Positions 1 to 64,000 of a stretch of 64,000 nt of DNA are shown piece after piece (within the stretch, counting starts at the first letter, position 1; each line of letters begins with the position of its first letter). The translations under genes were made by a program, and so were the position numbers. Under the pieces are notes generated by a model. The model was not told the DNA's origin. It made no database searches and saw nothing but the letters and a program-made list of their open reading frames with translations. Source of the stretch: Ischnura elegans. Lineage: Eukaryota > Arthropoda > Insecta > Odonata > Coenagrionidae. The stretch is taken from positions 110,446,917 to 110,510,916 of the forward strand of contig NC_060254.1 in the NCBI RefSeq assembly GCF_921293095.1, read 5' to 3'.

Positions 1-1810
1 GCAGTGGAGAATATCACCAAATTTCATACAAACTTCATGACTGAGATCCTAGTCAATCCGCAACTTTTACATTAAAGGCCAATTTGATTAGGAAAAATGG
101 CTTCTTTTGCCCTATATAAGATACATATTGTCTCCTTAAGGATAGGAGAAAATGCACAAGTTAGGGGTTGTTGATGACCCCTGTAATCTAGTTCAAATTT
201 GCTTGGTCAATATACCATGACAACACATCATTTATGCAAGAGGATGAGAAAATTTGTATACTATTCAAACAGAGCATTTTTCCAAAAGAACTATGAAATA
301 TGCCTCATGAGGGTTACCATAGCTGCCTTTGCTGCATGAGCGTTGATAGTGTGGTCCATATTCTCATGGTAAAAAGAATTGCACTGCACCTAGTATCCGT
401 TAATAATCCATCTCACATCCTTTTCGTTAACACCACAGTGAGCAATTCTTCCTATCAAGGAATGAGTCTCACTGTACAAGTGAATGTGCCAAAACTCAGT
501 TGATCCACCCATGAAAAATGCGTGGCAACTTTTATAATTTCTTACAATGAAGTTATGAGAAAATGGGTAAAGGACGAAGAATTTTTTTCCCTCTTCCTAG
601 AACTAGATTCTTCCGATACATTGCAATTTCTGATCTCTGTGGACAACCTCATAAAATCATGCCAAACTATTTTTTAGAGATGGACATAAACCATAAATTT
701 AAATAGGGGTGATATTTTCCAGGACTCCTCAACTGAATAAAATGAAAGGCATAGTAATCCAATAATTTTTTTATGCACTTCCTAAGAACAATGGACAAAA
801 CACAAAATGTGCATGTACGATCACAAGAAATTTAACACTGAATTGTGTATATATGTACACTTATTCACAAAGGGGAAGTATTCAAATAAAATTTGACAGC
901 CATTTTCAACTCAAAACATTTATAGAAAATAATGGATTAGGAGGAAATATGGATCACTCCATTTAACATCTTTGTTTTGAGTGTTAAGACAGACCAGCCA
1001 TTAGCATCATGATCATATTTACAAAAAATTTTAGGGAGGCAATGAATTTGAAGGTCAACATTAAATTCAGATGAGTAAATTTGTACAACAATATGTTATT
1101 TACATAGTGCATTTACACAAACAAATAAATCAAATTATTTATTCGGCATCCCACCTTTGGAGATCAACTTAATACAAGCAGGAAATCAGGCTTCTCTCCA
1201 TCACACAGCAGTCAGTAAATTGGTGCTGATATTTTTTTTTTTTTAGTTGCTTAAGGAAGTTTGAATACAAATTGAATTACTATAATACTAACAATTTATT
1301 TCAAAGGAACCTCAAACATATCTGCACCATTAGCAATTCATATACCCAGTGTGTGATAATATTGAGTGCCTTATTATAAAATGCAAGGCATTCTGCGAGT
1401 GAAAATACCTTTGAGAAACATTCATTAGAAGATGAGTTACAAGAAAATTTCTGGGACAAATTTTCACAGGGATAATTGGAGTCAAAAAATAATTTCCTAT
1501 ATAGGAGTACAATACATCATTAAATGTATGAGAAACCAACTGTTTCAGATTATGACTTTTGGATATGGTCAATAGAGTGGATGACAGAATGTAGAGATCA
1601 CACAAGAAATTTATGAGCTAGATTCAGAAACAAAGTCCACCAAGTTCATATTTTGAAAATTGTGCCAATAATTTTCTTTCCAAGGACATTTTTACTCAGG
1701 AATGTAATATACCCGAAGTTCACCATGGTTGTCACCATGAAATTCCAGAACAGAAAGTCTTGAATAGCGATTCCACTTTTTCATGGCATTCATGAATCAA
1801 GTGAAAGACC
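1..1810. other. 3' flank and probable 3' UTR of the Golgi coiled-coil gene
   Basis: No coding exon is supported here. The minus-strand Golgi gene ends at 1811, so the right part should be its 3' UTR. Minus-strand AATAAA hexamers read at about 1137-1142 and 1296-1301 are possible poly(A) signals. A 91-codon minus-strand open frame at 1330-1605 lies in this presumed UTR and resembles no family I know. The remainder is AT-rich with no repeat I can name. Confidence 0.4.
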
Positions 1811-1938
1811 TCATATGGGAGGCTGCTCCGGAGGTTTCACTTGACTATTCTCTTCCTTACGAAAGTTCTCCTCCTCCTTAGCCTCCGCTTCCTTATTCCG
1901 TTCGTTGACCATTGTTTCATTGTTATTCACAGAACTTT
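1811..1938 (-). CDS. Golgi coiled-coil gene, exon 6 (terminal coding exon)
   Basis: The exon follows an ATTTCAG acceptor and ends at a TGA at 1811-1813. It encodes 41 residues rich in Glu, Lys and Asn, ending SQVKPPEQPPI. Its two leading bases complete the lysine codon begun by the last base of exon 5, so the phases fit. Confidence 0.7.
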
Positions 1939-4900
1939 CTGAAATGGAGATGAGTACATGGATTAGGTAAATACGTAAGTACACTCACGATACATCATTA
2001 TAAAAATGATACCTCGCTCAATTCCCTTCAGATTCGTGATTTTAATGTAGTAACACCAGTCATCAGGAGAATGGTAAGCTGTGTGCTTGATTGCTGATTT
2101 AAGAGTCAAATTCCATGTGAGGTGAAAATTAAGTGTGAGATGACCCACGGAAAGGAATCCCCCCCCCCTCCCCTTACCTGAACGTGTGATACCTGTGGCT
2201 AAGCCTGAGGTGAGCTCTACCCTCACTCATCAAAATCAACCCTCTGGCTGAATCACAGAGTGAGTCAACAGCTTCCATGATACCTACTACATTAATTTTG
2301 GGCCTTTTTCAACATTTTTACTGATTCAAATACTCTCATTTTGATTCCAGTGACTTTGATTCCCAAATACTCACTCTCGAATAAATCTAACTCCATTAAA
2401 ATCTATAGATACTCACAAAATCAAGCAGAAATTCTACATAATGAAATGGTAGCATCTAATTTTCTACAACATACAATTGACTTCAACCCAGATTTCAACA
2501 TTTCAAAATAGTATTAACGTTAGAAGTGGAGCAAGGTGCAGTCCATAAATGTACTCAAATTTTGGAGGGGTTTTGGACTGGGAATGGAGTAAGTAGAGGT
2601 AATGAGAGTGATAAGCAAGGGAAATGTAATCTGCATCTACACCTAAGTATGTACTACCCTGCAAGCCACCTTAATAGGCATGTGACGGGAGGTGCTACGA
2701 CACTGGCCGTTAAAGAAAGAAAAAGTTAAGATGAGTAACACCCTGTAATCACTAGCAGCAGTTTTTGACGAACTGTTCCACTTTCCTTTGCAAACGTTTT
2801 ACATATTTAGTTTACAGGGAAAACCTTCAGGGATAATAGTTATTGATTCAGATGCCAAAAATGATGAGGGAGGCAAAATATAGTAGAAGGACAACCTGAG
2901 TAAATGAAAAAAGAAGGCACTCTTCCACAACGTTGTTGTGCACCGTACAACGCATTTCAACTATTAGGACATTAGCAGTGTACTTGAGAATAACCAAACG
3001 GTCGAAACATGCAGTATCGTACCCAATAAATTTGAGGAAGAGTCGAATCTCCTTTTTCATTATGTAACTCATATATTGAGGTGATAGGTAGGAAGTGTGG
3101 AAATGATGCTTTTTTGGCATGTGCAGTGCTCCTCAAGGGAAGTAAGTATGGTAGAGAGGATAACCGTATTTCTCCGAATGTAGTCCTGCTTTGAATATAG
3201 GCCCCCCCCCCCCCTAATTTTGAGACTTCAGTTTCGGGAAAAGTTAAAAAATTGTGTTTGAATATAGTCCCCCCCTTTACTTTTACCACAGGCATTTTTG
3301 GAAAAAAAGGTGGTACCATATATTCAGACATATACGATAGTTATGCAGAGTGCTTGGCTTCCAACCCAGAGGAGCCAAGTTCAAAAGCAGGGCCACAGTC
3401 ACCCAATCAGACCCATTGCACGATCTCAGATCTTTCAATTTCTATCTTTGTAGCAGTAACATCGTAACGTTTACTCTTGTTCACATTCACTACGAGCAAG
3501 AATGCACCATTTCTGTGCTCTCCGTCCCTCCCTATCTCCTCGGTTTCCCACCTCATAACCACTTCTTCCTCAATCCCTTCCTCTAAACCCTTCAAAATAT
3601 GCAAACACAGCCTTAAGCCTGAATCACATGATACATACTTGGCCATGCACTGATGTAAGGAAGTAAACGAGTACAGAATTTCCAAGGAAACACCTACAAT
3701 GATCAAAATGCCCTTGCCTGAATAACTTAATACGTACTTTGGATTTGCAGGGATTTGATTTTGGGTTTGTTGCTATCCTAACATGGAGGGATTTGTTTTT
3801 TGCACAATGGAATACATATAAAGTTGATACAATCAAGACTAGTCAGGAATTAAATTAATGGAAACATTTAGTCCACACGACTTCTTTCACTTAATTATAA
3901 ACAAGGGGCAGTTATAGTATAAATGCTATGATGAGAAAACTAGATTAGCCAACCGTAACTTAGTCTTAGAGGAAGCAAGAATGAAAACTAGGACATGACC
4001 AATAATGAGAACAACCATACAATCTAGAGTGCTACCAATGATGCAAGATTTCCAGCAGGCTAGCTCTGTATCACATAACACTGGAGATCCAGTACATATA
4101 TACTAGCCAGACAGCTTGGTATCATTCTTGGATTTGTTCATGGCCAAGAATCAAGTGATTTAGGTTTAATCACCACTTATGACTTGAACAAATATAAACA
4201 CTTTAGAGCACTTAGGGTGACAGCATACAAGTCAAAAGCTGAGACCATCACTGAAGGCATTGGAAGGATTAGAGCGCCATTGAAAGATAGGAGGTGAAGA
4301 TCCTGTCCCGTCCAATGCTAAGTACGTACTTGTTGGTGCTTTCCTAGGCAAAGAAAGGCTTTTCTTTTCAGGCAATACTGGCACTTCCTCACCATCATCT
4401 CTTTCACCTCCGTGATTGTCGTCCTGCTCCGCACCCTGCTCACCTGCTAAGACCACCAACAAATGCGACAAATATCAATCAGCATTGAAATAATGAATGC
4501 AACCTTATTCAACAGAACATCCGAAAAAATTGCTGTTATCACACATCTCAAACGTATTTTGTATATAATTCAGCATTTTCCCAAGGCTATAAAAAATAGA
4601 GCAATATCACAAAAAATTATTATTTAAACTTTTGAAGGACAATTACATATGACCTAATTAAGAGCAAGAGAAGACTGTGAACAGATGCAACATGGCAAGT
4701 AAAATTATACTGGCACATCAACACTTGAAAGCCAGAATTTTTATAATGAAAGCATCGACAACAGTGCGCTCTATCAATGCTTTCCCCCTGTTTTGACGGC
4801 ATAGTACCAAAAACCCTCCTTTTATTCAGCTCATATATCAACTGTTTTCCTACCATATACTTTAATAAAATACTCATGAAGCTCTCACTACCACTGCACA

Positions 4901-7900
4901 TGAAGGATAGATTAATCAAAATTTGTCATTTTTTTTACCGGTTATTATGCTCAAGAATTTTGAGAATTAGCCTTGGTGGTTACTCAATTATCAAGATAAA
5001 ATTTCCTGACTTCTCCCAGCTACTTTCAAAATTTTCTAACAGTTTTGTAAGATGTATATAATTAAAAAGTACATATTTATTCCTTCACAATTGATAAAAA
5101 TATGATTAGGTGCTCTGCTGAAGAAAAAACTTAAATTAAACACATTAAAACAATGAAATCAAATGCAAATTTTATAAGCTAAGGACAAGGCCAAACCCAG
5201 AAAAAGCTTTTCGCTCAAGATGGTTGACGTACAGAGGGGTTACATCATGAGGGGTTCATTTATAGGGAGGACACTTAAGGCCAAAGCTACATCCCAAACA
5301 TTTTCGAGATGTCTGAGCCCGTAACTGAGGATCACTACTGCCCTGGTTCAGTAGCATCATTTGAAAGTCATTATATTTCATATGCTAGCAATTTTTGTAA
5401 ACGTCACAAGGCATAAATAACCTTAAGAAGAATACCAAAGTCATTCCGTGTTAATCTTGAAATTGAATATCTTCATGATAACTCAAATGATTTCCTGACC
5501 CCATGAAGGCATCAAAATACCTCCCAGCAAAGGGCTGGACGTCCAAATATTGATGATAGACCTATACCTCAGTGGATTAAAAGATGAAACCATTGGGCTA
5601 ATTCGACAAACAAAATCTTCACATATCAATTTTTCATTTCCCATAATATTCCAGTCTTCTGGGAAAATGGCCACCCAACTTCTATGAATGAATACTTTCC
5701 AGTTAAATTCACATTAACCATCCAATTAGAAGAGAATTTTTTATTACAATATAAGGAATCAAAATTGGTGTGAGGGAAGGCATGTTGCCACGTGAAATGA
5801 GGGTGGATTTTCAATGAGACCACAGTGCTAATAAAATCATCATTGAACTGCAATGAAAAGTGTGGATATGAATGGTAAAATAAAAGTTTTACAAGTCATA
5901 TAATTCAGCACAGTTATTAAATAGTATGACTCCATTAGCCAATGATTACAAGACTGACTCACATTTCTAAAACAAATTTCATTTGCCATTAAAACCTTTT
6001 TCTTTATGCCTACCTATGCCCAAATAATTTTCAAAAATAACCCTAGCAGAATATAGTTTTTGGTTTTTTCCCGGCGAACAATTGCAGTAAAGTTTTCTCT
6101 GGTTTTGCACCGGGTCAGGCCCTCCATGTCTACTTCCAACTTTTCGATGAACAACTCGCCCATCACCATCAGGGATTCAGGAATCCAATGATTCAATGAT
6201 CCAATGATTCCTGAATCTCGACATGACAATGGGCAAGTTGTTCATCGAAACGCTGGAAGGAGACATGGAGGACCTGACCCGGTGCAAAACCTGAGAAAAC
6301 TTTACTGCAACCCTAAAAGGATTAAATAATTGCTAACAAGCATAAAAGAGAAAACAGCCTTTTAAATCGATGGACTCACGAATGGTAGTTTGGTGTTAAC
6401 ACTGGCCTGCAATTATTGGCAACATACTCTACAAGATAACGACAATCTGGCCACTGAGAGTTGTCCGATGACAGACAGAAGGAGTTAGGGGGCAAGGTTG
6501 CTATGCAAGAAAGGGAAACGCCCACCTCACATGCAAACAAAAGGGTTCAGTGAAGAAAGAAGCCAGAAGGGATGGCGGGCGTGAAGAAGGACCCAAACGA
6601 AGAATTATTTGTTTAGGTGATTCGAAGAAAGGGCTTGTTTTGGTGGCTCAGGCTTGTTTCAGCGCTTCATATGCACGTGACAACGTTGAATGACTAGGCG
6701 AGGGTGTGAGGTGCATTTGGGGGACAGCGATTGGCTGGAAACCATGCTGGTGCAGGGCTTTCCACCCCTCCTTTATAATTGTCATCGGACAACTCTCGCC
6801 GGTTGGACTATAGTAAGTGCTGTGTAACATACCCCAGAGTCCCACACTCAAATCCAGTTAAAGCTTTTGAACAGCCCCACCTAAAAATCTCTGAGATTTT
6901 TTCCTTTCCTTGAGAAATCCTTTCACAATTATAAATCACTGAGGGCCCGCAGAAAAAAGATGGCCCCTTTAAACAGAATGTGAATTCTACACACTGATGG
7001 TTCACTCATCGGTGAGGTCTGCTTTTCACTTATGCTTTTCCCACATGAAGCATTCTTGCTGGCAGAATTGATTCCCATGAATATTATGCAACCCTCTAAC
7101 TTCTAAACTCCAGAAAAAATATAATTTCAAAATCAAGACAGATTTTGTGCCTTACCCCATACATTTGATCTAATAGGGTAGTTTCCTTCATCAAAGAAAA
7201 CGAAAGGCATTGATTGCGATTCGTTACCCACCATTAGTGTATTCATAATATACAAATTATTTCGTTTTAGAAATACCGGTTTAGACGAATGGCTATGGTC
7301 CATTTTTATCCTCATTTGAAAAGGGCCAGATTGGCGCCCATGCGATGCCACTCCACGTGATGTCACAGGGACCTAGTTTCTATACGAGAGGATAGGAGTT
7401 ATATATCGTCTGAGGTTACCAATGCATGCATGAGGCGCAGAGCTCAGGGAAATATGTCTTAATAATCACTTATTAAAACTGGCTAAGGTCGGAAATTTTT
7501 CTTCGTTCGATAAGGTATTAATAATCCTTATTTAAGCCAAGCGCTACCAGCCAGCAGGGTACTCAGCTACCCGCTAGCAGCCTGCGACGTATCAGCGCTC
7601 AACTCGCCTCAAGGTCACCTCACAGGGCGGCAGCGGGAACCAGAAATACGCCGCACGGCGGGATTTCCCAGCATTCATACTTACGCGTCGCGTTTTCGCG
7701 CGCTTGAAAATTTTCACTTTTCATTTAATCGCGAAAAATAGATATCGTCATTAAAAAATCTAAAAGCGTGAAATACGTACTCCAGGAGTAATAATCTTTC
7801 GATTTAGGCAATAAAAAAATAATAGGAAACCACCCTATTCCCCATGAAAAGACCATCTTTCCTTCTCATCTCCAAAATTGGCAACAGATGAAGCCATTGA

Positions 7901-10900
7901 GTCATGCATGTATTTCCAATATTTCATAGTAAATTCTATTCAGCATTTGGATCCTTTCAAGAATTTCATGAAATGACGTTAACCACATTTGCTTGAGATG
8001 GTGAAATTTTATTTTTCTGATAGCTCAAATATTGTTTTTTATTTATTTTATACCTTATTACTATTTCTATTCCATAGCCAGCCTGATTTATCTATTATCA
8101 AATACTTAAGTGTTCTGTATTGCATTTTAATGCTAATGCATACATGTTTATGTAATGCTATGGATAAATGGGGCAGCCACTAAAATAAAGAATTGATGTG
8201 ATCGTATTGATGTCTTGTAATTAATTGAAGAATACCAGAATTTTAGTAAGAGCATTGGAACCATTTCTAAAATCCAACCTCCCCCAACAATAGCCACCTC
8301 TTTAAACAAATAGAGACCTTAGCTTATACTTTCTACCAAACTTGAAAATAATTACATGCATGAAAATACAACAAAAGGAGTAGATGAATCATATCTAGAG
8401 ATCTCATATAATTGGTTTAACCTCAAATGGAAATGTATCAAACTCACCTGTGATTGACATTAATAGTTATGTAGGTTCAGTGGCCCACAAAATATAAGGT
8501 CCCAGCAAAATGGTTGAAGAAAATATCCCAACCCTCTCACTGACACTTAGTTAACACAAGACGTGGCTTGGCATTTTTTTATGTATTAATTCCTCTATTT
8601 TTTAGGATATCCATTTAAAATTTTGATTTGTCATAATCATTTCACTTTGTCACAGGATTTTTCTTGTCAATTACATACATAGTGGGCACTTGACCGAAGT
8701 AGCCTCCAAGACGACAATCATTTCACGCCAACTTAAGTTGTCAAGCAGCCTAAGCAACCTTGAAAATACGCCTACGCAGCACTCAAACAGTATGGATAAT
8801 GTGCATAGGGTTGAGGATTATGAACAGATGGACTGGCCGAGTAGGTGGAGAGCAAGAACATGAATGAGGGACAGCAGGCCACTGTATGAAAGATGAGCTT
8901 AGTGGTAAATTAGCTGAACCAAGCAGGATGCCTCTCTAATTCAAATTGGCTCACACTCTACTTCCAGGGATTCACTTATAAATGGAAAATTTCTCATGTA
9001 TTTCATTGGCATTAAATTTCCCATGTTTTCCAGGCACACAAAAATGTTTACATTTGAAATCACTGGAATTTCTAAACTACGTCAGGCTCCTGATTGTCCG
9101 GCTGCGGTTTATCTGGGTTGCGGATTACCCGTGCATGATTTTCACTCTCGCTCAATTTTTTTCCTCAATTAAAAAAAAATCGGACGACAAATCATCGGAA
9201 TTACGGCATTAACTTAAGGATACGCCGGGCTGAAAATTTGGGTTAGAATCCCCTTCGTAAAATGGAAGCAAACACGCGCTAGCTGCATTCACGGGAGCAC
9301 CGCGTTCCTGTTTTCCAAGCCTCGCAGCGAGCGACCACGCTCCTTGATCACGGATAAACGTCGTGCAGCAGTTGCAACCCGGGCAACTTGCGCGAGACGC
9401 GACTGCATGGCATGGTGCCTGACAGTGTAGTTTCCGACATTGAATAGTGGTTTTGAAGCATTCGTGCAAACCACTTTTCTGTATCCTTGATCACACAGCC
9501 ACGGGTGTGTGGTTTTTGATACCATGACGTACATGGATCAGTAGGAATACCAGTACAATCATGTTATCGCCGCTAAAAAGATTGCAAACTGGTGAAGAAA
9601 GCTCTCATTGAGTCCGGGAAGCAGTCTAAAAGTAACAGAATAACTGCATTAATAATAATATATTGTATGTTTTAGGTAAATTATGAACATTGCAAGACAT
9701 TTAAGTGAAAGTTTGGATTACCCGTGTTTTTCCGATTATTCGTGCCGTCCCTCATTAGCCATCATTAGCCCATCAGCGTAATCGGGAGTGTAATGTATTG
9801 GGAAAACTTTCCAAATTCTTGAGTCAACCTCTACACTCCAGCTGGCAAGAGTTGTCCGATGACAGTTCAAAAGGAGGGGTGGAGGACCAGCACGATTTGC
9901 AGCCAATCACTGTCCCCCAAATGCACCTCTCACCCTCGCCTAATCATACAATGTTGTCACATGCATCTGAAATACTGAAACAAGCTTGAACCACCAAAAC
10001 CCTTTCTTCGAATTTCCTAAACAAGTGATTCTTCCTCTGCGTCCTTCACACTCGTTGTGCCTTCCGGCTTCTTTCTTCACAGAACCTTTTGTTTACAAGT
10101 GACGTAGGCATTCTTAACTGGCAACCTTGCCCCCTAACTCCTTCTGCCTGTCATCGGACAACTCTCGGTGGCCAGACTGTATGTTCTCATGTCTTCCAAT
10201 ACTTTCCATTCTTCATCAAACAGGTACTTTTTGAGAGCCTCTTATGACATTCATATTTCTCACATTGATGACATATGTCACCGGTATTTAATTGACTTCA
10301 TCAAAACCCCCTTCCACATTCATGACACCTAAAACTTCTCCTAGCAAACAACAGTAGACTCTCGTTAATACGAACAACGTTATTACAAAGTCTTCCATTT
10401 TACAAAGCAAATCGTTGGTCCTCACGAAAAGGCTAATCCAATCTATAATAACAGAAACACTATTATGAAATTTTCATTATTACAAACGTTAGTTCCAGTC
10501 CCGGGGGTGATAAAGTGAACCTTAGTAAGGACAAGCAATGACATTTATACACCAACAAACGGCATTTTATAACACAAATGGCATTTTTAAAGGTGGATAT
10601 ACACTACGCTACATTATAATCATCGTGCTACATTTAACTTCTCCTTGTGCACTGTATACAAGGATGTCAATTATGGTTCTTTTTTGAGTAGGAGATACTT
10701 CAGTATGCACACAACATCATATAATAAGCTTCATTCCCGTGGAATCATGGTGACCGACTCATTACTGCTTGTAAATTTGACGTACTGTTAGTCCTCTTCC
10801 TACGCACAATCAATTTACGAACTTTAAGAGACACAAACAGTTGAAAAATACAAGTGTGCCCAAAATTTCAAATTTGGCACCTTTCAAGTTGGCCGATGTG

Positions 10901-13900
10901 ACGCGGTGTGGCATTGAGGAACTCAAACTTTGGGCATCATCTGAATAAAGTATCATTGAATCTGGTGTGAAGACAGGAACTGTTCACCTGCTCTTCCTTA
11001 CTGCAGACAGCGATTCTTTTTGGCTCCGGCTGCATCGCACGCCCAGCTAGATCAGTTCGTCACAATCGCGAGTTAATGCGCCATTGTGATGCAGTGTTGC
11101 ATTCTGCAGGATAACCACAGTCCTCGATTCATCATCTTAGAAGCAAGGTCTCAAGGAAAGCGTCTTGTTCGTTTATCGAGGACTTACAGCGTTTATGAAG
11201 ATCAACCCTCTATTGTGTCATGCCGCATTCTTCTTTTGAGAGAATGAAACAAACGTGCTTGTTTTTATTTACCTACACGAATTTTAATCGTGTATATTAT
11301 ACACTTGATTCTGAAACTATTTCGTAGTGCGGGTTTGAACACGGGATATTGAAGAGACAAGAAATTTTAACGAAATATTTTTTTTTATGATTCCTAAAAG
11401 AAACGTTCATACAAACTTCGTTACCTCCGCTTTATCGGTCCTGCGAATATCGTAATAACGAGAGTCTACAATAAATCCCTTGGTTTGTACCAATAATTTT
11501 CACCAGACAATAGGTTTTCAACACACTTTTCACATTTTTTCTGGCCTATTCATCACTTCTCCATCATTGGCATTTGGCTACCATTAAAAATTTTACACAA
11601 TGAAAAAATTAAATTTAAAAAATAAAATAGTTGTAAAATCTATTTGACCTAATTCTAAAGGTTAGCTTGACCTACCCTCAGGAATGTTTTTGTCAGCCAA
11701 GTCAACTTTGTTTCTATTTCAGACATGCATCATCCCTCAGTCAAACTTACTAATAAAACATTAAAGCATGAAAATATGTTGAACCCCACTAACAAAGCTC
11801 AAGCATTATAGTAAAAGAAATAACAAAATTAGAGAAAATTGAGGAGAGCACAAAATATGTCCAAAGCAAAAAGATACCAAGAGTCAAAGGAAATGATAGG
11901 AGATATCCAACATAAAAAAGCAAAGCAAGAAAGCAAAACAAAGATTAAATGTGCCACGGTAATTTATACAAATAAAATTCTGGCTACAAAAAAAATACAA
12001 GAATGAACAATGAATAACAAACTCAATACAAACATCAACAATATTGTACACATTCATTTCAACAAAAATAAAGGCACTCAGCTTTAATAACAAAAATACC
12101 TATTGAGACTCAACAACTACATAAAAATTAATTTCTTCCCAAGATAAATATACAAACAAAAAGATAAAAAGGGCTTAACTCCACAAAATCAATATGGCAG
12201 TAAAGTAAAAAACTCCATTGGCATTCACTTACTAAAAGAAAAGAAATTTCTCCCTTTCCTCTACAATTCACAACACAATTGTAGAAGTAGATAATAGACC
12301 TAGACTCTATACTGAGTATGGCATTTCCTCTCAGGTGATGTGATAGGGTAGATATCAAAATAAGTTTATTCATAAACTTCAAAAATGAGTGCAAGATTAT
12401 TAACCACCACCACTTCAAAAACCACCACCACAACCTCAAAACCAAGAGATACATAACAAGCAAAGAGGAACCATCATAAGAATTAACCATCTTTTATGAG
12501 ATCAGGACAAAGATAATAATCCACAAAACTTCACCAGAGAAGGTCAAAGGTAAATAATTAATCAGAGTCATGCCACACAAGTACAGCCGGAGATAATTTC
12601 ATTGGAAACAGATTCAGGCAAACTACGTTTTCCCAGTAAATTCATTTGTAGAGCATCAAATTCCTTTAAAAAATTATTCTCCTTTCAAAATGATTTTGGA
12701 GCTGACATTCATTTTTACCTATTCTTTAGCACACTTTTCGTCTGCGTGCAAAATTCAAATAATGGAATAAAAATTATATCAAGAAAATGTATTATTATTT
12801 CAATTTGCAGTTAAGCTCATTCTGCAACAATTCCTTAGCATGTCTAGTCTTCATACACAAACATGAATTTCCTTGACAAAATCTGAACATGACTCTAAGG
12901 CAACAGAGCTCACACTTGCAGTCAGCTGCTGAGACACCTTTCACCCTGATTACGAGGTCAACTACCACAACTGTTAATTCCACCAAGTTAGATGTCTATA
13001 ACACAGGATTCAAAACAAAACATCATTACGTCCTGGTAAGGCCATTAAACAAATACAGATATCTTAACTCGACATTCTCACTAAGTAATATTAAATTGAT
13101 ATTATTGGAAGTAAACAAGGAAAATGCCACTGACTGTTTCAGAGAACAAGAAGAACTTGAATGTATGTATTTTGATGGCTTTGAATAGAGGAAATAAATC
13201 TCTTGAAAAACAGCAATAACCATTTCTATTCACTGCCCACAAATCATTTCCAGAAAGGTCATGGGAGCTGAGTATGATTTGAAATCACAGAAATGCCAAA
13301 AATGCTCTTATGCAAGGCAAAGAGCATTTTTGTAATGATTAAGACAGGAATTACTGTGACTGATAAACTTAGAAATCAATGGGGCTGCTTTACCCTGGGT
13401 ACTGTCTTTTTTCATTTACAGATATATACTAGGTAGTATCACTATAATGCAATGATAGGATTTCTCTCGTTTGATGGGTAACTCATTACTGAGGATATTA
13501 TTTATGTAAACATTTATAATACATAGGAATAATACTTTTACTTCACTAGTTCCTAATGATCCAGCGTAGCCAAAATAGTAATAACAAAGTTTTTAATATT
13601 ATTTCTTTTAGCATATTAATTTATTTTTTCATATTAATTTTTGCAACAACAACACAACAATTCAATTGTGACCGTGTTATCCTCAAACATCCTATGTGAA
13701 TTGCTGTAAACATTGTGCTCTACAACCATTTTATGCATTGATTTAAATAGTCATTTTTATTCATCATTCCGAAGTGCAATAAAATTAAATGCTTGGTAAA
13801 AAATAGTAGTGTTTATGAACTGCTCTATTGTTTTGATTTTTCCAATGACAGCTGCAAATATAAATCACCAAGAAAGATGAAATCTTATACAAACATATAA

Positions 13901-16900
13901 GATAATAGTAAACTACTACTTTAGCAGTGCTTAATTCATCAGGGTGATTTAGAGTAGGTTAGGTTAGCGATCACTCCAGTAAAGCCACAGACATTTGGAT
14001 TTCACACATTCTTAGTAGGAGGATGTTTATTCCCATTCTGTAGTCACTAAGAGATAGCCAGCTACATCTAACATGAGAAGGCCTGAGGAAGACAATACAA
14101 CTATTGTAACAGATGAAGCTGTAGAGTTAGTGATTGCTATTAACAACCAGAATAAACGCAAAGTTCCTTTCCCTAATCCTCCTCAAACCTCTAGAGTTTG
14201 AATTCAAAGGGTATTTTCTTCGGCTTAGCTGGCATTTTGGCTGAGAATCCATTGATATTAGGCCTACTTACACTATAAAAAATTCTGAAGAATTGATTAA
14301 TTCCCATCTCAAGCATGACATTTGAGTTTACAATGTACATTCACTTACCAAGGATGTTAAAACAGAAACAGTTGAAAATTGAAATGATGCAAATAAATAT
14401 TTTGCAGTAATCAATAAATAAACCTTTGAAATTTGTTTGAGTAGGTCTACTTTTAATCTTCAAATCTCAGCATAAGAGATCTTTAATCTTTTCATAAAAT
14501 CGGTATTTGAATTTCCTACATGGCTAGCCTTTTTCTGCTATTGAAATCTCATAACAATGTTCACATGACACTAGAGCAATACTCTGGCCAGCAATTTTCT
14601 TCACGCACCCGAAGCCCTAGTATCACTTGGAATAGGGTTCACAGCTATAGCAACCCATTATATTGCAGTTTTTTCTCAACCTACTTGTTTTCTGGATAGA
14701 TACTTGCAATATTATGCTCAGCGTATTCTAATTAACTGACATATCCATATTATATAATTTTAATAGTTACATTGTAGAACTACAGCAGCATTAATTAATA
14801 TATTCTTTAAAATTATTATAACTACATTCTTAACAACTCAAACAGCACCTATAAAGCCCAGTCAGTAGAGCTAAGACACATGTACCACCTGCAATTCAGA
14901 AAGTGTTTTATTCTCAACCCTTTCTAGACGGTGGAGTTCTCACCTTAGCAAAACTGCTGTACTGAGACCCGAGAGATTCTTCCGTCCCCTCCATATGGAG
15001 CATTTTTGCAGGAAATTTGTGAAGAAGGACGTGTCGCTGATAATCACACACTCTCAGCACCAAGCTTTTTCGACCCCTCATAGTGGAGACTCCGCATTAT
15101 CTCAGACTCCGAGGGTAGTTGGGTTCCCTCGTTTCAGGGTTTGTAAACCTACCAGTGGCATTGGTTCGCGGTCAATCATGCTTTGTTTATACGTATTACC
15201 TATATGGATAATTGTTGCCTGAACGTAAATTGCAGACTTCAAATTGTACTCCTCGTTTTATTCTGAGAATTGCCAAATTTTGAACTAAGCTCTACCGTCA
15301 ATATTAACTCATTTAATGCATCAACAATTTCCATGTTGATGTTTATTCTGAAATCGAGATATAAGTTAATACATATTCATCATAGAATTTTGTCTAAAAA
15401 TGGTAAATGCTGCTCAAAAGACAAATAATTCAATTCTTATTTTATATTTTTTGAGAAAGGAACAAATATTTATTTCGCAAAATGATTGGATAAAAAATTG
15501 TATGACCCTTACCGCTAACAAAGAGGGGTTATATAAGAGGGGTCTGGGTGCCTGCTCCTGGATTTCGAGGGTAAAGTTTAAGCCCTGCAGTGCTGGGTTC
15601 CGAAACAAAGACACCCCGGACTGTCATAAATGGGGGAGAGCTAGGAAATGTGTATATTCAGCATTCGTTCACCTGGTAAGGAAAATCTCCCATGAATATT
15701 TGCGGCTGTCATCTCCCGGGTCAAGAAACATCCTGACATATAATTTCGTCTTCAGTAGGGAATTGGTCAATCAATCCTCTCGTAAACAAGGACCCTTCTC
15801 CTCATCATCTCCTCCCTTATTCATATCATTTTAATACCTAGAGTCATGCTCCACCATTTTGTCAAGCCATGTCCCTAGCAAGGACTATCTTCCCTACTCA
15901 GTTCCACCTGTTTCGTGATATACAGGTTATTTAGTATAGAACTGATTTTATTGAGAGATAATGATTTTAGAAATTACCATATTACCATAAACAAAGAGGA
16001 ATTCCAATAATGTAAGGGTAGAAAGTGTCTAGTATGTTCTTCTTTCCATGGAACAGCAGTTTCTTTTCTAGCCATCAAACAAAAAATAGTCCAATTCAAT
16101 TGTTTATCACAATTTATGGGCAAAACATGATCTGCAAAAAAGATCCCATCCCTGCCGAGTATCAAGTGAGAAGGATTACCAAAGGCACTGAGTTTTTAAA
16201 GAAAGTGTAGATTGATTGAGTTTGGAGGAGGAAAAAAGCAGAGAGGAAATAAGATCGGCCCCCCACCCACGTACCTTGGAGGTGCGAGACACTGAAACGC
16301 GGTGAAGGGCGGGGGGCATTTGGAGGGTCTAACACAATTATTGACCCCTCGTGAAATAGCATTCCCTCCAATCCTTTGACATGGACATCAACTAATGGTT
16401 CTCTCTCCAATTGGCTCCTCCTCTGGACTTTTAAATGGAAAATTAAAGTACGTTTTCATTTCACATCATTAGAATTCTTTGTTTAATTTAACAAAACCAC
16501 TTACTCCTATATCCACTCTTTTTTTATTTTGACTGACTCTGGTTTACAAGGTTCAAAATGGCATCACCTGCTCAAACCTATAAACCTATGGTTGGTCAAA
16601 ATAATATGAGCGTGAAAATAGGACAAAATGATTTCATTACGTTAAATAACAACAACTTCCACAGAATTACTTTGGAAACTGTATCTTTTATCCAAAATTC
16701 TTTGTTTGTTAAAACAGGATGGCCACTCAATCATTAAAAAATTCAATTCCCTCCCTTGTCAAGACTTAAATAATCGTTAAGCCAACTTTCTGGAGAGCTG
16801 GATAATATGTACTTAATAATGGAATATTCATCCTTGAAGGAGATAAAACAGTGATAAATGAAGTGCAGTTATATTACACCTTTGGGCAATATTATGACGT

Positions 16901-18689
16901 AAAAATAAATTTCAGCAGTTTAGATGCAGCAAATAAATGACAGGCTCAGGATCAGATGTTAGATTACCAAAGATATAAGTAAGCTTTACCAGAATTAGGA
17001 AAAATTACAATTGGACTTCAATAGCAATGGCGACATTACCAGATTTCCCTGTGAATTTCCTTGACATACTTGACTTGAATTTTCCAGGAAGAGTGGCCAT
17101 CCTATCAATTAAAAGTCAATATTTCCCAGCAACCAAAAAAATGCCTTTAAATAAGATTTACTACTAGCTGCTTAAAGTTTCTATGCCTTTTCATTTTGTT
17201 TAGTTTAATTTGATAAAAATGATTTATGATGCATATCAACAATATTTAAGTTTATATATGACCTATTGAGGGTTTAGAAAATTGTTAGCAACAAAAATGC
17301 TAGATCCTAATGTAATAGAAATTGAAATATATGTACAGGAAATTGGGATTAATCAATATAATCTGAAACCTATTGGTCCATATAGAATGCCACGCGAATG
17401 AATGAATGACAAATAAGCCTAATGATCCTCAATCTTGCCATTGAAGACACATAGGAAGTAAGAAATATTGGGGTGCAGTATGTACAGCAAAAATCACTGT
17501 TCACATGGTCCCCACTTAGATTTATATTAACAGAAAGTTCAGCTTTTGTTTCATTAAAATCAACTGAGACATTCACTCTAAAACTAACTGATAACAACTT
17601 ATTCATGAAAATTGTCTGCAGTATTGGTTGAATATGTCAATATGAGAGACCTTCGAGACTGGAAATGGCATTCAAGACAGAATAATGTAATGACAGCATT
17701 CACTTCAGCCAGAGGATTTTTGAAGTATTTATGCTACAGAATACGGAAAATAAGAAACTAAGAAGTAAAATTGCTAGCAATTTCAGTACCATTATTAACA
17801 GATGACGCCAGTGCTTTGGGAGTTAGCTTTTCCTCCTTCAGAGAGCTCAGTTTCACTTTCACCTGCAAATCATAGTGAAAGAAATTAGAAAAAAGAAGCA
17901 ATTCCAAGCCTATAAAACATTCCTATAAATTATATATAACAGGCACTCACAGCATCTAGTTCTGACTTTAACTTAGATATTTCTTGATCCTTTTCATCTA
18001 CTTTGCTGCTATACTTATCCTTCTCAATTTTTAAAGAAGCTATGGTCCCATCTTTGGCTATATCAAGCTTCTTCAACGACTCCTAAAATATAAAATAAGC
18101 TATTATCAAAGGGATTTAAGATATAAACAACGAGTGAGTTACCATATCACGATAGAGTTTAGCCTAAACGTAGTTATATCACTATGAAATTACCAGTTCG
18201 CTTCCACACATAGCCGCCGCATTTTGAGCATCACCTGCATTTTTCATCTGAGTTTTCAGTTCCACATCCTTTTGAGATTCTTGAGTTTTCATATTATTAA
18301 CCTCAACCTTCATTTTCTCCAGTCTCACTTTCACTTGTGCAAGTTCGTCTTCCGTATTCTTCAGACGATTGTCCAAGACCATTCTGAGTTGTAAACATTG
18401 CTCTCTCTGGTCCGAACTAAGGAAGAGAATATATATGCATCCATTCATGCAATATTATAAATATAATACATACTCTGGAGCTCATCCTGAAGAACGAAAA
18501 TATGAAACGTGATTGCTTTTACCTAAGTTTAAATTTTTCCCCGAGATCTTCCAATTGCCTAATTAAGTCATTGTTTTGAGTGGCCAATGACCACCACTGA
18601 ACAGTAGAAATAAGGCATACTAAAAGAAGACCGCCAAATAAGAACGGTGGATATCTTCCATAATTCCCTCGCATTTGTTCTATACCCAT
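1811..18689 (-). CDS. GOLM1/GOLM2 (CASC4)-like Golgi membrane coiled-coil protein, six exons
   Basis: Exons on the minus strand are 18689-18523, 18416-18194, 18082-17951, 17862-17790, 4446-4330 and 1938-1811. All junctions are GT-AG and the phases agree, giving 279 aa. Residues 1-13 are a short cytoplasmic tail; about 14-32 (PPFLFGGLLLVCLISTV) form an uncleaved signal anchor; about 36-195 are coiled coil rich in Lys, Glu and Leu; the last 80 residues are acidic, charged and disordered, ending in KPPEQPPI. This layout, and the WWSLATQNN segment after the anchor, matches the Golgi GOLM1/CASC4 family, whose vertebrate members are single-pass type II cis-Golgi proteins longer than this one. The start is the ATG at 18689, just before the anchor; an upstream in-frame TTG is not needed. 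The 13-kb intron between exons 4 and 5 could hide further exons (one candidate at 16275-16427). Family assignment rests on layout and motif resemblance, not on a search. Confidence 0.72.
2175..2262 (+). repeat. SINE tail related to the SINE at 61766-62010
   Basis: The stretch runs from CCTGTGGCTAAGCCTGAGG through GAGCTCTACCCTC to GGCTGAATCACAG. The same order of blocks is seen at the 3' end of the tRNA-derived SINE at 61.77-62.01 kb (CCTGTGAGGTTAG, GAGCTCTATTCTC, GGTTGAATCACAG). Only the tail is present; the tRNA-like head is missing, as expected for a 5'-truncated SINE in the last intron of the Golgi gene. Confidence 0.5.
3163..3336 (+). mobile_element. Short TIR element of the GAATATAGTCCCCC family (copy 1)
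   Basis: The stretch opens with CCGTATTTCTCCGAATGTAG and closes with TATTCAGACATATACG, a diverged inverted repeat. Inside are poly-C runs and AAAAGTTAAAAAATTGTGTTTG. The same blocks recur in opposite orientation at 38286-38483. There is no coding capacity, so it is a MITE-like repeat in the last intron of the Golgi gene. Confidence 0.5.
3612..3640 (+). repeat. Single end of the TTTAAGCCTGAATCAC MITE family
   Basis: CTTAAGCCTGAATCACATGA matches the terminal repeat of the elements at 56212-56628 and 56699-57030. I could not find the other end, so this is a solo or badly decayed terminus. Confidence 0.35.
4330..4446 (-). CDS. Golgi coiled-coil gene, exon 5
   Basis: The exon lies between a GGTCTTAG acceptor and a GTACGT donor. 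It encodes 38 full codons, acidic at first (GEQGAEQDDNHGGERDDGEE) and then VPVLPEKKSLSLPRKAPT. It has two leading and one trailing split-codon bases, matching exon 4 on one side and exon 6 on the other. The sequence suits the acidic, disordered lumenal tail of GOLM-type proteins. Confidence 0.65.
6062..6310. mobile_element. Foldback element 1 with hammerhead-like arms
   Basis: A 230-bp inverted repeat: the left arm from 6081 (GCAGTAAAGTTTTCTC, TTTTGCACCGGGTCAGG, CTCCATGTCTAC) is mirrored by the right arm ending at 6310. The short centre contains repeats of CCAATGATTC. To the left lies GGTTTTTTCCCGGCG, which is also found beside the related element at 60793-60982. On the minus strand the left arm reads CTGATGG, T, a GATGGGC/GTTCATC stem (two G-U pairs), then GAAA; the right arm reads TTCATCGAAACGCTGG on the plus strand. 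This resembles a decayed hammerhead core. It lies in the long intron of the Golgi gene and has no open frame. Confidence 0.6.
6441..6810 (-). mobile_element. MITE with GAGAGTTGTCCGATGACA inverted ends (copy A)
   Basis: GAGAGTTGTCCGATGACA starts at 6456 and its inverted copy ends at 6797; the similarity extends about 15 bp further out on each side (TCTGGCCAC). The internal 320 bp match the element at 9832-10181 in opposite orientation, for example the segments around TGCATTTGGGGGACAG and CTTGTTTTGGTGG. There is no transposase frame, so it is a non-autonomous DNA element; the superfamily is unclear. Confidence 0.65.
7540..7740. other. CpG-rich patch inside the long Golgi-gene intron
   Basis: In an AT-rich intron this 200-bp stretch is dense in CG dinucleotides (ACGCCGCACGGCGGG, TACGCGTCGCG, TTTTCGCGCGCTTG). 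It has no long open frame or repeat I can recognise. It could be an alternative promoter or enhancer, or a recently inserted element. I only see the composition change. Confidence 0.3.
9080..9798. mobile_element. Non-autonomous Tc1/mariner-pogo (Tigger)-like element
   Basis: The right end, read outward-in on the minus strand, is TACACTCCCGATTACGCTG followed by GGCTAATGATGG and GACGGCACGAATAATCGG; the left end is a diverged GGCTCCTGATTGTCCGGCTG with GCGGATTACCCGTG. Such CTCCCGATTA ends next to TA are typical of pogo/Tigger-like elements. A second copy of the end block lies at 24094-24165. The interior is relatively GC-rich without a recognisable transposase. Confidence 0.5.
9832..10181 (+). 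mobile_element. MITE with GAGTTGTCCGATGACAG inverted ends (copy B)
   Basis: The second copy of the element at 6441-6810 lies in the opposite orientation in the same intron. The ends are AGAGTTGTCCGATGACAG on the left and CTGTCATCGGACAACTCTCG followed by GTGGCCAGACTGT on the right. The interior carries CCCCCAAATGCACCTC and CTTTTGTTTACAAGTGACG. No coding capacity. Confidence 0.65.
10354..11469. mobile_element. Pogo-like DNA transposon relic with GTAGACTCTCGTTA ends
   Basis: AGTAGACTCTCGTTAATACG on the left is mirrored by CGTAATAACGAGAGTCTACA on the right, about 1.1 kb apart. TIRs of this TAGACTCTCGTTA type are common in pogo/Tigger-like elements. The interior is AT-rich with a more GC-rich core near 11000-11200 but no transposase frame that I can read, so it is a deleted or decayed non-autonomous copy. 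Confidence 0.55.
11470..16270. other. Intron of the Golgi gene without a supported feature
   Basis: AT-rich sequence with scattered short open frames. Those at 12128-12490 (minus) and 12889-13188 (plus) are low-complexity or unlike any family I know. The plus-strand frame at 15400-15834 (144 codons) is long for this composition but I do not recognise it. I see no splice-framed exon that fits the phase of the Golgi gene in this part. Confidence 0.4.
16275..16427 (-). CDS. Possible extra (cassette) exon of the Golgi coiled-coil gene
   Basis: On the minus strand there is an AAAAG acceptor, 153 nt open in one frame, and a strong AAG/GTACGT donor. It has two leading and one trailing split-codon bases, so it could be inserted between exons 4 and 5 without changing the frame. 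The encoded 50 residues (QRRSQLEREPLVDVHVKG at the start, then a Pro-rich end) resemble nothing I know, and the acceptor has a weak pyrimidine tract. It may be chance. Confidence 0.22.
17790..17862 (-). CDS. Golgi coiled-coil gene, exon 4
   Basis: The exon lies between an ATTTGCAG acceptor and a GTACTG donor. It encodes VKVKLSSLKEEKLTPKALAS and then SVNN, the end of the coiled coil. One trailing G joins the CA of exon 5 to make an alanine codon. Confidence 0.72.
17951..18082 (-). CDS. Golgi coiled-coil gene, exon 3
   Basis: Forty-four whole codons between a TATTTTAG acceptor and a GTGAGT donor. The peptide ESLKKLDIAKDGTIASLKIE and the Lys/Glu-rich stretch after it have hydrophobic residues at coiled-coil spacing. 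The donor is close to consensus. Confidence 0.8.
18194..18416 (-). CDS. Golgi coiled-coil gene, exon 2
   Basis: The exon follows a CTTCCTTAG acceptor and ends at a GTAATT donor. One leading base completes a serine codon. It encodes SDQREQCLQLRMVLDNRLKN and a further long heptad-patterned helix (KVRLEKMKVEVNNMKTQESQ), ending in an Ala-rich segment with MCGSEL. Confidence 0.8.
18523..18689 (-). CDS. Golgi coiled-coil gene, exon 1 (signal anchor)
   Basis: It starts at ATG (18689-18687), MGIEQMRGNYGRYPP, followed by the membrane segment FLFGGLLLVCLISTVQWW and the first coiled-coil residues, ending at a GTAAAA donor. Another ATG 50 nt upstream opens only a short frame in a different phase, so it could act as a small upstream ORF. 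Confidence 0.78.
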
Positions 18690-19244
18690 CTCACACACAA
18701 GAAACAGTAATAAAAACAACTCCAATTAACTTGGATTCCATTGCGGATTGCGATATTCACTTTTTCGTATCCACGTTTAACGAGGGAATTCAAAAAAATT
18801 AACATCCTATTTAAATCTAAACCCGTAAACCGTAGGGTATATGATCGTTGTCTAAACCAACCAAGAAAAACGAAAAAACCGCTAGATGTATGTATTTATT
18901 ATACTATCTCCAATGAAATTGAACTGCGAGGGTAATGGGATAAAAATCTAATTCAGCAAATTAGGAGATCGTATTTCATACTTTAATTCTCATTATGAAA
19001 TACACAATACATTATACAATTCATTGCAAATATGCATTATACAATGATTAACTCAAATATAATAATAACCCTTTTTAAATGAGTGCATACGAAATCTCTT
19101 CCTTAGTTCGAGATGATTCAGACGTGGCACTGGGCACTCCAATATTTGACCCCTAATAAATCAATTGTGGTTTTATTAAATTTCCTGGGGTAGTTATTTA
19201 TCTTTTATTGAAGCTTATTCCAAAACTCAAGTTGATCCTTGCCA

Positions 19245-19565
19245 GGGGCGCAGCTTGGAATTAAGGCTGGGGGGGGGGGGGATTTAGGTGCAATTAATAC
19301 CGGGCGTATGGGGGTATGATATACCCAACAGGATAAGCAGTATAGGTGCGAGGTTAATAAATTGCGGAATTTTTATATAAATGGTTCAAAATGGTGACTT
19401 TTACGGCTTTCTGAGGGATATTTTATTGATCCTTACACTATTCTATTAGTAATATCAATCCAATTGAGTAAAATGGATTAAACTTCAAAATTTCTCTGAG
19501 CTCTGGGGGGATTTTAACCACCAAAACCCTCCCCTCCCTGCACCCCCAGTATAAAACTGGTGAAA
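19245..19565 (+). repeat. G/C-tract repeat of the CAGTGGCG group
   Basis: It opens with CCAGGGGCGCAGCTTGG and a poly-G run and closes with poly-C blocks and CTGCACCCCCAG. This layout (a degenerate AGTGGCG-like start, homopolymer G near one end and C near the other, AT-rich middle) recurs at least seven times in the window. Confidence 0.4.
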
Positions 19566-20324
19566 CTGGAGCGTGTCATTTGAGTGAATTCAAAAAACTC
19601 TCATCCTAATTGCTACCATAATAAGATCTTTAGAAACAAGAAGAATTTTGAGAGTTATAGTTGTAAAAGAATGTGAGTCATAATCACTCACATCCTTTTC
19701 CTTGGGCTACAACTTTATCACGGTGGAAAGGCTGGTGTGTTCCCATGATCCTTAGAGCCGTACTGGTAGGATTAATTTGCTATTATCATCAATAGGGCCA
19801 CCCACACCTCGTAGGTTGAGGAGTAGGAGCCAGACAGAAAGTAGTCCATAATATGGTGTCATGTTAATAATACTTTTAGAATGGAGGTGGGAAATCCTAC
19901 CAACTATCTCTTCCCTGAAAAAAAGGAATACAATCTATTGAATGAACCTTGGAAACTTTTCAAAAGGTACCTGCCTGCAAAGGGCAAGATGGCAAATTTG
20001 GAGAGAAAATTCCTTTGTTCGCATTTCCAAAATTCATTCCAGGGCATCGTTTTATTTAATTCCCCTCTGCAAGTTTTGTTATCTGTAGGTCACTGCTTAC
20101 AAATTCTCATCTGCAATTCCATTACAAGAATTTCCTCTTCATGATTCTCCTCCAGAATGGTGATCAACTGATTCGGCCTCACTTTTTATTGTTTAGTGAA
20201 TTTTAAGTTTTTTAAGCATTTTAGAAGAGTCATATGATCAACATTAGAACCCTTATCACTTGAATCTCGATATCTGGACACACTGGGGAAAATTGACTAG
20301 CCTGACACATTTTTCCTCACATCT

Positions 20325-20383
20325 GTAACGAATTCTTGGGGGGGGCCCGGCCCCCCTCAGGCCCCTTGGAGTCCGCGCCACTG
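20325..20383 (-). repeat. Fragment of a CAGTGGCG-group repeat
   Basis: Read on the minus strand from 20383 it begins CAGTGGCGCGGACTCCAAGG and runs into poly-G/C. Only this end is recognisable. Confidence 0.4.
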
Positions 20384-21804
20384 ATTCTGGTAGTTTAATG
20401 ATGGATGATTTAAGGATGTTCAGGACAAATAGTGTCATCAAGTGACTTTTCACCCTCTTTGAAATGAAAAAAAAAACATAGGAAATCATGATTTTTTCCC
20501 TAAGCACTATACTTGTAAATTGTTATTAACATCTCAACAGCCTTCACAGCTACCTGCAATAAGGAAGTAATATAGGAAAAAATATAAAGGAATTGAGAGT
20601 GCTTTCACCAAACAAATCAATGAGATGAGCATAATGAACTCAGTCAGCATCATAACACTTAATATGGCAAGAGCTGTGCTATGGTCACCTAGCCAGATAA
20701 ATGCATACGTACTACTTGAGCAAAACTCACAATATTCCCATATTCTGGTTATATTTCGATACCCCTCATATAGAAATCATATTTTAATAAACCAAGAAAG
20801 TTGGAAGATAATTAATTGGGTATGCAGGATAGTTGTAATAAATGTGGTGTCTCCATAATGAGAACACCAAAGGCTGCACACAGTAATAAATAACCAAATA
20901 AAGCCAGCTGTTTACCAGCATATTGTACTTACTTGTTCCTGTTAAGTATACAACACAATGTTTAATGAGCCAGGGCAAAGTAACTTGCTTTCTAAAAATA
21001 GTAATATATATGTACACAAAAACAGTTACTTCAGAAGCTAAGTAAAGATGATAATTTTAAGTTACTGTAGTGAAATTAAGACATCATAAATTAAAATAGT
21101 TATATCTTTTAATGGATAAAATAAAAGAAAAAGTAACATTCACTCATAAATATCACGAAAATTTCGTAAAAATGCACCAAAGAGCCATATAGTAGTAAAA
21201 GCACATCAGTTGTGTTCTGCCATCACTGATGAAACTGCCAACGCAAGACAGTACAATCTTGTCTGAAGGTTGTAACAATATGACTTGGAATATCCATTTC
21301 TCAAAAGTAACATCACATAAAAATAATGAAATTAATGCATTAACAATTATATATGAATTCACAGTTTTATATATGAAGACACAGTAATACTTTAATTAAA
21401 ATCTAGATGCTTTAGTCAAAACAATGAAATTACCAGCAGTGAACATCTATTTTCAGACAACCTTTGCATCATACTGAATGAAATACTGAAAGTTTGATCA
21501 CAACCAAACATTACAAAATGTCGAAAAAATATATGAAAGGAATATGGGTGAATGTTCACTTAAATTTCTCAAACCAAAATAACAATTCAAATTTTTACTC
21601 TTTCCACGAGTATAAGATAATTTTTGGTAAATACCATTATTTGGAAAATTCATACATTCAGTACCAAATATTTACTTGTCTACCTTCCAATCCTGTAAGA
21701 GGAGGTAGAATAAATATCACTGATAGCAAAGACATATATCACAGGTTCACCATCTTCTTGAATAACTTTCAGCACACCACTGTGCATCGTTACACGGTTG
21801 TAAT

Positions 21805-21810
21805 TTTATT
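21805..21810 (-). terminator. Possible poly(A) signal of the EGF-domain gene
   Basis: AATAAA on the minus strand, about 1.2 kb past the stop at 22995. If used, the 3' UTR would include the hairpin at 22626-22690. Hexamers are frequent in AT-rich DNA, so this is weak. Confidence 0.25.
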
Positions 21811-22625
21811 ATCATAAACACCTTGACTAGTTAATACCAAACAAGTAGCAGCAAGAATGTCACTAACTGTATTGAAAAGCAGTGTGCTTTGCATACTTTG
21901 CAAATGAAGCCCTTCATCACCAAAGTATTCGCTCCACACTTAGAGCATAATCCTCAGGTAACATTATGACAAAGATATTTTGGCAACCTAATGAAGATGA
22001 TGTGCCACAAGTAAGTATATAACCAAATAATACCAGCAAGAAGTGTTCTATTCACAATATCAGAGAAGTTTCGCTTCACTGAAATGATGATGTACAGAGA
22101 TTAACCACACATTCAATTTTAATTTACAAGATAAATAAAAGAACCTTAACAATTAGAATGTACCATTATTTTCCAGTTTATATGACATGCTCTTTCTTCT
22201 AAGAAAACCCCATACAAATTGACCACAAGATAAAATAAACAATGCCATGCACATAGACAGTGTCAATTGACAAGAACTTTAAAAAAAATCAGCTTTTCTG
22301 CATGACTTGTATCTTAGAATATTTCATTGCATCTTTTATACAGATAACCCTGGATAAATGGATAACTATTTCATACCATTACGAAGAAGGACAAGAAAGC
22401 TTAACACCAATAATTTACTATCTGCAATATTATAATTACAATTGTATGAAGATCCAAAGAGTACAAATCTTAAAATACATAGATGCGTACACAAAGGTAT
22501 TGTGACTAATTAAATGATTCCAAGTCATCAGAAGCTTTCTATAGAAGCAATATTGTGCTCATTATGTGTACCTAGTTTTCCCAACTGACACAGCATGCTT
22601 TGAATGTAGGCTTTTGCAGCAAGAG

Positions 22626-22690
22626 GCATCGTTGCTAACGGCTTCCGGGCGCAACACGCAGCTGCACCCGGAAGCCGTTAGCAATGATAC
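22626..22690. other. Near-perfect 24-bp hairpin in the probable 3' UTR of the EGF gene
   Basis: The arms 22626-22649 and 22667-22690 are complementary at all but two positions, one of which is a G-U pair in RNA. The core is TTGCTAACGGCTTCCGGG, with a 17-nt loop containing GCAGCTGC. It is markedly more GC-rich than its surroundings and lies 305 bp downstream of the EGF-gene stop on the sense (minus) strand. It could be a regulatory stem-loop, a short-RNA precursor or a tiny foldback insertion. Confidence 0.7.
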
Positions 22691-22994
22691 AGCATGGTTG
22701 CTTCAGAAAGCTGATGGAAATGCTACTCTCTGCCTGCATAAAACTCGATGTCTAACATATGCTGTACAAGATAACATAACAAGGCAAATGATTAGTTTTC
22801 ACCTCTCGGAGAAATGATTAAGCCCAGAGATCTAACCTTATGCATTTCAGGATAAGCTGGAAATTAATGATAGATTCTGCATGTGTAACATAAAATTTCA
22901 GTATGGACAAATCCAAAAGGAATCTCACACACAATGTCTAAAGCACATTTTTCTCCAGTGCACATCTATGGCTGCGAGGACCCCACGTTTCTTC

Positions 22995-23176
22995 TTAAGC
23001 AATTGGTGCGTCATCATCCTCTTCTTCTGCTCTCCCAATAAACACTTCGTCATACCTCCGCATCCCTATTCGTCTCACCCTTTCGTGCCACTTGTACCTG
23101 CGAGCTGAATACACCAAAGCCACAGCACCACCAATCAATAGTATGGGGATAATCGTGCCAAGTGCAATGGATGAGC
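22995..23176 (-). CDS. EGF gene, exon 3 (membrane segment and cytoplasmic tail)
   Basis: It follows an ATCAGTTTCAG acceptor and ends at TAA (22997-22995). It encodes SSIALGTIIPILLIGGAVAL and the basic then acidic cytoplasmic tail. The two leading bases complete the glycine codon begun in exon 2. This frame has no ATG-initiated ORF, so splicing is the best explanation. Confidence 0.78.
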
Positions 23177-26100
23177 CTGAAACTGATATGAGCCATGCAA
23201 AGTAAAAAAATAATCATAATCAGTATTGAGCCTTAATGCAATTTATGTCACAACTATTAATGATTGAGACCACACGATTCATAATTGCATCCAAAATTTC
23301 ACTAACTACAGTGCCTGATGCTAATTGAACAGTTTTGAATTACAGATCCTTACAAAGAATTTGGAGGGCAACGAAGAACAGGTAGTTGAAAATCTCCACC
23401 AACTCTCCACTGAGCTCATGGGACTGACCACTCAAAGCATTAAATTCAAAGATGCCAAGCTAATATCCAAAGAACGGATGTGTTTTCCAAGAATAATACA
23501 TGAGGCAATAGAGATCACAAAGAAAGAAGATGTTTTTCAAAATGGGATGCTATGCCTTCACTCAGGCATGGAAAAGTCTCTGAAAGGAAAATGGCAATCT
23601 TCCTAGGCCAATCACAAATTATCTGACTGATGAATGAGATGAGTCAGATATATAAAAGAGAAAAGAGTGGCACATCATTACGTCAATGCCCTGAAAAAGC
23701 AGTCAGCAATTCCAGGGGAATTGTCATCAGGAAGAAACATGAGCAGTTGCAGAGTAAAGCCTGGATAGCATTGCATTGCACAGAGCTACTGCATTGGTTC
23801 CATATGGTTCAATGTTCTGTGGCCATGACCTAACACTTTCCACTGATGGGAGGTGTCCATTACGAGAGGTTTGACTGTATCACTCAAGTTAAGCAATGCT
23901 GGGCTGGGACTAAGGACCACGTTAAGAAGGGTGGTCATCCATATGTTGACCATGGTGCTGTTCTCTGCCGTCTGCAAGTGGCAGCTGGGTAGGAATGGGT
24001 TTGGCCAAATGGACCAAGAACAGTCTAGGCACTTGGGCATCTGATGAGGACAATCTATTTGATCATCAAGTAGGGAGGGATCACAAATGTGTACATACAC
24101 TCCCGATTATCCTAATGGGCTAATGATGGGGAGAGACGGCACGAATAATCGGAAACTAAACTCCAGTTTACTTCATTTCCCATTACTTTTAAGAACATTG
24201 TGTTTAATTTATGTCGGTCAATACATCTGGTATTTTACGACCAATTTTGACAAATAATTATTTTTTCTTATTCCAACACACTCAGTCCATATTATTACAT
24301 AAATTAGAAGGAATAATTGTAATTACTCGACATTAAAATCACTCCTGAAGCATATAACCAGTCGAAAAATTGAAAACATCTGACTTCCACATTTGAAAAT
24401 TTAAATTTTGTGTAGAGAGAGAGAAACCTAAAGATATTGTACGAATATAAACTTGCATGGTCATAAGGAACACCAATATGAACCACTATACACAAAAATT
24501 GGTTTTGAATTCACCCTACCATAGATTGTTTTACTACTATGCCAAATTATCAGGAAATATAGAAATCACAATTTGACAAAATTTATTGCTCCTTCATTTC
24601 ATTACATTGATGATGAAATGATCTACTCCATACATATTTGCCAAGGTCATTGCTGGTCATTGTCAGAAATTAGGGTCTTTCATGGAAACATGGTCTTTCT
24701 AATCAAAGTGTGTACTTTGAATTTCTATAAGCTCTTATTACTTTTTCAAAGAATAATTTCCGAAAGCATTTGGCTAATAACTTCCTGATGCAATTACAAT
24801 TGATTCCATGCATTCGGAAATTTTCTCAAAGGTGTCAATAGCAATATTTTCACAAAAAGTTTACTTCGCAAATTATATACCATTTTATTATTCAACCATA
24901 AAAAATTGATGCGCATGAATGCTGAGAATTATAACCTTCTAAAACACTACATTTACTTGAATGGTTTTATATTGGCACAAAATGAGTAACATGTACAGGC
25001 ATATGGGACACGAAGTGACATATTGCTATCACAGGTAACACATGACTCGCTTTAGAGAGATAGGATTCAAACTATATATGTACATGAATTGAAGTGAATT
25101 TACCACAGGGAATTTCATTCTATGGAAAACCTTTGGCTCTTACGGCAAACTATGTATGTCATGAATATGCATAAAATGATTCAAATCCTTAACAATCTCA
25201 AATGAGAAAATGGAGTACGATTGTTAATAAAGTCATTAAATAGGAGGCAGGAGTCTAAATGACCCCAGTCGTCAATGAACCCAACAAGCAATACTACCAT
25301 CACATGTAAATGTGCTCAGGATGAATAAAGATTTTATTATTATTATTACTATTAGAACATTATTATAAGTGATATCTCATACAGTAAAAAACCCACTTTG
25401 AATGAAAAAATATACCTATGCCCAACTGCAAAATTATGACCAATTACATGAGCGCAACGAAGACCACTTCATTTACGTGATCCAGGAAATTACTTCCATC
25501 AGTTTTATTTTTGAAAATGGTAACCTTGTGAGCCATAGTTTTAGATCATTTCGAAGAGTGAATGAATACCTGAGGACTCGGATGTCTCTTCTTTCTCTGG
25601 GGATGCGTGTGGGGCTGGGGGTCCGTAATGAGCTGCATTCTGTTTCTCAGCAGGATACATTATAGACGTCTGCGATGGAGGCAATGGGTTACAATTCCCA
25701 GCTGCAGCTCTTCTGAATCCAGGTCTGCACTTACACACTCCATGGGAGTCATTCACCTGCTCACACGTCTCATCTTTCCCACACTCAAACAACACGGAAA
25801 TGGTACAGTTGTGTCCTGCATCAGAAAAAAGAACAATTTAAAGCGTAGATAACAAAATGAAGATTCCAAATTTAAAATGCCAATCACATCGAATATATAG
25901 GGCTGATGGCAGACACCACTCGTAATTGGAAACAGTATATAAACTGTATGTACAAAATTAAATAAAATAGCTAAAGCAATGACATTTAGAAATAAAATAT
26001 TTTAAAAATCAGCATCTTCGGACCTATAGTATTCAAGTATGTAAAGCATAATTATGTATTGCATCATGTTTTGGGGCAAACCCCAGCTAGGATATCAATA

Positions 26101-27285
26101 AGTTTTCAAAACTCAGATGAGAGTGCCAATAATATCCCTAATGGTATGTCAGGGAAAACAAGAATATTAGCTGTTTATAGCCATGCGTGAAGAACCAACG
26201 AGTCATGCGAGAAACTTTAAATTCATAGCACATAAATAAACCTTTGAAAAAAGTAAATTGTATGCAGGAATGAAAATTTACAATAATATTCCGCTGAATT
26301 AAAAAATGTAATGAGCAACAACGGATTTTACTGCCACAGGAGGAAACGTTTGAAAAAGTTCATAATTTATTGGACGAATTTCTGATGGATGAAACTTAGA
26401 AAAAATGTGGCTCTCTTTGTTGCCTTTTCTTGTATTTTTACATGACTTTTACATACCTTGTAATAATTAAAGCAAATTAATTGATATTATTATTATTATG
26501 TATATCATAAAATAGTACAGAGAAACCAAAAGTGCCAGCCTTTAATCAAACAAAATTTTATAACTTTTATAAAACGTATTAAAGTGCAGATTCCTTAAAT
26601 TTTTAGCACAAACATGAGGTAAGCATTTAGGAGACAAATCTCAAATCGCATGGACGGTCGTGAACCTAAGTACACATAGCAATGAAGTGTGCGGACACTA
26701 ATGAGTTCACAGCAGTGAAGTAATATATGATCACCAAAATTAGTTCGGCAAGACTCGCACCAAACTTCAATACCAGGGCGATTGATACAATGACAAAAAC
26801 CTAAATGCAATCACCAGAGATAATGAAGAGTGAGAGAGAAGTAAGGTCAAAACCCAAACTGTTTTTTGATCCACACAAAGTGCCTTAAATCAACCAAAAA
26901 ACAACAAAGAGAAAAATACGTAGTTAATGACGAATACAAGCCTCTAAATTCACAACAAAATATTAGCCCATCTACCACGCTTCTTGCGCACCAATTAGTA
27001 TGAATAAAATACTCGAGGCGACTGAAAAACATCAGATGTGTTGGCTAGAGTTTTAGCGTGAGTTTAACCACATATGAAACCAAATTGACGGATCATCTTC
27101 GATTACAGTGTCAAAAACATCGATAGTTCTGCGCAGTAACTCGTACGCGAATAAAGGAAATTGAATGGATAAAATTTTCATTCCAAGGATTTTGTATCAT
27201 TATATTAATAAATTAAGCTCTTACCTTGAATCCCTACACAGAGGGATGACAACAAGAACAAAATATAAATACTTCGATATTCCAT
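22995..27285 (-). CDS. Secreted-topology single-EGF, single-pass membrane protein, three exons
   Basis: Exons 27285-27225, 25815-25570 and 23176-22995, all GT-AG with phase 1 at both junctions, give 162 aa. Residues 1-19 (MEYRSIYILFLLSSLCVGI) are a signal peptide. Residues 22-62 hold six cysteines with EGF spacing (C-x7-C-x5-C-x9-C-x1-C-x11-C, including GVCKCRPGFRR). Then comes a Pro/Ser/Glu-rich stalk, a membrane segment near 106-123 (LGTIIPILLIGGAVALVY), and a basic juxtamembrane tail (RRYKWHERVRRIGMRRYDE) ending EEEDDDAPIA. The layout is that of a type I cell-surface protein, perhaps a receptor accessory or adhesion protein. I do not recognise the family by name and give no symbol. An N-glycosylation site (NCT) lies at the start of the EGF domain. 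Confidence 0.8.
24094..24165 (-). repeat. Solo end of the pogo-like element family
   Basis: CACTCCCGATTATCCTAATG, GGCTAATGATGGGGAGAGAC and GGCACGAATAATCGG match the inverted right end of the element at 9080-9798. About 220 bp to the left, at 23860-23880, lies GAGAGGTTTGACTGTATC, another pogo-type terminus. These may be the remains of one or two elements in intron 2 of the EGF gene. Confidence 0.45.
25240..25352 (+). repeat. Possible retroposon 3' tail ending in TTATTATTATTA
   Basis: AGGATGAATAAAGATTTTAT followed by TTA repeats resembles the 3' end of non-LTR elements or SINEs. I do not see a body that I can assign, so this is tentative. Confidence 0.25.
25570..25815 (-). CDS. EGF gene, exon 2 (EGF-like domain and stalk)
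   Basis: The exon follows a CTGATGCAG acceptor and ends at a GTATTC donor. It encodes 81 whole codons with split glycine codons on both sides. It contains the whole six-cysteine EGF-like domain (CGKDETCEQVNDSHGVCKCR) and the stalk with PPAPHASPEKEETSESS. Confidence 0.82.
27225..27285 (-). CDS. EGF gene, exon 1 (signal peptide)
   Basis: ATG at 27285-27283 in TACTATGGAA, then MEYRSIYILFLLSSLCVGIQ, then a near-consensus AAG/GTAAGA donor. Twenty codons plus one base; the split glycine codon agrees with exon 2. A short positively charged start and a strong hydrophobic core indicate a cleavable signal peptide. Confidence 0.78.
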
Positions 27286-29180
27286 AGTAGTATATTGCTC
27301 TAAAAATCCATCTCCATGGACTTCAAACAAAAGGAAAACTAAACTCGAACGAAATAAGGGAGGTTTCGCCGAAATTAACACAAGACTCTGATGGAATAAC
27401 TAAACGCTTCACGAGACGCCTCAATGACAGAATATTACATGACTCTTATTCCACTACTTAGGCTTATTATCCTTTTATTGATAAGAGGAAAACAAAATAC
27501 ACGCCACAAGCGCCTCCAATGTTTACATCGAAAACGACGAATGAAATTTTACCCGCGAATTTCAAAAGTATGCCTGAATATCCTATTTTAATATCGTTTT
27601 TTCTGAGTAATAACGCTGTAAATGTCATTTTTATGTTTTTGAGAGTTAAAAATAAAAAATACGCTTTATTTACGTATAAATATTATACGAAAACGTAAAA
27701 TATTGAAAAACAACATGCTCAATCTGGAGGGAACCCACCATTATGATTGTACTCCCTAGATAGTTATTATAAACCCTTGAATAGAACAACCCTTACTGCA
27801 ACCTTTCACCGTCCTCAAGAGTAAGGAGTTGGGTCAGAGTCCAAAGTATTTCTTTCATGGCTGAGAATGCTCGTGGAGAAGAAGTGAAGAGCCAGGATTG
27901 ATATTCTTTTTGGGGCTCTATTTTTTATAGATGAGTGAAATTCATCAATGAATGTAGAATCTATGTAATGGAGAAGATGGACTCTGCAGTATCAAACATA
28001 TATGCAGCTGTGTTGGAGACAAAATGTTTGCTCACTGATACACCAGATCAGATGATTACATAACTAGGGAACTAACCTAGGCAGCTGCCAGAGGGATTTG
28101 GCACTCCAATAGTTACAATTGAGTTGGCAGTCTCTTCCCAGAGACGTTATATTGGGGGGCATCCCCCCTTGTGGGGCCGTCCACATTGCCTAACGTTGCA
28201 GAACCATTATTAACTAGTGACCAGTAAGCTATTTTATGCCATAAAGATGACATTGTCTTTTATATCCGAATATTTTGTTTAAATTAAACTTTCTTAAAGT
28301 TTGCAAGTGACTTGATAAGTTTTTATTATGATAAAAGTAAAGGTAGGTAGCTCAAGACATCTTTTGCGCCCCCCTTTGAGTTTTTTTCTATATCCGCTAT
28401 TGTCTCTTCCACACAATAATAAGCAGTGGTGGATCCAGAGCCTAGTCCCCCCCCCCTTTGGGTGTCCAATTTACACTTGATTAAATTGTAATTTTCTTCA
28501 GTTGTCAAAGATATAGTTGTCATGCAGGAGAGGAGAGCCCCCAAGCTCAACCCTGCCCTTACATCCTGGATCCGCTGCTGCTCCAAAGTAACAGGTTTCT
28601 AAGAAAATTATTATTTGGGTAGGTCACAAGTAATAGCAGGAGAGCAGAGCACGAAGTATGAAAACACAACAGCTAAACTGGATCACCACTGTCTGGGTGG
28701 CTCTCATAGAGTGTCTGTGCATTTGCCTGTTACCTTCCAAGGGGGAAAGGGAACACAGCCATTAACCTAGAAATTTTTAGGTTGACTTGGTCCATCCCTT
28801 CAACATGAAAAATTAATGTGAAAGCACAAAGTTTCTTCTACATTTTCCATAATGAATCGCTTTCACAAAGTTACGCCTCAAACCATCAATTTTATCTCTT
28901 CAATGTTTTGAGTAAGCCTGGCCTACATACCAGATTGTTTAATCATATTTTCCTTTAAGCGTTTGTAGTAGTACCAGAATGAATAGCAAACCTAAGTAAA
29001 CTTAGGTTAGATATACATAATCATCATCAACAGTGGCATCACTAGCGCATTACACAACATATAAGTAACTCACGAGGTCACCCACTCACCCTTCTGGAGG
29101 AGTTATTAAACACAGCACTATCAGAAGTGGGGGACGTGAGGGGGAGCAGAAGGCCCCAAAAACATTTACCAAGGACCCTC
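27286..29180. other. Upstream region of the EGF gene; no gene seen
   Basis: The part next to 27286 should contain the 5' UTR and promoter of the minus-strand EGF gene. I see no TATA box or other clear element. A G/C-tract repeat is at 28424-28580. The rest is unassigned. Confidence 0.4.
28424..28580. mobile_element. Short CAGTGG-ended element with poly-C
   Basis: CAGTGGTGGATCCAG on the left is mirrored by CTGGATCCGCTGCTG on the right, an imperfect 15-bp terminal inverted repeat. The inside has a poly-C run near the left end and AGAGAGCCCCCAAGC near the right. Non-coding, MITE-like. Confidence 0.5.
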
Positions 29181-29493
29181 TTAACCCTTTTGCTGCTTCA
29201 ATAGATTTTTCATCGGTTCCATTATTTTGCCTATTATCCAGAAAAAAATGAATTGAATCATTCATTTGACGTCGCTGAATGTCGCCGCACGAATGGACGT
29301 AGTTCCGCTAGAATTTCGAGCAGATGACAGCACCTACGACCGAAGGAAGGGTTTTTCAAAAACGTAGATATTTACCCGCATGTCGTGTTGAAAGGAAAAG
29401 TTTTTTGAAAGTCGTGGAATATCCCCGCATGTCGCAGGCAATAACCATAATGTTTTTTGCGGGTATTCCCGCTTGTAGCAGCGAAAGGGTTAA
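29181..29493. mobile_element. TTAA-flanked piggyBac-like MITE
   Basis: TTAACCCTTTTGCTGC at the left is matched by GCAGCGAAAGGGTTAA at the right: a 12-bp inverted repeat starting CCC with one mismatch, flanked by TTAA on both sides, 313 bp in all. TTAA target duplication and CCC-type ends are the hallmark of the piggyBac superfamily. The interior has ATATTTACCCGCATGTCG and ATATCCCCGCATGTCG, an internal direct repeat. There is no transposase, so it is non-autonomous. Confidence 0.7.
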
Positions 29494-29811
29494 GCAAAAC
29501 TCCAGCCTGCTTTACCTCTTATGTGACACACACTTTTGCTCATCATTATCTTGTTGCAAAATACTACTCCTTTCCCCATCCTTCGTGCAGAAGATGCTCT
29601 TCTTGATTATCTTTCTCATCTGTCTTGCTTTCTGACTGCATTCTTTGAAGTATATAAGATCGATTCAACACTTTCTCATAGCTGCATGTAGTAAAAGTAT
29701 TTCAGTAGTAACGGAAAAAGCCAACCAAAGGGAAGCGGAAAGGATTCGTGGAAAAGACAGCTCATCAGGAGAGAAATAAATCCCTCCTATAGTACCCCCC
29801 CATTTAGGTAG

Positions 29812-32051
29812 TTCTAATAATAATAAATAATAATAATAATTTTTTTATTTGTCCAAGGATCTTATGAATACAACATAGATATAAGACACGTCAAAGTAAT
29901 CAACATAACACTTAAAAATGTAAAAATGGTCAGAGTTCATTTGTCATTTAAAAATTCATTTACACTGTAGTAGCACTTATTAATTAAAAATTTCTTTAAA
30001 GAAGATTTAAATTCCCTATTAGAATTAATCAAATTAATACTTTTGGGAAGGAAGTTAAATATTTTTGATCCCATTGCAATGGGACTTTTTGCTGCTATAC
30101 GTTTTTTATGGAGGGTAACATGGATGTGGCGATGAGACCTAGTTAGGTGCTCATGTACATCATTATTAATTGGTAAATCATTAATATTCTCTTTTATCAG
30201 TAAACATAGTTGGTATATATATATACAAGGCACTGTTAACAAATTCAGTTCTTTGAATAAGGGTTTACAAGAATAAGTATAAGGCTTACTCATTATACAT
30301 CTTATAATCTTTTTTTGCATCTTGAAAATTGTATCTAATAGCGTTACAGTTGATCCCCAGAATACAATACCATAAGTCACTCTACTTATAAAGTTGCAAT
30401 GGTAAACTGACATCATCGCCTTGTGAGGTAAGGATGCTTTTAGGAACCTCACACTATACAGTACTCGGGACAATTTCGAACACAAGTCTTTTACATGGAA
30501 GGACCAGTTCCCAGTATTTTCAATTTGTAGCCCTAAGAATTTACAAGTTTTAGTTAGACTCAGTGTATGGTTGTTCAGTGTCAATGTTCCAAAATCTTTG
30601 GAATGATTCGGGTTAAACAGCATAGACTGAGTTTTTGCACTGTTTAATTTTAATTTGTTGGAAAGACACCAATTCCAGACTAAATCTAATATATGCTGAC
30701 CATAGTGATGCACTTCATTGATGTCATTAGCTGAAATTAGGAAGTTTGTGTCATCTGCAAAGAGGACTGGTTTGACATGGATGCTATTAACAATCAAGGG
30801 CAAGTCGTTAATGAATATCAGGAAGAGTAGAGGACCCAAGATGCTACCTTGAGGGACACCTGACGTTATCTTGTTTTGGTTTGATTTACATAGTGTGTCA
30901 CTAAGTCTCATTTCAACACATTGCATTCTATTGCTAAGGTATGATTTTAGCCACTCCAGTGCGACTCCTCTGATTCCATTTTGGTGACACTTGTTTATGA
31001 GTATGGAGTGATTAACCATATCAAATGCACAAGAGAAATCAAAAAATAATGCCAAGACCTGTTTGCCATTATCCAAAGAATTTGAAATAAAATTCCAGGC
31101 AGTGATGAGGGCATCCTCTGTAGAACGTCCTTTCCGGTATCCCCACTGAGAGTTAGAAAGAATTTTGTATTTTTCCACAAAAGAAAGTAATCTGTTGTAA
31201 TATATACGTTCAAAAACTTTAGAAAGCTGTGTTAAAAGTGAGATAGGCCTATAGTTGGTTATATCATCCTTATTACCTTTGTTTTTGTACACAGGTATTA
31301 CTTTGCTCAGTTTTAGGGGTTCTGGAAAGATCCCTAGCCTCAGCGATTCATTGACTAAAAATAGTAATGGTTGCACAATAAGTTCTTTTAAATCCGCTAC
31401 TAGTCGACCAGGTATATTATCAACTCCAGGAACTGAAGAGTTAGATAATTTATCTAAGCACATTAACATTTCTTTTTCATCACATGGATAAAGGTAAAGA
31501 GAATGCACTTCACTGGTGTAATCTACTAAACAATGGTTGTTATTATTGTTTATGAGCTGGGATTTAGTTAAATTACAAAAGGCTTCGTTGATTCGATTGC
31601 ATACTATATTTGGATCAGTTATTAAAGAACCATCGTCATTGAAAAATTTTGGTACGCATGGGTTTCGTTTTTTTCCGAGCTGTGCATTGATAATTTTCCA
31701 TGTTTCCTTTGTCTTATTTTGTGCTTCAGTTATGCGTTTGTTATTAAAAGATTTTTTTGAATATTTTAGTAAAGCAGTATACTTCTTCTTTGTCTTTTGA
31801 AAATCTAAGAACAATTCATTATTCTGGGAATTTTTATATCTATGTGCTTTTTCTTTTACAATGCGTGACAAATTAATTATTTCCTCAGTGAGCCATGGTT
31901 TTTTACATTTGTTTTTCCTATTTTTAATGTTGATGGTGACGGTTGGAATGCAACACTCTATATGATGGAGCAATTTGTCGTAAAAGATCTCAAAACTATT
32001 CTCAAATGAGTGAGATATATAAACATTTTCCCAAGTTTCCAACATTAGAAC
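29812..32051 (-). mobile_element. 5'-truncated non-LTR retrotransposon (LINE, Jockey/CR1-like group)
   Basis: The element reads on the minus strand from about 32051 to a tail GGACAAATAAAAAAATTA followed by TTA repeats at 29812-29845. It carries the reverse-transcriptase frame described separately. The apurinic-type endonuclease that precedes it in complete members is missing, which fits truncation at the 5' end during target-primed insertion. A second, older 3' fragment of the same lineage at 47395-47762 ends with the same GGACAAATAAAAAA tail. The upstream neighbour is a SINE at 32163, the downstream one a piggyBac-like MITE. Confidence 0.85.
29937..32045 (-). CDS. LINE reverse transcriptase, endonuclease part missing
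   Basis: A 702-codon open frame without internal stops. Residues 1-200 are the linker that follows the endonuclease in full-length members. The reverse transcriptase runs from about 205 to 460: SVPGVDNIPGRL (about 204-215), IPVYKNKGNKDDITNYRPIS (250-269), motif A FFDFSCAFD (334-342) with the first catalytic Asp, motif B SGVPQGSILGP (395-405), and motif C FADD (429-432) with the catalytic Asp pair. A C-terminal part with KTCKFLGLQIE and NFLPKSINL, typical of Jockey/CR1-like ORF2 proteins, ends in YYSVNEFLNDK. The open frame suggests a fairly recent insertion. The first ATG at 32045 is simply the first one after the truncation point and is unlikely to be a natural start. Confidence 0.9.
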   Translation of the reverse strand: MLETWENVYISHSFENSFEIFYDKLLHHIECCIPTVTINIKNRKNKCKKPWLTEEIINLSRIVKEKAHRYKNSQNNELFLDFQKTKKKYTALLKYSKKSFNNKRITEAQNKTKETWKIINAQLGKKRNPCVPKFFNDDGSLITDPNIVCNRINEAFCNLTKSQLINNNNNHCLVDYTSEVHSLYLYPCDEKEMLMCLDKLSNSSVPGVDNIPGRLVADLKELIVQPLLFLVNESLRLGIFPEPLKLSKVIPVYKNKGNKDDITNYRPISLLTQLSKVFERIYYNRLLSFVEKYKILSNSQWGYRKGRSTEDALITAWNFISNSLDNGKQVLALFFDFSCAFDMVNHSILINKCHQNGIRGVALEWLKSYLSNRMQCVEMRLSDTLCKSNQNKITSGVPQGSILGPLLFLIFINDLPLIVNSIHVKPVLFADDTNFLISANDINEVHHYGQHILDLVWNWCLSNKLKLNSAKTQSMLFNPNHSKDFGTLTLNNHTLSLTKTCKFLGLQIENTGNWSFHVKDLCSKLSRVLYSVRFLKASLPHKAMMSVYHCNFISRVTYGIVFWGSTVTLLDTIFKMQKKIIRCIMSKPYTYSCKPLFKELNLLTVPCIYIYQLCLLIKENINDLPINNDVHEHLTRSHRHIHVTLHKKRIAAKSPIAMGSKIFNFLPKSINLINSNREFKSSLKKFLINKCYYSVNEFLNDK

Positions 32052-32162
32052 GCTTTAAGAAAGAATAGCGCACGCTGGGAGGAAGGGGACTATTCTCTTT
32101 CTCTCACGCACAGTCCGAGTAGGCATTCATCTTCCCTCAGACCGAGGCGATGATTATCTTAC

Positions 32163-32500
32163 CTCTTGGGGATTGGGTTGGTGTTGGCTAGAGTATTAGT
32201 TTCCCACCCCGTGGGCTCGGGTTCAAATCCCGGTGGAGGCAGAGAATTTTCAGGAACTGCCCGTTCCCTGCTCGAAATGCTGTGTGGAGGACATTTCAAG
32301 TGCAACACTCTGTCCGTCGGATGGGACGTTAAGCCGTGGTCCCCTTGGCGCCTTTCGTCAAGAACAGGCTACTGCCAATGCCCCCAGGTTTCTCTCCCCC
32401 CTTTCATACAAACCCTTCCCTTATGGTGCAAATGACCTAAGCTGTCGGTCGTCTCTTCCAAATACCATACTATCTTACCTCTTCCCCATCAAACAGTTCT
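32163..32500 (+). mobile_element. tRNA-derived SINE
   Basis: A tRNA-like head with A-box-like GTTGGCTAGAGTATTAG and a perfect B box GGTTCAAATCC (in CTCGGGTTCAAATCCCGG) is followed by a body with CGGATGGGACGTTAAGCCGT, a block shared by many animal tRNA-SINEs, and a CT-rich tail. It lies just upstream of the LINE, between it and the hAT relic. Two plus-strand open frames over it (32166-32435, 32233-32601) are shadows. Confidence 0.7.
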
Positions 32501-32574
32501 TGGGGGGGAAAAAGGGGAGGATGCCCGTGCTGGAGCACGTCACTGCCCTCTCACGACAGCGATTCATATCAACT

Positions 32575-33040
32575 AGTGATGGGTCGATTCCAAAATTTTA
32601 ACGATTCCGATCCTGATATTTCAATTCCGATTCTGACACAATAGGCTCCAAGAAAAATATCACTTAATTTAAGGCAACAAGACAACCATTTAAAAAATTA
32701 TTACTCTGTGCAAGAATCAGTTGACAACATCTTTCATATCATCACTATGCAATTAAAATATACAAACTAAATTTCAAAACAGAACATACCTGAAAAGTGT
32801 TATTACCTCATAGGTATTACTTCACTCATGTTTAAATTTAAAATAAAAGTATCTCTTTTAATATCTATCTTTTATTGTAAATATCTTATCATTATCAATA
32901 ATGCCTCAAAAATTTAATCTCCTTTTACGGATTTTAAATTTTTGCTCAGAAAGCAAAGCATCTTCACTCTGTCAGGATCAAGCCTGTTGCGTTTTACATC
33001 ACATATTTTTCCTGCCTAACTCAAAAGTCTTTCTGCTATG
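32575..33040 (-). mobile_element. hAT transposon 3' end with transposase C-terminus relic
   Basis: On the minus strand 33040-32914 reads as AERLLS, a stop, then AGKICDVKRNRLDPDRVKML and CFLSKNLK. This is the C-terminal hAT dimerisation signature (RNRLDPDRV..L.FL..N). An in-frame stop interrupts it and everything upstream is missing. The terminus at 32574-32591 is TAGTGATGGGTCGATTCC, a hAT-like TAGTGATGGG end. The left part of the transposon is cut off at about 33040, where the Penelope-like element begins. Confidence 0.7.
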
Positions 33041-33680
33041 ATGGGGGACAAAGGTGACCCCATGGCAAGGCCATCTAATTGTTTATAGTGCTTGCCGTTG
33101 AAGAAAAAACTGTTTTGATTGGTGCACAAATTATATGGACAATTTTGAGAGAGTTCTGTTCTGTAGTAAAAATCCCCAACTAAAAAACAGTAAAATGGTA
33201 CTGATACGTAGATGATGTGTTTTGTGTGTGGCGTGGTACGTTAAGACAGCTATCACAATTTCTGACAGTGCTCAATTCTCAGGATAAGCACATCAAATTC
33301 ACCATGGAAACTGAGAAGGAAGGCGTTTTGAATTAATTGGACCTCGCCATAAGAATCATAAATCATAAGTTCGACCTTTCCATCCACAGGAAAGAACGAT
33401 ATTCCGACACCATCATCCACGAGAGCTCCAGACACCATATTCAACAAAAAACAGCAGCCCTCAAATCGCTGATACATAGGTTATGCCACATTCCTATGTC
33501 GGAAATAACATGGCAAATGAACTCCGTACCATAAAGGACATTGCTGTCAACAATGGCTACAAAGAAAAATTAGTGGATTAACGACGAAAAAGAACTCAGA
33601 TGGCAAGACGTCTAATATATAAAATGCATAATCCCCCGGAGGGATCTCCTTAACGGTGCCGGATTCCCTTCCTTGGGAAT

Positions 33681-34190
33681 TTGTCACTAAGAGTGCAAAG
33701 ACTACTTCCAAAAGAAAAAATAAGGCCAGCCTTTTATAACCACAGCACATTAAGGAGCATGCTGGGGTCACCAAAGGACAGGGATATCCCGGAGGAAAGG
33801 AGCGGAGTATATTGCCTCAATTGCTCTGACTGTGACGCGATTTGCATCGGCCAAACAGGGGGGAGTTTTTCCATCAGGGCGGCCGAGCACCAGATGTGTC
33901 ATAGACAGGGGAATGATCACTCACAATTTGCAAAACACCTTATCGACATGGCGCACATTACTAACTTCATCCCTACTATTCTGCACTTTGAGAAGAAAGG
34001 ACGGAGATTAGACGCCCTGGAAGAGCTGGAAATTTTAAGCCACAGGGACTCATACCTGTTCAACGACCACCTTTACCCTTCTCGCTCCCCCCTCCTCCAC
34101 TTTCCCCCTTACTCATCCACCCACCCCACCCACAGTGACGCCAAACCCAGCTCCAACCCCAACCTCCCCCTAACCAACGGCTCCAGGTAA
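33681..34190 (+). pseudogene. GIY-YIG endonuclease domain of the Penelope-like element
   Basis: An open stretch of 169 codons. It contains SGVYCLNCSDCDAICIGQTG and GSFSIRAAEHQ, the GIY-YIG core with the Cys-rich pattern found in Penelope-like elements, followed by HSQFAKHLIDMAHI and LDALEELEIL, and a Pro/Ser-rich tail. In complete elements this domain nicks the target DNA. It belongs to a broken element and is not a host gene. The first ATG is not a natural start. Confidence 0.8.
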
Positions 34191-34247
34191 TTTTCCCTAC
34201 CCAACCTTCTGCTATACTATATACTGCCAATTTACCTGAATTTCCAC

Positions 34248-34286
34248 CTTGATAATGTTACTCTGTAACGAAACCTGGTCGGTGTC
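34248..34286 (+). ncRNA. Hammerhead-ribozyme-like core at the 3' end of the Penelope-like element
   Basis: TTGATAA (consensus CTGATGA), one T, a perfect five-pair stem GTTAC/GTAAC closed by TCT, then GAAAC and GGTC. This is the order of a minimal type I hammerhead: box 1, stem II, GAAA box, very short stem III, GUC cleavage triplet. Penelope-like elements are known to carry such ribozymes. The match is degenerate, so cleavage activity is doubtful. Confidence 0.5.
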
Positions 34287-37200
34287 AATAAAATACGATG
34301 CGGAAATAGCAAAGTTGTTGATCCTTCCATTCCTACATAAAAAAATTAATAGTTATTCTCTAGGTAGGTAGATATCTTTATAGTTTCTTAAAATAAAATG
34401 GAAAACAACCATGGTTAAAAATGGCATTTATTACATAATTCAAAAATAAGTTTTAAAATGTCATCACAATCAATCCTTTCATTCGCACAACAAATATACA
34501 TCAGATAGAAACGTTAATTCTGAATGAACATTCCTCATCCATACCCTTGCTTACATTTCCAGGAAAATATGGCTGTATGCCGGTTACAAGTTGAGAAATA
34601 AGCACATTTACCTGATTCATAAATATTTTTTAAAGCATTGCCATTAAATCACAGAGTTAACTTAAAATACTACAAAATTCGTATTGATAAGAACTCCTAC
34701 TAAGCTTTATGGGGTTATAGATTCGGCAAATGCATGCCAGTAAAATTTTGAGCAATTTACTCTGGAAATCACATATATTCCCATTTTGGAAAATTACCCT
34801 AAGATATTACATATTTATAAAGGAATAAAAGTTTCAGGAACCAGAATACAGTTTCAACATTCCAAAAGAAAAATAAATAGGTGAAGAATTTACACTCGGA
34901 TAGCAGTAAAAGACATAAGCATGGATACAAAATTCATCACCTCTGACACATAATGATCTGAAAGTCCTATGCCCATCAAATCACAGAAAAACACAAGCCA
35001 TGTAGCAGCATCAACTCTTTAGAGCACAAGACTGCCTCACCAGGAATAATCACTCTCCAGAGATTGAACGTACACCCAAACAAAAGTGATTGAGTCATCA
35101 GAATTTCTGAGAAGCGACTAATATAGATCAAGGTTCAGAGGTCATCACAGAGACGGAACATACTCAACTGTACAAACACTTGACAATGTATTTTAGAATG
35201 TAGGTACACATCTGAACAAGGCTTGTAAGAGCTAAATGATTCCCACGTTTAATCTACATGTTTTTAAAACAAACGATCAAGGTAAGCATACACAAGCAGG
35301 CCTCCTGAGAGTGAGGCACTAGGAGGGAAAAACTTTAGGGCACATTACCCATGCGTTGCAGGAAAGCAGTGAAATTATGATGTACCAAGTTCCTAGGATA
35401 TCGCTGCTGACCCTGCTACTCTATCAGCAGCATCCCTGTAAATTTGGAGCACTCACTAAATGCTACAGTGGTGTGGCCACATTGAATTATGGGTGAATAT
35501 AAATAAAGGAATGAAAATTAACGCACAATTTTTAGACAGTAAATTCATTGCAACCAAAAATCAAAGCAAAGATGGCAACTGTTATATTTGAAAATGGGAT
35601 GAGAAGCACAGAGCCTTGGCTTGTTGACCCATAGTGGTACATCCTAGTGGGATGACATTGGATAGAAGAATAGAACACACAATGCTGAAGTTGAACATCA
35701 ATGGGGATTGAATTCAAGTCTAGATCAGAGCGTGAGTCACAAGTGATACTTCCAATAAAGACTACTCGATATGAAAGGATGAACAGCATAATTTGATTAG
35801 TTCAACTATGCCAGATTCTTGATGGAAATTAGGAATGGGAGATTCCTAAAAATTGCAATTAGCAAAGCATGTTCATTGTTAGTTTTCTCTGTCAATTTCC
35901 AAGTTTTCCTGTCAGAGAAAGCTTAGTTCACTCTCAACCAGTCTTCTTTGGTGAGGAATTAGGTAGTAACATAAAATTTATTCTATCATCTTGAAATTTT
36001 CAGGGTGAACAGAGTAGACCCTGTCCAACAATTGCCTGTATCTCATCAATATTTAAAAAATATACCAGAGAAAATAATTTAAAGTAAAAGGTATAATTAC
36101 AACATTAGAGACACAGGAAAATGTTGACAATAGCTCACTTCATACATCCTGAAAATTTCTAAGACTTTCCATAAGTTAAAAGCAAATAATGCATCACCAA
36201 AAAAGTGTTGGAGCAGGAGGTTTGTATTCTATTTAGATGATAAATGTACTTCCAAACATGACTGAAGACATAGAATTTTATGCAGAGAACTGAAAGTTTT
36301 AACCACATAAAAAATTATTTACTTTAAATTAATACTAAGTCTACCCCCAACATTATGTGAGATGTGGAGTACTGTTATTACAGTCTTTTCCTCCAAAACA
36401 AACAAAATGAGGGAATCTACAAACAAATCCATTAAAATGATTTACTTAAGCAATATAGTTGGTGGTTTTCAGCTATACCTAGTGGAATTTGTGGAAAATT
36501 TTAAATGAATAACTTAAAAACAAAGAAAATAAAACAATATAAGGATTTAGATGTCTGGGTCAAGCTGTCGAGGGTAAGGATAGTTAATGAAAGAGAGTAG
36601 AATACAAATAGAAATTTGAAGTGCATAAGAAGTTCCTAGGTCAATTATAACAGGAGATCCTATCACCATTTCCCTTACGAAATCATAACAAACCAGCATG
36701 ATGTATGGCATCTCAAGAGTATGAATTGCTTCATTGAAAAAAACTTCCATGTAATGCAATCATTGAAGACTCTACAATACTGATTTGAGAAAGACTGATT
36801 GACAACTTTAGCAGCACAATAATCGAGGGTAATAAATCCAATTCAGAATTCAGTAAGATTGGGAAATACCTCCTAAAAACAAGGCACCCAAGAAGAGTTT
36901 TGAGGAGCAATCAGAAGCAGATCTACCAAAAGGGGAATTATTGCCCCACCTTCCCTCTCCCAAAAATAAATTATATCAGCACATTCCAAACTCCCTATTC
37001 TCCAAAACATCTGGTACATAGAAGACATTAGTTCCAATAGCTGAGATTTGAAGTGGGCTTGCTTCTCCTCTGTGCATCAAATGCCCATCCATTTATTCAT
37101 TAAACATATGGTAGATAACTATGTGGCTCACACTCTGACCTTGATCAGAACTAATTATCCAAGAATCAAATAGATTTACCTTTTCACATGCCTTCACCTC

Positions 37201-37893
37201 TGAAGAAGCTCTGATTTAAAGGTGTAGTGCTTGAAATTTGTGGGAAGTTAAGGCTTTACATAATATAATTCTGAAGAAACTCTGAACAGAAAAATGAAAC
37301 TTCACGATAAAACGCATCAACATCAACGTTGGTAAGGACACCTTGAGTTGACACCATGGTTGCTAACAACAAAGAATAAATGTAGAAAGGGAAGTAAATT
37401 TATCCTTAAAATTTGAACTCAAAACATTTCCATCATTATTCACTTGAGCCCTGGGTAAATAACTTTTTAAGTACCAACAGAAACACATGTGTAATTCAGA
37501 CAAAGTAAGCACTTAATCACATAACAACAGCAATTTCTTTAGGAAATAACATAACACGATGAATTACATCCAACACAACACCCATAAATAGAAAGGAACT
37601 CGTGCGAGATCGAGGGTGAGATCTGTTCACGTCAAGAGAGCAAGAGATTTACAGAGTAACTTAAAAACAACTACAGCTTACATTAATTGTTAATGCACAA
37701 GTGTTTGACTTTCCAGATTAATAACGTCAGCAGTTATGATTTACAAGAAAAAGCGATCTTGGCCAGATGATGATTAGTCTTTTGAGTATGCTCACTGTCT
37801 AATGAGCATTTCAGTGTAAGAATTCATTCATGAAATTTAACCCATCTTTATTCCAATTAATTCACCAATGCATTGAATCAAATCAACTGATTT

Positions 37894-38040
37894 TGCAAAA
37901 AATCCACAGAGAAAAAATCATTCGCCTTGACTGGGATATGAACCCTGACCTCCCTATTTCCAAAGTGCTTTCTTTAGCCAGTTAAGCTACTGAGGCGTCA
38001 TTCTCCCCTGTGAAAATTTGTGGACTATAGCAGACAAGGT
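37894..38040 (-). repeat. tRNA-like SINE, same family as the pair at 46729-47124
   Basis: On the minus strand it reads GACGCCTCAGTAGCTTAACT, GGCTAAAG, a diverged B box GGTTCATATCC, then CAAGGCGAATGATTTTTTCT. The flanks TTTTGCAAAAAATCCACAG and GTGGACTATAGCAGACAAGG also match that family. The diverged B box suggests an old copy. Confidence 0.6.
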
Positions 38041-38180
38041 TTTTTTCAAAACTGATTTTGGCGCTACTTGGTCGAATTATGTCAGTTGAAAATAAGTCAC
38101 AAAAGACATTCCATCCCCATCAAGTGCCATCAAATTTAAAGGAGGATACCATTAACAACAACATCCTCCAGCAGCAAACA

Positions 38181-38587
38181 TCCAATCAATGAAATGATAT
38201 CAAATCATCAGAGGCAGCCTGAACATCATTGGAAGGCAACTTTCACGAGGCATCATTAGCTATGGGATCAAATTATTATACAAAACATACAGTATATGTC
38301 TGAATATAGTCCCCCCTTTTTTTCCAAAAATGCCCGTGGTAAAAGTTAAGGGGGGACTATATTCAAACGGACTACATATATTCAAACGCATTTTTTAACT
38401 TTTCCCAAAAATGAAGCCTCAAAATTAGGGGGGGGGGGGGAAATATATTCAGAGGGGGACTATATTCGGAGAAATACGGTATGTTTGATATAATAATTTG
38501 ATCCCATAGCTAATGATGCCTCGTGAAAGTTGACTTCCGATGATATTCAGGCTACCTCTGATGATTTGATATCTTTTCATTGAGTGG
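38181..38587. mobile_element. Nested palindrome: foldback with the GAATATAGTCC element in its centre
   Basis: The left arm from 38181 (CCAATCAATGAAATGATATC, GAGGCAGCCTGAA, CTTTCACGAGGCATCATTAG, CTATGGGATCAAATTATTAT) is mirrored nearly base for base by the right arm ending at 38587. The arms continue inward into ATACAGTATATG/TATTTCTCCGAATATAGTCC, the inverted ends of the short element also seen at 3163-3336. The full inverted arms are about 130 bp each. There is no coding capacity. Confidence 0.7.
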
Positions 38588-39616
38588 AGTTCGGAGAATG
38601 TCCCAGGATTTGAAAAAATCACCTATTACTCATTAGCTGGCAGCAAGTAGCTCAGTAGTACTTTTTAGCACAAAATGTGATGGAAAAATCAGAGAGAAAA
38701 TTATAAAGGAATAATAATTATTGAACTCACATTTTACGGTCATGTACATGTGCCATTCAATTTCACTCATCTCTGACAAGAGATGATTATAAGGTAAGTC
38801 AAGAAAAATAAACTTTCATGATGCAATAATTTAAAAATCAACAACTTTTTTGAACACAGTAATGGGTACTATAAAAAATAGCATGTATTAAAACAATTAA
38901 TGGCACCTAATTACATATTAGGCTACACAATGGAAAAAGTCATGGGAGTTTTACAGGTACTTTCAAAACACATGGACTTTTGTTTGGCAAATCCTTGTGG
39001 AGATTTTTTGTGGCACAGACAATTTCCATGCCCCACAAATAATTCATTCACCTTTGTTTAGAAACCCCAATCGAAAGAACATGTGGCAATGCACAGATAA
39101 AGACACAAAATCAGTAAATGACAGAATGTTTTAAAGATTTGAATAGCATATCCAAACATACATTTCAAGCACATTACGAGGCCAAATGAAATTATTTAAA
39201 TATGGGATTCACGATCACAAAGGCGTTTCACAAAAACAACTGAGAGAGGTGGATGAGTGAAACATTTTAAGCAATCGAATGCCTTTCCATCTTCACAATC
39301 ACTGGAGCTTCGCATATTTTACCATCAATTTAAAAGTTCACTTATAATCCAAAAGAAAATGCTGGTTATGAATTCAAAAAGTCCTCCAAGGTGAACTAAT
39401 AGAGAATTTGGATTTCTGGTTTACCATGAATGTTTAGGTGCCTTCACTTAGAAAATATACCAAACAACAGTATAGAATGTGAGAGATAAAAAAAAAACAA
39501 ATATAGTCATTAACCAATGTATCAATGAAGGTATGATACTGTTCTGCACTTATGCATTTCAAAGATCTGTAAAAATTGGTTAATGCGAGTAAAAAAAAGC
39601 ATTTATGTCTGGCTGT

Positions 39617-40120
39617 TCAACTCTTCAGTGGGCGTGTGGGACAAATGGGTGGCCCACACTGTTTCATTCGAGTGAAGTTTTTCTAACGATGGCATAATAT
39701 ACATGTGATTTTCAGTAGCTGGACATTATTTACTCCTCAAAAACCTTACACAATTGCTTGCAAGTAATCGGCACAAGATTAGCTATAAATAGCACTCAAA
39801 TGGAAGCAGGTGGGATTGGGCAACGAACGTACGTGGCACACGCGCCCGTGTGACATTTTTCTGTCAGCGTCACTAGCTGTGCTGCAAATTTAGCATGACA
39901 TTTGTCTCCTTTGACGTGTAAACAAAATTCGGCACGTTTACCTTCCTCTCAAGGGTACCTGGTGATAAAAAGTTCACTAAACAGTAAACAAGGTCCAAAT
40001 TTATAATTTTTTTACAAAATGTTGAAAGCTTAGGGTCATAAAAAAATTGATTTTGGGCCACCATTGTCGCCCATGTGTCCAACTGCAAAACAAAATTAAA
40101 CGTGTCCACTGAAGGGTTAA
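39617..40120. mobile_element. Second piggyBac-like MITE, ends CCCTTCAGTGG
   Basis: The right end reads CGTGTCCACTGAAGGGTTAA. The left end is its diverged inverse, TCAACTCTTCAGTGGGCGTG, where the target TTAA has become TCAA. Inside, near each end, are CAAATGGGTGGCCCAC and GGGCCACCATTGTCGCCCAT, which extend the inverted similarity. About 500 bp, non-coding. Confidence 0.5.
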
Positions 40121-42662
40121 GACCAGGATACCCAATACGTACATACATTAACACAGACCAGCTTGCGTGTGAATGCATGAACGTGGGAATGAACAAAAAA
40201 TACAACCAGTTCTAATTCGGCTCATGTATTTCTCAAACTGATTGTTGACGACTTGACATGTATTTCTGTTCTAGTGCTGATAACAAAAACCGTCATGCCA
40301 ATGCACATGAACTCACAGAGGTTTATGTAACAGGCCAATCGAATCCAAAACAACACAAAAGCCCTGTTCATTAGAAGTGTTATGAACCATTTATCTGAGC
40401 AGAGATTAGCCCCTCCATGCAATGATTTTGGAATCTATGATTGAACGAGACAGATGGAAGGGGTAGAATTAAGACACAGCCACCACTCATGTAACATCTC
40501 CTTGAAGGAATTTCCCATCTGGTTTTCTAATGGCTCACAGAGAGGAAGCCCAAATGATTATTTTCTCATTGATTAAAATCTAATGCATTCCTAAAATTCC
40601 TGTAACATTTCCAAAATAGGTCAGCATTTTGAAAAAAAATCATGCTGCAATGCCGAAAAGATAGTTTACTAAAAGAATTTCATGAATGGATGGTAAAGAT
40701 AAGTTACATTGAAAAAACGAAGCTTCCTTAATCCGACATACTCTCATAAGTTTAAAATAATAAAATGTGAAAGTTGCCATGCACTTTTCATGAGTTGGTG
40801 ATGTCATTAGATTGCTGGTTCATATTTCACGAAGAGAGAACTGCTCATTGAGTGAAAGAATCACTCATTAAACAACAAAGAACCACACAATGCGGATGAG
40901 AAAGGCTAATGAGTGATTTGGACACTATGACTTGCTCAACAGTGATGACATCAACCTACAAATCTGCGAGAGGGTTATTATGGATGTAGCTTTTTTACCG
41001 CAAATAGCTCAAGAAGTAAGCAATGGATTAAAAAAGGAAAAATTTGGTTTCCCTCATTTTCTTATCACCATCTCCATTGACCATTCCTAAAATTAGTGAA
41101 AGAGCCCATTATCATTTGGCATTAGTGGAAGATATTTCTCATGATTTCCCCTAGAGTCAATTTCTTCCTTCCCCTTATCATGCAGGGGGAATGTTCTGTC
41201 ACTTAATCATTCTGTAAACAATACTGACATCACAGATGAATGCATAATTCAAAGTAATTATGAATAACATATGAAATGATAAATTAAACCTTGATCAGTA
41301 TTTGTGATCACTTGACTAGGCAAATCTTTTTTTTGCAGGGTTCTTAACAATATCAATTTTAAGTTATTCATCTCAGAAGAACCAGAGAAAAACAATCATG
41401 GATCAGTCCTGATATACATTTGAGTGAGAAGGGTCAACATGGACAATGATTTTAAATTATAGTTACAACAAAAGGAATTCCCAAACAACTTGATTTATGA
41501 GAAAGGAACCATCACAAGTGATTGCAAGGTAGGTACATTCATTTGCCTATAAACCTGAATAAAATCTATGCACAAGGGCATGACTGTCTATCACAACAAA
41601 GGCAAAACATGAACAAATATAATTTTTCTCATGACTGCTTCAACAGCTTGCATAACCATCAAAAACATGGCCAAGGCTGAATATTTATTCTACAAAGTGC
41701 ATTACTTTCTTCACCTTCATAATTTTGCTGTGGATTTTGAGACTGATGATTCAAATTCATAAAAAATGCTTACAATCCAAGACCAGCATCATCAAGCTAT
41801 CAAATTTCCACCTCTGACCCTGATTGCCTAGTTAGCGCACCGTCTACTATCTCCAAAGCTAAATATTAACAAGGGTAATAGAACGCTTGGCAATACCCGA
41901 AGGAGAATTTTTGCTTACAAGAGTCTGCGTATATACGGTCATTTATGACTTTTTGTTATTCAAGCATTCATGTGCCTTGGATTGGAAAATAAGTGCTGAG
42001 ATAAATGGCATTAATTGCATGTAATAAGAGTTAGTAACTCCCGAGTAACAAGGGAGTTATCGGCAGAAAGGCAGCCTTGATAAGTGTAGGCATGCGTTAT
42101 CACTAAACATGGTAGGAAATACATGGGAATGAAGAAATCTTGGTGTGTATTTAAATAAGTGAAAAATATACAAATACACAATCACACTTGACAGCACTCC
42201 ATTTCATGGAGCTTCCTTCATCTCTCTCCTTCTCAACAAAATTGGCAACATCATTCTTTTTTGACTCATGGCACCAAATGACTTGGCTAGCCTGCCTGGC
42301 AACTGACTTGGAAGCCCAAACATCAAGCGCTGGCATACCTTGGAGTTGGGCATGATTAAGTTGACAGCCAAAACAGGCAAAGGGAACTCAATGCAGTCCC
42401 CTCAATGGAACCACTTAAGATATCACTTTTTACTCAAGACAAATAAAATTAAGGGCATGCACTTATATGCAAGGGCATACTTGGAAATACTTATTTTGAT
42501 AAGTGAGATCTCAGGAGCGAATGGCATCACACAAAAAACCATCCGTGTAAACCCGCACGGGGTAGCTATTTACCCATTCAGTGGAAGCCGTCAGGGTGCT
42601 GCACCAAAGACAGCAAAACATTCGCCAAATCAAAATCGAACGAACTTCAGACGATTCCATTC

Positions 42663-43780
42663 TCAGCCACAGGAACCCGATCTCCGCCTCGGAGCTCCTG
42701 GTCGGCCAGTAGATGGAGACGACGGAGGAGGGGATGTCACGGGACAACGGAGGGTGGGAGACTTTATTCTGGACCACACCAACCTCAGCTCGGAGGCATC
42801 CAAGCGATGCGCAGTGAAGCTGTTACGATAGCCACACGGATCGTCAATCCTTCTCCTCTGATAGCTGAAGGCAGGGTGGTCCCTGGGATGGAGACCAGAG
42901 GCCCGTGCACACATACCCGTCACAAACACATCCTCGAGATGGAAGAGGGGAGTTGAGAGAGCTGAAGAAAGAAGTCTCCTCGCCACCGAACGAGACATGA
43001 TGTACCCTGTTCCGGATAAGTAGTCCGGGTACACACGGCCTGAGTACATGTATCTGGGAGCGTACCACTTGGACCGCGTGCTCGAAATGGGCCTCGCACC
43101 ACATATGAGGGTCCCCTCCAACAGCGTATCCTCAGCGTCAAAGGGCATGACACGGATTGCCCGAGATTGGCCACGCGCTTGGCCCCCCTCGGTCCCGCCT
43201 AACCTCCGTCTCCTCTGCCACTTCCTCCTCTGACGCACCCTCTCCCGTAGGTGTGCCACAATCGCACCCACGTTCACAAACATGTCGTCGTCAGTCTTCA
43301 TGATGTAATGGGCTACGGGGCAATGCTGTGCCGTCCACTTGAGCAGCATCACCGACTTGAGAGTGAGGTTGTTGTACGTGTCCACGAAACCTTCCTGGAT
43401 GATGTCTCCGTGGAGGCGACTCTCTTCTGCGACCCTGCTCTGGAGGGCCGCCACCGAGTGTTCGTAACCACCCTCTTCGTCATCGTCTTGGGGAGGGGGA
43501 GGGTGACCGAGGAGGAACGCAACACGTGCCGTCGGCAGCGCTGCTTCCAAAGCCCACGTTTCACGGATGGACTGCCTGGCTTCAAAGTTCGACACAGCAG
43601 AGCACACAATGACCAGAAGTAACAAACCGTCCTCGTCTCCGTCTTTCTCTGCCTTCCCAGGGTGCTGTGTGATGGGCAAGGTGCATATGTTGGGGGCTGG
43701 AATGATGGCTGTTTCATTGTCTGGCTGGACATACACCCGCAGGTCACGAGTCGTGTTGAGGCTCCACCCAAATATTGGAG
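42663..43780 (-). CDS. Galactosyltransferase gene, terminal exon with the whole catalytic domain
   Basis: It follows an ACCATTTCCAG acceptor; the two leading bases complete an alanine codon split with the anchor exon. It encodes 371 residues and stops at TGA (42665-42663). It is far more GC-rich than its surroundings, especially around the Arg-rich insert QRRKWQRRRRLGGTEGG. Single-exon catalytic domains are common in this family. Several long open frames on both strands over it are shadows. Confidence 0.93.
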
Positions 43781-46700
43781 CTGGAAATGGTGCAAAAATT
43801 ACCATTAATTCCTTTAAGTTTTACATAAGTCTAATATTCAAATTGATTTACCAAGCTAAAAGAAAAGTCTATAGTATTTTATATACAAATCTAGTAATAG
43901 CATACAGGGTATTGACGTTTATCAATGTATAATAACTTGGTAAAAGAAAACTAATTTTCATATTTCAAAGAACCCAAAACATCTTTCATATAGAAAGAAC
44001 TAGAGCCATCTGAAGAAAAAAAAATACTTTCAATTTCATTTAAAAAAATATTTCATTTCAATACTTCAATAAAAATTAATTAGCTAATAAAAGTTTCCAA
44101 TATATCACATTTTTCATCAGCCATGACAAGCAACACAGCTGCAAATCACATCTTGAAAAAATTTCACGGCAAGCCCAAGAAGTTCTATTTATGATAAATG
44201 ACTAATGGAAAAAAAGCACAAAACTATACTCTTCAACACAAATGACCTCGATTCCACTTGTACAAGCACTAAGCTTCAGCAGCTAATTAGAAATATTTTT
44301 ACTGGAGAAAAAAAAATTACCTACCCAGCAAGAAATGGCAAGTGATTTAATTCCAATTGAGAATGCAAGTGCTTCACACCAAATGTAAAATAATTAAACC
44401 TCCATGACCTCACCTGGTTTAGGCTATTCTTCATTTTAATACCAAGATATTCATTTCTGCAAACATTCACCTATTGCAGCAAATGATTTTACGCTCAGTT
44501 TTGAATTTTTAATGGCTAAGTAAGAGATACATTTTTCATAAGAATCTTTCATCTTTCTATTAGATTAATTACAGAATTGTTTTTTTCCTGATTGAATTGC
44601 ATATGATAATAATAAATAAATAATAAAGTAATAAATGATATTGCGTAATAATGTAAGTAACTAGTTGAATAATTTTTGTACTTATTTTGTACGTGCTTAC
44701 CAGGCAATTTTTATTTTAACGAATATTATTTTAATTCTACTATTTTCATTCATGTAAAATGGTGTGACCAAGGATTAATGAATATATCAGATTTTTAAAA
44801 TTAAAAATAGTATTCTAATAATAGTTACTGAATACAATGGTAAATGTTTACAAACAAGACTGATTTAACTGTTATAGGAATTTAAAATATTTTCAAAGCA
44901 AAATAGGAAGCAAAAGGTTTTCGTACACTATTAATAGACTAGCATTTTAACTTATAAATTTTCTACATGATTAATCTTTCAGCAATGATTCTCTCCCAGA
45001 AATCATGACACCTCACTGGCAATCAAAATAATGATGAGTTACAAGTAGATTAAGATGGTAGGATAGCTATTTGAAACATGGATAAACATTTAACTCATCC
45101 TGAAGAAAACAACATGGCACACAGATAAAACAAGTCATAAATCTTCAACTAAACATACTTGACAGAAGTATAGATTTACAAGGATAGAAAAATAATTTTT
45201 CTACAAAAAACACAGCAAATAACAATCTACCGAAATTTCACCACTGAGTAAAAACTTTTTACTATTACAGCATTAACACATTCAATGAGGGATCAAATGC
45301 ATAATTTTTCCTCCATATTCAGACAAATTTTATTATTTATTTTTTTAAATTTGGGTAATTGGTAGAGAGGGCACAAGAGCAGTCCTGGAAAAATAAAATG
45401 TACATACTCAACTGTTGCTGAAGAGAAAAAGGTACTACATCAACATCAGAGAATTCTCAGTACGGTGACATAGTTGGACAAGAAATTCTGGCTGCCTAAC
45501 ACAAAATCATATGATGCAGGACAGTTAAAGTTCTCTAATTTTGGGAGTTATCTTTTCTGAGGCCAAAACAGACTGCACAACATGAAAGAAGGTAGCTAAC
45601 AATGGATACGGAGGCTCTCAATGGGAATGCATCAAATGGTAAGATGATTTCTGAGATACACGGAATGGATGAAGCTAAAAATTTAAAATGAAATAATCGT
45701 TAATTAATGAACTCTTCATGTTGGTATAAACACTGAAAACATGAAGTGACACAGTCCACACTGAATGTGTTAAGTAGAAAGACGAAAGGCATGCAAATAA
45801 TAACATCTTTCACGTTTTAGCAATTTGAGAATGATAATTACAAACACCAAGATAGAAAGTCAGCTAAACAAATTGTACATTACTTTAGATTCATAAGTTC
45901 AATCAAAATGAGAACATTCCACTGCAAAGGCATACCCAAGTGACGTTCAAGATTTCCTCCATCACTCAAAGCTCACGGCATAAGTAAACATCTACATGCC
46001 CACTGCAAATGCACACCTATAAACCATTCATACATAATATATATGACGGTAATTCTACCAAACGCTTAAAAAAAATGGAACTACAAGAAATTTAAAACAT
46101 AAATGACAATAAGGTCCAAGTTTCAAATCTAGAGAGTCTGTAGTCAGGATTTAGGCCATATGTACACTTTCAAGTGAAACGGAGCAATGCAGGATTTCAG
46201 TACACATATATATCGTACGCAGGAACGTATTTCTCAAACAAAACACTCTAGCATGCTAAGGAGTCTTGCCCAATAAATACCTACTTTTCCGAGAGTTCTT
46301 GTTGAAATGAAACACTGCAACAGAAAGCAAGCATAAAATCTGAACTTCAGCAATTTGAGGAAATTCAAGTAAATCATGAAAACAATCTTTGAGCTTTTGT
46401 ACCAACCACATGCAAAGGCTATGACCACAGAGTAGGCAACTATGTATGTCTTACGACTAACCCGGTTGAATTATGAACTCTAGTCAATTCCTGACAGGCA
46501 AAACGCGCATGGTAATGATGTAGTGTCGATGGCACTTGAGACAGTGGCGGCTAGTGCCAAATGTGCTGCTCCCTCCTTTCCTAATCCCCTCCTCTATCAA
46601 AATGAGTGCAAATTAAAATTTTCTCACTCATTTGCAATAAATGAAGAAACCAATAGCAATCAGGTTAAAGTATATCAAGACTAGCCACGGTGATAACTTA

Positions 46701-49700
46701 TACAGGAGTCACCTGCAATGCACAATCGTGCGAAAGATCCACAGAGACAAAATCATCCGCCTTGACCGGGATTCGAACCCGGATCCCCCAATTTCCAGTT
46801 GAGTGCTTTAGACAGCTAAGCTACCTAGGTGTCATTCTTCCTTGTGGATATTTTTGGACACTACCGGACGAGGTGATGCTGGACTGCTGAGCATATGATG
46901 CCACAAGCAGTCCAAATCGTGCGCACAGCGCCACAGCCGGAGAGCAGGCCCATAGTCAAACTAGTCAAGAGCGAACACTTCTACGTGTTTTATGTCCGCA
47001 AATATCCACAGGGAAGAATGACGCCTCGGTGGCTTAACTGGCTAAAGCACTTGGCTGGAAATCGGGGGATCTGGGTTCGAGTCCCGGTCAAGGCGGATGA
47101 TTTTTTCTCTGTGGATCTTTTGCACAAAAGCAATCAATCTTTCCTGCTAACGAATGTACCAACCACCTTGGCACTGGAGACGCCGTTTCCTTTTCAATAG
47201 AGAGCACTGCCAGTACAATTAGCCATTCCTCTGGCATGACAGTCTGCAGGGTCTGCAGAAAGGTCCACTTGGGTGATGAAAAACAACTCCATGGTTTAGG
47301 TTCTTGGATCTGTCAGCGTTTAATGCCTTTCTTTGAAGGTCATCTCAGATCTGTATTAAAGTTTGCCACTTTCATGCATTAGTATGCATGTAAAAAATAA
47401 CATTCTTCAGTACACATCAAATGACCTAAACCACGGCCACAACACTAGAACTTGTAAAGAACAGCATCAAAACTTTATCAGGACTCAAAATACAGCCCTA
47501 GGTCCTAAACCTGATGGTTTTTAATGGGCTGCCTCCAGAGGTGAACAATGAGAGTAGGACTTCGGTCTTTAAGAAGAAACTACTGAAGTTCCTGAAAAAA
47601 AATCTATTTTATTCGGTTAATGATCTTCTGCATTTGTAACACATAATTTAGATATTCCAATTTAATTTTTATTGATTATGTACCTAAATTGAAGTGTCCT
47701 ATATTTGTATTTTGTGCACAACCTACAGATCTCTGGACAAATAAAAAATATTATTACTAATGCTGTGGCATCTCAGGGAATCCTACATCATGGACCATCA
47801 ATCATACAGCATAAGTCTTGAGGGATGGAACCAATATTCTCAGTCATATTACTTATTCTGTTGACTTCATGGATGAAAGTTAAAAAAGCAGATTTAAATT
47901 TCACAACAGCAACAGTTTTTGATTGCAACTGACGGTAGAGGATATCCACACACAGCATTAATTCAAGGAAAAATTTTAGCCAAAAGATGAATTCCTCATA
48001 TTTTGAAGTCTGCTAAAGCTCCTTTTCTTAAAGAAAACATTCATTTGACGGTTTTTCTCCATGTTCAACATGAAATCAAACGAGTCTCTAATTTCATGTA
48101 TGATGTCAACGTTGCATTACTTGATGTAATGCAGTAACATAGCCAGGATTTTGAATTGGGGGGAAGGGGGGGGGGGGAGTTAACTGGAGATTTTGGGGCT
48201 CTTCCGGGGTGTATGGAAAACACCCCAGGGCAAAGCGGCATTTTTGGCACTTCTTTTTAAGGCTCAGGAGGGGTTATAACCCAGATCCCCCTCCCCTCCA
48301 TGGCTAAGCCATTGATGTTATGCACCTGGTTGAGATTCTCTGAGTAAATAGTATAAATAGTCAATATGTTTTACTGTGAGGTCACGGGTTTTGGCTATAA
48401 ATAAATGAAACATCAGCTACCTTACTTCCATAATTAAAATGCATACAATTCAAGAACTTTCAATTGAATACTATTTGAAACCACTGTATTATAGATCGTT
48501 GACGGAAGTTATTTTTTCACAGGTAAAAATAATGCATGCTCAATATTGGCCCAAGAGAACTAAGTCACTAATAATGCCATAGCTATTTACTGTTGCCTAC
48601 TATAGGGTTAATCCATCATGCAATGACACTTGCACCAGGCCATGGTTGTGAATATAAGACACCACATTGATCCACACAACAAATAACTAACTGCAATTAA
48701 CTTTCTGTGTGACCAAACAGCAAGTTTAAAAAGTGCTGTCCCCCAGTGGCGAAAATGAATGCATATTCCAAGCTATGGCTATGCCGAGAGGTAGCCCTAT
48801 CCAATGCACAGCACACTGTTTACCATGTGCAAAACTGCGTTTTATACCCGTTTTAGGAGAATCACAGCAAATTTTTGCTAGTTGAGAACTAGGCAGCACA
48901 CATTGCTGAGTGTATTGTGTGATACTTCTCGCCCAAAGGGGAATTCTTAAGACTTTGATCCATGTACCATGCATCATTATTCACTCCAATTGAATTAAGA
49001 AGGATGCGGTTAGTCTTATTTAAATTATTTAATGCACTACAGCTCTTCAGCACACAAGCACCAGCCGCCACTGACTTTAGATGCTCCTCTCCTTAACCAA
49101 ATACAATATATAATAGCTTTCTTTCTCCTAAACCATCCATATTAAGAAAGCAAAATTATTGCAGCAAATGATTAATGAACAGACATTGCCTAATTTCTAC
49201 AGTAACAGTAAGGCATAGTAAAAATAACATAAAAATAGGTAAAGACTGCATACGAAAATAAGATGCCAGAATTTAGTTCTCAGTTTTCTGGCCAAAAATA
49301 TGAGAACATCTGATCGTAACTTACCCCAGCCTCAGGAGAAGTCTTATTAAACCAACCTAGGAGTCAAAGCTTGGCAGCTTGAAATAAGCCATGAGATGAA
49401 GTTAATGCCATCCATGAAAGTTTTAAAGTGAAAACCTTTTTGTGTTCATTAAATTTTACTGGAGACACAAAAAATTATTATTCTTTTTTCTTTTTCTAGC
49501 CTTGTTTGTCAGCCCTAAAAGAAGCTTGGTAGAATTTTCCATTTACCAAAATACCAGGGTAATAAAGCAACAATAAAAATAATGTGAGATAGAGTATTCC
49601 AAATAGCCATTTAGAATGGGCTTCATGCACCAGGAAAAATATTCTGCAAGATTTATTTCCTTCGAGTAACAACCAAGTCTAGATAAAAGAAAGAAGGAGT

Positions 49701-51716
49701 TTTATCGTTGTATAAATTTGAAATCGCCATACATGAAGAAACTTTTTTTTGTAAAATAACAGGCTATTAAATGAAGTAATTTAAAATATGTATTCCCAAA
49801 TATCGCGAATCAAAAGAGCTGGAAACAATCAATAATGGAATAATTCTAGATAATTACTCGGATGGATTCTCCTGAATGAGAGCATAAAAAAACCACAGAC
49901 AAATACGAAAATAAAGATGGCTTATGGCTGCCAGAAAACTCTAATGATGCTTATAACTTAAATTTTGTGATAGAGAACATTTTAAAGTGTCATTAAAATG
50001 AAAATATGATCAAGAATAATGGTATAAAAACATTGAAATCAGCATGAACTCTTAAAGACCTGATAGGTGAATCCATGTAATCCCATAAAACACTCGCCAA
50101 TATAAATATTCATAAAATTTCAAAACCATGAAACCAATTATTTATATTTTCTTCTCTGATGAAAGTATAAGAAGCAAAAAAAATACTGACAGCTACATAA
50201 TTCAACTAATACAAAATTTCTGTCCTAAGTTGCTAAATGGCATTTCTGATAAACTCCTTTAGTGGTCGTTGCAGTACATCAACTGAATAAATCTTGTCAT
50301 CCTTTCTGCAACATACCTTCCAATTGAAGAAATAACATTTCTTAACTTAATCTAGCTTTCTTTTCATCTCAACTTGCTCCACTGATTTATTTTTCTTTAA
50401 GTTTGATTCGTTCAATAAGGGTTTTCATGTGACTGTATTTCATAAGGCAAGAGATTAGCTCTCTTGAGCATCATATTAAGCTTCTTTTTGATTATTTAAT
50501 GATTTTTATAAGTACAGATGCTAAAATTAGCTTTGAAGTTAATTACATACATATGCATAATTGAACCCTTATCCCTCCAGTGCAGGATCAAGGGCAATTT
50601 GTGCGTAGAACTTGCATGACCTAATTAAATGTGCTAGATCATTGATTTAATGGATAAAACAATGTTAGAATAAAAGGGTCCAAAGCAAGGGTGGATCCCG
50701 AATTTATTTCAGGGGGGGGTGGCCACAAGGGTCAAACAGGCAAACGGTCTTCTCTTATTTGAAATTTAAAATAGCAAACGTACTACAATTACTGTACGAA
50801 ATGTTCTCTTTATTTTAATAAGAAAGTTATTAATGAGACATTAAATGATTGAGGCTGCAAAATACAAAAAATAAAATGAACGCAATTATAATGGTATTCA
50901 AAATCTTGTCTATTGTATAAACATCTTGGGGGGCAGGTCCCCCCCCAAATCTGCCTATTGTACGAAAGACTACTTTTGGATACAAATTCAGTATATCTTT
51001 ACATTGTATTGTTTTGATGATTAAGAAGATTTCTTAATTCAAAAGTCACCCCTGACAAATGAAAACGAATGAATTTAACTACGACATCTCAAACAAATTT
51101 GAAGCTGATGAACAGACTCATAGAATGAGAATTCCCTAAATATATATGCTAATTATGTCAAACCAAGTGCACATGCTCCTCACTATTCATGGATCTCACA
51201 GTAGCTGCAAATTTTATCATATCTAACAAATTACACTAAAACAGTCAACTTTGTTGCATGCGAAAGAATGCATGCTGAATTAAATATTCCACAAGTCGCC
51301 ATGGAAAAAGAGGACCGATGAGATTACACATACTTCAGGAATTTCTCACCACTAACATGAAAATTAATCAAATAATGTTACATCCTAATATTCATGAAAA
51401 CACGTAAACAGATAAGCAGACTAAAGCTCACCAACTGATTTCAAGAACTGGAAAAAGACATTGACGCAAATAAAAACAACCACTCTATTATAGCAAAATG
51501 AAGATATTTAAGAATAATAAAGAAATAAATAAGAAACAATGGATTACCCTCTCGAACTTGAACTTGGTTGTACGCTGGCAGATAGAGCATGAGCAAAAAG
51601 AAGAGGACCAAGAAACAGAAGGCGAAGCAGCGAAGGTATTTCCGGGTGTGATGTCCAACTGAACCGGGACCTCCTCCCTCCCCATCGTCGCTGTCTTCAT
51701 CGTAGCCCTTATCCAT
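42663..51716 (-). CDS. Beta-1,3-galactosyltransferase (GT31 family), two coding exons
   Basis: Coding exons 51716-51548 and 43780-42663 join in phase to give 428 aa. Type II Golgi glycosyltransferase: a 29-residue acidic cytoplasmic tail, membrane anchor about 30-47 (CFAFCFLVLFFLLMLYL), a short stem, then the GT31 domain. GT31 marks visible are RQSIRETW (about 125-132), FLLG, EGFVDTYNNLTLKSVMLLKW (186-205), the metal-binding TDDDMFVNVG (219-228), DYLSGTGYIMS (309-319), and LEDVFVTGMCA (338-348). Sequons NTT, NET and NLT are present. The enzyme should transfer galactose from UDP-galactose in beta-1,3 linkage; the acceptor cannot be read from sequence. An Arg-rich insert after the DDD motif and a Pro/Ser/Arg-rich C-terminal end look unusual for the family. 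A leader exon lies at 52734-52955. Confidence 0.92.
45273..45773. mobile_element. Third TTAA-flanked MITE, ends TTAACACATTCA
   Basis: TTAACACATTCAATG at the left is matched by the inverse of CACTGAATGTGTTAA at the right, a 15-bp terminal repeat with one mismatch whose outer four bases are TTAA. About 500 bp, AT-rich and non-coding. The ends differ from the other two TTAA elements, so it is a separate family. Confidence 0.5.
46543..46620 (+). repeat. Fragment of the CAGTGGCGGCTNGTGC hAT-like family
   Basis: CAGTGGCGGCTAGTGCCAAA and TGTGCTGCTC match one end of the element at 48744-49073 read on the minus strand. Only this end is recognisable. Confidence 0.45.
46729..47124. mobile_element. Inverted pair of tRNA-derived SINEs (palindrome)
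   Basis: The left arm 46729-46861 is a tRNA-like SINE on the minus strand; the right arm about 46993-47124 is the same SINE on the plus strand. Both carry an A box (GGCTTAACTGG in the right copy) and a perfect B box (GGTTCGAATCC and GGTTCGAGTCC), then CAAGGCGGATGATTTT and a CTCTGTGGATCTTT end. The anticodon-loop region CTGGAAA suggests descent from tRNA-Ser(GGA). The spacer of about 130 bp contains a further 9-bp inverted repeat TGGACTGCT/AGCAGTCCA. Arms are about 85% alike by eye. Confidence 0.75.
47395..47762 (+). mobile_element. LINE 3' fragment, same lineage as 29812-32051
   Basis: On the plus strand short stretches read NDLNHGHNTRTCKEQHQNF and, in another frame, VFNGLPPEVNNESRTSVFKK then FLKKNLFYSVNDLLHL, the C-terminal end of a Jockey/CR1-like ORF2. 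The 3' tail GGACAAATAAAAAATATTAT is nearly that of the LINE at 29.8 kb. The fragment is frameshifted and so older than that copy. Confidence 0.7.
48130..48316 (+). repeat. G/C-tract repeat of the CAGTGGCG group
   Basis: It opens CAGTAACATAGCCAGG with a poly-G run and closes CCCTCCCCTCCATGGCTAAG with CCATTG, a diverged inverted terminus. It contains GGTGTATGGAAAACACC, a small hairpin. Confidence 0.45.
48744..49073 (-). mobile_element. Non-autonomous hAT-like element with CAGTGGCG ends
   Basis: CAGTGGCG at 48744 is mirrored by CGCCACTG at 49073. Read on the minus strand it begins CAGTGGCGGCTGGTGCTTGT, the kind of end seen in SPIN-like hAT elements. I see no clear 8-bp target duplication. There is no transposase frame. 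Confidence 0.5.
50688..50965 (+). repeat. G/C-tract repeat
   Basis: GGGTGGATCCCGAATTTATT and a poly-G run on the left and GGGGGGCAGGTCCCCCCC on the right enclose an AT-rich centre. The layout resembles the other CAGTGGCG-group copies, although its ends are too diverged for a firm boundary. Confidence 0.35.
51548..51716 (-). CDS. Galactosyltransferase gene, exon with the membrane anchor
   Basis: The ATG at 51716 directly follows a strong pyrimidine tract and CAG acceptor (CTCCTTTCTCAG), so an upstream untranslated exon must exist. It encodes MDKGYDEDSDDGEGGGPGSV, then the anchor, and ends at QVQVRE plus one base before a GTAATC donor. Confidence 0.88.
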
Positions 51717-52733
51717 CTGAGAAAGGAGAGGGAGAAGAAATAGGTAAGAATAATTAAGCGAAACAAGTAATGAGACAATTGAACATGGATGAAAAAAAAC
51801 AGACATGGAAAATGATACTGGAGATCAGCGTTTTTAGGCGACGTTAATTGTTTACACACAGTCACAAATAAACTGTAATTCAAAAATTTAAAGCGCTACA
51901 CTGAAAAATATTCCAGGAGACAATTATTTTGGGCATATAGATTTCAATATCGTATTTTTGATTTAACAGTAGCTCATGATCAATCATTGCCACCGGAACG
52001 AAAACATACCAATCCAGGAGCAATAGGACATGAAACAAGTGGTGACAGCACTAGGAGGAAGATTCCGAGATCTGCACATATTAAGGATTGATGTCCAGAA
52101 TGAAAAAAAACATTAGACAAGACAGAGCTAACTTTGTATCTAAGGAATGCATACATAAATGAATAACTCGACAACATTCATTCAACTCATATAATGCTTA
52201 TCCTCCCGATAGAGCTGTGAATGCAAAGTGATGAGAAAAACGTTAACTTAATCCATTGCAACGCTTCGGAAATAAGACTGATGAAAGGTACTCTAACATG
52301 AAAAAAGACGCTGCAGCTATCTGTTGTAAGCATGCACATAACAGCTGGACTGGAGGAAATTAAAAATCCATTACATGCAAACTAGAATCGTGAATTGTAT
52401 TCGCATGACACTTCGGCTCTGAAATTTCACTGCTAGCAACATGAAAGTAACAATTTCCTTGACCTAGAGCAAAGGGATTCTCATGAAATCACCAGCCAAA
52501 GTAGGCAGAGTGGAAAATTCTCAAGCGCACAGTCTCTGAATCACTACCGTTTAGAAAGACGAAACAATAACGCAACAAGGCGACAGCCGAGCCGCACAAA
52601 TGATGCCCGCAAGCAGGCGATAGCAGCCACAGCTAGTAAAACGGATTTCACATTTCATTAGCCATTATATGATGTAAAATTCCATTCTCTACCAAATTGT
52701 CACACTATTGCTCCAAGTATCAGGGACACTCAC

Positions 52734-52955
52734 CCAAAACAATGACGGATGGACCATTTGAAAATTGCTCTTGATTAGGCCGGAGTAGCTCGCTGTTTCT
52801 TCCGTCCCAACCCCCTCTCCACATCCATGGGACATTTGTAAGCTTTAGAAACACATTATTCACACCCTTAATATCTGACCTCCCCATTAATCCGATGATC
52901 AGCGTACCGGTGCCATCGTACGCCAACATCCCCCTGATGTTTTAACGCCATCTTG
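52734..52955 (-). other. Probable untranslated first exon of the galactosyltransferase gene
   Basis: On the minus strand the stretch ends in a near-consensus GTGAGT donor at 52733. It starts near CTCAAGATGGCG (about 52955), a sequence typical of transcription start regions. It lies 1 kb upstream of the acceptor in front of the start codon. An AUG inside AAGATGGCG would open a short upstream frame in a different context. The 5' boundary is a guess. Confidence 0.45.
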
Positions 52956-52970
52956 AGCGGGGAAGTATGC

Positions 52971-52984
52971 GTGCCATCTGCTGG
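52971..52984 (-). promoter_or_regulatory. CTCF-like binding-site candidate
   Basis: Minus-strand CCAGCAGATGGCAC resembles the core CTCF motif (CCANNAGRKGGCRC type). It lies just upstream of the proposed first exon of the galactosyltransferase gene. A single 14-bp match can be chance. Confidence 0.3.
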
Positions 52985-53153
52985 CTGAAAATCCAACTAT
53001 CACATCGAGCAACGAAAGAACGAAAGCAGTTTTATCTCTCCCGCTAAAATCAAAATGTATGAACTTTTCCTAGAATGACTTTCTGCCAATAATAATTTAT
53101 GTCACTGATACAGCTTAAAGCAGTGGCTCGGTTTCATAAGAGAACCTAAAGCA

Positions 53154-53403
53154 CAGTGGCATTGCCAAGGAGTGGGGGTCCGGACCACCCCCGAAATATA
53201 TAAACACAATCATTTTCCTTCATAAAAGAAAACAAAATATTGAAAAATAATGAATTTACTAAATATTTCTTTTACAAATAAATATTTTCGATTATGAAAA
53301 CTGTTGAAATTAGTTTGAAACCCTCTAATTAGTACTATGTTATTAAAAAATTTCCCCCCCTGGTTTTGGATCCCCCCGAACGAAATTCCCGGCTACGCCA
53401 CTG
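53154..53403 (+). mobile_element. CAGTGGC...GCTACGCCACTG element (hAT-like, copy 1)
   Basis: CAGTGGCATTGCCAAGG at the left and CCCGGCTACGCCACTG at the right form the termini. The flanks CTAAAGCA and CTAGATCA agree at six of eight positions, which fits an aged 8-bp hAT target duplication. The interior CCTTCATAAAAGAAAAC-AAAATATTGAAAAAT is shared with the copy at 53829-54056. Confidence 0.6.
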
Positions 53404-53828
53404 CTAGATCAGTTGCACGTAGTTACAGAATTGTTTAAAGCACGGGGAGTTTCTAGCACAGTGACAGCTTTTACGTTTATCATCGTGTATCCATTACGAA
53501 AATAACGCCTACCAACGGAAGAAGTAGAGACGCTATTAAATATTATATATAAATATATTAAAAATTAATAATAAAAAATAAAGGGCTTCATAGTTTTCCG
53601 ACTGATTTCATAAGACAAACTCCATTAAACTAGGATATCTTACCAATTGTCGCTAGAAATCATATTTATAAAAGAATAAAATCTTCGTGATCTCGAAAAA
53701 AAGAACTCCTCGTTATTAATGATTTACATGAATGTTTAATGATTTAAAAATGGCTAGCAGGCCCTCCGGCGTTGCTCGGGAAGGATAGCACCTACCCAGA
53801 GAAGAGGGAAACTTGGAATTCATTGTCA

Positions 53829-54056
53829 CATGGCAGGATTTAAAAAAACCGGGGTGGAAAAAGTTTGAAAAACAGGGTACGAATTTGGGGGTTTTAAACT
53901 AATTTTAACAATTTCATTTATCAAATTTATCTTTTGCAAATTCGTAATTTTTCAATATTTCGTTTTCTTTTATGAAGGAAAGAAATTGTGCTTTTACATT
54001 TGGGGGGGGGGGAGAAGGGGACGGACCCCCTGGACCTCCCCCTCGCTACGCCAATG
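53829..54056 (-). mobile_element. Same hAT-like element, copy 2 in opposite orientation
   Basis: Read from 54056 on the minus strand: CATTGGCGTAGCGAGG, G/C tracts, then CCTTCATAAAAGAAAACG and AATATTGAAAAATTACG as in copy 1. The two copies are about 430 bp apart and form an inverted pair. Confidence 0.6.
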
Positions 54057-54439
54057 ATCAGCTGATATCCTGCTCCAAAACATCGATCATTATGTGTGTC
54101 CGTGCGTGCAAAGACCAAAAACGTCTTGTGAGCACACACCATAGCAAAAAGGTTTGCACCAAGAGAATTAATGATTAAGTACATAATCCTTTGACTTATG
54201 TTTTCCCTATGAGCGTAGTGTCGAGATTTATGCCTACACGGCAGGATGACTAACCACAGAAGTTGCATGACATGACGTAACAAACGGTAATGAGGAAAAC
54301 TCACAGAAGACTCGTAGGATACAAACAGATATAGCATCAGGGGCTTTGGAAACATGAGGTGCACCTACGATCTAACTTTGGTAGCAATCCGTCCAGCCGT
54401 ATGGAAATGCGTAGCGGACAAACAAATAAGTGGAAGAAT

Positions 54440-54775
54440 TCGAAATGAGGCGCTACCGAAGAATGATGAAGATAAAATAGATCGACCGAGCAATTAATGC
54501 GGAAGTGTTACGAGGAGTGGGAGAAAAGAGAAGTGTTGTGAAAACCTCAAGGAGAAGACAGGACAACTTAGTTGGCCATATAACGAGGAAAGATGGCCTG
54601 ATGGAAACAGGTGGAAGGGAAGAAGGGCAAGGGAAGGCCCCGAATGATTTGCAAAGGCAGGTAGGTAATGAAGGATGTATGTATTAGAGAAGAAATACGT
54701 CGTACGGCTAGCGGATAGGAGAGAGAGAAATGGAGAGCTGCGTCAAACCAATATTACGATTGTTGACTTGTGATG
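54440..54775 (+). mobile_element. RTE/BovB-type LINE 3' relic
   Basis: Interrupted plus-strand frames read LRGVGEKRSVVKTSRRRQDN and LVGHITRKDGLMET, the conserved end of RTE-like ORF2 proteins (RRRQDNLVGHIxRHDGLM). GATAGGAGAGAGAGAAATGG then codes a WRAASNQ-like end, and a TGATGATG tail follows, as in RTE elements. Frameshifts and stops are present; old and truncated. Confidence 0.6.
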
Positions 54776-54782
54776 ATGTTCA

Positions 54783-55418
54783 TATCGACAGCTCCTAGCA
54801 GTAAAGTCGTATCTCTGAAAATCATTCCATTCAGGCGAATTTATACTGCCAGTCCAGAAAATCTTGTCGGCATACCAGTCCACAAAGCTGTATCTCAAAA
54901 AATCAGTCCAGACGGCCGTAACTCGACCAATTATTTATTTTTCGTTTTGAAATATCGATTTGCATGATTTTTTCTAATTGTACACACTTTATGAAAAAAA
55001 ACAAAATTTTCGTGTCTTATATCTAAATGTATTCTTTCTTCTCGGTTTTATAAGACTTTTCCACAAAAAGGAGTCAAGTTTTACTTGCGAAACTTGCATT
55101 CGGTGAACTGTTAGAATATTGAGATGAAACACTAAAAGACTTTTTCATAAAATATTTATTTTAACAAAAAATGAATGAAAATCGAGTTGAATAAACGAAA
55201 ATTGAATTATTGACCGAGATACGGCTTTGCGGGCTGGTATTCTGACGTACAATTTTATGGACAAAATTTCAGTTACGATTGATGACATGTTTTTTTGATT
55301 AAATTGACTGCACTCAAATTTTACACTCAAGATTTTCTGGACTAGACACTAAAGATGCTCCCGAATGAAATGATTTCTTGAGGTACCTCCTTATGTCACG
55401 GCTAGGAGCGGTCGATAC
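54783..55418. mobile_element. Non-coding element with about 80-bp terminal inverted repeats
   Basis: TATCGACAGCTCCTAGCAGT at the left is mirrored by GGCTAGGAGCGGTCGATA at the right. The similarity extends inward over AATCATTCCATTCAGG and CAGTCCAGAAAATCTTG. Further in, ACAAAGCTGTATCTC and its inverse GAGATACGGCTTTGCGGGC pair as well. About 635 bp; no open frame. Confidence 0.65.
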
Positions 55419-55739
55419 GTATTTATCGTACATGCTTTATCGATATTTAAACGGTCAATTTATCAAGTAGAACTCTTTCGAGTTTCCACCCGAAGGTCGG
55501 ATTGCATAAATGAGCTTTGAAGGAGTGCCAAACTCTTCATATTCCCATTAAAACAAAGAGTATTTAACTTTCTCCGGCCTGATCTACTGCTCTACATTTT
55601 ATACTATACATTTATTTATTATAACCGTCCGATTCAGTTAGAAATGGGTAGCAATATTAAAATTTATCGAGTGTTACTACAGGCATTTCCCAAATATCTT
55701 GATTTATTCCATCTTTTTTTCTCAATGACGCAACACGTG

Positions 55740-56200
55740 CAAAACATCTTCGTGGGACTTAGGGTAGAGCTCAGCTAGTACAAAGTGTGTGACTTCATTT
55801 CCAGAATAGGAGGGCAAGTCTTACCTTCGCCGAGACAGCGAGTTAGGTCTGCTACGACGGGCGAAGATATTAAGCATTATTTTCTAGATTACACGACGCA
55901 GAATGCTACTCTCCGACCAGGCATGAAAATTTTCGCCACGAAACAAAGAGCATCATGAAAGAACCTTGGTTGCATGCGCTTCCCAAACACGTCGGTTACA
56001 ATGGGGGGTTGGGATCGAACGTTCGGCAGCATCACTACGTCAGGGAAACATGCAGTTAATTAACTGCACGTTGGAACGTGGTCAGCCGCGCGAATAATGC
56101 CGTCGGTGTCACGAGGGAAGGGACACACGTGTGAAGATCCACGGCGTGTGGAGTAATGAGGAGCGAAGTCACACTACATGCACGCCGCACCTAGATCACG
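55740..56200. other. CpG-rich stretch with no recognised gene
   Basis: Dense CG dinucleotides (GCCGCGCGAATAATGCCG, GTCACGAGGGAAGGG, ATGCACGCCGCACC) in an AT-rich region. A perfect 16-bp palindrome GCAGTTAATTAACTGC lies at 56054-56069. It could be an unmethylated promoter-like island or an old element. Confidence 0.3.
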
Positions 56201-56211
56201 TGCAAGCCTCC

Positions 56212-56628
56212 TTTAAGCCTGAATCACTCGATCACTTTTCCCGTCGAGAAAAGCGATCGCTCTAGTGATCATTTTTCTGAATCACTCGGTCCCTCCCGCC
56301 GTCGCCTTTCGCATCACTTTCAATATCACAGCTCGTTGTTATGGGACCCGCATCACGGAAATATACAGCGTGTTTGCTTATCTATGTCGTTCCCACGATT
56401 GTCAAACGTTGCGCTGCAATCGCTCCATGCGGTCATGCGTTCCGATTGGCTGATATGGGATTTTAGTGACGGTTTTAGCGACGGAAAAAGCGACCGGACG
56501 AGTAATGAAAAATAGCGATGGGAATTCTCATCGCGATCGCTATTGCGAAACACTATTGCCGGCGACGATCATTTGCGAGTGATCACTTTTCGCGACGAAA
56601 AAAATGACCGTGTGATTCAGGCTTTAAA
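56212..56628. mobile_element. MITE with TTTAAGCCTGAATCAC inverted ends (copy 1)
   Basis: TTTAAGCCTGAATCACTCG with GATCACTTTTC inside is mirrored by GAAAAAAATGACCGTG and GTGATTCAGGCTTTAAA. The interior is unusually GC-rich and full of GCGATCGC-type words. About 415 bp. Short open frames over it are not genes. Confidence 0.65.
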
Positions 56629-56698
56629 CACGCATCAGCCCAGGAATATCGTAAATCTCCTCAGACGTCCAGATCAGCCGATGCTTGTGGCGAGATGC

Positions 56699-57030
56699 AT
56701 TTAAGCCTGAACCACACAATAATTATTTTCCATCCCATCCGAGCGATAGCTCCAATGACGGTGGAAAAATTACCGCTTCAAGCAATAATTTCCCTCAATG
56801 GCTCCACGGATGGAAATACCATCCCTTTCTCCCTCACTCGGCAGGTCCCTTTTTGCGTCGCTGAAACAATCGCTAGTGCCGTCTTTCAGCCAACAGAACG
56901 AACGGCCCTAAACAGCTCGCTTAGCAACGCCTCGCTTGTATTTTAATTGAACGGTAGATGTAAATATAGAAAGTGACGGAATAAGCGATGGAAAAAGGGA
57001 CGCTGGGAATGATTGAATTATGTGATTCAG
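56699..57030. mobile_element. MITE with TTTAAGCCTGAACCAC ends (copy 2, diverged)
   Basis: TTTAAGCCTGAACCACACAA at the left and GAATTATGTGATTCAG at the right, with AAGCGATGGAAAAAGGGACG near the right end as in copy 1. It starts only 70 bp after copy 1 in the same orientation. The right boundary is uncertain. Confidence 0.5.
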
Positions 57031-57869
57031 AAAATGATGGGCCGAGCGAACACTCTTTTGGTCACTAAAAACCTATCGTTGGAGGAAACCCTCTGAGGGA
57101 AGGAGAATGTGATTGCGTGATTTAGGTTGTAGTTTGTTGAGGCATGTATACGAGCTCCTAAAACCCCAACGGATAATGGCCATTTATTTGCCTTACTCAC
57201 CAAAGCTAAGTGAATTGCAACACCCTCCAAGTGGAAATCTTTGTGCGATAGGTTATAGGTGGCGAGTAGATACGTTTTAGAAAGAAACATTCACAGAAGA
57301 ATTGGAACTGCAGATTTGATTCCTAAAATCGGTTTTCGTCTTCGATGGAGCAGTACATTACCTCTTATAGTAATATCGATTTTGAAAACTGAACGCATGT
57401 GAGGCAGAATGGATGGCCTCATTCCATCGCGTTTTTGCTTTAATCATGACTCAATCTTCCTTTCATTGTTTACATCTGTATGCTTCCAAGTATTGTGTGA
57501 CTCACCCCATTGTGCGAGAAAAGCCCATAGGAGAAATTTAAAGATACAAGTAAACATTGACTAACTTGCCGGGAAATGATAACGATCGTACAGAATATGG
57601 TCGCCACATTAAGACCTGAGACCTCACCGCTACTATCTGTTCCATGCCACCTCGAAACCACCAACGAATAGTAGTTTTCAAAACTTCCGACGAAGAAACG
57701 ACAAAATTGTCCAAAGTGGGAGAAAAAACAATGGGATATTAGGTTCAATATAGACGCGAGGATCCTCAACAGAGGTTATTTTGTCCAATTATATCTCCCG
57801 TCAATTAAGGCACCAACACTCATGACTTGAAGAAATTTTCGAGGAACAGAAAAAAGCCTTACTTCCATA

Positions 57870-58127
57870 CAGTGGCGTAACTATGGGGGGATGAGGGGGA
57901 TGTATCTCCCCCCCCCCCCAAATCTTCAGAGAAATCAAAAAAATATTTAAAAATGTTGTCTGTATTTGGTAAATAATAACTGCCTCAGCTTGAAATTAAA
58001 TTTTAAGTGCCAAAATGATGTGAAATGTATTTTCAGGCATTTTATTTTTCAAAAAATTTCCTGAATTACCCGTTTCCAGGGGAGTAGCCCCAACACCCCC
58101 CAAATCATATTTTTATTTACGGCACCG
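57870..58127 (+). mobile_element. hAT-like CAGTGGCG element with 8-bp target duplication
   Basis: The element starts CAGTGGCGTAACTATGGGG and ends TTACGGCACCG. It is flanked on both sides by the same 8 bp, CTTCCATA (57862-57869 and 58128-58135). An exact 8-bp duplication points to the hAT superfamily. Poly-G and poly-C runs near the left end and CCCCAACACCCCCC near the right are as in the other group members. No open frame. Confidence 0.75.
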
Positions 58128-59040
58128 CTTCCATACATAAAAGGAGTCATGGATAACATAATCGATAAGTCCTTCTCATCGACTTCTACAAACAAAAGTT
58201 AAAACAAAAAATTAAAAAAATAGCAAATGGGGTTATTACTTTTAAGTATTCAAAACAGCACGTACTGATGCTATAAATTCACCATAATAAAATACGTCAG
58301 TAAAAATAATAATAAATAAGAGTAATAAAAAGACGTCAAATACTGTACCGCTGCTACCGTGATTGAAGAGATTGCTGTCACATAACTTTATGTGAAACTA
58401 TACTCGTGTTTATGAGAGACATTAACGTAAAAAGTTATTTTAGAAAATTTAATTAATTTTATTTACGTAGTCTACAGGTAAATTAGGTTATTTTATTTAA
58501 GTCGAATGACTCTGAGAAGATCTTAGTAAAAAAGCAGTAGAATTTACTTTTTTGGCTAGAATGGTTATTAATACAATCAAGGATTCCCAAAAGAGGCAAG
58601 GAAGTATGCAAGTTACCATTGGGGTTACCAGTTACCAAGTTACTAGATACCAACTTAATTTCCATAATGAAAGGGGATAATATTCCTAACTAACGATCAT
58701 TTTTATCATACTCCCAAGAATTAAAATGAATATCTCAAAATCAAATACAAACTTTAGTTTGGATATTGTAGTCTTGGCATTCTTTAATTTTAGAATTTAT
58801 TATTAATTTTACTGTACCGTCAACAAGACTTTGATAAGAAATATAGCATTACTCCTGGGCCATTTCCCTGAGTGGGCAGTTCTACCATAAATGTGAATGA
58901 ATGCATAAAAAAGCATTTTGAGTATTTTCTTCGACTTACATTATTAAAACGATAATCTGTTAAGTAAAGCCCTCGTAGCGTTCCAGCCACCCCGAATATT
59001 CGATCGTGCCCTGTCGCAATGCTCCGTTCGTTGAGTCACG

Positions 59041-59683
59041 ATGTTCGATGACACATTATCGTCGAAATCGATCCGGGAAATTGAGGAGCTGTGCGGGAAG
59101 TACCAAGAAGTTTCATTCAACATGTTTAACGTACAGAATTTCCACGAGGTATCGCCTCCATCATTTAATTTAAAAGGTGACTTGTTTAGCTACGTTAGTT
59201 TAGTTAGTGAAGTTATAAGATCGAAGTATATCAGAAAATTAAACCATGGTACCTTAGGAACGGAAACTTTTTATGACCTAATTCAGAAAAATTCCTTGGT
59301 ATGATTTGGTATTTTACCGCACGGTAGTATCGAGGCCATCTATGAAGAGACAATTGAACCCTCAACGCATCATCGCCTTTCACTTTGTTTTATTAGCTGA
59401 CGATTTAAGGATTTTTTCCGCAAAATTCTACACAATTCTAATAAATAAATTGTTTCCAGAAACCATCGAGATAAGTCCTTCTCATTTTCTTCTACAAACA
59501 GAAGTTTGTTTTGTAATTGTTCATAATTGTTTTAAGAAATCGCTTTATAAACTTTTTGTTCAAAAAATCGATTCAAAAACACACGCATTGTATTTTCTAC
59601 ATTATGGCCACATTTTGGAACTTGTGATTTTGAGCATAATAAGATATAATCTACGAGAGCCAGACATTTTCTCGACGACATGA
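59041..59683 (+). CDS. Candidate two-exon gene of unknown function
   Basis: An ATG at 59041 after a CpG-rich leader opens 87 codons (MFDDTLSSKSIREIEELCGK at the start). A GTACCT donor at 59249 and a TTTTATTAG acceptor ending at 59396 would define a 148-bp intron whose phases agree. The second exon, 59397-59683, then reads ADDLRIFSAKFYTILINKLF and ends YNLREPDIFSTT with a TGA. The joined product is 164 aa, mixed charged and hydrophobic, with no signal peptide and no motif I recognise. If there is no splicing, the first frame stops at 59304. It might be a real small gene, the 5' part of a longer one, or chance; the donor is weak. Confidence 0.35.
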
Positions 59684-59937
59684 GGCATGTGTCAGTTCTG
59701 TTAGATGGTGCAGTCTACGTGGACCATCCCCATTGATAGATGGCCCATAGAGAAGTGAGGCATACATTTATGGCCACGAAAAATCCAAAACATGCCATTA
59801 TAAATGCACAAACTACAAGAAGATTGGGCATTCCATGCAACATTCTCTGGAAATTGCGTATTTTGTACATCCTGTCTAAGCATCAAAGGGCGTTTCCTCT
59901 GCATACTCTCCCGCCAAAATCATGATAAAATCTAAGC

Positions 59938-60010
59938 GGCCTGATAGCGCAACTGGTAGAGCACTCGACCGGTCATCGAGAGGTTCTGGGTTTGCATCCC
60001 AGTAAGGCCA
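59938..60010 (+). repeat. tRNA-like sequence, probably a SINE head or tRNA pseudogene
   Basis: A cloverleaf can be drawn: acceptor GGCCTGA/TAAGGCC with one mismatch, D arm around AGCGCAACTGGTAGAGC (good A box), a perfect anticodon stem CTCGA/TCGAG with loop CCGGTCA, and a T stem CTGGG/CCCAG. The loop has C instead of T before the anticodon, GGT would be unusual for a eukaryotic Thr tRNA, and the B box (GGTTTGCATCC) is off consensus. An ATTTTT run follows, then a CT-rich SINE-like tail. Confidence 0.5.
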
Positions 60011-60792
60011 CATTTTTGCTCTTTGACTTCTGGCCTTTTCCATATACCATAGCACCGTTACCCTCGCCTTATCTAATATGCATTCTTACCCCTTTCTTTC
60101 TTTCTTATCCTATGTATTTATTAGTAAATAGTATATTTGTTAGCGAATTAATGCAAAATTTTAACAATATTTTCATGACAAAAGAGTGTTTCAACCAGAG
60201 GGTTGGTTGGGGTGGGCGAGGATAGAGCCGAAACAGTGTGAACTTCACACCTTTAAGGTGGGGGAGCTAGGCCCTTTCCCTCTTCGAGGATTCTCATTCG
60301 GGATGTCCGAGGGCTTCGAACTTGGGTCCCGTAAGACCACAGGACATGACGATCATCCTCCTAAGACTTAAAGGAGACAATTTTTAAAATATAGCAACTC
60401 AATTTTTATGTACAACGGAAGTCCTTGTTATAATTTTAGCTTAAATTCATGCCGTATCCATTTCTTCTATGTAGTATATCAAAGAGGATGTCTGTTTGTC
60501 TGTCCACTATGCATTTCCATACGACATTACGGATATACACCAAAGTTAGTACATAGGGTCATCTCATGCTCCAAAAGCCCGCGATGCTATTTATAGTTGT
60601 GTCCGACATGTCCTTCGCGTGGTTTTCTCATTACAGTTTGTTACGTAACATCATACATCTTCCGTGGACATCCTGCCGGATAGGCACCCCCAATTGACAG
60701 GAAAAAACCTGGGGAAACATAAATGAAAGGATACTTATGTACACCTATCAATCCTTATGGAGGGAACCTTTTTCCTAGTGATGTATGATCTT

Positions 60793-60982
60793 AGGTTTTC
60801 CCGGCGTATGAAGTGCAGAAAAGTTTCTCGGGTTTTCCACCGGTTAATGTTCTCCATGTCTCCCTTGACGTTTCGAGCTGCGACTTGCTGTTCGTACTCA
60901 GGGGATCTTCTGATCTTCAGGAGACACGTCGCGAGACTTGGATAACATTAACCGGTGGAAAACCCGAAAAACTTTTCTGCAC
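60793..60982. mobile_element. Foldback element 2 with hammerhead-like arms
   Basis: The arms are GTGCAGAAAAGTTTCTCGGG, TTTTCCACCGGTTAATGTT on the left and their inverse ending at 60982. To the left is AGGTTTTCCCGGCG, as beside foldback element 1, and the arm words (GCAG.AAAGTTT, CACCGG, CTCCATGTCT) match that element. On the minus strand the inner left arm reads CTGAGTA, a partly paired stem, then CTCGAAACGTC, the order of a decayed hammerhead core. Confidence 0.6.
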
Positions 60983-61765
60983 TTTTTTCTAGTGCATGCG
61001 TTCACACGAGGTGTTTGGTCTACGCGCGTACGGACACTCGTAACGATCAATGTTGAGGAGCGGGATATAAACTGATCCCGTGCGCTGTACACGGAAATAG
61101 TTTTTTTTCCATTGTTTGATGCAACATATGTATACAATCATTACGGATGCGTGAAAATCGCAAATGCGATATAGATGCGATGTGCGCGAATAAATGCGAC
61201 GTATAGATGCCATGACTGGACTTTTATGATGTTTTTACGCAAATTTGCTCTTTCGACGGCAAAATTCGTACATTTTGTGCCGAGCGCAGTTTAAATGCTC
61301 CGCCGACACTCACCGCTTAAAGCATGGCGAAGTGAGCGAATGGCCAGCTGCTAGTTGGCTGGGACACTACGTGACTGCGAACTACAAGTGGGCGCGGGCA
61401 AGCTACACCTTTGTTATTGTTCTACAACATAATTATTTAAAATATTCTGTATTTTGTAATATTAATGTGTTCCACTACATTTTATCGTCATCTACCTCAT
61501 TATGAAAATAAAAAATAGGCGCTACAAAATTCGATAAACTGTTATTGAAAGTTCGATAAAATAAAAATGAAAGTGCGATTGTCACGTATCTCTAATCATC
61601 ATCATACCTGCTTTGTTTCTTTTCATAAAAATCGTGCCATGTGACCATGAATTCCAAGTTCCAAAATTCCCACTCTTCTGCGGGTACTATACTTCCCGAG
61701 AAACGCCGGGGGCCAGCTAGTTGATAATAAAAACAAAAAAATTAATGAAAGAATGAATATTGAAT

Positions 61766-62010
61766 GGGAGGTGCGGTTGCCTAGTAGTTAGAGAGCTTGG
61801 CTGCTAATCGATGGGCCCCGGGTTCAAATCCCGGTCGTGTCCATTGGAAACCCTAAATTCAATCCCAAGAGTGTGCGATGGATGAAGGAAAGGAACCCAA
61901 CCTACACGATATATATGTTGTCACACGCCTGTGAGGTTAGTCCGGGTTGAGCTCTATTCTCGCCTATCCAAACTAATCTTCGGGTTGAATCACAGAATAA
62001 CAATCAAATT
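61766..62010 (+). mobile_element. tRNA-Ser-like SINE
   Basis: The head GGTGCGGTTGCCTAGTAG, TTAGAGAGCTTGG, then CTGCTAA (anticodon region GCT, Ser) and a perfect B box GGTTCAAATCC. The body contains GGAACCCAACCTACACG, CACACGCCTGTGAGG, TTGAGCTCTATTC, and a GGGTTGAATCACAG end. The same tail is found at 2175-2262. It looks full-length. Confidence 0.75.
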
Positions 62011-62040
62011 TTTTCCTTTTATCTTGACCTCATTTAATTA

Positions 62041-62450
62041 ATGATAAAATAATTCTTGGAGTACAGGTCAAATGTATATGATGCTAAAAAGTTGCTAGCC
62101 AACGCTTCAGTTTATTAAAAACTATCACCAGCGCTGCGAATGAAAACATGAGAACGATATAAAATACAATGATAGACAATATTTTTACATACATAAAGGT
62201 TACGAAAGATGTAAAGATTCCTGCACTTTTTTCTTGTACATGCGTTCACACGAGGTGTTAGGTCAACGTGCTTAAAAAAATACTTTCGTAACATTTATTT
62301 ATGTAAAAATATTGTATATCATTGTATTTCATATTGTTCTCATGTTTTCATTCACAGCCCTGATGATAGTTTTAAATAAACTGAAACGTCGGCTAACAAC
62401 TTTTTTGCATCATTTATATTTGACCTATGCTCCAAGAATTAATTTATCGA
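62041..62450. mobile_element. Foldback element 3 with 170-bp arms and a hammerhead-like core
   Basis: The left arm 62041-62215 (AATTCTTGGAGTACAGGTC, AAAAAGTTGCTAGCC, GAATGAAAACATGAGAACG, CATACATAAAGGTTACGAAAG) is mirrored by 62280-62450. The 64-bp loop contains CTGCACTTTTTTC, GCGTTCACACGAGGTG, which is also found at 60977-61020 right beside foldback element 2. An 82-codon plus frame over the right arm is a shadow. Confidence 0.75.
62360..62390 (+). ncRNA. Hammerhead-like core in the right arm of foldback element 3
   Basis: CTGATGA, one T, a five-pair stem AGTTT/AAACT with loop TAAAT, then GAAAC directly followed by GTC. Both catalytic boxes are exact. With ACGT in place of stem III, such a core could only close as a dimer, as proposed for minimal hammerheads in retroelements. 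The opposite arm holds a diverged copy on the minus strand. Confidence 0.5.
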
Positions 62451-64000
62451 GAATGATAATGATATGTACGAACGTAAAACATTTTATTCAACAAAGTACG
62501 TACACGAAATGCATTTATTTCGCGTTTCAGCTACGATTAAAACTTGATGGGAACAATTGAATCGAGCAATTGAGTTGCGTGGAAATGTCATCAGACGGAC
62601 GAATACTCTCTCTCGCCGTGTTTAATAGCCTTCGACATCCTTTCCTCCGATATCGATGTTTTCGGCGAGAGTGCGGGATGCACCGTCAGTTGTTTTCTCT
62701 AACGTGCACCGCATTTTCAATGGGCGCGCGAATGGATTTCCCGTGAGCCTCTTCAGAAGATGAGAGAGTGGAAAAAAAGAAAAGAAAGAGTATTCTTAGG
62801 AATCCCATTCATTCCAAAGTCTCCTCGAAGGCGCGATAATTTATTGAGTCGCGATGCTTTCACTGCTGGGGTTTGCACTTCTCTTTTCCCCCTCATTATC
62901 ACCCAATTACGCAGTGAGGCAGTTTAAGCAGAGCACACAAAAAACACGCCTCCTCATCTTGGTTATTAAGTAACTACCCTCAAAAGTCCCTACAAAGAAA
63001 AAAAAACTAGCAATAAATATGAATTAGGATTAACGAAAAATTAGCTTCATATCTTTGGGGCTAGTTTTGGGTCCACAGAAAATATTAGCGTGGACCGGAC
63101 GCCATCTTCAGTATTACAACAGCAAAACGCCGAACATAATGTACTGTAACACACTGTAATGTAATTGTACAACACAATCCCGTCTTGCGGTAATCCGGCA
63201 CGCCCAGTAATCCGCCATCACTACTACTTAAAATCATGCCATCATTCTAAAATAAAAGATTTTTCAATTAGAGTACTCTTCTCCACCTTGCATAAACCGT
63301 CTTAACGCATGAGCCTTGGTTTACCATCATCCTCAAAGCACATCATTTGTCATATTCTACGAATATACATTATTATAAAAGTCGTTACTATCGCATCGTT
63401 TACATCCACATATTCGAACTGCATATTTTCATCGTTTTTAGAGGGAGTAGGTTACGCGATAGAAAATAAATACACGAAACGTGGTTCGTCCACAACATTT
63501 CATTTCTTATAAAATGAAATATGCTATTCAAGATAACGCCTGTTTACGCGATACGTAGACCTGTATAAGTGAATGTGTAAATGCAGATCCGCGCGAATTC
63601 CTATCTTCGCCAGTTTTCGGAATTCAAACGCGTAATTTCGAATAAGAGCATTTTCAAGGATCCCCTAAAAAACTGAAAAAATAAACTAATAATACGATCA
63701 AGTTAAATGTTTCTTTCATAGTATTTTTATCATTGAACACCACTGGTTTCGCCCGCTGTGGCATCGTCATAGATTTACAATACTGAGATAATATAAAAAA
63801 ATATAGCGGATAGAACAAAGATATTTTTAATATTCAACAATGCACACTTTATATGAAGTATCACCTAAAAACAATTGATTTCGATAATTATCTCAATAAC
63901 ACATACACTGGCGTATCAAGTAACTCTTCTATAAGTTTTTTTCTGCGTCTTAACCCCCTTCTAATCGTATGTTTTTAATTTAGGAGTCATAATTATTTTC
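62451..64000. other. Right end of the window, no gene seen
   Basis: A CpG-rich patch at about 62570-62760 (TCTCTCTCGCCGTGTTT, AATGGGCGCGCGAATGG) may be promoter-like. At 63184-63226 GCGGTAATCCGGCACGCC and CAGTAATCCGCCATC resemble a pogo-type end. Otherwise AT-rich with only short open frames. Confidence 0.35.

Follow-up and report, generated by a model that had tools for sequence, protein, structure and literature searches.

The three foldback elements in a 64,000-nucleotide window (the whole stretch of DNA analysed, from the damselfly Ischnura elegans) are very probably short insertions made by Penelope-like machinery, in which a second arm was joined to the first head to head at insertion. 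Their arms are inverted, no pair carries two tails, target sites are duplicated, and an open frame starts within the arm; moreover, loops are unique and palindrome-derived in the family of the foldback at 6 kb, and variants are common to both arms in that family and in the one at 60.8 kb. The architecture itself is not new: the foldbacks look like the head-to-head inverted pLTRs of Penelope-like elements (PLEs), as in rotifers. They bear on the way in which PLEs copy themselves. The families in this genome are large and include very young copies; junction length varies among these, and the joining step is therefore readable from sequence alone.

Foldback arms and their genomic copies

An initial annotation of the window had placed foldbacks at 6 kb, 60.8 kb, and 62 kb, and a repeat search of the window found all three to be real, with computed inverted repeats at 62043-62208/62283-62448 (89% complementary), 6082-6163/6229-6310 (93%), and 60811-60862/60933-60984 (94%). 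We refer to the corresponding families as F1 (62.0-62.4 kb), F2 (6.1-6.3 kb), and F3 (60.8-61.0 kb), and to the PLE end at 34 kb as F0. Genomic copies were drawn from the 1,722,721,009-base assembly of 110 contigs, the window being part of its contig C9 (chromosome 9), and those used for tails and loops were chosen as best matches to queries that included the tail or the whole foldback. The initial annotation was right that each arm is a PLE-type end bearing a hammerhead, present in inverted copy, but the ends are shared with the PLE at 34 kb only in kind, not in sequence. The features of the four loci, with the basis of each in brackets, are as follows:

6052-6082, minus strand: F2 insertion tail (F2 alignment)
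6083-6163, minus strand: F2 tail arm, pLTR with ORF start (inverted repeat; F2 alignments)
6128-6178, minus strand: F2 tail-arm hammerhead, degenerate (covariance model, E 0.022)
6229-6309, plus strand: F2 tail-less arm, first box lost in the window copy (inverted repeat; F2 alignment)
33205-33531, plus strand: F0, putative remains of a PLE reverse transcriptase, YVDDVF..., with one stop inside (motif only)
33654-34190, plus strand: F0, putative PLE ORF with a GIY-YIG-like motif, GVY-x10-CIG (motif only)
34245-34284, plus strand: F0 hammerhead, core TTGATAA, in which U3-A8 replaces C3-G8 (descriptor; copy alignment)
60768-60780, no strand: F3 left target-site duplication, CTTTTTCCTAGTG (duplication script)
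60781-60813, minus strand: F3 insertion tail (F3 alignment)
60814-60907, minus strand: F3 tail arm, with its hammerhead at 60858-60907 (covariance model, E 4.6e-6; F3 alignment)
60933-60981, plus strand: F3 tail-less arm, cut before the first hammerhead box (inverted repeat; sequence)
60982-60994, no strand: F3 right target-site duplication, CTTTTTTCTAGTG (duplication script)
62015-62042, minus strand: F1 left-arm tail (minus-strand match of the window copy, L001, to position 59 of the tail query)
62043-62208, minus strand: F1 left arm, inverted pLTR end with tail (inverted repeat; tail match)
62094-62138, minus strand: F1 left-arm hammerhead, damaged, CTGGTGA and GAAGC (covariance model, E 8.3e-6; letters from the model alignment)
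62209-62282, no strand: F1 inter-arm spacer, 74 nt (compared by eye)
62283-62448, plus strand: F1 right arm, tail-less PLE-type pLTR end (inverted repeat; 46 F1 arms aligned; PLE-like frame upstream in other loci by eye)
62353-62397, plus strand: F1 right-arm minimal hammerhead, core intact, AGCC-CTGATGA-T-AGTTT..AAACT-GAAACGTC-GGCT; the box contains an ATG (descriptor and covariance model)

In F1, F2, and F3 alike, at most one arm per foldback carries a tail of about 30 nt. In F2, the 40 best copies match the query arm and tail at 97-100% identity. An inverted partner was found for 24 of them, in two cases as a short partial match only; all 24 partners end at query position 98-111 of 137, short of the tail, so that two-tailed pairs number 0/24. 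For the remaining 16 of the 40 best copies no inverted arm was found. Target-site duplications of 11-18 bp, called by script with mismatches allowed, reached a score of 9 or more in 21/27 F2 copies and in 0/702 cross-copy controls; the 27 exclude the window copy (L051), at which the script detected no duplication. The F2 open frame starts inside the hammerhead, with MGELFIETLEGEMEDLTRCETRENFTAIVRREKNKNY in copy L064, and the tail ends 111 nt after the ATG. This start runs without a stop in 147/150 scored genome copies, and among these 150 scored starts, taken from 9315 first-look candidates, there was no long-ORF F2 copy, the longest open frame being 273 aa and the next 202. The scored copies thus include no autonomous parent for F2, a result that counts against the explanation we favour.

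F3 is similarly organised, with target-site duplications in 15/20 copies at a score of 8 or more (controls 1/380) and in 9/20 at a score of 9 (1/380), and its open frame likewise starts inside the hammerhead, with MISKSRIETSGDMDDINRWKTRETFLH.. in copy L088. The F2 and F3 ORF starts are related (L064 against L088: alignment score 57, compared with a maximum of 27 in 2000 shuffles); of the 36 codons compared, 12 differ at the first position, 11 at the second, and 16 at the third, which gives no clear sign of selection on a protein.

Elsewhere in the genome the F1 arm is a 3' end of variable inward length (441 nt and more in common), and the sequence inward of it in other loci reads by eye as the C-terminal part of a putative PLE protein; a profile search of this PLE-like sequence returned no match. 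Among the 13 F1 pairs lying within about 600 bp, nine have one tail, four have none, and none has two. This count omits the wider pairs L044 (about 1 kb) and L041/L042 (12 kb), none of whose arms scored as tailed. Rare arm variants common to both arms were counted in nine F1 pairs, with six in L003, two in L022, one each in L004 and L016, and none in the other five; the window copy has 0. For most of the nine pairs this test is uninformative because F1 has little subfamily structure. Such weak sharing (at least two rare variants in only 2/9 pairs) counts against the best explanation. The script detected no target-site duplication at the window F1 copy, a result that, like that for the window F2 copy, weighs on the same side.

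Two further observations concern F1. Its spacer at 62209-62282 looks, by eye, like the DNA to the right of the F3 insertion (60977-61023), a likeness that suggests a captured or shared host repeat. The two arms L041 and L042 (G000:C9:57565400-57577800), about 12 kb apart and in opposite orientation, each lie within one half of an inverted pair of stretches, about 3.2 kb long and with a 100% match between the halves, which reads as a recent inverted duplication or a large palindrome.

For F0, searches of Pfam and NCBIfam yielded no match to the reverse transcriptase remains or the GIY-YIG-like ORF, a PDB search with the latter gave chance-level matches only, and an AlphaFold model of a single F0 sequence (pLDDT 39.9) was unusable. 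Its putative identity as a PLE is accordingly read from motifs by eye and from architecture, not from profiles, and this too counts against the explanation we favour.

Several other features of the window were recorded. A foldback at 38181-38588 has arms of 135 nt that are 91% complementary; neither it nor the inverted repeat at 53185-54010 holds a hammerhead-like core by eye. A tRNA-like inverted pair at 46728-46860 / 46993-47125 (Rfam tRNA, 50.1 and 47.1 bits) perhaps represents tRNA-derived SINEs placed head to head, and further tRNA-like units occur at 59938 and 61770. On the minus strand, a 705-aa open frame at 29937-32054 with an RVT_1 domain (E 4.4e-34) is probably a non-LTR retrotransposon, and a 385-aa open frame at 42663-43820 is by eye a putative beta-1,3-galactosyltransferase.

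Hammerhead-like cores

A hammerhead core consists of C3-U4-G5-A6-N7-G8-A9 together with G12-A13-A14 (numbering partly as in PMC11167929). Family copies of F1, F2, and F3 have this core, and one extra pyrimidine lies between the first box and stem II in all four families F0-F3 (by eye). Cores had been reported at four loci of the window, and they do exist, but only that at 62353-62397 is fully intact there; intact boxes are found in other genomic copies of F1, F2, and F3 according to the copy alignments. The F1 foldback had been described as exact in both boxes, which is true of its right arm (CTGATGA...GAAACGTC, with a stem I of 4 bp and a stem II of 5 bp) but not of its left arm (CTGGTGA, GAAGC). 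The window F2 copy has CTGATGG and GAAAA in its tail arm and, in the other arm, keeps GAAAC and lacks the first box. In the window F3 copy the tail arm reads CTGAGTA with GAAAC (CTGAGGA in most of the tail arms aligned), and the tail-less arm has no first box; the same box is not intact in the tail-less arm of most of 20 F3 copies by eye. Exceptions are L085 and L095, in which the tail-less arm retains the box and the tail arm lacks it, with the junction placed differently, and these junctions may help to separate joining mechanisms.

The F0 core departs from the others in its box, TTGATAA, present in the window and in 9/11 other copies (L099-L109), and the swap to U3-A8 means that the 3-8 core pair is kept. 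GAAAC is lost in 3/11 of these other copies. A palindromic CCATGG lies at stem III of F0 in 10/11 of the same set.

A descriptor made of stem I, box, 0-1 extra nt, stem II, GAAAC, and GTH, composed once the motif was known, matches the window only at 34249 and 62360 and has 0 matches in 100 first-order Markov sequences. With Rfam, neither the window nor a set of 20 out of 98 loci (9 F2, 8 F3, and 3 F1) gave a hammerhead up to E = 10. Strong scores for Rfam miRNA families on F2 and F3 loci lie below those families' own cut-offs, reflect long hairpins, and were taken as chance. The initial annotation had itself set the lack of a significant covariance-model score as a refutation; on that count Rfam goes against the hammerhead reading, but a model (R1) trained on five F1 and five F3 sequences does not. 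F0 was left out of the training because MAFFT misplaced its 3' stem I strand. In the window, the model scores the F1 right arm at 62353 (plus strand) at E 1e-14, a locus that is itself one of the 10 training sequences; the F3 tail arm at 60858 (minus) at 4.6e-6, where F3 was trained and the window copy was not; the F1 left arm at 62094 (minus) at 8.3e-6, where F1 was trained and the left arm was not; and the F2 tail arm at 6128 (minus) at 0.022, F2 being outside the training set. Both arms were found in 20/20 F2 loci (14.0 to 32.5 bits, E 0.3 or better), a held-out test that is not fully independent because the F2 and F3 ORF starts are related. On F0 loci the model found 0/11. Putative ribozymes on opposite strands do face each other in F2, as these loci with two scoring arms show, but within the window none of the foldbacks keeps an intact core in each arm.

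Pairing in the stems was assessed on the F1 and F3 alignment. Here, 91.8% of pair cells are standard versus 20-44% for slid versions, and 5/9 pairs change on both sides between F1 and F3. Stems I and II pair in both families, with the numbers of cells paired and of cells changed on both sides, as well as the covariation score, above all 500 shuffles. Two other measures failed to exceed the shuffles, namely the number of pairs that change on both sides (81 of 500) and that of pair types (500 of 500); together with the codon-position result, they slightly lowered our confidence in the favoured explanation. A comparison of two families also amounts to scarcely more than a single contrast.

In F1-F3, stem III is a loopless 2 bp, and a dimer would be needed for action; PLE hammerheads are described in two accounts (PMC6155905, PMC7761336) as minimal, lacking helix III, and possibly cleaving as dimers. 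The predicted fold of a 255-nt F2 foldback RNA is one hairpin of -215.5 kcal/mol, and the window F1 foldback comes to -204.5 kcal/mol; the predicted energies of the hammerhead regions lie at -10.8 to -19.4 kcal/mol in F1-F3 and at -6.9 in F0. A transcript of the whole foldback is thus predicted to bury both ribozymes in a hairpin. An outward transcript from the palindrome would comprise one arm and could form the putative ribozyme.

We think it rather unlikely that the cores are relics of coding or terminal sequence without ribozyme activity. The Rfam nulls and the loopless stem III of F1-F3 would fit such relics, as would the behaviour of the Poseidon element PAc of Anolis, whose hammerhead is inactive without protein and whose hammerhead mutants leave insertion in vitro unaffected (PMC11167929). 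On the other hand, stems I and II still pair across families and the 3-8 core pair is retained as U-A in F0, which argue against relics, and a loopless stem III is consistent with the dimeric action reported for amphibian hammerheads and suggested for those of PLEs in the available portions of that literature.

Origin of the second arm and the loop

The loops of F2 are distinct in 28/28 copies, at 7-33 nt, and are rich in pieces of the palindrome at the pLTR start, from which 108/399 of their 5-mers derive (shuffled mean 9.3, maximum 24 in 1000 shuffles). At the same time, the two arms of a copy resemble each other: at three diagnostic F2 sites the two arms match in 27/28, 27/28, and 28/28 copies (82/84, where chance is 51-58%), and arm divergence is 3.5% within copies versus 5.6% between them (0 of 10000 permutations; n = 28 copies). 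In F3 the corresponding values are 6.5% and 8.1% (p 0.0002; 19/20 copies, one having been dropped for a gapped match). Inheritance of whole foldbacks would put each new variant into a single arm and give sister copies a common loop, and F2 shows neither. Unique loops combined with arm variants in agreement make it most likely instead that a single template gave rise to both arms whenever an insertion took place; the second arm would thus probably have been remade each time, through self-priming or twin priming.

We infer the enzyme acting, the order of steps, the choice between self-priming and twin priming, and the role of the ribozyme from these patterns, and the resulting scheme would run as follows. 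The copied RNA would start near the pLTR start, where the minimal hammerhead of the pLTR overlaps the ORF start codon. Reverse transcription would begin inside this RNA, about 111 nt into the ORF (the tail end), so that nothing beyond the pLTR and the ORF start would be copied. This stretch would then be present in a second copy, which begins or finishes some 30 nt short of the site and is attached head to head at the 5' end of the pLTR. There, a short palindrome (GGATTCCTGAATCC in F2) could allow either a fold-back of the cDNA end or annealing between two such ends. Scraps of the palindrome would be caught up in the junction, giving each insertion a loop of its own.

Other origins were weighed against this scheme. 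Compact palindromes flanked by duplications could also be MITE-like DNA transposons with terminal inverted repeats that resemble hammerheads by chance, but the fixed-length duplications and symmetric ends expected of a MITE or foldback DNA transposon were not found: duplication length varies (11-18 bp in F2), the ends are unequal with a tail on one side, the open frame starts within the arm, and the hammerhead model transfers between families, which together make this origin extremely improbable. The initial annotation had envisaged a non-autonomous, ribozyme-bearing family. In a true family of this kind, the whole palindrome would be transcribed and then copied as a unit by PLE enzymes. F2 and F3 are indeed abundant and ORF-less, and with whole-foldback queries 40/40 and 40/40 of the scored candidates match in both orientations (first-look candidates 2218 and 1635, respectively). 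Yet 28/28 unique F2 loops and arms that change together are not expected under inheritance, and for 16 of the 40 best F2 copies no inverted partner was found; we therefore regard that account as improbable.

The alternatives within the preferred reading, insertion by Penelope-like machinery with a second arm made at each event, are harder to separate. Twin priming, in which both nicked target strands prime cDNA from the same RNA pool, with one cDNA per start site and cDNA ends joining at the palindrome, has a chance somewhat short of even. Cutting and extension of both strands, and the use of two adjacent start sites, are documented for the PAc protein (PMC11167929), and twin priming would account for the asymmetry of tails and for spacers like that of the window F1 copy, which is 74 nt long. 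Independent choice of start sites should, however, give some two-tailed pairs, and these number 0/24 in F2 and 0/13 in F1 (the latter, at n = 13, not a strong departure); furthermore, almost every F2 copy would have to come from two RNAs that carry identical variants. That no two-tailed pair turned up tilts the case towards one arm being a copy of the other. With a chance likewise somewhat short of even, F2 and F3 may be high-copy, ORF-less PLE mini-elements in which only the tail arm is hereditary, the opposite arm and the loop being rebuilt per insertion, and in which the propagating RNA would start at the pLTR palindrome in the loop and run outward through the tail arm. If true, each loop would label a single insertion event like a unique barcode and would record self-priming directly.

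Comparison with known systems

Minimal type I hammerheads of PLEs, located within the pseudo-LTR, were reportedly described by Cervera and de la Pena in 2014 and by Lunse et al. in 2017. As far as they are covered in the available portions of reviews, the cores found here resemble them in having little or no helix III and in their location in the pseudo-LTR, and differ from them in the extra pyrimidine before stem II in F0-F3 and in the U3-A8 pair of F0.

The closest parallels concern two PLE systems. In the rotifer Adineta vaga, the available portions of one report (PMC3846280) describe Penelope elements (Pen2a_Av and others) with head-to-head inverted pLTRs, an optional 31-bp tail on one of them, target duplications of 8-10 bp, and a palindrome at the pLTR 5' end, and its authors inferred self-priming in 2013 from palindromes at inverted junctions. 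The damselfly elements share the inverted pLTRs, the single tail, the target duplications, the palindrome at the pLTR start, and a pLTR containing the ORF start, and their tail-less arms are comparable to the inverted pLTR of A. vaga, which is shorter by 37 bp (PMC3846280, same portions). They differ in that, among the small number of A. vaga copies described, an inverted pLTR generally lies beside an ORF, whereas here ORF-less pairs are numerous and the F2 loop is unique to each copy, and in duplication length (11-18 bp in F2 by script versus 8-10 bp). In PAc, the commonest start of reverse transcription lies 111-118 nt into the ORF, the tail is tied to the stretch between two start sites, and the hammerhead overlaps the start codon, its 3-8 core pair having been examined by mutation (PMC11167929). 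The families described here are like PAc in the hammerhead over the start codon and in an F2 tail that ends 111 nt into the ORF, and unlike it in that no long ORF was found among the scored F2 starts and in that the PAc study stresses tandem, not inverted, copies; the U3-A8 core of F0 provides a naturally occurring equivalent of the C3/G8 mutants assayed for PAc (PMC11167929).

Metazoan non-LTR retrozymes are also short and ORF-less, carry type I hammerheads, and are thought to use PLE enzymes, according to the available portion of PMC7229834; these are direct tandem repeats that yield circular RNA, whereas the elements here are inverted pairs or single units. The portion of PMC12910113 available to us contains nothing on inverted pLTRs for D. 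virilis, and the literature surveyed by title and abstract, mostly open-access, gives no description of ORF-less, high-copy inverted pLTR pairs with unique loops. Self-priming was proposed from rotifer copies (PMC3846280, in the portions available), and the damselfly genome offers many more copies on which to follow it. The kind of element is therefore known, and its high-copy ORF-less form, together with the copy-by-copy evidence for how the second arm arises, appears to be new within the literature covered.
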